From assembly GCA_903916195.1 (NCBI GenBank), contig CAIWVP010000142.1, forward strand, positions 1-40,925: 40,925 nt of DNA, given 5' to 3'. The position numbers and the translations under genes were made by a program. Origin of the DNA: an uncultured Verrucomicrobiota bacterium (lineage in GTDB: Bacteria; Verrucomicrobiota; Verrucomicrobiia; Limisphaerales; UBA9464). Under the pieces are notes generated by a model. The model was not told where the DNA came from and did not search any database. It saw nothing but the letters and a program-made list of their open reading frames with translations. This document shows positions 1 through 40,925 of the stretch, one piece after another; the first letter of the stretch is position 1, and every line of letters begins with the position of its first letter.

Positions 1-87
1 CTGAGCGGGTCGTGGTCGTCGTGACGCTGCCGGAGAGCGCGATCCGGACTGGCCGGCAGACCTAGCGGGAGGGCGAATCGGACAGCC
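1..87. repeat. Spacer block of the dispersed palindromic repeat array (copy 1)
   Basis: This block is nearly identical to 40774-40858, with about 11 mismatches over 87 bases by eye. In both places it sits directly upstream of a palindromic core (88-218 and 40859 onward). No credible reading frame occupies it. It looks like the spacer of a tandem array with a period of about 238 bp, as judged from core starts at 40621 and 40859. Confidence 0.8.
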
Positions 88-218
88 GTAGCGCAGGTTT
101 GTAACCTGCTGTATCGCCGAGTTGCACTCGGCAGGGCTGCGCCGATCTCACCCGTCCACTTGCCACAGCGCCTGCGGATTCCAAATCCGCGATACAGCGG
201 AGTGCAACTCTGCGCTAC
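88..218. repeat. Composite palindromic repeat, family A, copy 1
   Basis: The element begins GTAGCGCAG and ends CTGCGCTAC, so it is a large imperfect inverted repeat. Each arm holds two small hairpins separated by CTGTATCGC (left arm) or its complement GCGATACAG (right arm). The hairpins read GGTTTGTAACC, GAGTTGCACTC, GGATTCCAAATCC and GAGTGCAACTC. The right outer flank CCGCCACTTCCGATCGC matches the flank of copy 2. It lies just past the 3' end of the minus-strand isomerase gene. No transposase is nearby, so this is a non-coding REP/MITE-like element. Confidence 0.85.
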
Positions 219-277
219 ATCCGCCACGGTGCCCGCCACTTCCGATCGCAGGCCGTCCCAGAGCATGGCTCCCGCGC

Positions 278-1207
278 TCAGCTCGCGAAGATCTGGTCCA
301 TCTCGCGGCTCAGTTTCTTCAGGCCTTCGAGGCTGCCACCACCGCCTTGTTCGGCGATGCCCCAGCCGTCGTAACCGATGTCGTCGAGCGCCTTCATCAC
401 CGCCGGCCAGTTGTTGTCGCCCTTGAGGAACTCCGCGTCGAACCCGGCCCACCTGCCCTGCTTGTCCGACTTGGCTCGGCTGTATTCCTTGATGTGCAAG
501 GTCTGGATGCGGTGACCAAGGATGCGCACCCATTGCTCCGGCCACGCGTAGTGGATGATGTTGCCGACATCGAAATGCCAGCGGACGAAGGGCGAACCGA
601 AGTCGTCGATGTAGCGCGCCGCCTCGATCGGGCCGAGCAGGAAGCTGTTCCAGACGTTCTCGATGCTGATCTTGACGCCGAGTTCCTGGGCGAGCGGGAT
701 GGCCTTGCGGATCTCGGCCTGGGAGCGCACGTAGGCGTCGGCATAGGACACCTTCTCGTTGACGACGGCCGGCACCAGCAGGACCGACGGCGCGCCGTAG
801 CTCTTCGCGTCGCGGAGCGACTGCTTGAGACCTTGGAGCCCGACCTTGCGGACCTCGGGATTCGGATCGGAGAGCGGTTTCGCCCAATGCGTGTGGCAGC
901 ACACGCTGCCGGCTTTGAGCCCGGTGGCGTCGAGTGCGCGACGCATCTCGTCCACGTCCATCCCGCCCATCGGTTCGACGCCCTCGAAACCGGCCTCCTT
1001 GACGGCTTTCGCCTTGTCCATCACGGAGCCGGGCGCACCGATCGTCCCCCACATGATGCCCTTGCGGATCCGGCGCCGGCCCGGCTTCGCGAGCGAGACC
1101 GGCAGCGGGGACACGGGCGCCGAGGTGACGCAACCGGTGGACAGAGGGGCGATGGCGGCGATGGCGCCGGCGGAGACGGAGAGTTGGAGGAAGGAGCGGC
1201 GGTCCAT
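278..1207 (-). CDS. Exported sugar phosphate isomerase/epimerase (xylose isomerase-like TIM barrel)
   Basis: The protein has 309 residues. The start at 1207 was chosen because it opens with MDRRSFLQ, a Tat-type twin-arginine motif followed by a hydrophobic stretch and the lipobox-like LSTGC near residue 26, so it is probably an exported lipoprotein. The rest fits the AP-endonuclease-2/xylose isomerase-like TIM barrel: EAGFEGVEPMGG, then SIENVWN (metal-ligand glutamate strand), WHFDVGN, LHIKEYS and a C-terminal GYDGWGIAEQ. Family members isomerise or epimerise sugars, or act with oxidoreductases on keto-sugars. It lies 71 bp downstream of a Tat-exported Gfo/Idh gene on the same strand, a recurrent pairing in this phylum, so the two probably act on one sugar outside the cytoplasm. 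The substrate is unknown. The longer upstream frame only extends into the oxidoreductase gene. Confidence 0.9.
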   Translation of the reverse strand: MDRRSFLQLSVSAGAIAAIAPLSTGCVTSAPVSPLPVSLAKPGRRRIRKGIMWGTIGAPGSVMDKAKAVKEAGFEGVEPMGGMDVDEMRRALDATGLKAGSVCCHTHWAKPLSDPNPEVRKVGLQGLKQSLRDAKSYGAPSVLLVPAVVNEKVSYADAYVRSQAEIRKAIPLAQELGVKISIENVWNSFLLGPIEAARYIDDFGSPFVRWHFDVGNIIHYAWPEQWVRILGHRIQTLHIKEYSRAKSDKQGRWAGFDAEFLKGDNNWPAVMKALDDIGYDGWGIAEQGGGGSLEGLKKLSREMDQIFAS

Positions 1208-1278
1208 GAGCAAAGACGGGTGGAAGGGGGTGGAAAGAAGAACGCCGCGCCGAGATCGGCGCGGCGCGAGAAACGGGT

Positions 1279-2583
1279 TCAGACCAGCTTGTAGCGGCCC
1301 GGCACGGGCAACGGCATGATGGGGAGCTTCATGTCCCAGCTGATCTCGGCCTCGGGATGGAGGTTCTCCTGCGACATGAGCACCTGTTCCCAGGTCACTT
1401 CCTGGCCCGTGTAGGCCGCCATGCGACCCATGATCCCTTGCAGCGTGCTCGACGCGAGCCAATCGCCGTCGAAGCGGTACTTCCCGCCGCGGATGCTGGC
1501 GAAGAGCTCCTCGTGCTCGATGACGTACATGTCCCTCGATTTGTCGCCCTGATACTTCCAGTTCTTCTCGCCGCGGATGACCGGGACGCCCCAGCCGCTG
1601 GTGGCGTGGCCTTTCGAGCCGATGATGGCGTCGCTGTTGTCGTTGTGGCAGCCGTTGATCTGGCGCTGGGCGATGGTGGCGCGGACGCCGTTGGCATACT
1701 CATAGACCACCGTCATGTGGTCATAGATGTTGCCTTCGTTGTTCGGGACCATGCGGCCGCCGGTGGCGGTGCACTTGATGGGCGGCACGTCCTTCATCGT
1801 CCAGGCGAGCTTGTCCACGGTGTGGATGCACTGCTCGACGTAGCCGTCGCCGGCGAGCCACGAGAAGTTCATCCAGTTGCGGAGCTGCCACTCCAGGTCG
1901 CTCATGCCCGGCTTGCGGGCATTGACGCCGGGCATCGGCTTCACCGGACCGGTCAGGTAGGTGCCATAGACGTGCTTCACGTCGCCGATCGCGCCGTCGT
2001 GGATCTGCTCGTACACCGCCCGGCGGGGAAGGTCGCTGCGCCAGCAGAAGCCGCAGACGAAGTTCAGCTTCTTTTCCTTGGCGAGCTTCACCGATTCCAT
2101 CACGTGGCGGATACCGACGGCGTCGGTCGCGACGGGTTTCTCGCAGAAGATGTGCTTGCCCTTCTCCACGGCGTAGCGGAGGTGCGTGGGACGGAACCCA
2201 GGAGGCGTCGCGAGGAGCACGACGTCGACGGAATCGATGACCTTCTTGTAGGCGTCGAGACCGGTGAAAGTGGTGTCGGGCGTGACCGCGATGCGCGCGC
2301 CGAACTGCTCCTTGAGGTTGCGCAGCGAGCCCTCGGCCTGCTCCGGGAAGGCGTCGCCCACGGCGGTGAGCACGCAGTTCTTGTCCGCCGTCAGGGCGTT
2401 GCCGGCGGCACCGGTGCCACGGCCGCCACAGCCGACGAGGCCGATCTTCAAGGTGTCGCCGTTCGCGGCGAACGCGGATTGGCGGAGGATGATCCCCGGT
2501 GCCGCCAAGGCGAACGCCGCGGCGGTGGTCGAGGTGCGGAGGAAGTCGCGGCGCGACGAGATGACGGGCTCGGTGGGATTCAT
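1279..2583 (-). CDS. Tat-exported Gfo/Idh/MocA family oxidoreductase
   Basis: The protein has 434 residues, with the start at the ATG at 2583. The N-terminus has a Tat signal (SSRRDFLRTSTTAAAFALAA) ending near QSAFA. The NAD(P)-binding Rossmann fold follows: LKIGLVGCGGRGTGAAG, then VVLLATPP and the family hallmark EKP in IFCEKPVATD. The C-terminal half is the dimerisation/substrate domain (LEWQLRNWMNFSWLAGDGYVEQ). Family members oxidise or reduce sugars and inositols with bound NAD(P). An in-frame ATG at 2622 would add 13 residues ahead of the Tat region and looks less likely. It is the first gene of a probable two-gene operon with the isomerase downstream. The substrate cannot be read from the sequence. 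Confidence 0.93.
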   Translation of the reverse strand: MNPTEPVISSRRDFLRTSTTAAAFALAAPGIILRQSAFAANGDTLKIGLVGCGGRGTGAAGNALTADKNCVLTAVGDAFPEQAEGSLRNLKEQFGARIAVTPDTTFTGLDAYKKVIDSVDVVLLATPPGFRPTHLRYAVEKGKHIFCEKPVATDAVGIRHVMESVKLAKEKKLNFVCGFCWRSDLPRRAVYEQIHDGAIGDVKHVYGTYLTGPVKPMPGVNARKPGMSDLEWQLRNWMNFSWLAGDGYVEQCIHTVDKLAWTMKDVPPIKCTATGGRMVPNNEGNIYDHMTVVYEYANGVRATIAQRQINGCHNDNSDAIIGSKGHATSGWGVPVIRGEKNWKYQGDKSRDMYVIEHEELFASIRGGKYRFDGDWLASSTLQGIMGRMAAYTGQEVTWEQVLMSQENLHPEAEISWDMKLPIMPLPVPGRYKLV

Positions 2584-2728
2584 AAGCGGTGGATCGGACG
2601 GAGGAGAACGTCCACGATTCATCCGGATCCGGTCAAGCCGCCAACCGGGCGAAACGGGCCGTTCGGCGATCCGAAGCGGCGGACACTTGGCGTGCGGTTG
2701 CTTGCCGGAGCGTGGCTGGTTCCCTTGG

Positions 2729-2862
2729 CACCCGGCTTTAGCCGGGTGTCACGTGGAAGCCCCCCCGACGAACCGTTTCAACGGTTTCCCGTTCCGCCGG
2801 CACGCCAGCCGTTGAAACGGCTACCCTCCTCACCGCAGCGCTCACCGGGCTGAAGCCCGGTG
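2729..2862. repeat. Composite palindromic repeat, family B (four mirrored hairpins)
   Basis: Four perfect or near-perfect hairpins lie in mirror order: CACCCGGCTTTAGCCGGGTG (2729-2748), AACCGTTTCAACGGTT (2771-2786), AGCCGTTGAAACGGCT (2807-2822) and CACCGGGCTGAAGCCCGGTG (2843-2862). The outer flanks CTTGGCACC and its imperfect complement GGTGTCAAGG extend the symmetry. It fills most of the 372-bp gap between the Gfo/Idh and DUF5069 genes; the rest of the gap (2584-2728, 2863-2955) shows nothing recognisable. No oligo-T tract follows any hairpin, so it is not a simple intrinsic terminator. Confidence 0.85.
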
Positions 2863-2955
2863 TCAAGGCACCCGCCAAAAACCAAGCTCCGCCGGTTGTC
2901 CGCCGCTTCCGACCGCCCTACCCCGCACCGGACTGCGATCGGCAGGATGCCCCGC

Positions 2956-3417
2956 TCACTTCGCACCGGGCTGGAGCCGGCCTTCGTCGATGTCGATGTA
3001 CTCGAACATCGTCTGCACCGTCCCCGGCGGCAGGCCGATCTCCGCGAGGCGTTCGTTGAGACGCTGCGTCCCGGCGTCGCGCCAACCGCGCTTCATCATG
3101 AACGCGTTCCAGACCTCGATCTCGTCGTCGCCCGGCTTGCGGCCGTTTGCGAAGGCCCATCCGAGCACCTGCTCGTCGGTGCCGTCCTTGAGCGTCTCCA
3201 CCTCGATCGCCGCGTAGTCGATGCCGAGAAAGGCGCAGCAGCGGGCGTCGAAGCTGTTCTTCACCGCGGCCCCGCGCATCGGCTGCCATCCCTCGGGCAG
3301 CTGGCCCGCGGAGGCCAGACGGATCTTGTCGAGCATGCGCCCGAAGTAGACGAGGCCGCCCACGACGGCGGAAGGGCTGCGCAGCCCGGGGATGAGCGTC
3401 GGATAGGATTGAGCCAT
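2956..3417 (-). CDS. DUF5069 domain-containing protein
   Basis: The protein has 153 residues, starting at the ATG at 3417 (MAQSYPTLIPGLRSP). A longer frame from 3477 adds 20 poorly conserved-looking residues. The segment VYFGRMLDKIRLASAGQLP is typical of DUF5069, a small cytosolic family of unknown function common in Verrucomicrobiota and Planctomycetota. Later pieces such as FLGIDYAAIE and MMKRGWRDAGTQRLNERL fit the same family. There is no signal peptide or membrane segment. Both flanks are palindrome mosaics, so it appears to be a single-gene unit. I can assign the family but not a function. Confidence 0.82.
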   Translation of the reverse strand: MAQSYPTLIPGLRSPSAVVGGLVYFGRMLDKIRLASAGQLPEGWQPMRGAAVKNSFDARCCAFLGIDYAAIEVETLKDGTDEQVLGWAFANGRKPGDDEIEVWNAFMMKRGWRDAGTQRLNERLAEIGLPPGTVQTMFEYIDIDEGRLQPGAK

Positions 3418-3518
3418 GCCCGAGTGGAGCAACTCCGACCCGCCGCCGCAAGCAGGCCCGAGCGACGGGCACGCCACGGGCGCAACTCAGTTTTTTGCAG
3501 CCGATCCCTCCACCAAGA

Positions 3519-3735
3519 ACATCGCGGAGCGATGTCAGCCATTAGCCGGGGGGCGAGGAGCGCAGCGACGACACCCCGGGATACCGTGGGCCAGCGCCAC
3601 GACCCCGGCAGGGGTCGCAGATACGCCAACCGGTTCGTGGTCTGGCACCCTTTGCAGGGTGCTTGTCCTTTCGCCTGTCACCGGGGGTGTCGCTGGCGCT
3701 CAACCCCCGGCTAATGGCTGGCAAGCCTCCGGCTT
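3519..3735. repeat. Composite palindromic repeat, family C
   Basis: A nested inverted repeat. The outer arms are CAGCCATTAGCCGGGGG (3536-3552) and CCCCCGGCTAATGGCTG (3704-3720). Inner arms AGCGCAGCGACGACACCCC and GGGGTGTCGCTGGCGCT pair imperfectly. Between them are the small hairpins GACCCCGGCAGGGGTC and GCACCCTTTGCAGGGTGC. ACATCGCGGAGCGATGT (3519-3535) precedes the left arm and GCAAGCCTCCGGCTTGC follows the right arm. It sits in the 506-bp space between the divergent DUF5069 and YtrA-type genes and holds no credible gene. Confidence 0.83.
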
Positions 3736-3792
3736 GCAAAATTGACGCCACCTCCTTGCAAGAAACCGGTTTGCGCCCGCACGCCCCAGAGT

Positions 3793-3830
3793 GGCGCAGA
3801 TCCGCGATACAGAGCGCACCTCTGCGCCAT
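3793..3830. repeat. Degenerate half-copy of repeat family A
   Basis: The stretch contains GATCCGCGATACAG followed by CTCTGCGCCA, which matches the right arm of family A (compare 23586-23620 and 40710-40752). The left arm is missing; its place is taken by family C hairpins, so two repeat families abut here. Confidence 0.65.
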
Positions 3831-3872
3831 GACCGCAGCACTCGCGCCCTGCTTCGTCCACATCTGTGAACT

Positions 3873-3904
3873 TTCCATTTTACTGTCACAGTGTCCTATG
3901 TCAC
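3873..3904 (+). promoter_or_regulatory. Putative promoter/operator of the ytrA-like operon
   Basis: TTCCAT (3873-3878) and CTATGT (3896-3901) are separated by 17 bp and could be -35/-10 elements. The spacer holds the inverted repeat ACTGT-C-ACAGT (3882-3892), and TGTCAC occurs twice (3884-3889, 3899-3904). GntR-type regulators bind short inverted repeats overlapping their own promoter, so autoregulation is a reasonable inference. This placement supports the ATG at 3924 as the regulator's start rather than the GTG at 3891. Confidence 0.4.
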
Positions 3905-3923
3905 TTGTCTCCACGTCCCCACC

Positions 3924-4331
3924 ATGTTCGTCCAACTCAACTTCCGATCCGGCGTGCCGGTCTATCTGCAGGTCGCGCAGCAGGTGAAGGCCGCCGCCGC
4001 CAGCGGCGCCCTGCGGCCCGGCGACGCGCTGCCGTCGGTCCGGGCCCTCGCCGAGGAGCTGCGCATCAACCGCAACACCGCCGCCAAGGCCTACGCCGAG
4101 CTGGAGTCGGAGGGCGTGCTGGAGCTGCGGCAGGGCAGCGGCTGCTTTCTCAAGGCCAACGGCGCGTCGCCGTTGCGCCGCGCGGTCCGCTCCGAGCGGC
4201 TCGGTGCGGAGCTGGACGCGGTGATCGTGCAGGCGCACCACCTCCAGATCGGTGACGACGACCTGCGCGCGCTGCTCGACGAGCGGTTGGCCGATTTCCG
4301 CGGACGCCAGCGCCAGCGCGGCCAGAGCTGA
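3924..4331 (+). CDS. GntR family transcriptional regulator, YtrA subfamily
   Basis: The protein has 135 residues. It carries an N-terminal winged helix-turn-helix at about residues 12-78 (VPVYLQVAQQVKAAAASG, LPSVRALAEELRINRNTAAK, GVLELRQGSGCFL). Only a short helical tail of about 55 residues follows, the hallmark of the YtrA subfamily, which lacks the larger effector domains of other GntR regulators. YtrA-type repressors usually control an ABC transporter operon downstream, and that is the arrangement here: small membrane protein, ATPase, permease. A GTG at 3891 in the same frame lies inside the putative promoter, so I prefer the ATG at 3924. Confidence 0.92.
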   Translation: MFVQLNFRSGVPVYLQVAQQVKAAAASGALRPGDALPSVRALAEELRINRNTAAKAYAELESEGVLELRQGSGCFLKANGASPLRRAVRSERLGAELDAVIVQAHHLQIGDDDLRALLDERLADFRGRQRQRGQS

Positions 4332-4399
4332 CCTTCTCACCCACCTGGATCTTCCACGTCCACGAACAGCACCCCGGTCCGTCCGAACGCACCCCTCCT

Positions 4400-4600
4400 A
4401 TGAAACGTATCCTGCTCGTCGCCGGCGTCGCCGGCGTGCCCGTCGCTCTCGGCTTCATCATGCCCGCGGTCGCGTGGTGGCGACAGAGCGGCTTCGACGG
4501 CGTGCGCGTCGCGCTTCCGCTGCTCCTCGGTGTCGTGCTCGTGCTCGTGCTCGGCGCGACGACGGCGTTGGCCAAAGGAGCGAACCGGTCGCAGGTCTGA
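4400..4600 (+). CDS. Small two-helix membrane protein of the transporter operon
   Basis: The protein has 66 residues with two hydrophobic segments, about residues 4-26 (ILLVAGVAGVPVALGFIMPA) and 37-58 (VALPLLLGVVLVLVLGATTA), and a short polar tail. CCTCC sits directly before the ATG and there is no strong Shine-Dalgarno. It fits between the regulator (68 bp upstream) and the ATPase (36 bp downstream) on the same strand, and short membrane proteins are common in YtrA-type operons. The family is not recognised. Its reality rests on position, hydrophobic pattern and codon bias. Confidence 0.68.
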   Translation: MKRILLVAGVAGVPVALGFIMPAVAWWRQSGFDGVRVALPLLLGVVLVLVLGATTALAKGANRSQV

Positions 4601-4636
4601 TCCCGCGGAACTTCCCACCTCTCACCCCCTCTCGCC

Positions 4637-5524
4637 ATGAACACCCCCGCCATCGAAGTCCGGCAACTCGTCCATCGCTACGGCCGCGCCGAGGCGCTGC
4701 AAGGTCTCGACCTCACCGTCGAGCCCGGCCAGTGCTACGGCTTCTTCGGCCGCAACGGCGCCGGCAAGACCACGACCATCAAATGCCTGCTCAACCTGCT
4801 CCGGCCGCACAGCGGATCGGTGCGGGTGTTCGGCATGGATCCACGCACCCGCGAGGCCGAGGTGAAGACCCGGCTCGCCTACGTCCCGGACTTCGTCGCC
4901 TTCTATCCGTGGATGAGCGTGCGCGAGGCGCTGGATTACCAGGCCAGCTTCCGCGGGCATTGGAACCGCGATGTCGAAGGCTCGTTGCTCCGGCAATTCC
5001 AGCTCGATCCCGCCGCGCCGACCTCGGGCCTCAGCAAAGGCCAGCGCACGCAGCTGGCGCTCATCGGCGCCATCGCGGCCGAGCCGGAGCTGCTGGTGCT
5101 CGACGAACCCACCTCCGGGCTCGACCCGCTGGTGCGGCGCGAGTTCATCCAGACGGTCATCGGCGCCTACCAAGATGCCGCGCCGGGCAAGCGGACGGTC
5201 TTCGTCTCCACCCACCTCATCACCGAGTTCGAGGGGTTGATCGACCGGTTCACCGTGCTGGACCAAGGCAAGGCCGTGCTCACCGCCGACGCGGACGAGG
5301 CGCGCGCGAAGTTCCGACGCCTGCGGGCCCGCTTCGAGGGCGATGCGCCTGCGGAATCCGAGTTCAAGGCGGCAAAATCGGTGAAGCGCGACGGACGCTC
5401 GGTGGAGCTCATCGTCAACGGCAACGGCGACGAACTGATGGCGCAGCTGCGCGCGATGAAACCGACCGAGGTCACGACCGAGTCGTTGACGCTCGAAGAG
5501 ATCTTCATGGCCACGGTGCGATGA
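4637..5524 (+). CDS. ABC transporter ATP-binding protein
   Basis: The protein has 295 residues. Walker A is GRNGAGKT (residues 38-45), the ABC signature is LSKGQ (132-136), Walker B is LLVLDEP followed by the D-loop SGLD (about 152-163), and the switch histidine is in FVSTHL (about 190-195). About 90 residues follow the nucleotide-binding domain, as in ABC-2 exporter ATPases of the YtrB/CcmA type. It should power the permease encoded 64 bp downstream. With the YtrA-type regulator it forms a probable regulated exporter, for example for antimicrobial or envelope stress. The substrate is unknown. Confidence 0.94.
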   Translation: MNTPAIEVRQLVHRYGRAEALQGLDLTVEPGQCYGFFGRNGAGKTTTIKCLLNLLRPHSGSVRVFGMDPRTREAEVKTRLAYVPDFVAFYPWMSVREALDYQASFRGHWNRDVEGSLLRQFQLDPAAPTSGLSKGQRTQLALIGAIAAEPELLVLDEPTSGLDPLVRREFIQTVIGAYQDAAPGKRTVFVSTHLITEFEGLIDRFTVLDQGKAVLTADADEARAKFRRLRARFEGDAPAESEFKAAKSVKRDGRSVELIVNGNGDELMAQLRAMKPTEVTTESLTLEEIFMATVR

Positions 5525-5588
5525 GGCACGGACTTCCCTGCGCCTGACCAGAACCTGGGTACCTGAACCGCCCCGTCGAGGAACGCCT

Positions 5589-7769
5589 ATGACCTTCAAC
5601 CTTCCCACCTACCGGAACAGCTTCCACCTCGGTTGGCTGCTGCTGCTTCTGCCGCCCTTGGCCGCCCTTTACCCGGCTTGGCCGGATGACAGCACACGAG
5701 ATTTCAAGACGGTTCTCCTGAGGCTGGTTTTGGCCGCGGTCGCGGTCGGGCCGTTGCTCTGGCTGCGTTCGGTCCCGGTCGCGGGCCGTTCGCAGCGGTT
5801 GTTGAAGGAGCTGCGCACGCTCCTCCCCGGTTGCCTCATCGCGCTGGTCGTGCCCGGGTTGCTGGTGCTGGGCGAGGGTCGGGAGAGCGTTCGCGAGATC
5901 GCTGAGTGGGCGGTGCTGGCTTTCGGGTTCGGCTGCCTGTTGATGGGGGCATCCGCGTTCGGCAGCGAGTTCGAGCAGCGCACCCTCGCCGGATTGCTCG
6001 GGCAGCCGCTGCCGCGGGGCATCTTATACTTGGAGAAGCTGGGCACGCTCGGGCTGCTCCTGGCGTTCGCGACCGTGAATCTGGTGCTCACCCTGTGGCT
6101 GACCCCGGGGCTGCAATTCTATTTGAGCCATGCGGCCACGGTGCTGGTGCTGCTGATCCCCGTGTTCGCCTTCTGCTCCGGGCCGCTCTTCAGCCTGCTG
6201 AGCCGCAGCACGCTGGCCGGGATGATCTTCGCCCTCACGATACCGTTCGTCCTCACGCTCGGCACCGTGCTCGTCGTCCAGAAAGTGCTTTGGTTCTTCC
6301 CTCTCGGCCTGTCGTCCGAAGATGGGCTGCCGTGGCTGCTCTGGATCGGCACCCCGGTCTACCTGCTGGCCACCGCGACGTGGGGATGGCGGAGGTTCCG
6401 GTCTCTGGAGGTCCGGGATGGCGGTGCCGGTGGCCGGTCGAACACCGGGTTGCATCCCCTGAGCCTGCCGGTAGACCGGTTGCTCGCGGCGTGCTTGTCC
6501 GGGACCAGCGGCGGGGCACAGCTGATCCGCAAGGAGCTGCGCTTGCATGTCGTGCCATGGCTGGTCGCGGGGATCACGGTGGGGCTGTGGATCCTGCTAC
6601 TGGTGCTGCGCCTCAGCGTGACTGAAGGAGACCTCGCCAAGGCGCTCAACGAGTTCTCCACCATCGCCGGCATCGCGGGGCTGCTGGGCATGGTCATCTT
6701 GGTGAGCGCAGGAGCCGCGTGCGTGGCGGAAGAGCGCGAGCTGGGGACGCTGGAGTGGCAATTGACGCAGCCGGTCCCGCTCCGCCGCCAATGGCTGACC
6801 AAAGTCGCCGTGGCCGCGGTGTTGGCGCTCGGGCTCGGCGTGCTGCTGCCCGCCACGCTCGTCTGGGCGAGCTTCGATTCGGGGCAGCTGCACACGGTTT
6901 TCGGCGACCTGCCCATCGTCGTCGTGGCCGCTTACGCCGGGTTTTTCCTGATGGTCTTCGCGACCAGCCTCTATGCGTCGTCCATCGCGCGGAACACGAT
7001 GATGGCCGTCGCGACCGCGGCGGGTATCGGGATGGGCCTCGTGGCAGTGTACGGCCTGATCGGGTGGGCCAGCCGGGCGCCATTGGAGTGGGCCCTGTCG
7101 CCCAAGGATGTGCCTGCGCCGGCCTGGGCTCCGTCGCAGGCGCTGGTGGAGGTAATCTGCGCCGGGCTCATCGCGGTGACGGTCGTGCTCTTCGTCGCGA
7201 CGCTGCTCTGGCTGGGCGGGCGGAACTACCGCCGATTGGTCGTGCCGGCGCGGGATGTCTCACGACAACTGGCCGGCGTGGCATCGGGGCTGGTGGTGGT
7301 TCTGGTTGTCTTCGGAGCGATCATGGCCCAACTCGCGACCTTGAGTTATCAGGCCGATCAGTTCGGGCCACACCGCGCACAACGGGCCCAAGCAATCCGC
7401 GACATCCGGACCATGATGGCTTCGGGACGGCTCACTCCGGCGATCTATCAGCGGTTCGGCGCAGCGACGAACGTAATACCTGAAGTTCTCCTTGAGAGGA
7501 TCATCGCCAGGGAGGGGCGCGACGCCATCTATCGAATCGATCGCTTGCTCCGACCAGTGCCTGAAACCGTGGTGCTGAACCACCCAGAGTTGGACAGGAT
7601 CAGGCGGAATCCCAACTTGGCCAGGCGCTACGGGCTGATCCCGCGCGGTGCGGCGACCGAGACCGGACCCCGGACCAACCTGCCCGACGCGAGCACGAAT
7701 CCGCCCGTCTTCAAGATGGATCCCGCGTTGATGAAGCGCTACGGGCTCCAGCCGCGGCCGTCGCCCTGA
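5589..7769 (+). CDS. ABC-2 type transporter permease with C-terminal tail
   Basis: The protein has 726 residues. GAGG at 5578-5581 gives a reasonable ribosome site for the ATG at 5589. A dozen or more hydrophobic segments lie between residues 12 and 595, in what looks like two ABC-2 permease halves. Each half has an EFEQRTLAGLLGQPLPR-type or EERELGTLEWQLTQPVP-type coupling segment near residues 125 and 380, typical of ABC-2/GldA-like permeases. From about residue 600 it ends in a soluble tail with two similar motifs, NPNLARRYGLIPR and DPALMKRYGLQPR. It partners the upstream ATPase. The fused two-half arrangement suggests one polypeptide supplies the whole membrane part. Confidence 0.9.
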   Translation: MTFNLPTYRNSFHLGWLLLLLPPLAALYPAWPDDSTRDFKTVLLRLVLAAVAVGPLLWLRSVPVAGRSQRLLKELRTLLPGCLIALVVPGLLVLGEGRESVREIAEWAVLAFGFGCLLMGASAFGSEFEQRTLAGLLGQPLPRGILYLEKLGTLGLLLAFATVNLVLTLWLTPGLQFYLSHAATVLVLLIPVFAFCSGPLFSLLSRSTLAGMIFALTIPFVLTLGTVLVVQKVLWFFPLGLSSEDGLPWLLWIGTPVYLLATATWGWRRFRSLEVRDGGAGGRSNTGLHPLSLPVDRLLAACLSGTSGGAQLIRKELRLHVVPWLVAGITVGLWILLLVLRLSVTEGDLAKALNEFSTIAGIAGLLGMVILVSAGAACVAEERELGTLEWQLTQPVPLRRQWLTKVAVAAVLALGLGVLLPATLVWASFDSGQLHTVFGDLPIVVVAAYAGFFLMVFATSLYASSIARNTMMAVATAAGIGMGLVAVYGLIGWASRAPLEWALSPKDVPAPAWAPSQALVEVICAGLIAVTVVLFVATLLWLGGRNYRRLVVPARDVSRQLAGVASGLVVVLVVFGAIMAQLATLSYQADQFGPHRAQRAQAIRDIRTMMASGRLTPAIYQRFGAATNVIPEVLLERIIAREGRDAIYRIDRLLRPVPETVVLNHPELDRIRRNPNLARRYGLIPRGAATETGPRTNLPDASTNPPVFKMDPALMKRYGLQPRPSP

Positions 7770-7803
7770 AGCGAAGCGCAACCCCGTCCGAGCTTCCCTC
7801 CTC

Positions 7804-8664
7804 ATGGTCCCGACCCTTGAGCACACCGTCCCGGTCGCCTTGTCGTCGATGCGATACCGGCGCGATCACCGCGCCTTCACCATGATCGAGCTGCTCGTGG
7901 TCATCGGCATCATCGCGATCCTGGTGGGCTTGCTCTTGCCGAGCTTGGCCTACGCGCGGTTCCGATCGCGGGTGACTTCTTGCGCCAACAACTTCCGGCA
8001 ATGGGGCATCGCCGTGAACCTCTACGCCAACGAGGACCCGAAAGGCCGCTTGCCCGCCTATACGATGAAGGTGACGGATTTCGCCGGCTACGGGGACCTG
8101 CTGCCGTGGATGGTGGCGAGGGAGACGGGCACGAACCTCGGCCGTTTCGGCGTCACCGTCCCGCTTTGGTTCTGCCCCGCGCGACCGGGCGACCTCCAGC
8201 GGATCAAGGACAACATGGCCGGCTTCCGACCAGGTTGGACCCTGGGTTCGTTGGAGGACCTGACCGAGTATTGGGCGTGGGAGGTGGGCAAGGACCGGAA
8301 GGGCAACCCGCGGAGCTTCGCGGTCATCGAGTACAACTGGTTCATCCCGCGTCCGCTCGAAGGGACCTCGGCGCGGTATCCGGACCCGGCGGTGGTGCGC
8401 AGCCGCATCCCGGACGGCTGGCCGAGCCGGCTCGAGGACCCGTCGGGCGCGGTCCAGCCGATCTTGACCGATGCCATCGGTGGCGGTTGGAACGAGGCCA
8501 AGACCGAGGTCGGGAGCTTCTTCCACGGGCACGAGTTCCCGTGGTTGTTTCCCCGGGACATCAACGCGTTGTTCGTCGACGGCCACGTCGAGACGCGGGC
8601 CAAGAAGCAGTTGCGGTGGCAGATCGCGGTGGCCGGCAGCCGGGACTTGGTGATCCCGTACTGA
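7804..8664 (+). CDS. Prepilin-type N-terminal cleavage/methylation protein with H-X9-DG signature
   Basis: The protein has 286 residues. The class III signal is RAFTMIELLVVIGIIAIL; cleavage would fall between A24 and F25, with the conserved glutamate at +5. The C-terminal end has HGHEFPW (from H241) and LFVDGHVE (256-263), the H-X9-DG signature of the large prepilin-like family expanded in Verrucomicrobiota and Planctomycetota. The position before the cleavage site is Ala, not Gly. The start at 7804 gives a 24-residue leader, in line with the 14-21-residue leaders of the pseudopilins at 29103-30750; an ATG at 7849 is the alternative. It lies 34 bp after the permease but is probably unrelated to it. 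The role, probably in the cell envelope or a secretion apparatus, is unproven. Confidence 0.93.
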   Translation: MVPTLEHTVPVALSSMRYRRDHRAFTMIELLVVIGIIAILVGLLLPSLAYARFRSRVTSCANNFRQWGIAVNLYANEDPKGRLPAYTMKVTDFAGYGDLLPWMVARETGTNLGRFGVTVPLWFCPARPGDLQRIKDNMAGFRPGWTLGSLEDLTEYWAWEVGKDRKGNPRSFAVIEYNWFIPRPLEGTSARYPDPAVVRSRIPDGWPSRLEDPSGAVQPILTDAIGGGWNEAKTEVGSFFHGHEFPWLFPRDINALFVDGHVETRAKKQLRWQIAVAGSRDLVIPY

Positions 8665-8799
8665 TCGCTCCGGCAAGGTCCGGGCCAGGACGATCAAGCA
8701 AAGCCACGCGTTCGCGGATGCTTTTCCGCGACGCCTAGGCATGCCGGCGAGGCCGCTGGTCTTCGGCACTGGAATCGCTAGGCTGGGCAGGTCCATCCG

Positions 8800-11700
8800 A
8801 TGATCTCCTTCACCCGCATCGTCCGGTCCCTCGCATCCGTTTCCGCGTTGGTCGCGATGCTGGCCATGCCCGCATCCGCCGACGAGAACCTCGCGCTCGG
8901 CAAGCCCGCGGTCTCGTCGGGACCGAACTGGGGCACGTTCCAGCCAGCCGCCATCACCGACGGCGACGCGACGACCTTCACCCATCCGGCCGACGCGGCG
9001 GGGACGCTCGGTTTCTACTACGAGGTGGATCTCGGGCGGTCCTATCGGCTCGACCGCATCGTGCTGCGCAACCGCGGCGACGGCTGTTGCACCGAGCGCC
9101 TGAGCGACTACCGGGTGGAAGTGTACGCGGACAGCGGCGGCGACACCGGCGCGCTCAACTGGAGCGCCGAGGTGCATGCCGACGGCTCGAACTCCGGGGT
9201 CAACGGCGTCGACACCATCAAGGCCGACGCGGCGCCGGCGGGGACCTTCGCCGGGCGTTTCGTCCGCGTCGTCAACGGCAGCGGCGCGGCCTACAGCCCG
9301 CAGGTCGCCGAGCTCGAGGTCTACGGCGGCGCGGCGCCGGCGACCCTCCGTTTCGCGCCGGACAAGGACGTCATCGATCCCGGCCAAGGCACCACGTTGC
9401 GATGGGAGACCGTCAACGCCACCAGCGCGGCGGTCTCGCCCGGTATCGGCCCGGTGGCAGTCACGGGCACAGGCGGATCCGTCTCGGTGAAACCTGCTGT
9501 CACGACGACCTACACCTTCACCGCGTCGAACGAGAACGGCAGCGTCAGCGCCACGGCCACCATCGGCGTCGGCGTGGTGGTCGCGCCGCCGCGCATCAAC
9601 GAGTTCCTCGCCGACAACTCCTCCGGCTTGAAGGACGAGGACGGCGATCCGTCCGACTGGATCGAGCTGGGGAACCCGGGCGTCTTCGGGCTCGACGCGG
9701 GCGGTCGTTATCTGACCGACGACCCGACCGACCTGCGGAAGTGGCTCTTGCCCGCGGTGCGGATCCCGGGCGGCGGCTCGTTGCTGGTCTTCGCCTCGGG
9801 CAAGGACCGCCGCGATCCGCGCGCCCAGCTGCACACGAACTTCAAGCTCGGCGCCGCCGGCGATTATCTCGCGCTCGTGGACCGCGACGGGAAGACCGTG
9901 CTCCAGCAGTTCCCGGCGGATTTCCCGGCGACGAAGACGTTCCCCAAGCAGTTCCCCGACATCAGCTACGGCATCGGACCGGACGGCGCGACCGGGTTCT
10001 TCCGTCCGCCGAGCCCCGGCGCGACCAACGGCCCGTCGTTCGCCGGGTTCGTGGCCGACACGAAGTCCGGCCACGACCGGGGCTTCTACGACACCAACAT
10101 CATGGTGGAGATCACCACCGCGACGCCCGGCGCGACCATCCGGTACACCACCGACCGCACCGCGCCGACCGCGACCAAGGGGCTCGTCTATTCCGGTCCG
10201 ATCCCGGTCACGACGACCACGGTGCTGCGCGCGGCCGCGTTCAAGGACGGCTTCGCGCCGACCGAGGTGGACACCCACACCTACCTCTTCCCCACCCACG
10301 TCATCGACTCGACGGTGATGCGGAAGTCCATCACGACGAACGCGCTCTACCGGCCGCAGATGCGCGACGCGCTGCTCGACCTGCCGAGCGTCTCGCTCTC
10401 CACCACGTCGCTGATCAACGGCACCGCGGAGGTGAAGACCTCGTTCGAATACATCCGGCCCGACGGCGTGAAAGGCGTCCAATCCGACTGCGGGGTGCGG
10501 CTCTACGGCGGTGCCTACACGGATTTCGCGAAGAAGAGCTTCCGCCTCTATTTCCGCAGCGAGTTCGGACCCTCGAAGCTGAAGTACCCGATCTTCGCCG
10601 GCCACGAGCACGGTCTGGCCGCGGTCGAGGAGTTCGATCAACTGGAACTGAGGAGCTGCTCCCACGACATGGAGATGCGGGGCTTCTACATGTCGAACAT
10701 CTGCACCGACGACACGCTGCTGGAGATGGGCCAACTGAATCCGCACGGCCGCTTCGTCCACCTCTATCTCAACGGCACCTACTGGGGCCTGTACCATCTC
10801 CGCGAGCGTTGGGGCGCTTCGATGCACCAGCGTTACCTCGGCGGATCGGTCACCAACTACGAATCCATCAACGGCAACCTGAACGTCGGCGGCTGGAGCG
10901 ACGGCACGGTCTACGACGGCGACGGATCGGTCTGGAAGCGCGTCAAGGCCCTGCGCGGCGATTACCAGGCGGTGAAGCCGTGGCTCGATGTCGCCCAGTA
11001 CACCGACTACATGGTCATGTTCCTGTTCGGTGGCAGCGAGGACGAGTACCGCTGCGTCGGCCCGAACGTCCCCGGTAGCGGCTTGAAGTTCTACCTCAAC
11101 GACGCCGACGGCTGGTTCTGCGTGCCGAACTACTGCGCCGCCGGCGACCGCACCGCCCGCAGTTCGCCGGGCAAGCAGTCCGGCGACGGCCCCGGCAGCA
11201 TCTTCTCGATGCTCTTCAAGCAAGGCGACCCCGACCACCGCATCCTGCTCGCCGACCGCATCCAACGGGCGTTCTCCAACGACGGCGCGCTCACGCCCGC
11301 CCGCACCGCGGCGCGGCTCACCAACCGCACCGAGCAGATCCGCCGCGCCTTCCTCGCCGAATCGGCACGCTGGAACTACCTCACGCCCGCCGCATGGGCG
11401 ACGCGCCGGGATTCGGTGCTGAACACCTGGCTGCCCCGGCGCACCTCCGAGGCGCTCGCGCAGTTCCGTTCCGCCGGATTCTATCCATCGCTCGGCGCGC
11501 CGCTGCTCAACCAGCAGGGCGGCGTCGTGACCAACGGGTTCCCGGTCCGCTTCCCCGGTCCGCCGGGCGCCACGATCTGGTACACGCTCGACGGCACCGA
11601 TCCGCGCCTGCCCGGCGGCGCCGTCTCGCCGGCAGCGCGCAGCTACAACCCCGGCGGCAGCTCCGAGGTGCCCGTGCCCGCCGGATCGCGCTGGCGCTGG

Positions 11701-13143
11701 TCGACCGATGCCGCCGGCCTCAGCGCGAGCGAGGTCGTGGAAGGCAACGCCGCGTGGTCGGCCACGGATTGGAAACATCCCGCGTTCGACGACGGCGCGT
11801 GGAAGGAAGGCCCCGCGCAGCTCGGCTATGGCGAGGGCGACGAGGCCACGGTCATCCCGTCCGGCCCGGTGAACGACAAATGGGTGTCCTCATATTTCCG
11901 CCATCCGTTCACCCTCAAGGACACCACCGGGGTCACCGTGCTGCTGCTGCGGCTCAAGCGCGACGACGGTGCGATCGTCTATATCAACGGCCACGAAGCC
12001 GCCCGCATGTCCATCCGCGCCGGGACCGTCACCGCCACGACCCCGGGCGACAACGCCGCGGACGACGGCCAATCCTTCAACGAGCTGCCGATCGACCCCG
12101 CGCTGCTCCGCGCCGGCACGAACATCGTCGCCGTCGAGATCCACCAGGCGTCGCCCACGACGTCGGATGCCAGCTTCGACCTCGAGCTCGCGGTCACGCG
12201 CTCCGGCGCGGCGGGCGGGGCGTTGCCGACCATCGCGAAGAACACGGTGATCAAGAGCCGCGCCAAGAACGCGACCCAGTGGTCCGCCATCAACGAGGCC
12301 TTCTTCCAGGTCGGGCCGGATGCCCTCGCGCCCGGCGACGTCGTCGTGTCCGGGCTCGATTTCAACCCGCCCGGCGACGACGGCAGCGAGCACCTCGTGC
12401 TGGCCAACCTGTCGGACCACGCGGTCGATCTCCGCGGCGCGCGGTTCACAGACGGCATCCGGTTCGTGTTCCCCTCGCAGCACCCCACGCTGCTCGCGCC
12501 CGGCCAGCGCCTCGTGCTGGTGAACGACCTCTTCCATTTCCAGCAGAGCCACGGCATCGACATCCCGGTCGGCGGCATCTTCACCGGCGCCCTGTCCAAC
12601 GGCGGCGAGCGCATCACCTTCGCCGACGCGGCCAGCAACGTGGTCAGCAGCTTCCGTTACGACGGCGCGCGACCGTGGCCGACCGGTGCCGACGGCGGCG
12701 GCTACTCGCTGGTGCTCGCGCACCCGCAGCTCGGCCTCGACGATCCGGCGGCCTGGCGCACCAGCGCCACGACCAACGGCGTCCCGGGCATCTCCGAAGC
12801 GACCGCCTTCGCCGGCGACGCGACCGCCGACGCCGATGGCGACGGCCTCCCTGCCCTGCTCGAATACGCCCTCGGCACGAGCGACACCGACGCCCGGTCC
12901 GGTCCCGGCGCGATGACCTCGGTCTTCACGCCCGGCACCGGCTTCTCCCTGACGACCCCGCGCAACCTCCGCGCCGACGACATCACGCTCCGCGCCGAGT
13001 ACTCGACCGACCTGGGAACGTGGAAGCCGGCGTCCTTGGGCGGGACGCGGCCCGCCGGACCCGGCCTCGCGACCGAGACCTGGGAGGTCGTCGACTCGGG
13101 CCAAAGCGCGATGTTCCTCCGCCTCCGCGTGACGCGGCCGTGA
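8800..13143 (+). CDS. Giant secreted multidomain protein: discoidin, lamin-tail, chitobiase-like, CotH
   Basis: The protein has 1447 residues with a Sec signal peptide (hydrophobic to about residue 26, ending ASADE). Domains in order: F5/8 type C (discoidin) at about 29-177; Ig-like segment 178-262; lamin-tail domain from RINEFLADN at about 265; chitobiase C-terminal-like segment about 424-495 (IRYTTDRTAPT); CotH-like region about 528-870 (LYLNGTYWGLYHLRERWG near 655); second chitobiase-like segment near 927 (IWYTLDGTDPRLPGG); galactose-binding-like region from about 990; second lamin-tail-like domain near 1181. A calcium-binding-like DADGDGLPALLEYALGT near 1341 precedes a C-terminal beta domain. 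Such proteins are secreted and presumed to bind or modify surface polymers; CotH domains are atypical protein kinases. I see no PEP-CTERM or LPXTG tail. Confidence 0.9.
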   Translation: MISFTRIVRSLASVSALVAMLAMPASADENLALGKPAVSSGPNWGTFQPAAITDGDATTFTHPADAAGTLGFYYEVDLGRSYRLDRIVLRNRGDGCCTERLSDYRVEVYADSGGDTGALNWSAEVHADGSNSGVNGVDTIKADAAPAGTFAGRFVRVVNGSGAAYSPQVAELEVYGGAAPATLRFAPDKDVIDPGQGTTLRWETVNATSAAVSPGIGPVAVTGTGGSVSVKPAVTTTYTFTASNENGSVSATATIGVGVVVAPPRINEFLADNSSGLKDEDGDPSDWIELGNPGVFGLDAGGRYLTDDPTDLRKWLLPAVRIPGGGSLLVFASGKDRRDPRAQLHTNFKLGAAGDYLALVDRDGKTVLQQFPADFPATKTFPKQFPDISYGIGPDGATGFFRPPSPGATNGPSFAGFVADTKSGHDRGFYDTNIMVEITTATPGATIRYTTDRTAPTATKGLVYSGPIPVTTTTVLRAAAFKDGFAPTEVDTHTYLFPTHVIDSTVMRKSITTNALYRPQMRDALLDLPSVSLSTTSLINGTAEVKTSFEYIRPDGVKGVQSDCGVRLYGGAYTDFAKKSFRLYFRSEFGPSKLKYPIFAGHEHGLAAVEEFDQLELRSCSHDMEMRGFYMSNICTDDTLLEMGQLNPHGRFVHLYLNGTYWGLYHLRERWGASMHQRYLGGSVTNYESINGNLNVGGWSDGTVYDGDGSVWKRVKALRGDYQAVKPWLDVAQYTDYMVMFLFGGSEDEYRCVGPNVPGSGLKFYLNDADGWFCVPNYCAAGDRTARSSPGKQSGDGPGSIFSMLFKQGDPDHRILLADRIQRAFSNDGALTPARTAARLTNRTEQIRRAFLAESARWNYLTPAAWATRRDSVLNTWLPRRTSEALAQFRSAGFYPSLGAPLLNQQGGVVTNGFPVRFPGPPGATIWYTLDGTDPRLPGGAVSPAARSYNPGGSSEVPVPAGSRWRWSTDAAGLSASEVVEGNAAWSATDWKHPAFDDGAWKEGPAQLGYGEGDEATVIPSGPVNDKWVSSYFRHPFTLKDTTGVTVLLLRLKRDDGAIVYINGHEAARMSIRAGTVTATTPGDNAADDGQSFNELPIDPALLRAGTNIVAVEIHQASPTTSDASFDLELAVTRSGAAGGALPTIAKNTVIKSRAKNATQWSAINEAFFQVGPDALAPGDVVVSGLDFNPPGDDGSEHLVLANLSDHAVDLRGARFTDGIRFVFPSQHPTLLAPGQRLVLVNDLFHFQQSHGIDIPVGGIFTGALSNGGERITFADAASNVVSSFRYDGARPWPTGADGGGYSLVLAHPQLGLDDPAAWRTSATTNGVPGISEATAFAGDATADADGDGLPALLEYALGTSDTDARSGPGAMTSVFTPGTGFSLTTPRNLRADDITLRAEYSTDLGTWKPASLGGTRPAGPGLATETWEVVDSGQSAMFLRLRVTRP

Positions 13144-13348
13144 GGAGACAAGGCCAAAGGGACACGATATCCAGGATCGGCGCGGAGCCTCCGCGAGCCA
13201 AGGTCATCGACGCGGGTCGTCCGCGGTTCCCGGTTGGCGGTCCGGCTTTGCCTCAAAGTCCACCCCCGATCGGGGCCGTCCGGTCCATCCGGTCCCGCAA
13301 AACTCCTCGCGACATCGCTGCCCGGTTTCGCCGAACCTCCGGCCCATC

Positions 13349-14572
13349 GTGGACCACGACGTCATCGTCATCGGAGGAGGAGCCGCAGGCCTGTTCTGCG
13401 CGCGCACCGCAGGGCAGCTCGGCAAACGTGCCCTGCTGCTCGAGCACAACGCGCGCTGCGGAAACAAGATCCTCATCTCGGGCGGCGGCCGCTGCAACTT
13501 CACCAACCTCGGCGCCACCGCGGCCAACTACGTCACCAGCGGCAGCCCGCATTTCATGAAGTCCGCCCTGGCGCGCTTCACGCCCCAGGATTTCCTCGCC
13601 CTCGTCGAGCGCCACGGCATCGCTTGGCACGAGAAGAAGCTCGGCCAGCTCTTCTGCGACCAGAGCTCCAAGCAGATCCTCCAACTGCTCGAGGACGAGT
13701 GCGCCGATGCCGGTGTCGACGTGCGGGTGGACTGCAAGGTCGCTCGGAGAGTGGAGAGTGGAGAGTGGATGGTGGATAGGATCGGCGACGCTGCTCATCC
13801 ATCCACTATCCACTACCAACTATCCACCAGCACCGGCACCTTCACCGCGCCGTCGCTGGTCATCGCCACCGGAGCGCTGTCCTTTCCCAAGCTGGGCGCC
13901 ACGCCCTTCGGCTACGAGATCGCCGACCAGTTCAGCGTGAAGCGGATCACGCCGCGGCCCGGCCTGGTGCCGTTCACCTGGGGACCGTCCGAACGCGAGC
14001 GCTTCGTCGACCTCAGCGGACTGTCGCTGGATTGCGTCGCCAACGCGGGGCCGGATGCGCCGAGCTTCCGCGAGAACCTGCTCTTCACCCACCGAGGGCT
14101 GAGCGGACCGGCCATCCTGCAGATCTCCAGCCACTGGCACGCCGGCGAGACCATCCGGCTGGACGTGCTGCCCGGCGTCTCCGCGCTCGACCTCTTCGCC
14201 GCGCACAAGACCGGCGGACGCGAGGTGAAGACGGCGCTGCGCTCGGTGCTTCCCGAGCGCTTCGTGCAGGCCTGGCTGGCGCAGCACGCGCCGTCGCGCC
14301 CCATCGCCCAGTTGCCGCAGCGCGAGCTGGAGACCTTGGCGCGGTCGCTGAACGCGTGGGAGATCCGTCCCGCCGGCGATGAAGGCTATCCCAAGGCCGA
14401 GGTGACCGTCGGCGGCGTGGACACCGGCGAGCTCTCGTCGAAGACGATGGAGTGCCGCGCCGTGCCCGGCCTGTATTTCATCGGCGAAGTGGTGGACGTG
14501 ACCGGTTGGCTCGGCGGCTACAATTTCCAATGGGCCTGGGCCAGCGGCCACGCCGCCGGGGAAGCGGTGTGA
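13349..14572 (+). CDS. HI0933/BaiN-family NAD(P)/FAD-dependent oxidoreductase
   Basis: The protein has 407 residues from a GTG start. The dinucleotide-binding fold opens at residue 4 (DVIVIGGGAAGLFCARTAG), followed by the family signature KILISGGGRCNFTNLGA. LVIATGALSFPKLGATPFGY and the C-terminal ETGELSS/GLYFIGEVVDVTGWLGGYNFQWAW-type region (read here with TVGGVDTGELSS) complete the family. HI0933-like flavoproteins are cytosolic FAD enzymes of largely unknown reaction. At 13745-13830 the gene carries an in-frame stretch made of a GTGGA/TCCAC hairpin repeat, encoding RRVESGEWMVDRIG and STIHYQLSTSTG in place of ordinary family sequence. Frame and downstream motifs remain intact, so the gene is probably functional. 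Confidence 0.92.
   Translation: MDHDVIVIGGGAAGLFCARTAGQLGKRALLLEHNARCGNKILISGGGRCNFTNLGATAANYVTSGSPHFMKSALARFTPQDFLALVERHGIAWHEKKLGQLFCDQSSKQILQLLEDECADAGVDVRVDCKVARRVESGEWMVDRIGDAAHPSTIHYQLSTSTGTFTAPSLVIATGALSFPKLGATPFGYEIADQFSVKRITPRPGLVPFTWGPSERERFVDLSGLSLDCVANAGPDAPSFRENLLFTHRGLSGPAILQISSHWHAGETIRLDVLPGVSALDLFAAHKTGGREVKTALRSVLPERFVQAWLAQHAPSRPIAQLPQRELETLARSLNAWEIRPAGDEGYPKAEVTVGGVDTGELSSKTMECRAVPGLYFIGEVVDVTGWLGGYNFQWAWASGHAAGEAV
13745..13830. repeat. GTGGA/TCCAC hairpin repeat inserted in frame in the BaiN-family gene
   Basis: The left arm is a run of GAGAGTGGA/GATGGTGGATAG units (13747-13780). The right arm is its imperfect complement, CATCCATCCACTATCCACTA and continuing to 13828. 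The two can fold into a long hairpin around a loop of about 17 bases. Base and word composition differ sharply from the surrounding gene. It adds about 28 codons without breaking the frame. Confidence 0.8.
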
Positions 14573-14678
14573 GCCCCGCCGCCGCCGCGCGGACGGGACG
14601 AGATTTGCATGGCGTCCTTCGCGGGAAGAGATCTCTCATCGCGGAGCCACCACACATCCAACGCCCCCCCAGACCCTC

Positions 14679-15071
14679 ATGCAACTCGCAACCCAGCTCG
14701 CGCTGTTCCTCGACAACCGGCCCGGCACGCTCGCCCGGGTCTGCGACGCGCTCGCCGAGGCGAAGGTCAACATCCACGCCTTCTCCACCAACGACACGGT
14801 CGACCACACGGTGATCCGCATGGTCGTGAGCGATCCGGCCAAGGCCACCGCCGTCTTCGAAGAGCGCAACGCGCTGGTCGTCGAGAGCGAGGTCCTCATG
14901 GTGCCGGGCGACAACAAGCCCGGATCGCTCGCCGCCATCGCGCGCAAGCTCGGCGAGGCGAAGATCAACATCGAGTACGCCTATTGCGCCACCAATCCCG
15001 GCGCCAAGAACGGCCTGCTCATCCTCCGCGCCAGCGACTGCAAGAAGGCGCTGAAGGTGCTGAACACCTGA
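14679..15071 (+). CDS. Tandem ACT domain protein
   Basis: The protein has 130 residues built of two ACT domains: residues about 4-66 (LALFLDNRPGTLARVCDALA, then VNIHAFSTNDT) and about 72-130 (DNKPGSLAAIARKLGEAKIN, then IEYAYCATNP). Each has the typical beta-strand, RPGTL/KPGSL turn and helix. ACT pairs bind amino acids or similar small ligands; stand-alone tandem ACT proteins are probably cytosolic regulators. There is no catalytic domain. The ligand cannot be read, and neighbouring genes give no clear pathway. Confidence 0.9.
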   Translation: MQLATQLALFLDNRPGTLARVCDALAEAKVNIHAFSTNDTVDHTVIRMVVSDPAKATAVFEERNALVVESEVLMVPGDNKPGSLAAIARKLGEAKINIEYAYCATNPGAKNGLLILRASDCKKALKVLNT

Positions 15072-15198
15072 GGCGCTCTGGAAAGGATCCCGGCGACCGC
15101 CCCGAAGAACCCTCCCGGATCGGCACCGGGCGCAGCGGCGTGCGGCCGCCCCGATACGAGGTTGCCGTCCCGCGGCCGCTGCCTTCTCATCCCGGCGC

Positions 15199-16779
15199 AT
15201 GTCCGATCCCAACCCCGGCCCCGCTCCCGCTCCTCGCCGTCTCCGGTGGTGGCCGGCATGGCTGGTCCTCGCGGCGGCGGTCGTCGCCATCACCGTCGTC
15301 CGCTTCCGCGACGACCTGACCTTCCAGCAGCGCAACCTCACCACCGGCGCCTTCCTGCTCGGCACGGTCGCGCTGTTGTTCCTGTGGTGGACGATCCTGT
15401 CGCGGGCCCGCTGGCGGCTCCGGCTCGGCGTGACCCTGGCCGTGCTCGCGACCCTCGGGCTCGGCTCGGCGCTCTTCCGCATCCGCGGCGTCAGCGGTGA
15501 CCTCGTGCCCATCCTCGCGCCGCGTTGGGCCAAGCCGGGCCGGGTCGTCCCGGATGCGGCCGCAACCCGCCCGGCACCTTCGGCGGCGGCTCCCGCCGTC
15601 GCATCCGCTCCGGGACGCGCGGATTTCCCTCAGTTCCTCGGACCGGACCGCAACGCGGTGCTGGCCGGACCGGCCTTGGCCGCCGATTGGACGGCGCATC
15701 CGCCGCAGGTGCTCTGGCGGCATCCGGTGGGCACCGGATGGTCCGGCTTCGTGGTCGTGGGCGACCGCGCGCTCACGCAGGAGCAGGACGGCCCGCAAGA
15801 GCTGGTCACCTGCTACGACGTCACGACGGGGCGCGCGATCTGGTCGCACGGCGACGCGGCGCACTATGACAACACCATCGGCGGCGAAGGCCCGCGCGCC
15901 ACGCCCACCGTCGTCGGCGACCGCGTGTTCACGCTCGGTTCGACCGGGCGGCTGAACGCGCTCGACCTCGCCACCGGCAAGGTCGTCTGGACCCGCGACC
16001 TCATCGCCGAGGCCGGCTCGACGATGCCGGAATGGGGCTACGCCGGTTCGCCGCTCGTGCTCGACGGACGCGTCATCGTCAGCGCCGGCGGCAAGCAGGG
16101 GAAGTCGCTGCTCGCCTACCGCGCGGACACCGGCGCCCTGGTCTGGACCGCGGGCAACTCGGGATCCGGCTACGGCTCGCCCTTCGTCGCCACGCTCGCC
16201 GGACGCCGCCAGATCCTCGCCTTCAACCACCACCAGATCACCTCGCACGACGCAGCCGACGGCGCCGTCCTCTGGGAACATCCTTGGGGCGTCGGGTTCC
16301 CGCACGTGGCGGTGCCGGTCGTGACGGGTCCCGACCGCGTGGTCTTCTCCAGCGGCTACGGTGTCGGCAGCGAGCTGCTGCAGGTGTCGCCGAAAGCCGG
16401 GGGAGGCTTGTCCGTGGAGCGCTTGTGGCAGTCGAAGAAGCTCAAGGCGAAGTTCGCCAATCCGGTCGCCCGCGACGGCTTCCTCTACGGCCTCGACGAC
16501 GGGATCTTCGCCTGCGTGGACCTCAAGGACGGCTCGCAACGCTGGAAGGAAGGCCGCTACGGCCACGGCCAAGGATTGCTGGTGCGCGACCTGTTCCTGC
16601 TGATGGCGGAGAACGGCGAGCTGGTGCTGATGCGTCCGACGCCCGAAGGCCCGGGGGAACTGGGGCGCTTCCGCGTGTTCTCGTCGAAGACCTGGAACCC
16701 GATCGCCCTCGCGGGCGACCTGCTGCTGGTCCGCAACGACCAAGAGGCCGCGTGCCTGCGGGTGGAATCGGCGAAGTGA
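15199..16779 (+). CDS. Membrane-anchored PQQ-type beta-propeller protein
   Basis: The protein has 526 residues. Three hydrophobic segments lie at about 17-36 (WWPAWLVLAAAVVAITVV), 50-68 (AFLLGTVALLFLWWTIL) and 73-92. After a proline/alanine-rich linker, a PQQ/BamB-like beta-propeller spans about 140-526, with blade motifs such as LVTCYDVTTGRAIWSHG, LNALDLATGKVVWTRDL and LLAYRADTGALVWTAG. FPQFLGPDRNAV at its entrance is common in Verrucomicrobiota and Planctomycetota. Most such proteins lack proven PQQ binding and may be scaffolds or dehydrogenase-like. The propeller is probably periplasmic. Confidence 0.9.
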   Translation: MSDPNPGPAPAPRRLRWWPAWLVLAAAVVAITVVRFRDDLTFQQRNLTTGAFLLGTVALLFLWWTILSRARWRLRLGVTLAVLATLGLGSALFRIRGVSGDLVPILAPRWAKPGRVVPDAAATRPAPSAAAPAVASAPGRADFPQFLGPDRNAVLAGPALAADWTAHPPQVLWRHPVGTGWSGFVVVGDRALTQEQDGPQELVTCYDVTTGRAIWSHGDAAHYDNTIGGEGPRATPTVVGDRVFTLGSTGRLNALDLATGKVVWTRDLIAEAGSTMPEWGYAGSPLVLDGRVIVSAGGKQGKSLLAYRADTGALVWTAGNSGSGYGSPFVATLAGRRQILAFNHHQITSHDAADGAVLWEHPWGVGFPHVAVPVVTGPDRVVFSSGYGVGSELLQVSPKAGGGLSVERLWQSKKLKAKFANPVARDGFLYGLDDGIFACVDLKDGSQRWKEGRYGHGQGLLVRDLFLLMAENGELVLMRPTPEGPGELGRFRVFSSKTWNPIALAGDLLLVRNDQEAACLRVESAK

Positions 16780-16846
16780 TGGCATCGCCCGGGACCGCAC
16801 GACCGGCCACCTCCGGCCGGCGATGCTTCCTCGGCACGGGATTCCC

Positions 16847-16875
16847 TTCGCCACCGGCCTCGTCGGTTTCCTAAC
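16847..16875 (+). promoter_or_regulatory. Putative leaderless promoter of the SGNH hydrolase gene
   Basis: TTCGCC (16847-16852) is followed after 17 bp by CCTAAC (16870-16875), which ends 8 bp before the ATG at 16884. A transcript starting 6-8 nt beyond a -10 element would begin at the start codon. The same geometry occurs at four other genes in this window. Confidence 0.4.
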
Positions 16876-16883
16876 GTCGCGGC

Positions 16884-17936
16884 ATGGATCTCCTGTCGTT
16901 TCGTGCCGTTCGCTGGGTGTCCGGCTTGGCGGGGCTGTTCTTCCTCGGCGGCTGCGTCCACGGGCCGGACCGACCGCGGATGCAGTCCGGTGAAACGGTC
17001 GTGTTCATCGGCGAGCAGCCGGCGTCGCTCGCATTCCTGCCGCTCCGTTCGCCGGCCCTGCGCGTCCGCAGCACCTATCTGCCCGGCAGCGACACCGTGA
17101 CCTATGCCGAAGGCCGGGACTACCGGGTCGATCCTGTGGCCGGCACGTTGCGGCGCACGCCGGATTCGCGCCTCCCGGATTTCCGGACGAACCGCCTGTT
17201 TGGACAGGAGGAGTTCGACCACTCGAGATTCCCCGGCTTCGGCAACGGCGGCTTCTTTGCCTTCGTGGACTACGGCACCCGGGCGGCCGGGACCTGGCCG
17301 ATGCAGACGTCGCAGGTCGCCCTGCTCCCGAAGACGCTGGCGAAACTGCGCGCCGGCGGCGACGTGAAGCTGGTCGCGTTCGGCGACAGCATCACCGCGG
17401 GCGGCGATGCCACGAGCCCGGCGCTCATCTTCTGGCAGCGCTGGGCCGACGAGTTGCGCGGCCGGTATCCGACAGCGCGCCTCACCGCGGTGAACGGCGC
17501 GACCGGTGGCGACACCACGGTGCAAGGGTTGCAACGGCTGCAGGCCAAGGTGCTGGATGAGCGGCCGGACCTCGTCCTCATCGGCTTCGGCATGAACGAC
17601 CACAACCGCGGTGGCGTGCCCGTTCCACAGTTCGAGGCGAACCTCAAGGAGCTGGTCGCCCGCATCCGCGCCGCGACCGATGCCGAGGTGGTCCTGTTCT
17701 CCGCGTTCCCGCCGAACCCGCGCTGGAGATATGGCTCGCACCACATGGAGGACTACGCCGTCGCCACCGGACGCGCGGCCCACGACACCGGCTGCGCCTA
17801 CGCGGACGTCTTCCGCAACTGGCAGACCATCGCCGCGCGCAAGAAGCCGGAGGACCTGCTCGGCAACGACATCAACCATCCGAACGATTTCGGGCATTGG
17901 ATCTACTTCCGCGTGCTCAGCGCGTTGGGGCTGTGA
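16884..17936 (+). CDS. SGNH/GDSL hydrolase lipoprotein
   Basis: The protein has 350 residues. A short signal ends in lipobox LGGC (C24). An accessory beta-rich region occupies about 30-155. The SGNH core then shows block I AFGDSITAGG (nucleophile S169), block II GATGGDTT, block III GFGMNDH and block V DINHPNDFGH (D329, H332). Family members are esterases, acetylxylan esterases or lipases. The lipoprotein signal suggests action on polysaccharide esters at the cell surface, but the substrate is not evident. The spacing of 104 bp from the PQQ gene and its own promoter-like element suggest separate transcription. Confidence 0.92.
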   Translation: MDLLSFRAVRWVSGLAGLFFLGGCVHGPDRPRMQSGETVVFIGEQPASLAFLPLRSPALRVRSTYLPGSDTVTYAEGRDYRVDPVAGTLRRTPDSRLPDFRTNRLFGQEEFDHSRFPGFGNGGFFAFVDYGTRAAGTWPMQTSQVALLPKTLAKLRAGGDVKLVAFGDSITAGGDATSPALIFWQRWADELRGRYPTARLTAVNGATGGDTTVQGLQRLQAKVLDERPDLVLIGFGMNDHNRGGVPVPQFEANLKELVARIRAATDAEVVLFSAFPPNPRWRYGSHHMEDYAVATGRAAHDTGCAYADVFRNWQTIAARKKPEDLLGNDINHPNDFGHWIYFRVLSALGL

Positions 17937-18054
17937 CCGGTCCCGCCTTCAGGCGGATGGCCTCCATGGGTGGCGCTGACCGCCACTCCGCCGCGCACCC
18001 GCATCACGCTCCGAGGTGGCACCCGCCGGGCGGGCGTGGCAGCCTGCGGGCGGC

Positions 18055-18612
18055 ATGAACCGCATCCTCGTCCTCTACGATTCCCAGACCGGCAATGTCG
18101 CCCAGATGGCCCGCCTCGTCGCCGACGGCGCGGCGTCCGTCCCCGGCACCGAGGTGCGGGTGCGCTCCGTCGAGGAGGCCACGGCGGACGACGTGGCGTG
18201 GTGCGACGGCCTCGCGGTCGGCAGCCCGACCCACATGGGGATCCTCTCGTGGAAGATGAAGCGCTTCTGGGACGAGACGATGGGACCGAGCTGGATGCAG
18301 GTGGACGGCAAGATCGCCTGCGCCTTCAGCAGCGCGGGCGGCTGGGGCGGCGGCATGGAGCTGGCCTGCCAGTCGATACTCACCGTGCTGATGAACTTCG
18401 GCTTCCTCACCTTCGGCGTGACCGATTACGCGTCGAAGATGCTGACGCCGCACTACGGCGCGGTCGTGGCCAAGGAACCGCGCAGCGATGGCGACCAGGC
18501 CGTGTGCCGGTTGCTCGGACGCCGTTTGGCGGAGTGGACCGCGGTGTTCGTCCACGGCCGCAAGGAACTCCATCCCGCGCTGCGCGTCGCCGAGCGCACG
18601 CCGCCGGGCTGA
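18055..18612 (+). CDS. Flavodoxin/NAD(P)H:quinone oxidoreductase-like protein
   Basis: The protein has 185 residues, starting at the ATG at 18055 (MNRILVLYDSQTGNVAQMAR). The FMN phosphate loop is SQTGN near residues 10-14. SPTHMGILSWKMKRFWDE and FSSAGGWGGGME match the WrbA/flavodoxin-like fold loops around the isoalloxazine. It lacks a signal peptide, so it is a cytosolic FMN redox protein, perhaps a quinone reductase. A longer frame from 18016 adds 13 residues of arginine-rich sequence and is less likely. It converges on the glucokinase gene, with 10 bp between stop codons. Confidence 0.88.
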   Translation: MNRILVLYDSQTGNVAQMARLVADGAASVPGTEVRVRSVEEATADDVAWCDGLAVGSPTHMGILSWKMKRFWDETMGPSWMQVDGKIACAFSSAGGWGGGMELACQSILTVLMNFGFLTFGVTDYASKMLTPHYGAVVAKEPRSDGDQAVCRLLGRRLAEWTAVFVHGRKELHPALRVAERTPPG

Positions 18613-18622
18613 ACGGACGCGT

Positions 18623-19627
18623 TCAAGCGACCGGCGAATCCGCGACGAGGTCCGCCTCGAGCGCCGCGAAGAGCGCGGCGCCCAGCAGCGCGCACTGGTC
18701 GTTGAGGATCACCCGCACCGGGATCTGTCCGAGCAACGGGCGCATCCGGCCTTTGTCGAGAAAGGCCGCGAGGAACCGCGGCTCGCGCAGCTTCGCGATG
18801 AGCTTCGGGGCGATGCCGCCGCCGATGAGCACGCCGCGCGTGGCCTTCATCTTGAGCGCGAGGTTCCCGGCTTCGGCGCCGTAGAGCGAGACGAAGAGGT
18901 CGAGCGCCTGCATCGCGCGCGAGGACGTGCCGTCCAGACCCGCCGCGGCGATCGCGCCGGCCGAGATGCCGGCGGCGAGCTCCGCGGCCAGCGCGGGGGA
19001 TTCCTCGCCACGACCGGTCGCGCGGAGGAACTCGAAGAGGTTCACCAGCCCCGGACCGGACAGCACGCGCTCGTAGCTCACATGGCCGAACTTGCCGCGC
19101 AGGTGCACGAGCAGCTCGATCTCGAGGTCGCTCTGCGGCGCGAAATCCACGTGCCCGCCCTCGCTGGCGAAAGGACGCAACCGCGCACCGTCGAAGTAGA
19201 ACCCCGCCTGCCCGAGCCCCGTGCCGGCGGAGATGATCCCGGCATTGCCCTCGGGGTCGGTGGTGCCTTTCTGCAGCGTCTCGAAATCGGCATCGGGCAA
19301 CGCCGCGGCGCCGTAGGCATTCGCCTCCAGGTCGTTGATGAGCGAGACCTGCGGGAGCCCGAGCAGCTCGGCCAGCGAGGCGGCGCGGATGTGCCACGGC
19401 AGGTTCGGCGTGACCACTTCGCCGCCGATGACCGGGCCGGCGATGCCGAAGCACGCGCCGCGGATCTTCGCCGGATGCGCCGCGAGGAACTTCGCCACGA
19501 TGTCCTCGAGCCGGACGTGGCCGCGGCTCGGGTACTTCTCCACCGCGACCGGCCGGGGCCGGTCGTCGCGGATCTCGAACAGGCCGAACCGCGAACCGGT
19601 CCCGCCGATGTCACCAGCTAGAATCAT
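18623..19627 (-). CDS. glk: Glucokinase (Glk family)
   Basis: The protein has 334 residues, starting at the ATG at 19627 (MILAGDIGGTGSRFGLFEI). The phosphate-1 loop is GDIGGTGSRFGLF (5-17). LPWHI (76-80) and the catalytic LINDLEANAYG (D99) are classical for the bacterial Glk family, as are GTGLGQ (135-140) and SEGGHVDFAP (155-164). GVLIGGGIAPKL near the C-terminus is the adenosine site. It phosphorylates glucose with ATP in the cytosol. It is transcribed divergently from PEP carboxykinase. The -10-like element lies 9 bp before its ATG. Confidence 0.93.
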   Translation of the reverse strand: MILAGDIGGTGSRFGLFEIRDDRPRPVAVEKYPSRGHVRLEDIVAKFLAAHPAKIRGACFGIAGPVIGGEVVTPNLPWHIRAASLAELLGLPQVSLINDLEANAYGAAALPDADFETLQKGTTDPEGNAGIISAGTGLGQAGFYFDGARLRPFASEGGHVDFAPQSDLEIELLVHLRGKFGHVSYERVLSGPGLVNLFEFLRATGRGEESPALAAELAAGISAGAIAAAGLDGTSSRAMQALDLFVSLYGAEAGNLALKMKATRGVLIGGGIAPKLIAKLREPRFLAAFLDKGRMRPLLGQIPVRVILNDQCALLGAALFAALEADLVADSPVA

Positions 19628-19636
19628 GCGCCCGGA

Positions 19637-19665
19637 GTAAGACAGCGCCCGGGGCCGCGGCACAA
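19637..19665 (-). promoter_or_regulatory. Putative leaderless promoter of glk
   Basis: On the minus strand TTGTGC (19665-19660) and TCTTAC (19642-19637) are separated by 17 bp. The -10 element ends 9 bp before the ATG at 19627, so the transcript would start within a few bases of the codon. Confidence 0.42.
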
Positions 19666-19815
19666 GCGGCCGGTCGGGCTCCCTGCCCTGTCCTCCGTCC
19701 TTTCCCTCGATCGGCGCGGCAGGCCAACCGCGCTGCGTCCTCGGCAATTTCGGTGGAGCGTCGACGAGCCCGGGCGCTAGCCTGCTCCAGCGCCCGGGGC
19801 GCGACCCGTCACCCT

Positions 19816-21594
19816 ATGGAAACGACCCCCCATCTCGGCACCCACCAGCCCGCCAACGGCCACGTCGCCACGTGGGTCCGCGACATGGCCGCCCTCACCG
19901 GGCCCGACAGCATCTTTTGGTGCGACGGCTCCGAGGCCGAGCGCGACCACCTCTACGCCGAGGCCGTCCGCACCGGCGTGCTGGTCAAGCTGGACCCGGA
20001 GAAGCTCCCGGGCTGCTACTACCACCGCTCCCATCCCGACGACGTCGCCCGCGTCGAGCAATGCACCTTCATCTGCACCGAGACCGAGGAGGAGGCCGGC
20101 CCGACCAACAACTGGTCCGAGCCGAAGGCGATGCGGGCCAAGCTGCTCGCCCTCGCCAAGGGCGCGATGCGGGGCCGCACGATGTACGTCGTGCCCTACC
20201 TCATGGGCCCCGCCGGTTCGCCGATGACCAAGGTCGGCTACGAGCTCACCGACTCGGTCTACGTGGTGCTCAACATGCGGATCATGGCCCGCATGGGCGA
20301 CGTGGCGCGCCACGAGCTCGGCGACCGGGATGATTTCAACCGCGGCCTGCACTGCCTGCTGGACCTCGATCCAGCGCGGCGCTTCATCGCCCACTTCCCG
20401 CAACGGAACGAGATCATCTCCCTCGGTTCCGGCTATGGCGGCAACGTGCTCCTCGGCAAGAAGTGCCTCGCGCTGCGCATCGGCTCCTGGCTCGGGCGCA
20501 AGGAAGCTTGGCTCGCCGAGCACATGCTCATCCTCGGCGTCGAGTCGCCGACCGGCGAGAAGACCTTCGTCGCCGCCGCGTTCCCGAGCGCGTGCGGCAA
20601 GACGAACTTCGCCATGCTCGTCCCGCCCGCACGCTTCGCCGGCTGGAAGATCTGGACCGTCGGCGACGACATCGCCTGGATGAGACCCGGTCCCGACGGA
20701 CGCCTCTGGGCCATCAACCCGGAGGCCGGCTACTTCGGTGTCGCGCCCGGGACCAACGCCAAGACCAACCCCAACGCGATGGTCACCCTGTCGCGCGACA
20801 CCATCTTCACCAACGTCGCGCTCAAGCCCGACGGCACCGTCTGGTGGGAAGGCCACGACGACCCCGCCCCGGCCGAGTGCCTCGATTGGCAGGGGCGGCC
20901 TTGGACGCCCGCCTCCAAGGAGAAGGCCGCCCATCCGAACTCGCGCTTCACCGCGCCGATGCGCAACAACCCCGCGCTCGCGCCGGAAGCGGATTCGCCC
21001 GAAGGAGTGCCCATCAGCGCCATCATCTTCGGCGGACGCCGCGCCACCACGCTCCCGTTGGTGTGCGAGGCCTTCAACTGGGTCCACGGCGTCTATCTCG
21101 GCGCCACCATGGGCAGCGAGATGACCGCGGCCGCCGCGGGGACGGTCGGCCAGGTCCGCCGCGACCCGATGGCGATGCTGCCGTTCTGCGGCTACAACAT
21201 GGGCCACTACTTCCGCCACTGGCTCAACATGCGGAAGCGCCTGAAGTATCCGCCCCGCGTCTTCCAGGTGAACTGGTTCCGGAAGGACGCCGCGGACAAG
21301 TTCCTCTGGCCCGGTTTCGGCGAGAACATGCGCGTGCTCAAGTGGATCGTGGACCGCTGCCACGGCCGGGTCGGCGCCCACGAGGCGCCGCTCGGCTGGC
21401 TGCCGCGCGTCCAAGACTTCGATTTCGAGGGGCTCTCCGGGTTCGGGCCCGAGCAGTTCGACCAGGTCCAAGGGATCGACCTCGAAGAATGGCGCCGCGA
21501 GGTCCTGTCGCAGGACGAGCTGTTCATGAAGATCTACAGCTACCTGCCCAAGGAGATGATCTTCCAGCGCGAGCTACTGGTGGCGCGGCTGTGA
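19816..21594 (+). CDS. pckG: Phosphoenolpyruvate carboxykinase (GTP)
   Basis: The protein has 592 residues, the usual size for the GTP-dependent enzyme. The start at 19816 gives METTPHLGTHQP. Key motifs: YHRSHPDDVARVE near 69-81; GSGYGGNVLLGKK (204-216); the P-loop/reactive-cysteine motif SACGKTN (258-264); GDDIAWM (283-289, metal site); and a downstream FQVNWFRKD guanine-site region. It converts oxaloacetate and GTP to PEP, CO2 and GDP, the first step of gluconeogenesis. Transcription diverges from glucokinase across 188 bp. A weak GC-rich hairpin follows near 21610. Confidence 0.97.
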   Translation: METTPHLGTHQPANGHVATWVRDMAALTGPDSIFWCDGSEAERDHLYAEAVRTGVLVKLDPEKLPGCYYHRSHPDDVARVEQCTFICTETEEEAGPTNNWSEPKAMRAKLLALAKGAMRGRTMYVVPYLMGPAGSPMTKVGYELTDSVYVVLNMRIMARMGDVARHELGDRDDFNRGLHCLLDLDPARRFIAHFPQRNEIISLGSGYGGNVLLGKKCLALRIGSWLGRKEAWLAEHMLILGVESPTGEKTFVAAAFPSACGKTNFAMLVPPARFAGWKIWTVGDDIAWMRPGPDGRLWAINPEAGYFGVAPGTNAKTNPNAMVTLSRDTIFTNVALKPDGTVWWEGHDDPAPAECLDWQGRPWTPASKEKAAHPNSRFTAPMRNNPALAPEADSPEGVPISAIIFGGRRATTLPLVCEAFNWVHGVYLGATMGSEMTAAAAGTVGQVRRDPMAMLPFCGYNMGHYFRHWLNMRKRLKYPPRVFQVNWFRKDAADKFLWPGFGENMRVLKWIVDRCHGRVGAHEAPLGWLPRVQDFDFEGLSGFGPEQFDQVQGIDLEEWRREVLSQDELFMKIYSYLPKEMIFQRELLVARL

Positions 21595-21689
21595 TGCCGC
21601 TCGATGGGAGGGCCGGGCACCCCGGGCCTTCTGTTTGGAAGGGGACCCGTGGAAGTCGTCCCTCCCCAGCCGACGACGTGTCCGGTCGC

Positions 21690-22457
21690 TCATCTGCCAT
21701 CGGCAGCGCACCGGACGCCGGACCGCGCGGGCGGGCCGTCCACATCCCACCACGGATCATAGGTCGGCACCGGCAAGAGCCGCCATGCGCCGGGCTTGAG
21801 GTCGCCCAGGGTGAAATCGCCGAAGCGGCTCCGGTGCAACCGGGTCACGTTCAACCCTTGGCTCTCGAACATCCGCTTCACCTGGTGGTAGCGGCCTTCG
21901 GTCAGCTCCAGCCGCGCCTCGCGCGGTCCGACGATCTCCAGCTTGGCGGGCAGGCAAGGCTTGTCGTCGTCCGGCAACAGAAGGGTGCCCTCGGCGAACA
22001 ACGGGATGAGCTCGGGCCGCAGATCGCCGTCGACCGTGGCCTCGTAAAGCTTCGGCACCTTGTGCTTCGGCGAGGTCCATCGTTGCACGAGCTCGCCGAC
22101 ATCGGTGATGAGCAGCACGCCGGTCGTGTCCTTGTCGAGACGGCCGACGGTGGTGGCGGCCGGGTTGCGGCGGACCCAGCGGGGCGGCAACAGGTCGAAC
22201 ACGGTCGGCCCTTCACGGGTCTCGTGCGTGCAGACGTATCCGGCCGGTTTGTGGAAGAGCGCCAGCAATCCTCCGGGCGCGTCCAACGGCTCGCCTTCCA
22301 CCAGCACCGAACCGAGCGGCACCTTGTCCGACGGGTCTTTCGCGACGACACCGTCCACCGTCACGTAGCCGTGCTTCAGCCAACCCCGCGCCTCGCGGCG
22401 GCTGCAGTAGCCGAAGTTGGCGAGGATCTGGTCGAGACGTCGGATGTTCTTGCTCAC
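21690..22457 (-). CDS. RsuA/RluB-type rRNA pseudouridine synthase
   Basis: The protein has 255 residues from a GTG at 22457 (reading SKNIRRLDQILANFGYCSRR after the initiator). An S4 RNA-binding domain covers about 5-55. The synthase domain has LFHKPAGYVCTH and the catalytic motif GRLDKDTTG (D108), then YEATVDG and EGRYHQVKRMFES. This is the RsuA/RluE family, which isomerises a uridine in rRNA (16S U516 for RsuA). The exact target cannot be fixed from sequence alone. A longer frame extends upstream to 23273 but only through the antisense of the chelatase gene. The C-terminus carries about 20 extra residues. Confidence 0.92.
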   Translation of the reverse strand: MSKNIRRLDQILANFGYCSRREARGWLKHGYVTVDGVVAKDPSDKVPLGSVLVEGEPLDAPGGLLALFHKPAGYVCTHETREGPTVFDLLPPRWVRRNPAATTVGRLDKDTTGVLLITDVGELVQRWTSPKHKVPKLYEATVDGDLRPELIPLFAEGTLLLPDDDKPCLPAKLEIVGPREARLELTEGRYHQVKRMFESQGLNVTRLHRSRFGDFTLGDLKPGAWRLLPVPTYDPWWDVDGPPARSGVRCAADGR

Positions 22458-22549
22458 GAGAGGTGGAGCGTCGGCCCGCGCCCGCACCCGGCGCAACCCA
22501 AACCATCGGCGGAAGGCCCGCCGCGGGCGCGCAGCGACGGACGCCCCCT

Positions 22550-23407
22550 TCAGACCGGTGCCACCGAGGCCATCTCGCGGACGCGTTCCAGGATGACATC
22601 GGAGACATGCGGCTCGCCGCCGATGCTCGGCGAGTACCACACCCGCTTGCCGTGCTTGAGGCCGGGGTTCGGCCAGGTCGGCCGGCCGGACTTGAAGCGC
22701 GCCTGCACCTCCGCCTCCGGTTCGCCGAGCATCACCGGGATGTCCTCGTGGCTGTGCAGCCCGTCGCTGATGAAGAACGGCACCACCACGAGGTCGTCCG
22801 TCCGGGCCATCGCGTAGCAATCGCCGATGCGCGGGTCCTCCTCCATGAAGAGCGCGTGCGTCGCCGCATAGAGCCCGCGGCCGGCGATGAGCGCGACCTG
22901 GTGCTCGATGGCTTTGCGGGAGTTCTCGTTGTTGCCGGTGCCGTGGCCGGCGATGAAGAGCGTCGTCCGGTCCGGCCGCGGGCGGCTGCCGTCCAGCGCC
23001 GGATGCTGCTCCACCACGTCGCGGGCGCGGGCGAGGACCACCTCGGTCATGCTCGCGTGGGTACCGACCGGTCCGCAGTAGTGCAGCGTCTGCGCACCCC
23101 GCCGTTGGACACGCGGGAAACCCGTCTCGCCGTTCCTGCAGAAGCCGAGCTCGCGCGGGATGACCTGCTCGGTGAAGTAGCCTTCGCTGATGAACAGCGG
23201 CACGACGAAGACCCGCGGCGTGGTCGCGCCGCGCAAGACGCCGGCGAAGGTCGGATGCTCCTTCCAGAAGCACTCGACCACCTTTGCGAAGACGCCGCGG
23301 CGGCGAAGTTCATCGGCGTGCTGGAAGGTCGGCGCCGCCGAATCGGCGTTCAGCGTCGAACCATGGCCCGCGAGCACGAGCGTGGCGTCGGAGAGGTCGG
23401 TGTCCAT
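22550..23407 (-). CDS. CbiX/SirB-like sirohydrochlorin chelatase family protein
   Basis: The protein has 285 residues, starting at the ATG at 23407 (MDTDLSDATLVLAGHGS). It has two CbiX-like halves. The first begins with LVLAGHGSTLNADSAAPTF and VFVVPLFISEGYFTEQVIP; the second with LFIAGHGTGNNENSRKAIEH and VVVPFFISDGLHSHEDIP. GHG histidines in both halves are the expected metal-site positions. CbiX/SirB enzymes insert Co2+ or Fe2+ into sirohydrochlorin. A uroporphyrinogen methyltransferase fusion is encoded 1.4 kb away, which supports a siroheme or cobalamin role. A -35/-10-like pair (TTGCAT, 17 bp, ATCCTT at 23445-23417) precedes the start. Confidence 0.87.
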   Translation of the reverse strand: MDTDLSDATLVLAGHGSTLNADSAAPTFQHADELRRRGVFAKVVECFWKEHPTFAGVLRGATTPRVFVVPLFISEGYFTEQVIPRELGFCRNGETGFPRVQRRGAQTLHYCGPVGTHASMTEVVLARARDVVEQHPALDGSRPRPDRTTLFIAGHGTGNNENSRKAIEHQVALIAGRGLYAATHALFMEEDPRIGDCYAMARTDDLVVVPFFISDGLHSHEDIPVMLGEPEAEVQARFKSGRPTWPNPGLKHGKRVWYSPSIGGEPHVSDVILERVREMASVAPV

Positions 23408-23467
23408 CGGAGCGCAAAGGATGGTCCGGAACGGCGGCGATGCAAGGCGAGCCCGGAAGGAGGGTGT

Positions 23468-23649
23468 GATCGGAAGTGGCGGCCGCTCGTGGCGCAGGTT
23501 TGCAACCTGCTGTATCGCCGAGTTGCACTCGGCAGAGCGTCGGCAAGGCCCGACCACTTGCCCGCCACAGCGCCTGCGGATCCCAGATCCGCGATACAGC
23601 CGAGTGCACCTCGGCGCTACTTCCGCCGCCGTGCCCGCCACTTCTGATC
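23468..23649. repeat. Composite palindromic repeat, family A, copy 2
   Basis: This is the most complete copy. The outer arms are GATCGGAAGTGGCGG and CCGCCACTTCTGATC-like sequence, and the core is 23489-23620. The hairpins read GGTTTGCAACC, GAGTTGCACTC, GGATCCCAGATCC and CGAGTGCACCTCG, separated by CTGTATCGC and GCGATACAG. It fills most of the 317-bp gap between the chelatase and kinase genes. The rest (23650-23724) has nothing recognisable. Confidence 0.88.
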
Positions 23650-23724
23650 GCACCCCAAGAGAGCAGGCACCGGGACCCGGATCAAGGGAACGAGGAAGAA
23701 GAGGAAGACCCGCTCTTCAAGACA

Positions 23725-24741
23725 TCAACGCCGCCACCAGCTCTTGCCTTCGCGGGCCGGGGACCCGGCGGCGGCGGCCGGCTGGCCGGTGAGTTGCCGG
23801 ATGAGCAGCTGGCTGCGCGCGGATTCGAGCGCCATGCGGAACTCGTCGTAGCTTCCGTGGCGTTCGGACGGGTTCTTCGCCATCGCCTTCGAGAGCGCCT
23901 CGCTGGTCGGCACCGAGATGTCGGGAACGGCGACGTGGGCCGGCGTCAGCGGCGTGTGGATCTGCGCCGCGACCACCTCGTCCACCGTGGCCGCCTCGAA
24001 CGGCACATGTCCCACGAGCGCGTGGTAGAGCGTTCCGGCGAGCGAGTACATGTCGCTCAGGAAGCTCTCGCCGGTCTGCTGCACGCGTTCGGGCGCGATG
24101 TAGTACGGGGTGCCGAACACCGGGGCGTAGTTGTCCTTCTCGGCATCGGTCTTCCGCGCGAGGCCGAAGTCGACCAGCTTGGGCTCGCCGTCGGAGTTGA
24201 AGAGGATGTTGCCCGGCTTGATGTCGAGATGGAGCAGGCCGTGCTTGAGCGCCGTCGCCAGCGCGCTGGTGACCTTGATGCCCACGTCGAGCACCTCCAG
24301 CTCCGGCACGCGTTTGGACGTCTCGATCCTCCCGTCGAGGTCCCCGGCGTCGGCGAGCTCCATCACCAGATACTTGTGCGGGCCTTCCTGGTCGAAGGTG
24401 TAGATGTGGATGATGTTCGTGTGGTTCAGCGCGGCGCAGGCGCGGGCCTCGGCGGCGAAGGCGTCCACGGAATCCTCGTCCTGGGCGATCTCCACCTTCA
24501 TCAGTTTCACCGCCACGATGCGGCCGAGCGTGGTGTCATAGGCGTTGTAGACCGTGCCCATGCCGCCCGAGGCGATCTCGGAGCGCAGCTCGAACTGCCG
24601 CAGCCGCATGGGCATCATGATGGGCACGGCGCACTTCGTGCACGGCGTCTTCTCCAGCGGCGCGAGGTCGCCGGAGATGAACACCTTGGCCCCGCAGTGC
24701 GGGCAGGCGACGAGCTTGAGCGAGTTGCGGGCGGGCTGCAT
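23725..24741 (-). CDS. Zinc-ribbon serine/threonine protein kinase
   Basis: The protein has 338 residues, starting at the ATG at 24741 (MQPARNSLKL). An N-terminal zinc ribbon has CPHC (13-16) and CTKC (34-37). The kinase domain follows: glycine loop ASGGMGTVY (57-65), VAVK lysine K79, alpha-C glutamate E98, catalytic loop HLDIKPGNIL (171-180, D173), DFG at 191-193, and IAPERVQQTGESFLSDMYSL. The catalytic loop has HLD where most Hanks-type kinases have HRD, so activation-loop phosphorylation may not control it. There is no membrane segment or sensor domain; the zinc ribbon is probably its input or docking module. It is divergent from the CobA-HemD gene. Confidence 0.93.
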   Translation of the reverse strand: MQPARNSLKLVACPHCGAKVFISGDLAPLEKTPCTKCAVPIMMPMRLRQFELRSEIASGGMGTVYNAYDTTLGRIVAVKLMKVEIAQDEDSVDAFAAEARACAALNHTNIIHIYTFDQEGPHKYLVMELADAGDLDGRIETSKRVPELEVLDVGIKVTSALATALKHGLLHLDIKPGNILFNSDGEPKLVDFGLARKTDAEKDNYAPVFGTPYYIAPERVQQTGESFLSDMYSLAGTLYHALVGHVPFEAATVDEVVAAQIHTPLTPAHVAVPDISVPTSEALSKAMAKNPSERHGSYDEFRMALESARSQLLIRQLTGQPAAAAGSPAREGKSWWRR

Positions 24742-24758
24742 CTTTGAAGTGGCGCGGG

Positions 24759-24786
24759 AATGTAGTCGGGGGGACGCGGGGGACAA
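24759..24786 (-). promoter_or_regulatory. Putative promoter of the protein kinase gene
   Basis: On the minus strand TTGTCC (24786-24781) and TACATT (24764-24759) are separated by 16 bp, ending 17 bp before the ATG at 24741. The region is short and divergent with the CobA-HemD promoter. Confidence 0.35.
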
Positions 24787-24813
24787 GCACACGTTGCTCC
24801 GCTGGAAGAAAGT

Positions 24814-24842
24814 TTGAGCCCGCACGATCATCCTCCTACGGT
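24814..24842 (+). promoter_or_regulatory. Putative leaderless promoter of the CobA-HemD gene
   Basis: TTGAGC (24814-24819) and TACGGT (24837-24842) are separated by 17 bp. The -10 element ends 9 bp before the ATG at 24852, matching the other short-leader genes in the window. Confidence 0.4.
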
Positions 24843-24851
24843 CCGCCGCTC

Positions 24852-26384
24852 ATGAAGCACACGGGAACCGTCCACCTCGTCGGCGCCGGTCCGGGCGACG
24901 CCGGATTGCTCACCCTCCGCGGCGCCGAGCTGCTCGGGCGCGCGGATGTCGTGGTGTACGACGCGCTGGTGAACCCCGACCTCCTCCGCCTCGCGCCGAA
25001 GACCGCCGAGATGATCTACGGCGGCAAGCGCTCGCGCGACCACGCCATCCCGCAGGAGGACCTCAACCAACTGCTCGTCGCCAAGGCCAAGGAGGGCAAG
25101 ACCGTCGTGCGGCTCAAGGGCGGCGACCCGTACATCTTCGGCCGGGGCGGCGAAGAGGCCGAAGAGCTCGCGGAGGCCGGCGTGCCGTTCGAGGTCGTGC
25201 CCGGCATCTCTTCGACCGTCGCCGCGCCCAACTACGCCGGCATACCGCTCACGCACCGCGATTTCTGCTCCACCTACCAGGTCATCACCGGGCACGAGGA
25301 CCCGACGAAGCCGGACTCCGGTCTCGATTGGGCACAGATCGCGCGGATGCCCGGCACCAAGGTGGTCCTCATGGGCGTCGAGCGCATCCGGCAGATCGCG
25401 GCGGAGCTCGTCGCGAACGGCATGGCCGCCAAGACGCCGGTCGCCATGGTCCGCTGGGGCACGACCGGCCGGCAGAAGACGATCACCGGCACGCTGGCGA
25501 CCATCGCCGACGTGGTGGACGCCGAGAAGTTCACCGCGCCGGCCGTCACCATCATCGGCGACGTCGTGTCGTTGCGGAAGAAACTCAACTGGTTCGAGCG
25601 CCGCCCGCTGTTCGGCCGGCGCGTCGTGGTGACCCGCACACGCGAGCAGGCGAGCCAGCTCAGCCGCCAGCTCGCCGAGCAGGGCGCGGAGGTGATGGAG
25701 ATCCCGACCATCAAGGTGGTCCCGCCCGAGGACCGGCAGCCCCTGGTCGAGGCGATGGGCGCCCTCGGGGAATACGATTGGGTCGTGTTCACATCGCCCA
25801 ACGGGGTCACGGCGTTCTTCGAGTACTTCTTCAAGGCGTTCGACGATATCCGCGTGATCGGCCGGCTGCGCTTCGCCGCCGTCGGGCCGGCCACCGCGGC
25901 GAAGCTGAAGGAGCTGCACCTCGCGGTGGACGCGATGCCGGAGGAATACGTCGCCTCCAAGGTCGCCGCCGCGATCGCCAAGGTGGACGGCGTGGAGAAC
26001 CTGCGCATCCTCTGCCTCCGCGCCGAGGTGGCCGGCCCGGACCTCGTCGCCAAGCTCGAGGAGCTCGGCGCGATCGTGGACGACGTCGCCTGCTACCGCA
26101 CCGTCCCGGAGACCGAAGACATCAACGGCGCGGCCGCGAAGCTCATCGAGGAAGGCGCGGATTGGGTCACCTTCACCAGCGCGTCGACGGTCGAGAACTT
26201 CCACGCGCGATTCGACCTGCCGGCGCTGCTCAAGCGGTTCCCGTCGCTGAAGACGCTCTCCATCGGGCCCGAGACGAGCAAGGCGCTCGCCGCCCTCGGC
26301 CTGGAGCCGACCGCCGAGGCCAAGCCGCACAACCTCGACGGCATGGTCAAGGCGCTGGAACGCGCCGCGGCGAAAACGAAGTGA
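24852..26384 (+). CDS. Uroporphyrinogen-III C-methyltransferase / uroporphyrinogen-III synthase fusion
   Basis: The protein has 510 residues. The N-terminal SUMT (CobA) domain, about 5-245, has VHLVGAGPGDAGLLTLRGAE, LKGGDPYIFGRGGEE (88-102) and YAGIPLTHRD. The HemD domain, about 252-500, starts FGRRVVVTRTREQASQLS and continues with WVVFTSPNGV and DWVTFTSASTVENF. The fusion would close hydroxymethylbilane to uroporphyrinogen III and then methylate it twice with SAM to precorrin-2, committing tetrapyrrole to siroheme or cobalamin. There is no precorrin-2 dehydrogenase domain. A CbiX-like chelatase is encoded on the other strand nearby. An upstream in-frame extension to 24744 is unlikely. Confidence 0.95.
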   Translation: MKHTGTVHLVGAGPGDAGLLTLRGAELLGRADVVVYDALVNPDLLRLAPKTAEMIYGGKRSRDHAIPQEDLNQLLVAKAKEGKTVVRLKGGDPYIFGRGGEEAEELAEAGVPFEVVPGISSTVAAPNYAGIPLTHRDFCSTYQVITGHEDPTKPDSGLDWAQIARMPGTKVVLMGVERIRQIAAELVANGMAAKTPVAMVRWGTTGRQKTITGTLATIADVVDAEKFTAPAVTIIGDVVSLRKKLNWFERRPLFGRRVVVTRTREQASQLSRQLAEQGAEVMEIPTIKVVPPEDRQPLVEAMGALGEYDWVVFTSPNGVTAFFEYFFKAFDDIRVIGRLRFAAVGPATAAKLKELHLAVDAMPEEYVASKVAAAIAKVDGVENLRILCLRAEVAGPDLVAKLEELGAIVDDVACYRTVPETEDINGAAAKLIEEGADWVTFTSASTVENFHARFDLPALLKRFPSLKTLSIGPETSKALAALGLEPTAEAKPHNLDGMVKALERAAAKTK

Positions 26385-26420
26385 TCCTGGCGAGGCGCGT
26401 GGCCGCCATCCCGATGGGGA

Positions 26421-27311
26421 TCAACCCGGCACGACGACGCGCAGCGCCCGCGGTTGCAGCGTGAAGGTCGCCGGCAAGAAACCCACGTTGTCGCCTTCGA
26501 GATGGAACGGCATCGGGGTCGCCGAGGTCATCGTCAGGGTGCGGGCCGCGAGATGCACGGCGTCCGGTGAGTCCGCGAAACGGTCGCACCAGAGCGCGGC
26601 GAACACCTTCAGCGCGACCGTCCAGGTCATCCGGGGGACGACCATCGCATCCAGGTTCCCGTCGTCCATGCTGGCGTGGGGGAAGACCGGATAGCGTCCG
26701 CCCAGGAAGCGTCCGTTCCCGACGCAGACCAGATGCCCGGTCACCATGCGCCCGCCGGCCTCGAGGGTGACCTCCGGACGCGGCCCGCGCATCGCGAGCA
26801 ACGAGGCCCAGACATAGGCGAGCACGCCGAACTTCTTCTTCAGCTCCCAATCGACGAGGCCGAGCGCCCGGGAATCCAGGCCCGCGCCAGCCATCTGCGC
26901 GAAGCACCGCCGCTCGCGCCGGCCTTCCGGTCCGGACTCCGCCATCGGCAGGTCGATCCGCCGCTCGTGCCCCGCTTGGACGACCCGCCACGCGCCGGCG
27001 AGGTCGGCCGGGATCCCGAGCTCCTTGGCGAAGACGTTGACCGTGCCCAACGGCAGGACGCCGAGACGCGCCTTGGCCAAGCCGTCGCGCGCCGCGACCA
27101 GGCCGTTGAGCACCTGGTTCACGGTGCCGTCGCCTCCGGCGGCGACGAGCGTGGTGCAACCCGCCTCGACGGCGGTCGCCGCTTGTTCGGGCGCGGTGTC
27201 GGGACCGGCCGTGGGGACGAGCTGGATGCCGGGACCCAGCTCGGACAAGCGGGACCGGAAGCGGCGCGCTTTGTCCCCGCGGGCGGTGGGGTTGAAGATG
27301 ACGCACGTCAT
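26421..27311 (-). CDS. Diacylglycerol/lipid kinase family protein (DagK/YegS type)
   Basis: The protein has 296 residues, starting at the ATG at 27311 (MTCVIFNPTARGDKARRF). NPTARG and the nucleotide-binding motif AAGGDGTVNQVLNGL, then LPLGTVNVFAKELGIP, are the signature of the DAG kinase catalytic fold. The C-terminal beta domain contains VCVGNGRFLGGRYPV and DGNLDAMVV. Usual members have GTxNDFA; the variant here is GTVNVFAK, so the exact lipid substrate (diacylglycerol, sphingoid or other) is uncertain. It begins 16 bp after the stop codon of the lipoprotein gene on the same strand, so the two are probably co-transcribed. Confidence 0.9.
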   Translation of the reverse strand: MTCVIFNPTARGDKARRFRSRLSELGPGIQLVPTAGPDTAPEQAATAVEAGCTTLVAAGGDGTVNQVLNGLVAARDGLAKARLGVLPLGTVNVFAKELGIPADLAGAWRVVQAGHERRIDLPMAESGPEGRRERRCFAQMAGAGLDSRALGLVDWELKKKFGVLAYVWASLLAMRGPRPEVTLEAGGRMVTGHLVCVGNGRFLGGRYPVFPHASMDDGNLDAMVVPRMTWTVALKVFAALWCDRFADSPDAVHLAARTLTMTSATPMPFHLEGDNVGFLPATFTLQPRALRVVVPG

Positions 27312-27327
27312 CGCGCGGCCCGGCGGC

Positions 27328-27714
27328 TCACTTGCCCGGCAGGCGGAGGAAGTATTCCTGCGAACGGTCGCTGGCCGACACCCGCCGGGGCGTGCCGGGG
27401 TAGGTGTAATCGAAACGGTAGCGGTACGGCACCGAGGTGGCGTCCGGCGGCAGCGGCACCTTGGCCTCCCAACGGTCGGAAGTGTTCGGGATGCGCGCCA
27501 TCGGGAAGAAGTTCGTGCCGATGGTGACGTAGGCACGGACGTCAGGGTTGTTGGCGCCCGTGCGCGGGCTGGACCACTGGATCTCGAACAGATGCACGTT
27601 CTCCGGCGCCGGCGAAACCGTGCGCGGCGTGAGGTTCACATAGCTGGGCGCGCACCCGGCGACGATGGCCGCGAAGGCGACGGAAAGGACGGACTTCTTC
27701 ACGGGCGAGAGCAT
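27328..27714 (-). CDS. Small predicted lipoprotein of unknown function
   Basis: The protein has 128 residues. The signal MLSPVKKSVLSVAFAAIVAGC ends in the lipobox IVAGC with C21 as the lipidated residue. The mature part is beta-rich with YVNLTPRTVSPAPENVHLFE, WSSPRTGANNPDVRAYVTIG and YRYRFDYTYPG; the pattern recalls small beta-sandwich carbohydrate-binding-like modules but I do not recognise the family. It precedes the lipid kinase gene by 16 bp. An alternative GTG start lies four codons downstream. Signal and cysteine support an envelope location. Confidence 0.78.
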   Translation of the reverse strand: MLSPVKKSVLSVAFAAIVAGCAPSYVNLTPRTVSPAPENVHLFEIQWSSPRTGANNPDVRAYVTIGTNFFPMARIPNTSDRWEAKVPLPPDATSVPYRYRFDYTYPGTPRRVSASDRSQEYFLRLPGK

Positions 27715-27840
27715 GGCGGGCCGCACCGGGGCCAGCAACCGGAGAAGTTCCCGCAGACCGGCGCGGACCGCTCCGCCGCCACCATGGCGCCTCCGGGATG
27801 GAACTTTTCCGGCCGTCCGGGTATGCATCGCCGCAACGTC

Positions 27841-29106
27841 ATGCCGCAGTTCACCTACAAAGCCCGCCGACGCTCCGGCGAACTCATCGAGGGCTCCCTC
27901 GATGTCGCCGACCGTCCGGCGGCGCTCGGTCAGATCGCGAAGCTCGGGCTGTACCCGCTGGTGGTCGAGGCGGCCAAGGGCGGCGCGCGCGGGCCGGCGA
28001 AGGCCGGCGGCGACACCGGCGCCAAAGCGGGGACAGGGCTGCGTTTCTTCAGCAACCGGCGCCGCAAGCCGAAGCTGCAGGAGATGGCCACCTTCACCCA
28101 GCAGCTGGCCAACCTGCTCAAGGCCGGCATGCCGCTGACCATGGCGCTCCAGAGCATGAGCAGCCTCACCTCCAAGGGCATCCCCGGCGAGGTGCCGAGA
28201 CAGCTCAAGCAGGATGTCACCGAAGGCCGTTCGCTCTCCGATGCGATGGCCAAGCAGCCCGATGTCTTCCCGCCGATCGTCGTCAACATGGTCCGCGCGG
28301 GCGAGCAGAGCGGCGCCCTGGAAGAGGTGCTCCGGCGGCAGGCGGCCCACTTCGAGCGCTTCGCCGACGTGCAGGCGAAGTTCAAGTCGGCGATGGTCTA
28401 TCCGCTCGTCGTCTGCCTCGTGGGCGTCGCGCTGGTGGTGTTTTTCATGACCGTCATGCTCCCGAAGTTCATGACGCTCTTCGAGAGCATCCAGGGGCTC
28501 GAGCTCCCGGCGACGACCAAGCTGCTCATCGACACCAGCCGGTTCATCACCACCTGGTGGTGGCTGTTCCCGATCGTGGGCGTCGTCGGCACGATCCTTT
28601 TCCAGCGATACCATGCCACCGTGGACGGACGCCGGTCGATCGACCGCCTCAAGATGAAGCTCCCCATCTTCGGCGCCGTGGTGAAGCTGAACCTGTTCGG
28701 CCAGTTCGCGCGCACGCTCGGGACCTTGCTCAAGAACGGCGTGCCCGTGCTGCAGGCGCTGCGCATCACCGAGCAGATCATCCCCAACGTCGTGCTCGCC
28801 GAGGCGATCGCCAAGACCCGCGAAGGCGTCACCGACGGCAAGACGCTCGCCCAACCGCTCGCCAAGAGCGGTCTCTTCCCGCAACTGATGATCGACCTCC
28901 TGAAGATCGGCGAGGAGACGGGCGACATCCCGGGCTCGCTGGAGAACGTGGCCGAGACCTACGAACGCGAGCTGACGCTGGCGCTGCGCGCGATGACGAA
29001 CCTGATCGAGCCCCTGATGATCGTCGGCATCGCCGTGATCGTCGGCTTCCTGCTGATGAGCGTGATGTCGGCGATGTTCGCCATCACGCAGAGCATCCAA
29101 CGATGA
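27841..29106 (+). CDS. gspF: Type II secretion/type IV pilus inner-membrane platform protein (GspF/PilC)
   Basis: The protein has 421 residues, starting at the ATG at 27841 (MPQFTYKARRRSGELIEGSL). Two T2SSF repeats are visible: MATFTQQLANLLKAGMPLTM near residue 85 and FGQFARTLGTLLKNGVPVLQ near 285, each followed by a hydrophobic segment near 200-220, 240-260 or 390-415. VRAGEQSGALEEVLRR and KIGEETGDIPGSLENVAE are the conserved cytoplasmic loops. The protein couples the assembly ATPase to pseudopilus growth. The linker after the N-terminal domain is glycine/alanine rich (residues about 45-65). It is the first of five tightly packed genes. Confidence 0.94.
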   Translation: MPQFTYKARRRSGELIEGSLDVADRPAALGQIAKLGLYPLVVEAAKGGARGPAKAGGDTGAKAGTGLRFFSNRRRKPKLQEMATFTQQLANLLKAGMPLTMALQSMSSLTSKGIPGEVPRQLKQDVTEGRSLSDAMAKQPDVFPPIVVNMVRAGEQSGALEEVLRRQAAHFERFADVQAKFKSAMVYPLVVCLVGVALVVFFMTVMLPKFMTLFESIQGLELPATTKLLIDTSRFITTWWWLFPIVGVVGTILFQRYHATVDGRRSIDRLKMKLPIFGAVVKLNLFGQFARTLGTLLKNGVPVLQALRITEQIIPNVVLAEAIAKTREGVTDGKTLAQPLAKSGLFPQLMIDLLKIGEETGDIPGSLENVAETYERELTLALRAMTNLIEPLMIVGIAVIVGFLLMSVMSAMFAITQSIQR

Positions 29107-29663
29107 CGCGTGGCGCGGACAGACGAGCGGAGGCCGCCCGGCATCGCGCCGGCTTCACCCTGATCGAGCTGATGGTCGCCATCACCCTCGGCGCGCTGAT
29201 GATGATGATCGCCATCCCCGCCCTCCGCGCCGCCACCAAGCCGCCGTTGGTCCGGGCGACGAACGACTTCCTCGAGGCGTGCCGCGAGGCGCGTTCGCGG
29301 GCCATCCTCACCGGCCGCGCGATGCAGGTCGTCGTCTTCGCCGACGAGCAGGCCACCGGCATCCGCGTCGAGCCGTCCACGATGCGCGAAGCCGGCGGGC
29401 CGCTGCCGTCCGACCCGCGCCCGGGCCGCGAGGACGGCAAGCCGTTGTTCCATTCCGAGCTACCGGACGACGTGGCCTTCCGCCGCCTGATGATCAACGG
29501 GCGCGACGCCGTGGCCGGCGTGGACGACGCCGCGGCGATCCGCTTCTACCCGAACGGCACCTGCGACGCGCTCGACGCCGAGCTCCAATGGCAGCGCCGC
29601 GAGGTCCGGCGCATCACGTCCGAGCTGATCACCGGATACCTCACGGTGGAGGACATCCGATGA
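29103..29663 (+). CDS. gspH: Pseudopilin, GspH/FimT-like
   Basis: The protein has 186 residues. The class III signal RAG|FTLIELMVAITLGALMM places the cleavage after G17 with Glu at +5. The globular part is consistent with a minor pseudopilin (LEACREARSRAILTGRAMQ). The start overlaps the gspF stop in ATGA, a sign of translational coupling. The H assignment rests on position and on the FimT-like helix; it is less certain than the pseudopilin call itself. Confidence 0.87.
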   Translation: MTRGADRRAEAARHRAGFTLIELMVAITLGALMMMIAIPALRAATKPPLVRATNDFLEACREARSRAILTGRAMQVVVFADEQATGIRVEPSTMREAGGPLPSDPRPGREDGKPLFHSELPDDVAFRRLMINGRDAVAGVDDAAAIRFYPNGTCDALDAELQWQRREVRRITSELITGYLTVEDIR

Positions 29664-30061
29664 CGGCCTCTCCGCGCACGGAGCGGCGAGCGGAAGCGGC
29701 GTTCACCTTGATCGAGGTCGTGGTGGCCGCGGCGGTGCTGGCCATCGCCCTGATGGGGATCCTGCTGGTCTGCTCGTCCAGCATCCGCAACGCCCGCGCA
29801 CTGGAACGGGTCCACGTCGAGGCGAGCAGCCTCGCGGCCGAGCTCTCGCTCACCAACCGGTTGGAGGAAGGCATCATGTCGGGCGATTTCGGCGAGTTCC
29901 ATCCGGGCTACAGCTGGGAACGGGAGATCACCCCGGTGCAGACCAACGGCCTGTTCCGCGTCGACTTCCTCGTGTGGTCGGATTTCGACCGTTCGACCAC
30001 GGAGTCCAAGATGAGCATCCTGCTCTTCCGACCGGAATCCACCCAACGCTCGCTGCGATGA
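29660..30061 (+). CDS. gspI: Pseudopilin, GspI-like
   Basis: The protein has 133 residues. The prepilin signal EAA|FTLIEVVVAAAVLAIAL has Ala, not Gly, before the cleavage site and Glu at +5. The body is short with SSIRNARALERVHVEASSLA, as in minor pseudopilin I. Start and stop overlap the neighbouring genes by 4 bp on both sides, so the genes are translationally coupled. The symbol follows order in the cluster and is inferred. Confidence 0.82.
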   Translation: MTASPRTERRAEAAFTLIEVVVAAAVLAIALMGILLVCSSSIRNARALERVHVEASSLAAELSLTNRLEEGIMSGDFGEFHPGYSWEREITPVQTNGLFRVDFLVWSDFDRSTTESKMSILLFRPESTQRSLR

Positions 30062-30750
30062 GCATCCTCGACGACCACCGACCGGCCGCGGCCGGCTCCG
30101 CGCCGCGGGTGCAGCGCGCCTTCACGCTCGTGGAGGTGATGGTCGCGATGGCCATCTTCGCCCTGGTGCTCGTGTCCCTGTTCGGGACCTGGCGCATCGT
30201 GATGCAGAGCGCGGATTCCACGATGAAGCTGGCCGCGCACGCCCAGCGCTCGCGCATGGCCATCCAGACCTTGGACCAGGCGCTCACCGGCGCGCAGCTG
30301 TTCCAGGGGAACGCCGCCCTCTATTCGTTCATCGCGGACACCAGCGGATCGTTCGCCGCGCTGAGCATCGCCGCGAGCCTCAGCGGATCGTTCCCGGGCA
30401 ACGGCTACTTCCGCGGCGAACGCCTGCGCCGGGTGACCTTCGTCGTGGACCAGGACAACCAGTTGGTCCTCCGGCAGAACTCGCTGCTCGCGCCCGACGA
30501 CCGGGATTTCGAGTCGTATCCCATCGTGCTGGCCAAGGAAGTGAGCGTCTTCCAGCTCGAGTTCTGGGACGGCCGCCGCGGCGAGTACATCCCGGAATGG
30601 CTGTCCACCAACCAGCTGCCGCAGGTCGTCCGCGTGACCTTGGGCTTCGGTTCGCAGGGCCGTTATTCCAAGCGCCCGGCCGAGCTGGTGTCGCGCGTCG
30701 TGCGCATCCCGTCGAGCGCGGTCGGGGCCGCGGGCGCCCCGCCCCGCTGA
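30058..30750 (+). CDS. gspJ: Pseudopilin, GspJ-like
   Basis: The protein has 230 residues. The signal QRA|FTLVEVMVAMAIFALVL has Ala at -1 and Glu at +5. After the helix, MAIQTLDQALTGAQLF and VTFVVDQDNQLVLRQNS lead into a larger beta-rich globular domain of the size usual for GspJ. It overlaps gspI by 4 bp and is followed 22 bp later by gspK. J, I and K form the pseudopilus tip in characterised systems. Confidence 0.85.
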   Translation: MSILDDHRPAAAGSAPRVQRAFTLVEVMVAMAIFALVLVSLFGTWRIVMQSADSTMKLAAHAQRSRMAIQTLDQALTGAQLFQGNAALYSFIADTSGSFAALSIAASLSGSFPGNGYFRGERLRRVTFVVDQDNQLVLRQNSLLAPDDRDFESYPIVLAKEVSVFQLEFWDGRRGEYIPEWLSTNQLPQVVRVTLGFGSQGRYSKRPAELVSRVVRIPSSAVGAAGAPPR

Positions 30751-30772
30751 AGGACCGGACCCCGAAACCCAG

Positions 30773-31888
30773 ATGCGCATCGCCCATCCCCATCCCCATC
30801 GCCCGGTCGGCCACCGCCGCGGCATCGCGCTCATCATCGTGATGCTGATGGTGCTCGCGATGGGGATCGCGGCCGGGATCCTCGCCTATTCGATGAAGGT
30901 CGAGACCAAGCTGGCGACCAACACCTCCGCCAGCGGTGAGCTGGAATGGCTGGGCCTCTCCGGCGTCGAGTTCGCCAAATGGGTCCTCGCCGAGCAGCAG
31001 CGCATCCCAGGCGAACAAGGCTACAACGGGCTCAACCAGTTCTGGGCCGGCGGCCCCGGTGGCAACGGCAACCGCATCGGCGACCTCATGGAGGACCCGT
31101 TCGAGGGGATCTCGCTCAAGGACATCACCGTCGGCGAAGGCCATCTCTCCATCGAGATCATCGACCAGGAGCGCAAGCTCAACATCAACCAAGCCGACCC
31201 GCTCGCGTTGGAGGCCGGTCTCGGCATGGCCGGGGCCGGGGCCTCGGAAGCCGCCCAGATCAACGCGGCCCTGACCGATTGGCGCGACCGCGACGACCAC
31301 CCCACCGCCGGCGGCGGCGCGGAGAGCACCGACTTCTACCTCAACCTCGACCCGCCCTACCGCGCCAAGAACGGCCCCATCGACGACATCGGTGAGCTGC
31401 TCAAGGTCCGAGGGATCACGCCGTCGCTGTTCTTCGGACAACCGTCCGACCACGGCCCTTTGCGCGGCATCGACCGGCTCCGGCACAACGACGTCGACGT
31501 CGTCTCCGCGGGGTTGGTCGACCTGTTCTGCGCCATCTCGGCCGGCCAGATCAACATCAACACCGCTTCGCTGCCCGTGTTGACCATGGCCTTCCGCGGC
31601 GACCGCATCATGGCCCGCCAGATCGTTCAGGCGCGGGCCGGTCCCGACGGCGCGGACGGCACGGCGGACGACGAGCCCGCCCGGAATCCCGGCGATATCA
31701 ACCGCCTGATGGGACCGGCCGCGGCCCCTGGTGGCGCGGCTCCACCTCCGCCGCGCTTCATCACCATCAGCACCACCTTCGAGATCCGCATCGAGGCGGC
31801 CTATGGACGGGCCAAACGGCACTACGTCGCCCTGATCCAGCGCCGGAGCGCGCGGGATTTCCAGACGTTGGTCTTTCGCGAGCGCTGA
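30773..31888 (+). CDS. gspK: General secretion pathway protein K
   Basis: The protein has 371 residues. The N-terminus HRRG|IALIIVMLMVLAMGIAAG has Gly before the cleavage site but no Glu at +5, which is normal for GspK. SIEIIDQERKLNINQADP, LTDWRDRDDHPTAGGGAE and QININTASLPVLTM are typical GspK segments. It caps the pseudopilus tip. It is the last gene of the cluster; no gspG, gspE, gspD, gspL or gspM is encoded in the window. Confidence 0.92.
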   Translation: MRIAHPHPHRPVGHRRGIALIIVMLMVLAMGIAAGILAYSMKVETKLATNTSASGELEWLGLSGVEFAKWVLAEQQRIPGEQGYNGLNQFWAGGPGGNGNRIGDLMEDPFEGISLKDITVGEGHLSIEIIDQERKLNINQADPLALEAGLGMAGAGASEAAQINAALTDWRDRDDHPTAGGGAESTDFYLNLDPPYRAKNGPIDDIGELLKVRGITPSLFFGQPSDHGPLRGIDRLRHNDVDVVSAGLVDLFCAISAGQININTASLPVLTMAFRGDRIMARQIVQARAGPDGADGTADDEPARNPGDINRLMGPAAAPGGAAPPPPRFITISTTFEIRIEAAYGRAKRHYVALIQRRSARDFQTLVFRER

Positions 31889-31964
31889 TCCGGCCACGAC
31901 GGGCCCTGACAAAGGTCTCCGCAACTCCTGGACATCGCCCAAGCCGGAACGATGCAGATCAATC

Positions 31965-32103
31965 GGGGTGGCACGGCCAACTTGGCCGTTCTCGGCCGGA
32001 ACTTGCCGCCGAGTTCCGGCACCGGTAGCGCGCACCAAAGGGTGCATTACCGGCGCACCCGGAGCGGCGGGCGAGTCGCCCGCCACAACAGGGCGGTGCC
32101 CCG
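31965..32103. repeat. Composite palindromic repeat, family D1
   Basis: The outer arms are GGGGTGGCAC (31965-31974) and GGTGCCCC near 32095-32102. Inside are the hairpins ACGGCCAACTTGGCCGT, GCACCAAAGGGTGC and GGCGGGCGAGTCGCCCGCC, plus CCGGAACTTG / GAGTTCCGG. It lies between gspK and the next mosaic; no gene fits. The 31889-31964 stretch after gspK shows no feature. Confidence 0.75.
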
Positions 32104-32230
32104 TTCCACCCAGACCTCTACTGCATCGTCCCGCCCCAGAAATCCCAAGGCGCCACCCACCGCGGGAAAGCACGGCCAGATCCGATAAGAAGCACGCTAT
32201 GTTCCCTGTTCCCAGCAAGCGTGCGCATCT

Positions 32231-32385
32231 CGGTACTGCCCCCGAGGTGGGGCGGCGCTGCTGCGCCGCCGATACTTGGGTGGGGACCCGCGTCTCATGG
32301 TCCCGGCCAGTCAGCCGGCCGCGACACTGGCCGTCGGCATTCCACGGACGCGCGGCAGCGCGTCCCTACCGGACCGGGGCAGTGT
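32231..32385. repeat. Composite palindromic repeat, family D2
   Basis: The outer arms are CGGTACTGCCCC (from 32231) and its imperfect complement near 32375-32386. It holds the perfect hairpins GGCGGCGCTGCTGCGCCGCC (32251-32270) and GGACGCGCGGCAGCGCGTCC (32346-32365). A further hairpin GCGCGGGTCGGAAGACCCGC lies at 32484-32503, beside the stop of the downstream minus-strand gene. No oligo-T tract accompanies it. Confidence 0.75.
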
Positions 32386-32511
32386 CAAGATGCGCCCCCT
32401 GCCCCATGGACTGCCGCACGCATGCACGGACTCAACGATCCGCGCCTGCCCTCCAGCAGCCCCGATATCACGGCACGCACGCCGCGCGGGTCGGAAGACC
32501 CGCGCTTCCGG

Positions 32512-32901
32512 TCAACCCTTGGGCAACGCCTCCACGTCGCGACCCGTCGCCTGTTTCACGCGGCGTCTCCATTCGTCGGCCGTCACCGTGACCGGCTTGG
32601 CGCGGCATACTTGCTCGAAGCCGGGGAAGCTCCACAGGTTCGGAAAATCACGGCATTGCTGCGGTTTCACCGGATTCACGCGGCAATCGCCGCCGTCGAG
32701 GAACACGCAGGCACCCCCGGGTTGATCCACCAAGGCGAGGCCGTTCCGCGCGGCGTTGACCCGCGTGAAGCGCTGGATGAAATCGTCCTCACCGAGCCCG
32801 AGGAACGTCGCCAGACGCGCGGTCTCGGCATCGGTCAGCTTCACCTGCCCCGGCCAACGGCAACAGGCGGTGCAACGGTCGCACTCATGGAAGATCGGCA
32901 C
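32512..32901 (-). CDS. YkgJ family cysteine-cluster protein
   Basis: The protein has 129 residues from a GTG at 32901 (PIFHECDRCTACCRWPG after the initiator). The motif CDRCTACC is the YkgJ/CxxCxxCC metal-binding signature, and a second cysteine set follows: GACVFLDGGDCRVNPVKPQQCRDFP. Members are thought to bind zinc or an iron-sulphur cluster; the function is unknown. An upstream extension to 33009 runs into the 8-bp tandem repeat and is rejected. It is the last gene of the minus-strand run that starts with the CPBP protease and follows tsaB, across the tandem repeat. Confidence 0.83.
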   Translation of the reverse strand: MPIFHECDRCTACCRWPGQVKLTDAETARLATFLGLGEDDFIQRFTRVNAARNGLALVDQPGGACVFLDGGDCRVNPVKPQQCRDFPNLWSFPGFEQVCRAKPVTVTADEWRRRVKQATGRDVEALPKG

Positions 32902-32984
32902 GCGCGGAGTGAACAGCGAAGGCGCGACGACGCAAAGGACGAGGATGGGGCGAAGCAGATCATCCTCTCCCGAGCGTTGCCTCA

Positions 32985-33104
32985 CGCCTTCGCGCCTTCG
33001 CGCCTTCACGCCTTCACACCTTCACGCCTTCACGCCTTCACGCCTTCACGCCTTCACGCCTTCACGCCTTCACGCCTTCACGCCTTCACGCCTTCACGCC
33101 TTCA
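32985..33104. repeat. 8-bp tandem repeat, 15 units (CGCCTTCA)
   Basis: Fifteen head-to-tail copies of an 8-bp unit cover exactly 120 bp. The first two units are CGCCTTCG, most others CGCCTTCA, and the fifth CACCTTCA. On the minus strand the unit reads TGAAGGCG. Eight is not a multiple of three, but the array is between stop and start codons, so copy-number change would not frameshift a gene. It lies between tsaB and the YkgJ gene. There are no spacers, so it is not CRISPR. Confidence 0.95.
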
Positions 33105-33118
33105 TACCCTTCCCCGGG

Positions 33119-33748
33119 TCAGACCACCCGCGCCGGCGGCGCCTTCACGAAGGCCGCTTCCCGCAGATAGACCGGCGCCAAGCTCTCGGCCGCGACGAAC
33201 TCACCACGCTCCTCGGCGGCTCGCGCGATGTCCGCAGCGGCGGGGAACAGCTCGGAACCGCCGCCCAGCATGCGCAGGACCTCGGGGCCGGCGACCGCTT
33301 CCCCCGCGGCGATCCGCGCCTTCAACGCGTCGCCCGCAGCCAACCGGATCGGCTCCGTCAGGCGGCCGTGTTCCGCGACGGCGACCGCGAACTCGCCGCG
33401 CTGCGCGTCCGCGGCAAGCAGCACCGGACCGGACGCCAGAGCCTTCGCCGCCACGGCCATCGCGTCGAAACTGCTCACCGACGCCACCTTGGCTCCGTTC
33501 GCCAATTGCCAGCCCTGCGCGACCGAGATCGCCAGGCGGACCCCGGTGTAGCTGCCCGGCCCGATGCCGACGGCGATGCATCCCACGGCGTCGCGGCCGA
33601 CACCGGCGCGGGCCAGGACGTCCGCGATCATCGCGAACACCGGTGTCGTGCGCGTGGCCTGATGGACGACTTCGGCCAGGACCGCGCCGTCGCGCACGAC
33701 GGCCACGCTCCTGCGGTCGGTGGAGAACTCAATCGCCAACGTGGTCAT
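33119..33748 (-). CDS. tsaB: tRNA t6A synthesis protein TsaB
   Basis: The protein has 209 residues, starting at the ATG at 33748 (MTTLAIEFSTDRRSVAVV). The ASKHA fold is shown by the N-terminal strand and by the family hallmark GIGPGSYTGVRLAISVAQG. It lacks the metal-binding HxxxH of TsaD. TsaB partners TsaD and TsaE to attach threonylcarbamoyl to A37 of ANN-decoding tRNAs. It overlaps the 3' end of tsaE by 20 bp. An alternative ATG at 33772 would lengthen it by 8 residues. Confidence 0.92.
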   Translation of the reverse strand: MTTLAIEFSTDRRSVAVVRDGAVLAEVVHQATRTTPVFAMIADVLARAGVGRDAVGCIAVGIGPGSYTGVRLAISVAQGWQLANGAKVASVSSFDAMAVAAKALASGPVLLAADAQRGEFAVAVAEHGRLTEPIRLAAGDALKARIAAGEAVAGPEVLRMLGGGSELFPAAADIARAAEERGEFVAAESLAPVYLREAAFVKAPPARVV

Positions 33749-34178
33749 AGGTGATCTGGCGGGAGTGCTCATCAAGGGTCGCGATATGGATGCGCCGGCA
33801 GGTGCCGGGACCGACGCCTGCCGACGCGCCGGCGTCGCCGCACCAGCGCTCGATCCATTCCACCACGGCGACGCCGTCGGGCCGGGTGACATATTCCTCC
33901 AACCCGGCGCCGCGGACCTCCTCCGCGGAACCGAGCCGGTAGAGGTCGAGATGGAACAGGCGCAGGCGACCTCCTTCGTATTCGTTCAGCAGCGCGAAGG
34001 TCGGCGAATGGACCCGGCCGCGGCAGCCCAGTCCGCGTGCGAAGCCCCGCACCAACGCGGTCTTTCCCGCGCCGAGGTCGCCGCTCAGACCGAAGACGCT
34101 GCCCGTCCATGCAGAGCGGCCGAGCGATTCGCCGAAGGCCTCGGTCTCGGCGACGGAGTTGGAGCGCAGGACGATCAT
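33729..34178 (-). CDS. tsaE: tRNA t6A synthesis ATPase TsaE
   Basis: The protein has 149 residues. P-loop GDLGAGKT (33-40) is followed by SPTFALLNEYEGG and LFHLDLYRL, the conserved TsaE (YjeE) sequence, and VAVVEWIERW. The ATPase helps the TsaB-TsaD complex turn over. The gene sits between thiL (54 bp upstream) and tsaB (overlapping), a common bacterial order. The C-terminus has about 20 residues beyond the usual core. Confidence 0.94.
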   Translation of the reverse strand: MIVLRSNSVAETEAFGESLGRSAWTGSVFGLSGDLGAGKTALVRGFARGLGCRGRVHSPTFALLNEYEGGRLRLFHLDLYRLGSAEEVRGAGLEEYVTRPDGVAVVEWIERWCGDAGASAGVGPGTCRRIHIATLDEHSRQITYDHVGD

Positions 34179-34232
34179 GGGAGCGCCGCGTGGCCGCCCG
34201 CGCGGTCGATGATGGTGTCGTCGCGGGTCATC

Positions 34233-35180
34233 TCAGCCGAAGTGCTCGTAGCCCTTCGCGGCAAGCGGCCGCATGCCGTCTTCGCCGCGCAAGAACATGC
34301 CGGGCCGCGGCACGACCTTCCCGATGCAGCTCAACGGCACGGACGGGAACTCCGCCTTCCAACCGTCGAGCAGTCTCACGGCGTCGCCGGGTGCGACGGT
34401 GAAGAGCAGCTCGAAATCTTCGCCGTCGGTCAGCGCGGCGACGATCGCCGGCTTCGCTGTGTCGCCTTCGCGGGCGCGGAGCTTCGCCGCGCGGCTGACC
34501 GGGATGGCCGACTTGGACAGCTCGGCGCCGAGCGGTGCGTCGGGCCGTCCGCTCGCCGCGAGCAGATGCGGCAGGTCGCCGGCGATACCGTCGCTCACGT
34601 CCATGAGCGCGTGGACCAGCCCGCTCGCGGCGAGCCATCGGCCTTCGGCGAGGCGCGGCTCGAAGTCGAGGTGCTTGCCGGAGAGCGATCCGCCGAGCTC
34701 GCCGGTGACGAAGAGGGCGTCGCCCGCGCGCGCGCCGGACCGCAGCAGCGCCCGGCCGCGCGGCACCGTCGCGACGACCGCCACGCTGAGCAGCAGACAT
34801 CCGGGATTCGTCGTGGTCTCGCCGCCGACCACGGCGACCTGGTGCTGCGCGGCGAGACGGCCCAGTCCGCGGTAGATCGCGAAGACGCGCTCCGGGTCGT
34901 GGTCCTTCGGCAACGCCAACGTGACCACCGCCGCCACCGGCGTCCCGCCCATCGCGGCGACATCGCTGAGGCAGCGCGCGAGCGCCTTCCGGCCGACGCG
35001 CTCGGGATCGGTGTCGGCGGTGAAGTGGATGCCTTCGACCACGGCGTCGGTCTTGAGCAGCGTCTGCGTGCCGGCGGCGCCGAGCTCCAGCACCGCGCAA
35101 TCGTCGCCGGCGCCGGTCACCACGAAGTCGTTCGTGGGCAGCAGCGGCTTCAGCTTCGCGATCAGTTCGAATTCGGTCAT
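34233..35180 (-). CDS. thiL: Thiamine-phosphate kinase
   Basis: The protein has 315 residues, starting at the ATG at 35180 (MTEFELIAKLKPLLP). GAGDDCAVLE (23-32), LLKTDAVVEGIHF and RKALARCLSDVAAMGGTP are typical of the N-terminal ATP/Mg2+ site, and the DVSDGIAGDLPHLL motif is the second acidic cluster. It phosphorylates thiamine monophosphate to thiamine diphosphate with ATP. It is co-oriented with the CPBP gene (37 bp upstream) and with tsaE, so operon membership is likely. Confidence 0.95.
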   Translation of the reverse strand: MTEFELIAKLKPLLPTNDFVVTGAGDDCAVLELGAAGTQTLLKTDAVVEGIHFTADTDPERVGRKALARCLSDVAAMGGTPVAAVVTLALPKDHDPERVFAIYRGLGRLAAQHQVAVVGGETTTNPGCLLLSVAVVATVPRGRALLRSGARAGDALFVTGELGGSLSGKHLDFEPRLAEGRWLAASGLVHALMDVSDGIAGDLPHLLAASGRPDAPLGAELSKSAIPVSRAAKLRAREGDTAKPAIVAALTDGEDFELLFTVAPGDAVRLLDGWKAEFPSVPLSCIGKVVPRPGMFLRGEDGMRPLAAKGYEHFG

Positions 35181-35217
35181 GGAAAAGGTCCTGGTGCGGC
35201 CGGATGCGCGGCCCGGC

Positions 35218-35949
35218 TCAGCGGTTCCCGCCGGGCTCGATGCCCAGCGCGATCATCACGAACGGCGCGAGGTTGAAGAGCGCGTGGGCGGTGACGCTGG
35301 CGAGCAGGCTGCCCGTGCGCTGGTAGAGCCACGCCAGCACGAGCCCGAAGAACGAGAGCGGCAGGAACGCGGCGGCGTTCACGTGGATGAGCCCGAAGAA
35401 CACGGCCGAGCCCCACAACGCGGCCCGAGGGAAACCGAGGTCGCGCACGAACGGATACAGCACGCCGCGGAACAGGCTCTCCTCCGCGAGCGGCGCGAGC
35501 CCGATGGCAAAGAACGCGAGGTAGGCACGTTGCCACCAGGCGCTCGACCGCAGCAGCAACTCGACCGGCGTCTGCGCTCCGGCGGGAAGTCCGGCACGGG
35601 TCAGCGCCTCGATCGAAAGCCATTGCAGCCCGTAGGCGACCGGCAGCACGACCACGGCGGCGCCGAGGCCCCAAGCGATCGCGCGGGCCGACGTCCCGCG
35701 GGCGATGCCGAACGCCCGGCCGACCCCCATGTCGTGGGCGCGAAGGAAGAAGCCCATCCCGACCAGCATCCCTCCCTGGAACACGAGCGTGTTCATCAAC
35801 GCCTCGCCGAACGCCATCGGGACGGCCGGCTTTGCCGGGACATCGCGCGCGTCGAGCAGATGACCGGCCACGCCGAGGAGCATCAGCCCCACCAGCGGGG
35901 CGATGAACAGGAGCACGAGATCGGCTCGCCAGTCTTTGCGCGGAAGCAC
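35218..35949 (-). CDS. CPBP family intramembrane metalloprotease
   Basis: The protein has 243 residues from a GTG at 35949. It has six to eight hydrophobic segments. The CPBP (Abi/Rce1-like) active-site motifs are EESLFRG (E156, E157, R161), FFGLIHVN (H189) and HALFNLAPF (H222, N226). Bacterial members are membrane glutamic-type or metal-independent endopeptidases acting on C-terminal or peptide substrates; the target here is unknown. It heads the thiL-tsaE-tsaB run. The GTG start is supported by a good TTGACA promoter with the -10 element 9 bp before it. Confidence 0.9.
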   Translation of the reverse strand: MLPRKDWRADLVLLFIAPLVGLMLLGVAGHLLDARDVPAKPAVPMAFGEALMNTLVFQGGMLVGMGFFLRAHDMGVGRAFGIARGTSARAIAWGLGAAVVVLPVAYGLQWLSIEALTRAGLPAGAQTPVELLLRSSAWWQRAYLAFFAIGLAPLAEESLFRGVLYPFVRDLGFPRAALWGSAVFFGLIHVNAAAFLPLSFFGLVLAWLYQRTGSLLASVTAHALFNLAPFVMIALGIEPGGNR

Positions 35950-35958
35950 GGGGCCACG

Positions 35959-35988
35959 TTAGCCGGAACCGACGGCCCCGGCTGTCAA
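35959..35988 (-). promoter_or_regulatory. Putative leaderless promoter of the CPBP-thiL-tsaE-tsaB operon
   Basis: On the minus strand a consensus TTGACA (35988-35983) is followed after 18 bp by GGCTAA (35964-35959), whose core TAAC ends about 8 bp before the GTG at 35949. It is the clearest -35 in the window. Confidence 0.5.
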
Positions 35989-36093
35989 AAAACTTCCGGA
36001 TTGGTGCCGGCCCCAAGGCGTGTTAAGGCGTCCGGCGTTTCGCGGGCCTCCCCTCGATCCCACCGGCGTCCCTCAACTCTGCATCTTCCTGCC

Positions 36094-38373
36094 ATGGCCA
36101 ACCCCTCCCACGTCTGGACCTTCTTCCGCGCGGGCGGATTCGACCAGGTCCAGCTCAAAACCGGCGCCGACCTCCTCGCGCTCGATCAACTCGACCAGAA
36201 ACTCTGGGTCGCGCTCGCGTGTCCGACGACCGGCCTCGAGTTCGACAAGACGACCCTCGCGCTGATCGACACCGACAAGGACGGCCGCGTGCGCGCGCCG
36301 GAACTGATCACCGCGGTGAAATGGGCCGGCGGCCTGCTCAAGAACGCCGACGACCTCGTCCAGCGCGGCGGGGCCCTCGCGTTGACCGCCATCGACGACT
36401 CGACGCCCGAGGGCAAGGTCGTCCTGGCCTCCGCCAAGCAGATCCTCGCCAACCTCGGCAAGAAGGACGCCGCGAGCATCTCGCTCGCCGACACCGCCGA
36501 CGTCGCCAAGATCTTCGCCCAGACCGTCTTCAACGGCGACGGAATCATAGTGCCCGGATCCACGGGCGACGACGCCACCCAAGCGCTGGTCGCGGACATC
36601 ATCACGACCCACGGCTCGGTGCCCGACCGTTCCGGCAAGCCCGGCATCGACCAGGCCCGGGTCGACGCCTTCTTCGCCGACGCGACGGCCTTCGAGGCGT
36701 GGGTCAAGAGATCCGAGACCGATGCCGCGACCGTGCTCCCGCTCGGTGACGCCTCGGCCGCCGCCAGCGCCGCGCTGAAAGCGGTGAAGGTCAAGGTCGA
36801 CGACTATTTCGGCCGCTGCCGTCTGGCCGCCTTCGATCCTCGCGCCCTCGCGGCGCTCAACCGCGAGGAGAAGGAGTTCCTCGCCGTCGCCGCCAAGGAC
36901 CTGACCATCACCGCCGCCGAGGTCTCGGGTTTCCCGCTCGCGCAGGTCGCCGCCGGCAAGGCGCTGCCGTTGAAGGAAGGCGTGAACCCGGCCTGGGCCG
37001 GAGCGATCGACGCGTTCCGATCCGCGGTGGTCAAGCCGTTGGTCGGCGACACGTCCGAGCTGACCGAGGCCGATTGGGCCGCCATCAACGCCAAGATCGC
37101 CGGCCACGACGCGTGGGCCGCCAGCAAGGCCGGCGCTGCCGTCGAGAAGCTCGGCATCGCCAAGATCCGGGCGGTCCTCGCCGACAAGGGCAAGGAGACG
37201 CTCACCGCGCTCGTCGCCAAGGACAAGGGGCTGGAGGCCGAGTCCGCCGCCATCGCCAACGTGGACAAACTGCTCCGCTACGTCCGCGACCTGCACCTGC
37301 TCTGCGAGAATTTCGTCAACTTCAGCGACTTCTACGACGGCGGCGAGCCGGCCATCTTCCAGGCCGGGACGCTCTTCCTCGACCAGCGGAGCTGCTCGCT
37401 CTGCCTCCACGTGCAGGACCCCGGGAAGCACGGCACGATGGCCGGATTGGCGGGCACCTACCTCGCCTACGTCGACTGTGTCCGCAAGGGCTCCGGCGAG
37501 AAGCTGAGCATCATGGCCGCGTTCACGGACGGCGACAGCGACAACCTCATGGTCGGCCGCAACGGCCTCTTCTATGACCGCGCCGGCCGCGACTACGACG
37601 CCACCATCACCAAGATCATCGACAACCCCATCAGCATCCGGCAGGCCTTCTGGGCGCCCTACAAGAAGCTGGTCCGCCTGATCGACGAGATGGTCGCCAA
37701 GCGCGCCGCCGCCGCCGAGGCCGAGGCCAACGCCAAGATCGCCGCCGCCGCCGAAGCGGTCGCCAACGCCGACAAGACCAAGCCGGCCGACCCCAAGAAG
37801 GAAGAGGCCAAGAAGATCGACGTCGGCGCGGTGGCCGCCATGGGCGTCGCGTTCGGTGCCATCGGCACCGCGGTGGGCGCGATCTTCGGCAAGCTGTCCG
37901 GATTGTTCGTGCTGCCGTTCTGGCTGCTCTGCCTCGCCCTCGTCGGATTGCTGCTCCTGATCTCCGGCCCCTCGATGCTCATCGCCTGGCTGAAGCTGCG
38001 GAAGCGCAACCTCGGCCCGATCCTTGACGCCAACGGCTGGGCGGTGAACGCCAAGGCGAAGGTCAACGTGCCGTTCGGCACCTCGCTCACCAGCGTCGCC
38101 CAACTGCCCGCCGGCGCGAAGGCCGCCCCGGTCGGCGACCGCTTCGCCGAGCGTCCCGTCACCTGGCCCAAGAAAGTGCTCGTCCTCGTCGTGATCGCCT
38201 TCGTGTACAGCCTCGCGAACCACTTCCAGCTCGCGCCGGTCATCCATAAAGGAAAGTTCGTCCCCTTCCCTCTGCTCGACGGGGACTATCAGCAGGCCGC
38301 GAAGACGGAGAAAGCGATGGAGAAAGCCGCGGAGGACGCCAAGAAGCCCGCGGACGCCGTCCCGGCGAAGTGA
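36094..38373 (+). CDS. Conserved EF-hand membrane protein of unknown function
   Basis: The protein has 759 residues, starting at the ATG at 36094 ([20 protein letters not shown]). An EF-hand loop [12 protein letters not shown] occupies residues 59-70 with acidic residues at the expected 1, 3, 5 and 12 positions. A long cytosol- or periplasm-facing domain to about 570 contains RSCSLCLHV (C434, C437, H439), [29 protein letters not shown] from about 488, and [15 protein letters not shown] charged Ala/Lys/Glu linker is followed by two hydrophobic segments (about 578-640), [19 protein letters not shown], a third membrane segment (about 696-712) and a lysine-rich tail. I recognise the architecture from other Verrucomicrobiota and Bacteroidota but not its function. 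TTGGTG-N17-TAAGGC (36001-36029) is a weak candidate promoter. Confidence 0.88.
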
Positions 38374-38394
38374 CGCCCGCCTCCGATCGCACAG

Positions 38395-38427
38395 GCCCGG
38401 ACCCTCATCGGTCCGGGCTTTTTGTTT
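38395..38427 (+). terminator. Intrinsic terminator after the EF-hand membrane protein gene
   Basis: Stem GCCCGGACC (38395-38403) and GGTCCGGGC (38410-38418) form nine base pairs around a 6-nt loop, followed by TTTTTGTTT. It lies 21 bp after the stop codon. It is the only classical rho-independent terminator I find in the window. Confidence 0.92.
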
Positions 38428-38452
38428 CGGGGTGCCCTGTCTTCCCCCTAAC
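38422..38452 (+). promoter_or_regulatory. Putative leaderless promoter of the YyaL-like gene
   Basis: TTGTTT (38422-38427), within the terminator T tract, and CCTAAC (38447-38452) are separated by 19 bp. The -10 element ends 9 bp before the GTG at 38462, which supports that codon over the GTG at 38432. Confidence 0.35.
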
Positions 38453-38461
38453 CTCACCGCT

Positions 38462-40543
38462 GTGAGCACCGCCACGAACGCCCCCGCCGCCGCGCCGAAG
38501 CACACCAACCGCCTCGCGCAGGAGAAGTCGCCGTACCTGCTCCAGCACGCGCACAACCCGGTCGATTGGTTCCCCTGGGGCGACGAGGCCTTCGCCAAGG
38601 CCAAGGCCGCCGACAAGCCGATCTTCCTCAGCATCGGCTACTCCACCTGCCACTGGTGCCACGTGATGGAGCGCGAATCCTTCGAGGACGAGAAGATCGC
38701 CGCCTATCTCAAGGAGCACTTCATCAGCATCAAGGTCGACCGCGAGGAACGGCCCGACGTGGACAAGATCTACATGGGCTTCGTCCAGGCCACCACCGGC
38801 GGCGGCGGCTGGCCGCTCAACGTCTTCCTCACGCCCGACCTCAAACCGTTCTACGGGGGCACCTACTGGCCGCCCGAGGCGAAGCACGACCGCCCCGGCC
38901 TGCCCGAGGTGCTGGCGCGCATCGTCGAACTCTGGAAGACCCGCCGCGCCGACATCGCCGGATCCGCCGACGAGCTGACGGCCAAGCTCCGCTCCATGTC
39001 GGGGCACGAGGCGCACAACGCCTTCCCCGCCGGCGAACGCGAGCTGCACGGCGCCGGCCAGAGCTTCCTCCACGAGTACGATCCCCAGAACGGCGGCTTC
39101 GGCGGCGCGCCAAAATTCCCGCGCCCCAGCCAACCGCTGCTCCTCCTCCGCTTCGCCCACCGCTTCGGCGAGAAGGACGCGCTCGAGGCCGTGCTGCACA
39201 CCTGCGACGCCATGGCCGCCGGCGGCATCCACGACCAGCTCGGCGGCGGCTTCGCGCGCTACTCGGTGGACGAACATTGGCTCGTGCCGCACTTCGAGAA
39301 GATGCTCTACGACCAGGCCCAGCTCGTTCAGCTCTACATCGACGCGCACCTCGCCGGGGGCCACGCACGCCACGCCGAGGTCGCCCGCGACATCCTCCGC
39401 TACGTGATGCGCGACATGACGCATGCCGGAGGGGGGTTCTTCTCCGCCGAGGACGCGGACAGCGAGGGCAAGGAGGGCAAGTTCTACTGCTGGACCCACG
39501 ACGAGCTGTCGAAGCTGCTCACCGTCGAGGAGTTCAACGTGGCCACGCGCCGTTTCGGCATCACCAAGGCCGGGAACTTCACCGACCACAGCGATCCGCA
39601 TCCCCTGCCCGGCCAGAACGTGCTCAGCATCGTCCACACCGTGGAGGGCGAGGCCGACCTGGCGCTGCTCGCCTCCGCCGTCGCCAAGATGTCCGCCGCC
39701 CGCGCTCGACGCGTCCGGCCGCATCGCGACGACAAGGTGCTCGCGTCATGGAACGGGATGATGCTCGGCGCCTTCGCCCGCGGCTTCGCCGTGCTCCACG
39801 ACGAGGAGTTCAAGGAGGCCGCGGAACGGAACGTCGCGTTCATCCAGGCCAATCTCTGGGACGCCGCGACCAAGACGCTCTACCACCGCTGGCGCGACGG
39901 ACACCGTGATTCCGTCCAGCTGCTCGACAGCTACGCCAACCTGCTCGCCGGCGTGGTGGACCTCTACGAGGCGACCGTGGACCCGCGCCATCTCGGGTTC
40001 GCCGTCGCGCTCACGGAGAGCATGGTCGCGCGTTTCTACGACCCGGAGGCCGGCGGCTTCTGGCAGACCGTCGCCGACGCACCGCACCTGCTCTTGCGCA
40101 ACAAGGAGGACTACGACGGCGCCGAACCCGGCGGGAACAGCGTGGCCGCGCTCGCGCTGCTCAAGCTGGCCGCGATCTGCGACCGCAAGGACTGGCGCAC
40201 CGCCGCCGAGAAGACCATCCGCCTCTTCGCCCAGCGCCTGCACCAGATGCCCCAGGCCGTGCCACACCTGATGCTCGCGCTCGATTTCTCCGTGCAGGAG
40301 CCGCGGCGCGTCGCGCTCGTCGGCGATTGGACCTGCGGCAGCACCGCGTCCCTGCTCCGGGCCGCGCACGGCACCTTCCAGCCGAACAAGGTCGTGCTCG
40401 GCAACCACGGCCCGGTCGATGCCTTCACCAAGGGGCTGCCGGAGAACGAGGAGTTCACCCAGGCCTTCTGCTGCACCGGCAGCGCCTGCCGTCCGCCGAC
40501 GCGCGACCGCAAGATCGTCGCCGCGTTCTTGGCCGAGAAATGA
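38462..40543 (+). CDS. Thioredoxin-domain protein of the YyaL/SSP411 family
   Basis: The protein has 693 residues from the GTG at 38462; a GTG at 38432 would add ten residues. The N-terminal thioredoxin-like domain has [20 protein letters not shown], then [20 protein letters not shown] with CHWC at 63-66, and [14 protein letters not shown]. The remainder is an (alpha/alpha)6-barrel-like region ([41 protein letters not shown]) ending in [12 protein letters not shown]. Family members (bacterial YyaL, mammalian SPATA20) are widely conserved with no settled reaction. There is no signal peptide, so it is cytosolic. It stands alone after a strong terminator. Confidence 0.95.
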
Positions 40544-40595
40544 AAAGGGGGAAGCCCGTCCGCTCCGACCGCCGTGCGGGGACCACCCCGGGAGA

Positions 40596-40764
40596 GTGCG
40601 ACCGGAAGTGGCGGGCGGACGTAGCGCAGGTTTTCAACCTGCTGTATCGCCGAGTTGCACTCGGCAGGGCGTCGGCAAGGCCAAGCCGCTTACCTGTCGG
40701 AGCGCCTGCGGATTCCAGATCCGCGATACGGCAGAGTCCGACTCTGCGCTACGTCCGATCGCAC
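40596..40764. repeat. Composite palindromic repeat, family A, copy 3
   Basis: The core is 40621-40752, with outer arms GTGCGACCGGAAGTGGC and GATCGCAC. The hairpins read GGTTTTCAACC, GAGTTGCACTC, GGATTCCAGATCC and CAGAGTCCGACTCTG, in the same order as in copies 1 and 2. The last hairpin differs from other copies on both sides of its stem, so pairing is kept. It lies past the 3' end of the YyaL-like gene. Confidence 0.88.
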
Positions 40765-40773
40765 CCGCGTACT

Positions 40774-40858
40774 GAGCGGGTCACGGTCGTCGTGACGCTG
40801 CCGGAGAGAGCGATTTGGACTGGCGGGCAGACATAGCGGGAGGGCGTATCGGGCATAC
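40774..40858. repeat. Spacer block of the dispersed palindromic repeat array (copy 2)
   Basis: It matches positions 1-87 of the window and begins ten bases after copy 3 of the palindrome ends, so block and palindrome alternate in a tandem array. Confidence 0.8.
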
Positions 40859-40925
40859 GTAGCGCAGATTTTTAATCTGCTGTGTCGCCGCGTTGCACTC
40901 GGCAGGGCGTCGGCAAGGCCAAGCC
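40859..40925. repeat. Composite palindromic repeat, family A, copy 4 (cut by the window end)
   Basis: The left arm is complete: GTAGCGCAG, hairpin GATTTTTAATC, CTGTGTCGC, hairpin GCGTTGCACTC. The sequence then ends. The first hairpin replaces a G-C pair with A-T on both sides relative to copy 1. Confidence 0.85.

Follow-up and report, generated by a model that had tools for sequence, protein, structure and literature searches.

A probable chimeric mobile element from an uncultured Verrucomicrobiota bacterium: a GTAG-class REPIN core framed by terminal inverted repeats like those of a DDE-type MITE

The stretch of DNA analyzed here (the window; 40,925 nucleotides) is an entire contig, C142, of a 4.39-Mb genome assembly (G000; 211 contigs) from an uncultured Verrucomicrobiota bacterium. 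The element under study lies between a Ser/Thr-kinase gene and a CbiX-like frame; the coordinates listed for that frame extend into the element, so the frame's true start is probably further in. A previous sequence-only reading had reported four copies of a palindrome in the window that share fixed boundary words. All four were found, with the common boundary words, at slightly adjusted coordinates (Table 1); the studied element is copy 2. Copy 1, which has an array spacer ahead of it, and copies 3 and 4, which are 238 nt apart, are members of tandem arrays at the two contig ends. Since the contig both starts and stops within 238-nt REPIN arrays (1-254 and 40594-40925), the assembly probably broke on these repeats. 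Two other repeats were noted in the window: an 8-bp tandem repeat at 32982-33120 (ACGCCTTC, ~16 units) and an inverted repeat at 3525-3557 and 3699-3731 (33-nt arms, 82% complementary, 141 nt apart), which may represent another palindromic repeat family. A search for tRNA genes returned none.

Table 1. Positions in the window of the studied element, its relatives, and its gene neighbors
Feature	Position	Strand	Description
CbiX-like frame	22550-23653	-	neighbor of copy 2; listed frame extends into element
Copy 2, whole mobile unit (core with TIRs)	23462..23655	.	194 bp; basis: matching site empty in relative G402, 340/340 nt aligned, 93%
Left TIR of MITE shell	23462..23482	+	GGGTGTGATCGGAAGTGGCGG; consensus TIR with 1 mismatch; 27 nt out from GTAG foot, a spacing found for 26 arms in the genome
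Copy 2, REPIN core	23489..23620	.	two inverted double-hairpin arms and 42-nt center
Left arm	23489..23533	+	GTGGC foot, hairpin 1 (GCAGGTT-TGC-AACCTGC), linker TGTATC, hairpin 2 (GCCGAGT-TGC-ACTCGGC); basis: sequence and covariation over 262 arms
Right arm, reverse complement	23576..23620	-	GTAGC foot, hairpin 1, linker TGTATC, hairpin 2 (GCGGATC-TGG-GATCCGC); basis: sequence and covariation
Right TIR of MITE shell	23635..23655	-	GGGTGCGATCAGAAGTGGCGG on - strand; 1 mismatch; 35 nt out from GTAG foot, a spacing found for 21 arms
Ser/Thr-kinase gene	23725-24831	-	neighbor of copy 2
Array spacer	1..87	.	1-137 is 88% identical to 40772-40908 (D5 repeat)
Copy 1, REPIN core	88..218	.	last unit of tandem array cut by contig start
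Copy 1, right TIR	233-253		
Copy 3, left TIR	40594..40614	+	2 mismatches
Copy 3, REPIN core	40621..40752	.	
Array spacer	40753..40858	.	holds degenerate inner TIRs; period 238 nt
Copy 4	40859..40925	+	left part of REPIN core, cut by contig end

Each arm of the core opens with GTAGC (GTGGC in the left arm of the window copy), followed by a 7-bp stem, and consists of two head-to-tail hairpins, one with the GTAG foot and one with a GTAT-like second foot. The arms of the window copy, at 23489 (+) and 23591-23620 (-), are 102 nt apart, as in most type-I copies. The sequence-only reading had described the right arm, once reverse complemented, as a diverged left arm, and this relationship is borne out; in copy 3, for instance, 58 nt of the two arms are 72% complementary. 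The same reading had held that a scarcity of copies genome-wide would speak against a mobile element, but the hairpin pattern GTAGCGCAGNNTNNNANNCTGC gave 75 exact matches dispersed through G000, compared to 0 for the reversed control. Upon fetching the places of these matches, 39 complete inverted pairs were obtained, with feet outward and a nearly fixed arm offset of 101-105 nt. These pairs comprise three subtypes, in which the boundary words are common while the hairpin sequences and center differ: type I includes the window copies, type II the copies with GACTGGCAGTC words, and type III the copies on contigs C176, C90, and C93. By these properties, the core belongs to the GTAG-class REPINs, the kind of substrate used by RAYT (HUH/Y1) enzymes. 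No Rfam family matched at the gathering score. Single-hairpin forms of the element, 89 bp in length, were observed on C54, and mixed copies on C158.

The sequence-only reading had further claimed that differences between copies keep the stems paired. Its first example, GGTT/AACC versus GATT/AATC, holds as a G-C/A-T double change that divides 26 type-I copies into 22 and 4. Its second, the last hairpin of copy 3 versus that of copy 2, is a genuine stem change but is not fully compensated, as the innermost position of copy 2 is unpaired (G.A, where others have T-A). For the covariation test that had been proposed, 262 arms from 16 genomes were picked by foot and linker alone, with no pairing demanded, and the analysis was run with shuffles and slid-structure controls. 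Stem covariation was strong: variable stem pairs were formed in 91-97% of the arms, compared to 46-82% when the 3' bases were shuffled within each genome, and several stem positions displayed three or four Watson-Crick types. Among 19 type-I copies, 11 cells were changed on both sides (mean in shuffles, 3.2; none of 500 shuffles reached this count), a signal that comes from three pairs only and agrees in direction with the 262-arm result. Divergence from the consensus was 3.4% in stems, 14.7% in loops, and 16.2% in the center. As to uncompensated stem substitutions, which had been named as evidence against a structured element, the outcome, like the copy number, favors such an element. Between subtypes, stem changes are mostly compensated; within one subtype, however, the few private changes are mostly not, with 7 broken and 3 paired (7/10 uncompensated) in a type-I set whose selection is biased to intact first-hairpin outer stems, the second hairpin being outside that selection. 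The compensated hairpin words are thus real and old, and the fresh single-copy changes look like decay; this pattern agrees better with wear following insertion than with ongoing selection acting on every copy.

Four Y1-type genes were found in G000, and one of these, on C176, has type III REPIN arms on both sides. The search for a RAYT/Y1 transposase with matching hairpins, suggested by the sequence-only reading, therefore has a positive result within the same genome. The C176 protein scored 25.1 bits against Pfam Y1_Tnp (PF01797; cutoff, 23) and 78.7 bits against NCBIfam REP_Tyr_transpos (cutoff, 80), and its best match in the PDB was E. coli TnpAREP (4er8; E value, 2.6e-6). Its closest homologues (57-66% identity), from other Verrucomicrobiota, have the same double-hairpin arms alongside, whereas more distant ones do not. 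In a maximum-likelihood tree of 48 proteins, for which arms were counted in the fetched stretch around each gene, at least three arms were nearby in 10 of the 13 members of one clade (support, 94/92) versus 0 of 35 other Y1 proteins. With a looser label of any arm, 8 changes were needed on the tree, compared to a shuffled mean of 14.2. Cognate RAYT genes flanked by the same repeats are accordingly present both on C176 and at clade-A RAYTs elsewhere. The double-hairpin arm seems to be a wider trait of this RAYT group, since sister RAYTs bear other two-hairpin arms with a different linker. Beside the C176 gene (L056, 336-708), tandem REPINs are repeated together with the apparent first codons of a neighboring host gene at a period of 239 nt. 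The repeats of this locus also generate spurious open reading frames with peptides such as SADLQSAVSQVCNL, and such repeat-born frames are a risk in automatic annotation. A length-measuring mechanism behind the near-constant array period (238 nt for type I and 239 nt for type III on C176) was considered, but the case is weak, with only two spacer lineages, and we do not claim it.

Looking outward from the feet, a second conserved layer was seen: GGGTGCGATCGGAAGTGGCGG on both sides of the core. This TIR is 21 bp in length, and its 16-base middle occurs 87 times in G000 within one mismatch, compared to 0 times for the control. Within 6 mismatches, the TIR was detected at 62 of 99 arms at quantized distances (reversed control, 0/99); in most copies, types I and II alike, it lies 27 nt out on one side and 35 nt out on the other, and 8 of the 62 matches are worn remnants 53-54 nt out in array spacers. 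Type III copies gave one TIR match, at 6 mismatches, and otherwise have no TIR, the RAYT-flanking copies on C176, C90, and C93 among them. Just outside the TIRs, direct repeats of ~9 bp were found. The left and right 9-mers are 45% identical versus 28% for mispaired flanks, and 9 of 53 flank pairs match at 8 or more of the 9 positions (control rate, 0.0007). The window copy itself has no recognizable target-site duplication, with at most 5/10 matches. Target duplication of constant length is a mark of DDE transposition, and HUH Y1 enzymes are not known to produce one. With TIRs at both ends and, family-wide, a target-site duplication constant at 9 bp, most copies of the core, including the window copy, are enclosed in a DDE-type MITE shell. 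The sequence-only reading had rightly listed a mobile non-autonomous element among its possibilities but overlooked these outer TIRs and duplications.

An autonomous version of the shell element was not found in the TIR surroundings (the C5 interval and long frames beside TIRs) or by PF00872. This IS256-type model, covering the one DDE family searched, gave no gene in six genomes, and among the longest open frames (≥150 amino acids) listed beside single TIRs in other genomes, none was transposase-like by eye. One candidate for an autonomous copy, C5:45900-47232, was rejected; it holds a gene that appears by eye to be biotin-synthase-like between two TIRs, and no transposase. A second multicopy MITE of 281-282 bp, with the same TIRs and a different interior, was observed in G000 and in the nearest relative, G402 (L302, L311, C54:43706-43987, and C170:9694-9974).

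For the detection of empty sites, the flanks of 16 insertions were joined with the presumed duplicate removed, and four relatives were searched. In G402 (the genome of locus L238, MAG Jr-7aug17-240), 9 of 12 informative sites were empty, with sequence continuous across the junction: that of the window copy, C142, as well as C76, C103, C107, C111, C121, C148, C186, and C198. The elements are thus precisely present or absent at orthologous sites, in the manner of MITEs. The window-copy site is clean in G402, and at the C103 and C186 sites, which were read directly, one copy of the target is present. The C3, C67, and C115 sites are occupied in G402. At C67, three REPINs in G000 correspond to one insert of single-unit size (~189 bp) in G402, and gain or loss would both fit.

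The two-hairpin arm was found in numerous Verrucomicrobiota MAGs (at least 112 stretches) and in 14 of 97 genomes of the order; the single-hairpin pattern is rare across the phylum sample. The comparison relied on draft genomes, including many MAGs, and their contig ends frequently fall within these repeats. G467, from the same genus as G000, has 24 arm matches, and neither a TIR match nor a target duplication signal was found at them. Because some of these non-TIR copies have other flanks in common, the label of free REPINs is only approximate. Conversely, the TIR occurs in G401, G391, G431, G442, and G402 with different interiors and, in several cases, perfect 9-bp duplications. Among 14 elements from the first four of these genomes, GTAG- or GTGG-footed hairpins are present at both ends in 5 and at one end or more in 9, where shuffles lead one to expect ~0 and 0.1, respectively; these elements were located via the TIR only, and near-copies within one genome are not independent. 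The cargo of the G401 shell resembles the arms beside G401's own, different RAYT. Repeated packaging of REPINs by the shell is consequently likely, judging from the enclosed hairpins and the G401 cargo, but not proven, given the dependence among near-copies and the location of elements through the TIR. No match to the 194-bp element was found in plasmid and phage collections. Two arms (L255, 2033 and 2594) are on a viral-collection contig that may be a chromosomal fragment, and one (L222, 3175) is in a MAG labeled Akkermansia muciniphila, a doubtful label.

Very probably, then, the window element is a 194-bp chimeric, non-autonomous mobile element consisting of a GTAG-class REPIN core between the TIRs of a DDE-type MITE. 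Directly observed were the two layers at constant distances from each other, the link to one clade of RAYTs, the 9-bp duplications at many copies, the empty orthologous site of the window copy, and the covariation, and the recognition marks of two different mobility systems are present on one short piece of DNA. It is improbable that the family is a plain REPIN or BIME, its core moved by RAYT only and its outer inverted repeats a preferred target or an old, immobile flanking repeat. Such a view would accommodate the RAYT flanked by the same arms in G000 and other genomes, as well as the GTAG repeats inside other palindromes reported by Di Nocera et al. (PMC3733652; e.g., GTAG-15 in A. variabilis). 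However, the 9-bp duplications sit outside the TIRs, the empty sites are without TIRs and core together, the RAYT-flanking type III copies lack the TIR, and TIR shells with unrelated cargo have 9-bp duplications of their own. For copies with a shell, the plain REPIN reading is largely refuted.

Very doubtful, too, is a MITE whose subterminal GTAG hairpins are integral to its ends and resemble REPs by convergence, with the RAYT unrelated. Although the shells of G401, G391, G431, and G442 likewise hold hairpins with a GTAG or GTGG foot in comparable subterminal places, as though such hairpins were part of the transposon, the core arm is the arm found at clade-A RAYTs, including the TGTATC linker and the two-hairpin layout; it occurs without the TIR in many Verrucomicrobiota, and the G401 cargo resembles the REP type found next to that genome's own RAYT, which is a different one. 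Strong covariation, stems roughly five times less divergent than loops and center, and the position of the window copy between a kinase gene and a CbiX-like gene could suggest that the hairpins form a structured RNA, or a regulatory array, maintained for a host function such as transcription termination, mRNA protection, or protein binding. Against this stand the lack of an Rfam match and the empty sites in a close relative, and mobility explains the spread and the direct target duplications; we consider a maintained host function scarcely credible, although individual copies may incidentally serve the host.

The chimeric element, then, joins two known kinds, REPIN and MITE, in combined form in Verrucomicrobiota. 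REPs and REPINs of the GTAG class likewise carry a GTAG foot on short hairpins whose stems change in a complementary manner. They form inverted dimers, with the GTAG ends facing out, and tandem clusters that include flanking DNA; a RAYT gene lies amid the same repeats, and copy number is high. PVC members, in O. terrae, are already on record (Di Nocera 2013, PMC3733652; Bertels and Rainey 2011, PMC3116915). Here, in contrast, an arm consists of two hairpins set head to tail and joined by a linker particular to the clade, and most G000 copies sit inside unrelated TIRs flanked by 9-bp target duplications. The element shares with MITEs of DDE insertion sequences the ~21-bp TIRs, the 9-bp target duplications, the absence of a gene, precise insertion polymorphism, and tens of copies, but its interior holds a REPIN in place of a deleted transposase gene. 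GTAG-15 dimers in Anabaena variabilis palindromes and TIR-adjoined GTAG-1 units in Pseudomonas (PMC3733652) also place REP dimers regularly in, or joined to, an unrelated outer palindrome; the portions of that paper dealing with them report neither target duplications of the outer palindrome nor empty sites, whereas the shell described here behaves as a separate transposon. E. coli TnpAREP (PDB entry 4er8) is the best solved relative of the C176 protein, with the Y1/HUH region aligned, although the latter is ~265 amino acids long with an N-terminal extension and scores just under the REP_Tyr_transpos cutoff. In the literature collection searched, no paper combined a REP-associated tyrosine transposase with a double hairpin, and none contained the TIR sequence.

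We infer that the core came earlier from RAYT-dependent REPINs, RAYT-driven movement of the core being putative, and that a DDE transposase supplied in trans would have cut and pasted TIR-core-TIR units into new sites. RAYT-type enzymes may recognize a hairpin by its GTAG foot, its loop, and the fact that its stem is paired, so that the hairpins would keep their shape rather than their stem sequence and the middle stem pairs would be free to change together, giving the appearance of interchangeable words. In published assays of TnpAREP enzymes, foot, loop, and stem pairing are important; activity is lost or lowered by mismatches and by alterations of the loop, while some stem positions tolerate exchange (PMC8266576). 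The hairpins studied here vary in the same manner. Arm-to-arm recombination would add word shuffling, tandem arrays, and single-hairpin deletion forms; the arrays (238-nt period, spacers with worn TIRs), the 89-bp forms, and the mixed copies fit recombination between arms. A "double foot" REP, produced when a dimer loses its central part, is on record (PMC6006769).

The stem covariation across multiple genomes lends in vivo support to published in vitro work, according to which RAYT enzymes attend less to stem sequence than to foot, loop, and pairing. Cores with and without a shell in the same genus offer natural controls. REPINs are considered to rely on a RAYT that is present in a single copy and passed on vertically. 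More tentatively, and at a level of confidence a little short of probable, one DDE shell may have repeatedly packaged different REPIN families in different Verrucomicrobiota, such that REPINs would spread by a second, unrelated transposition system besides, or after loss of, their own RAYT, forming a dual-system class of mini-elements whose DDE MITEs would regularly carry an HUH substrate. Copies equipped with mobility signals of a second kind would help account for the persistence of REPIN populations in genomes without that RAYT (G467 and, as far as searched, G402).
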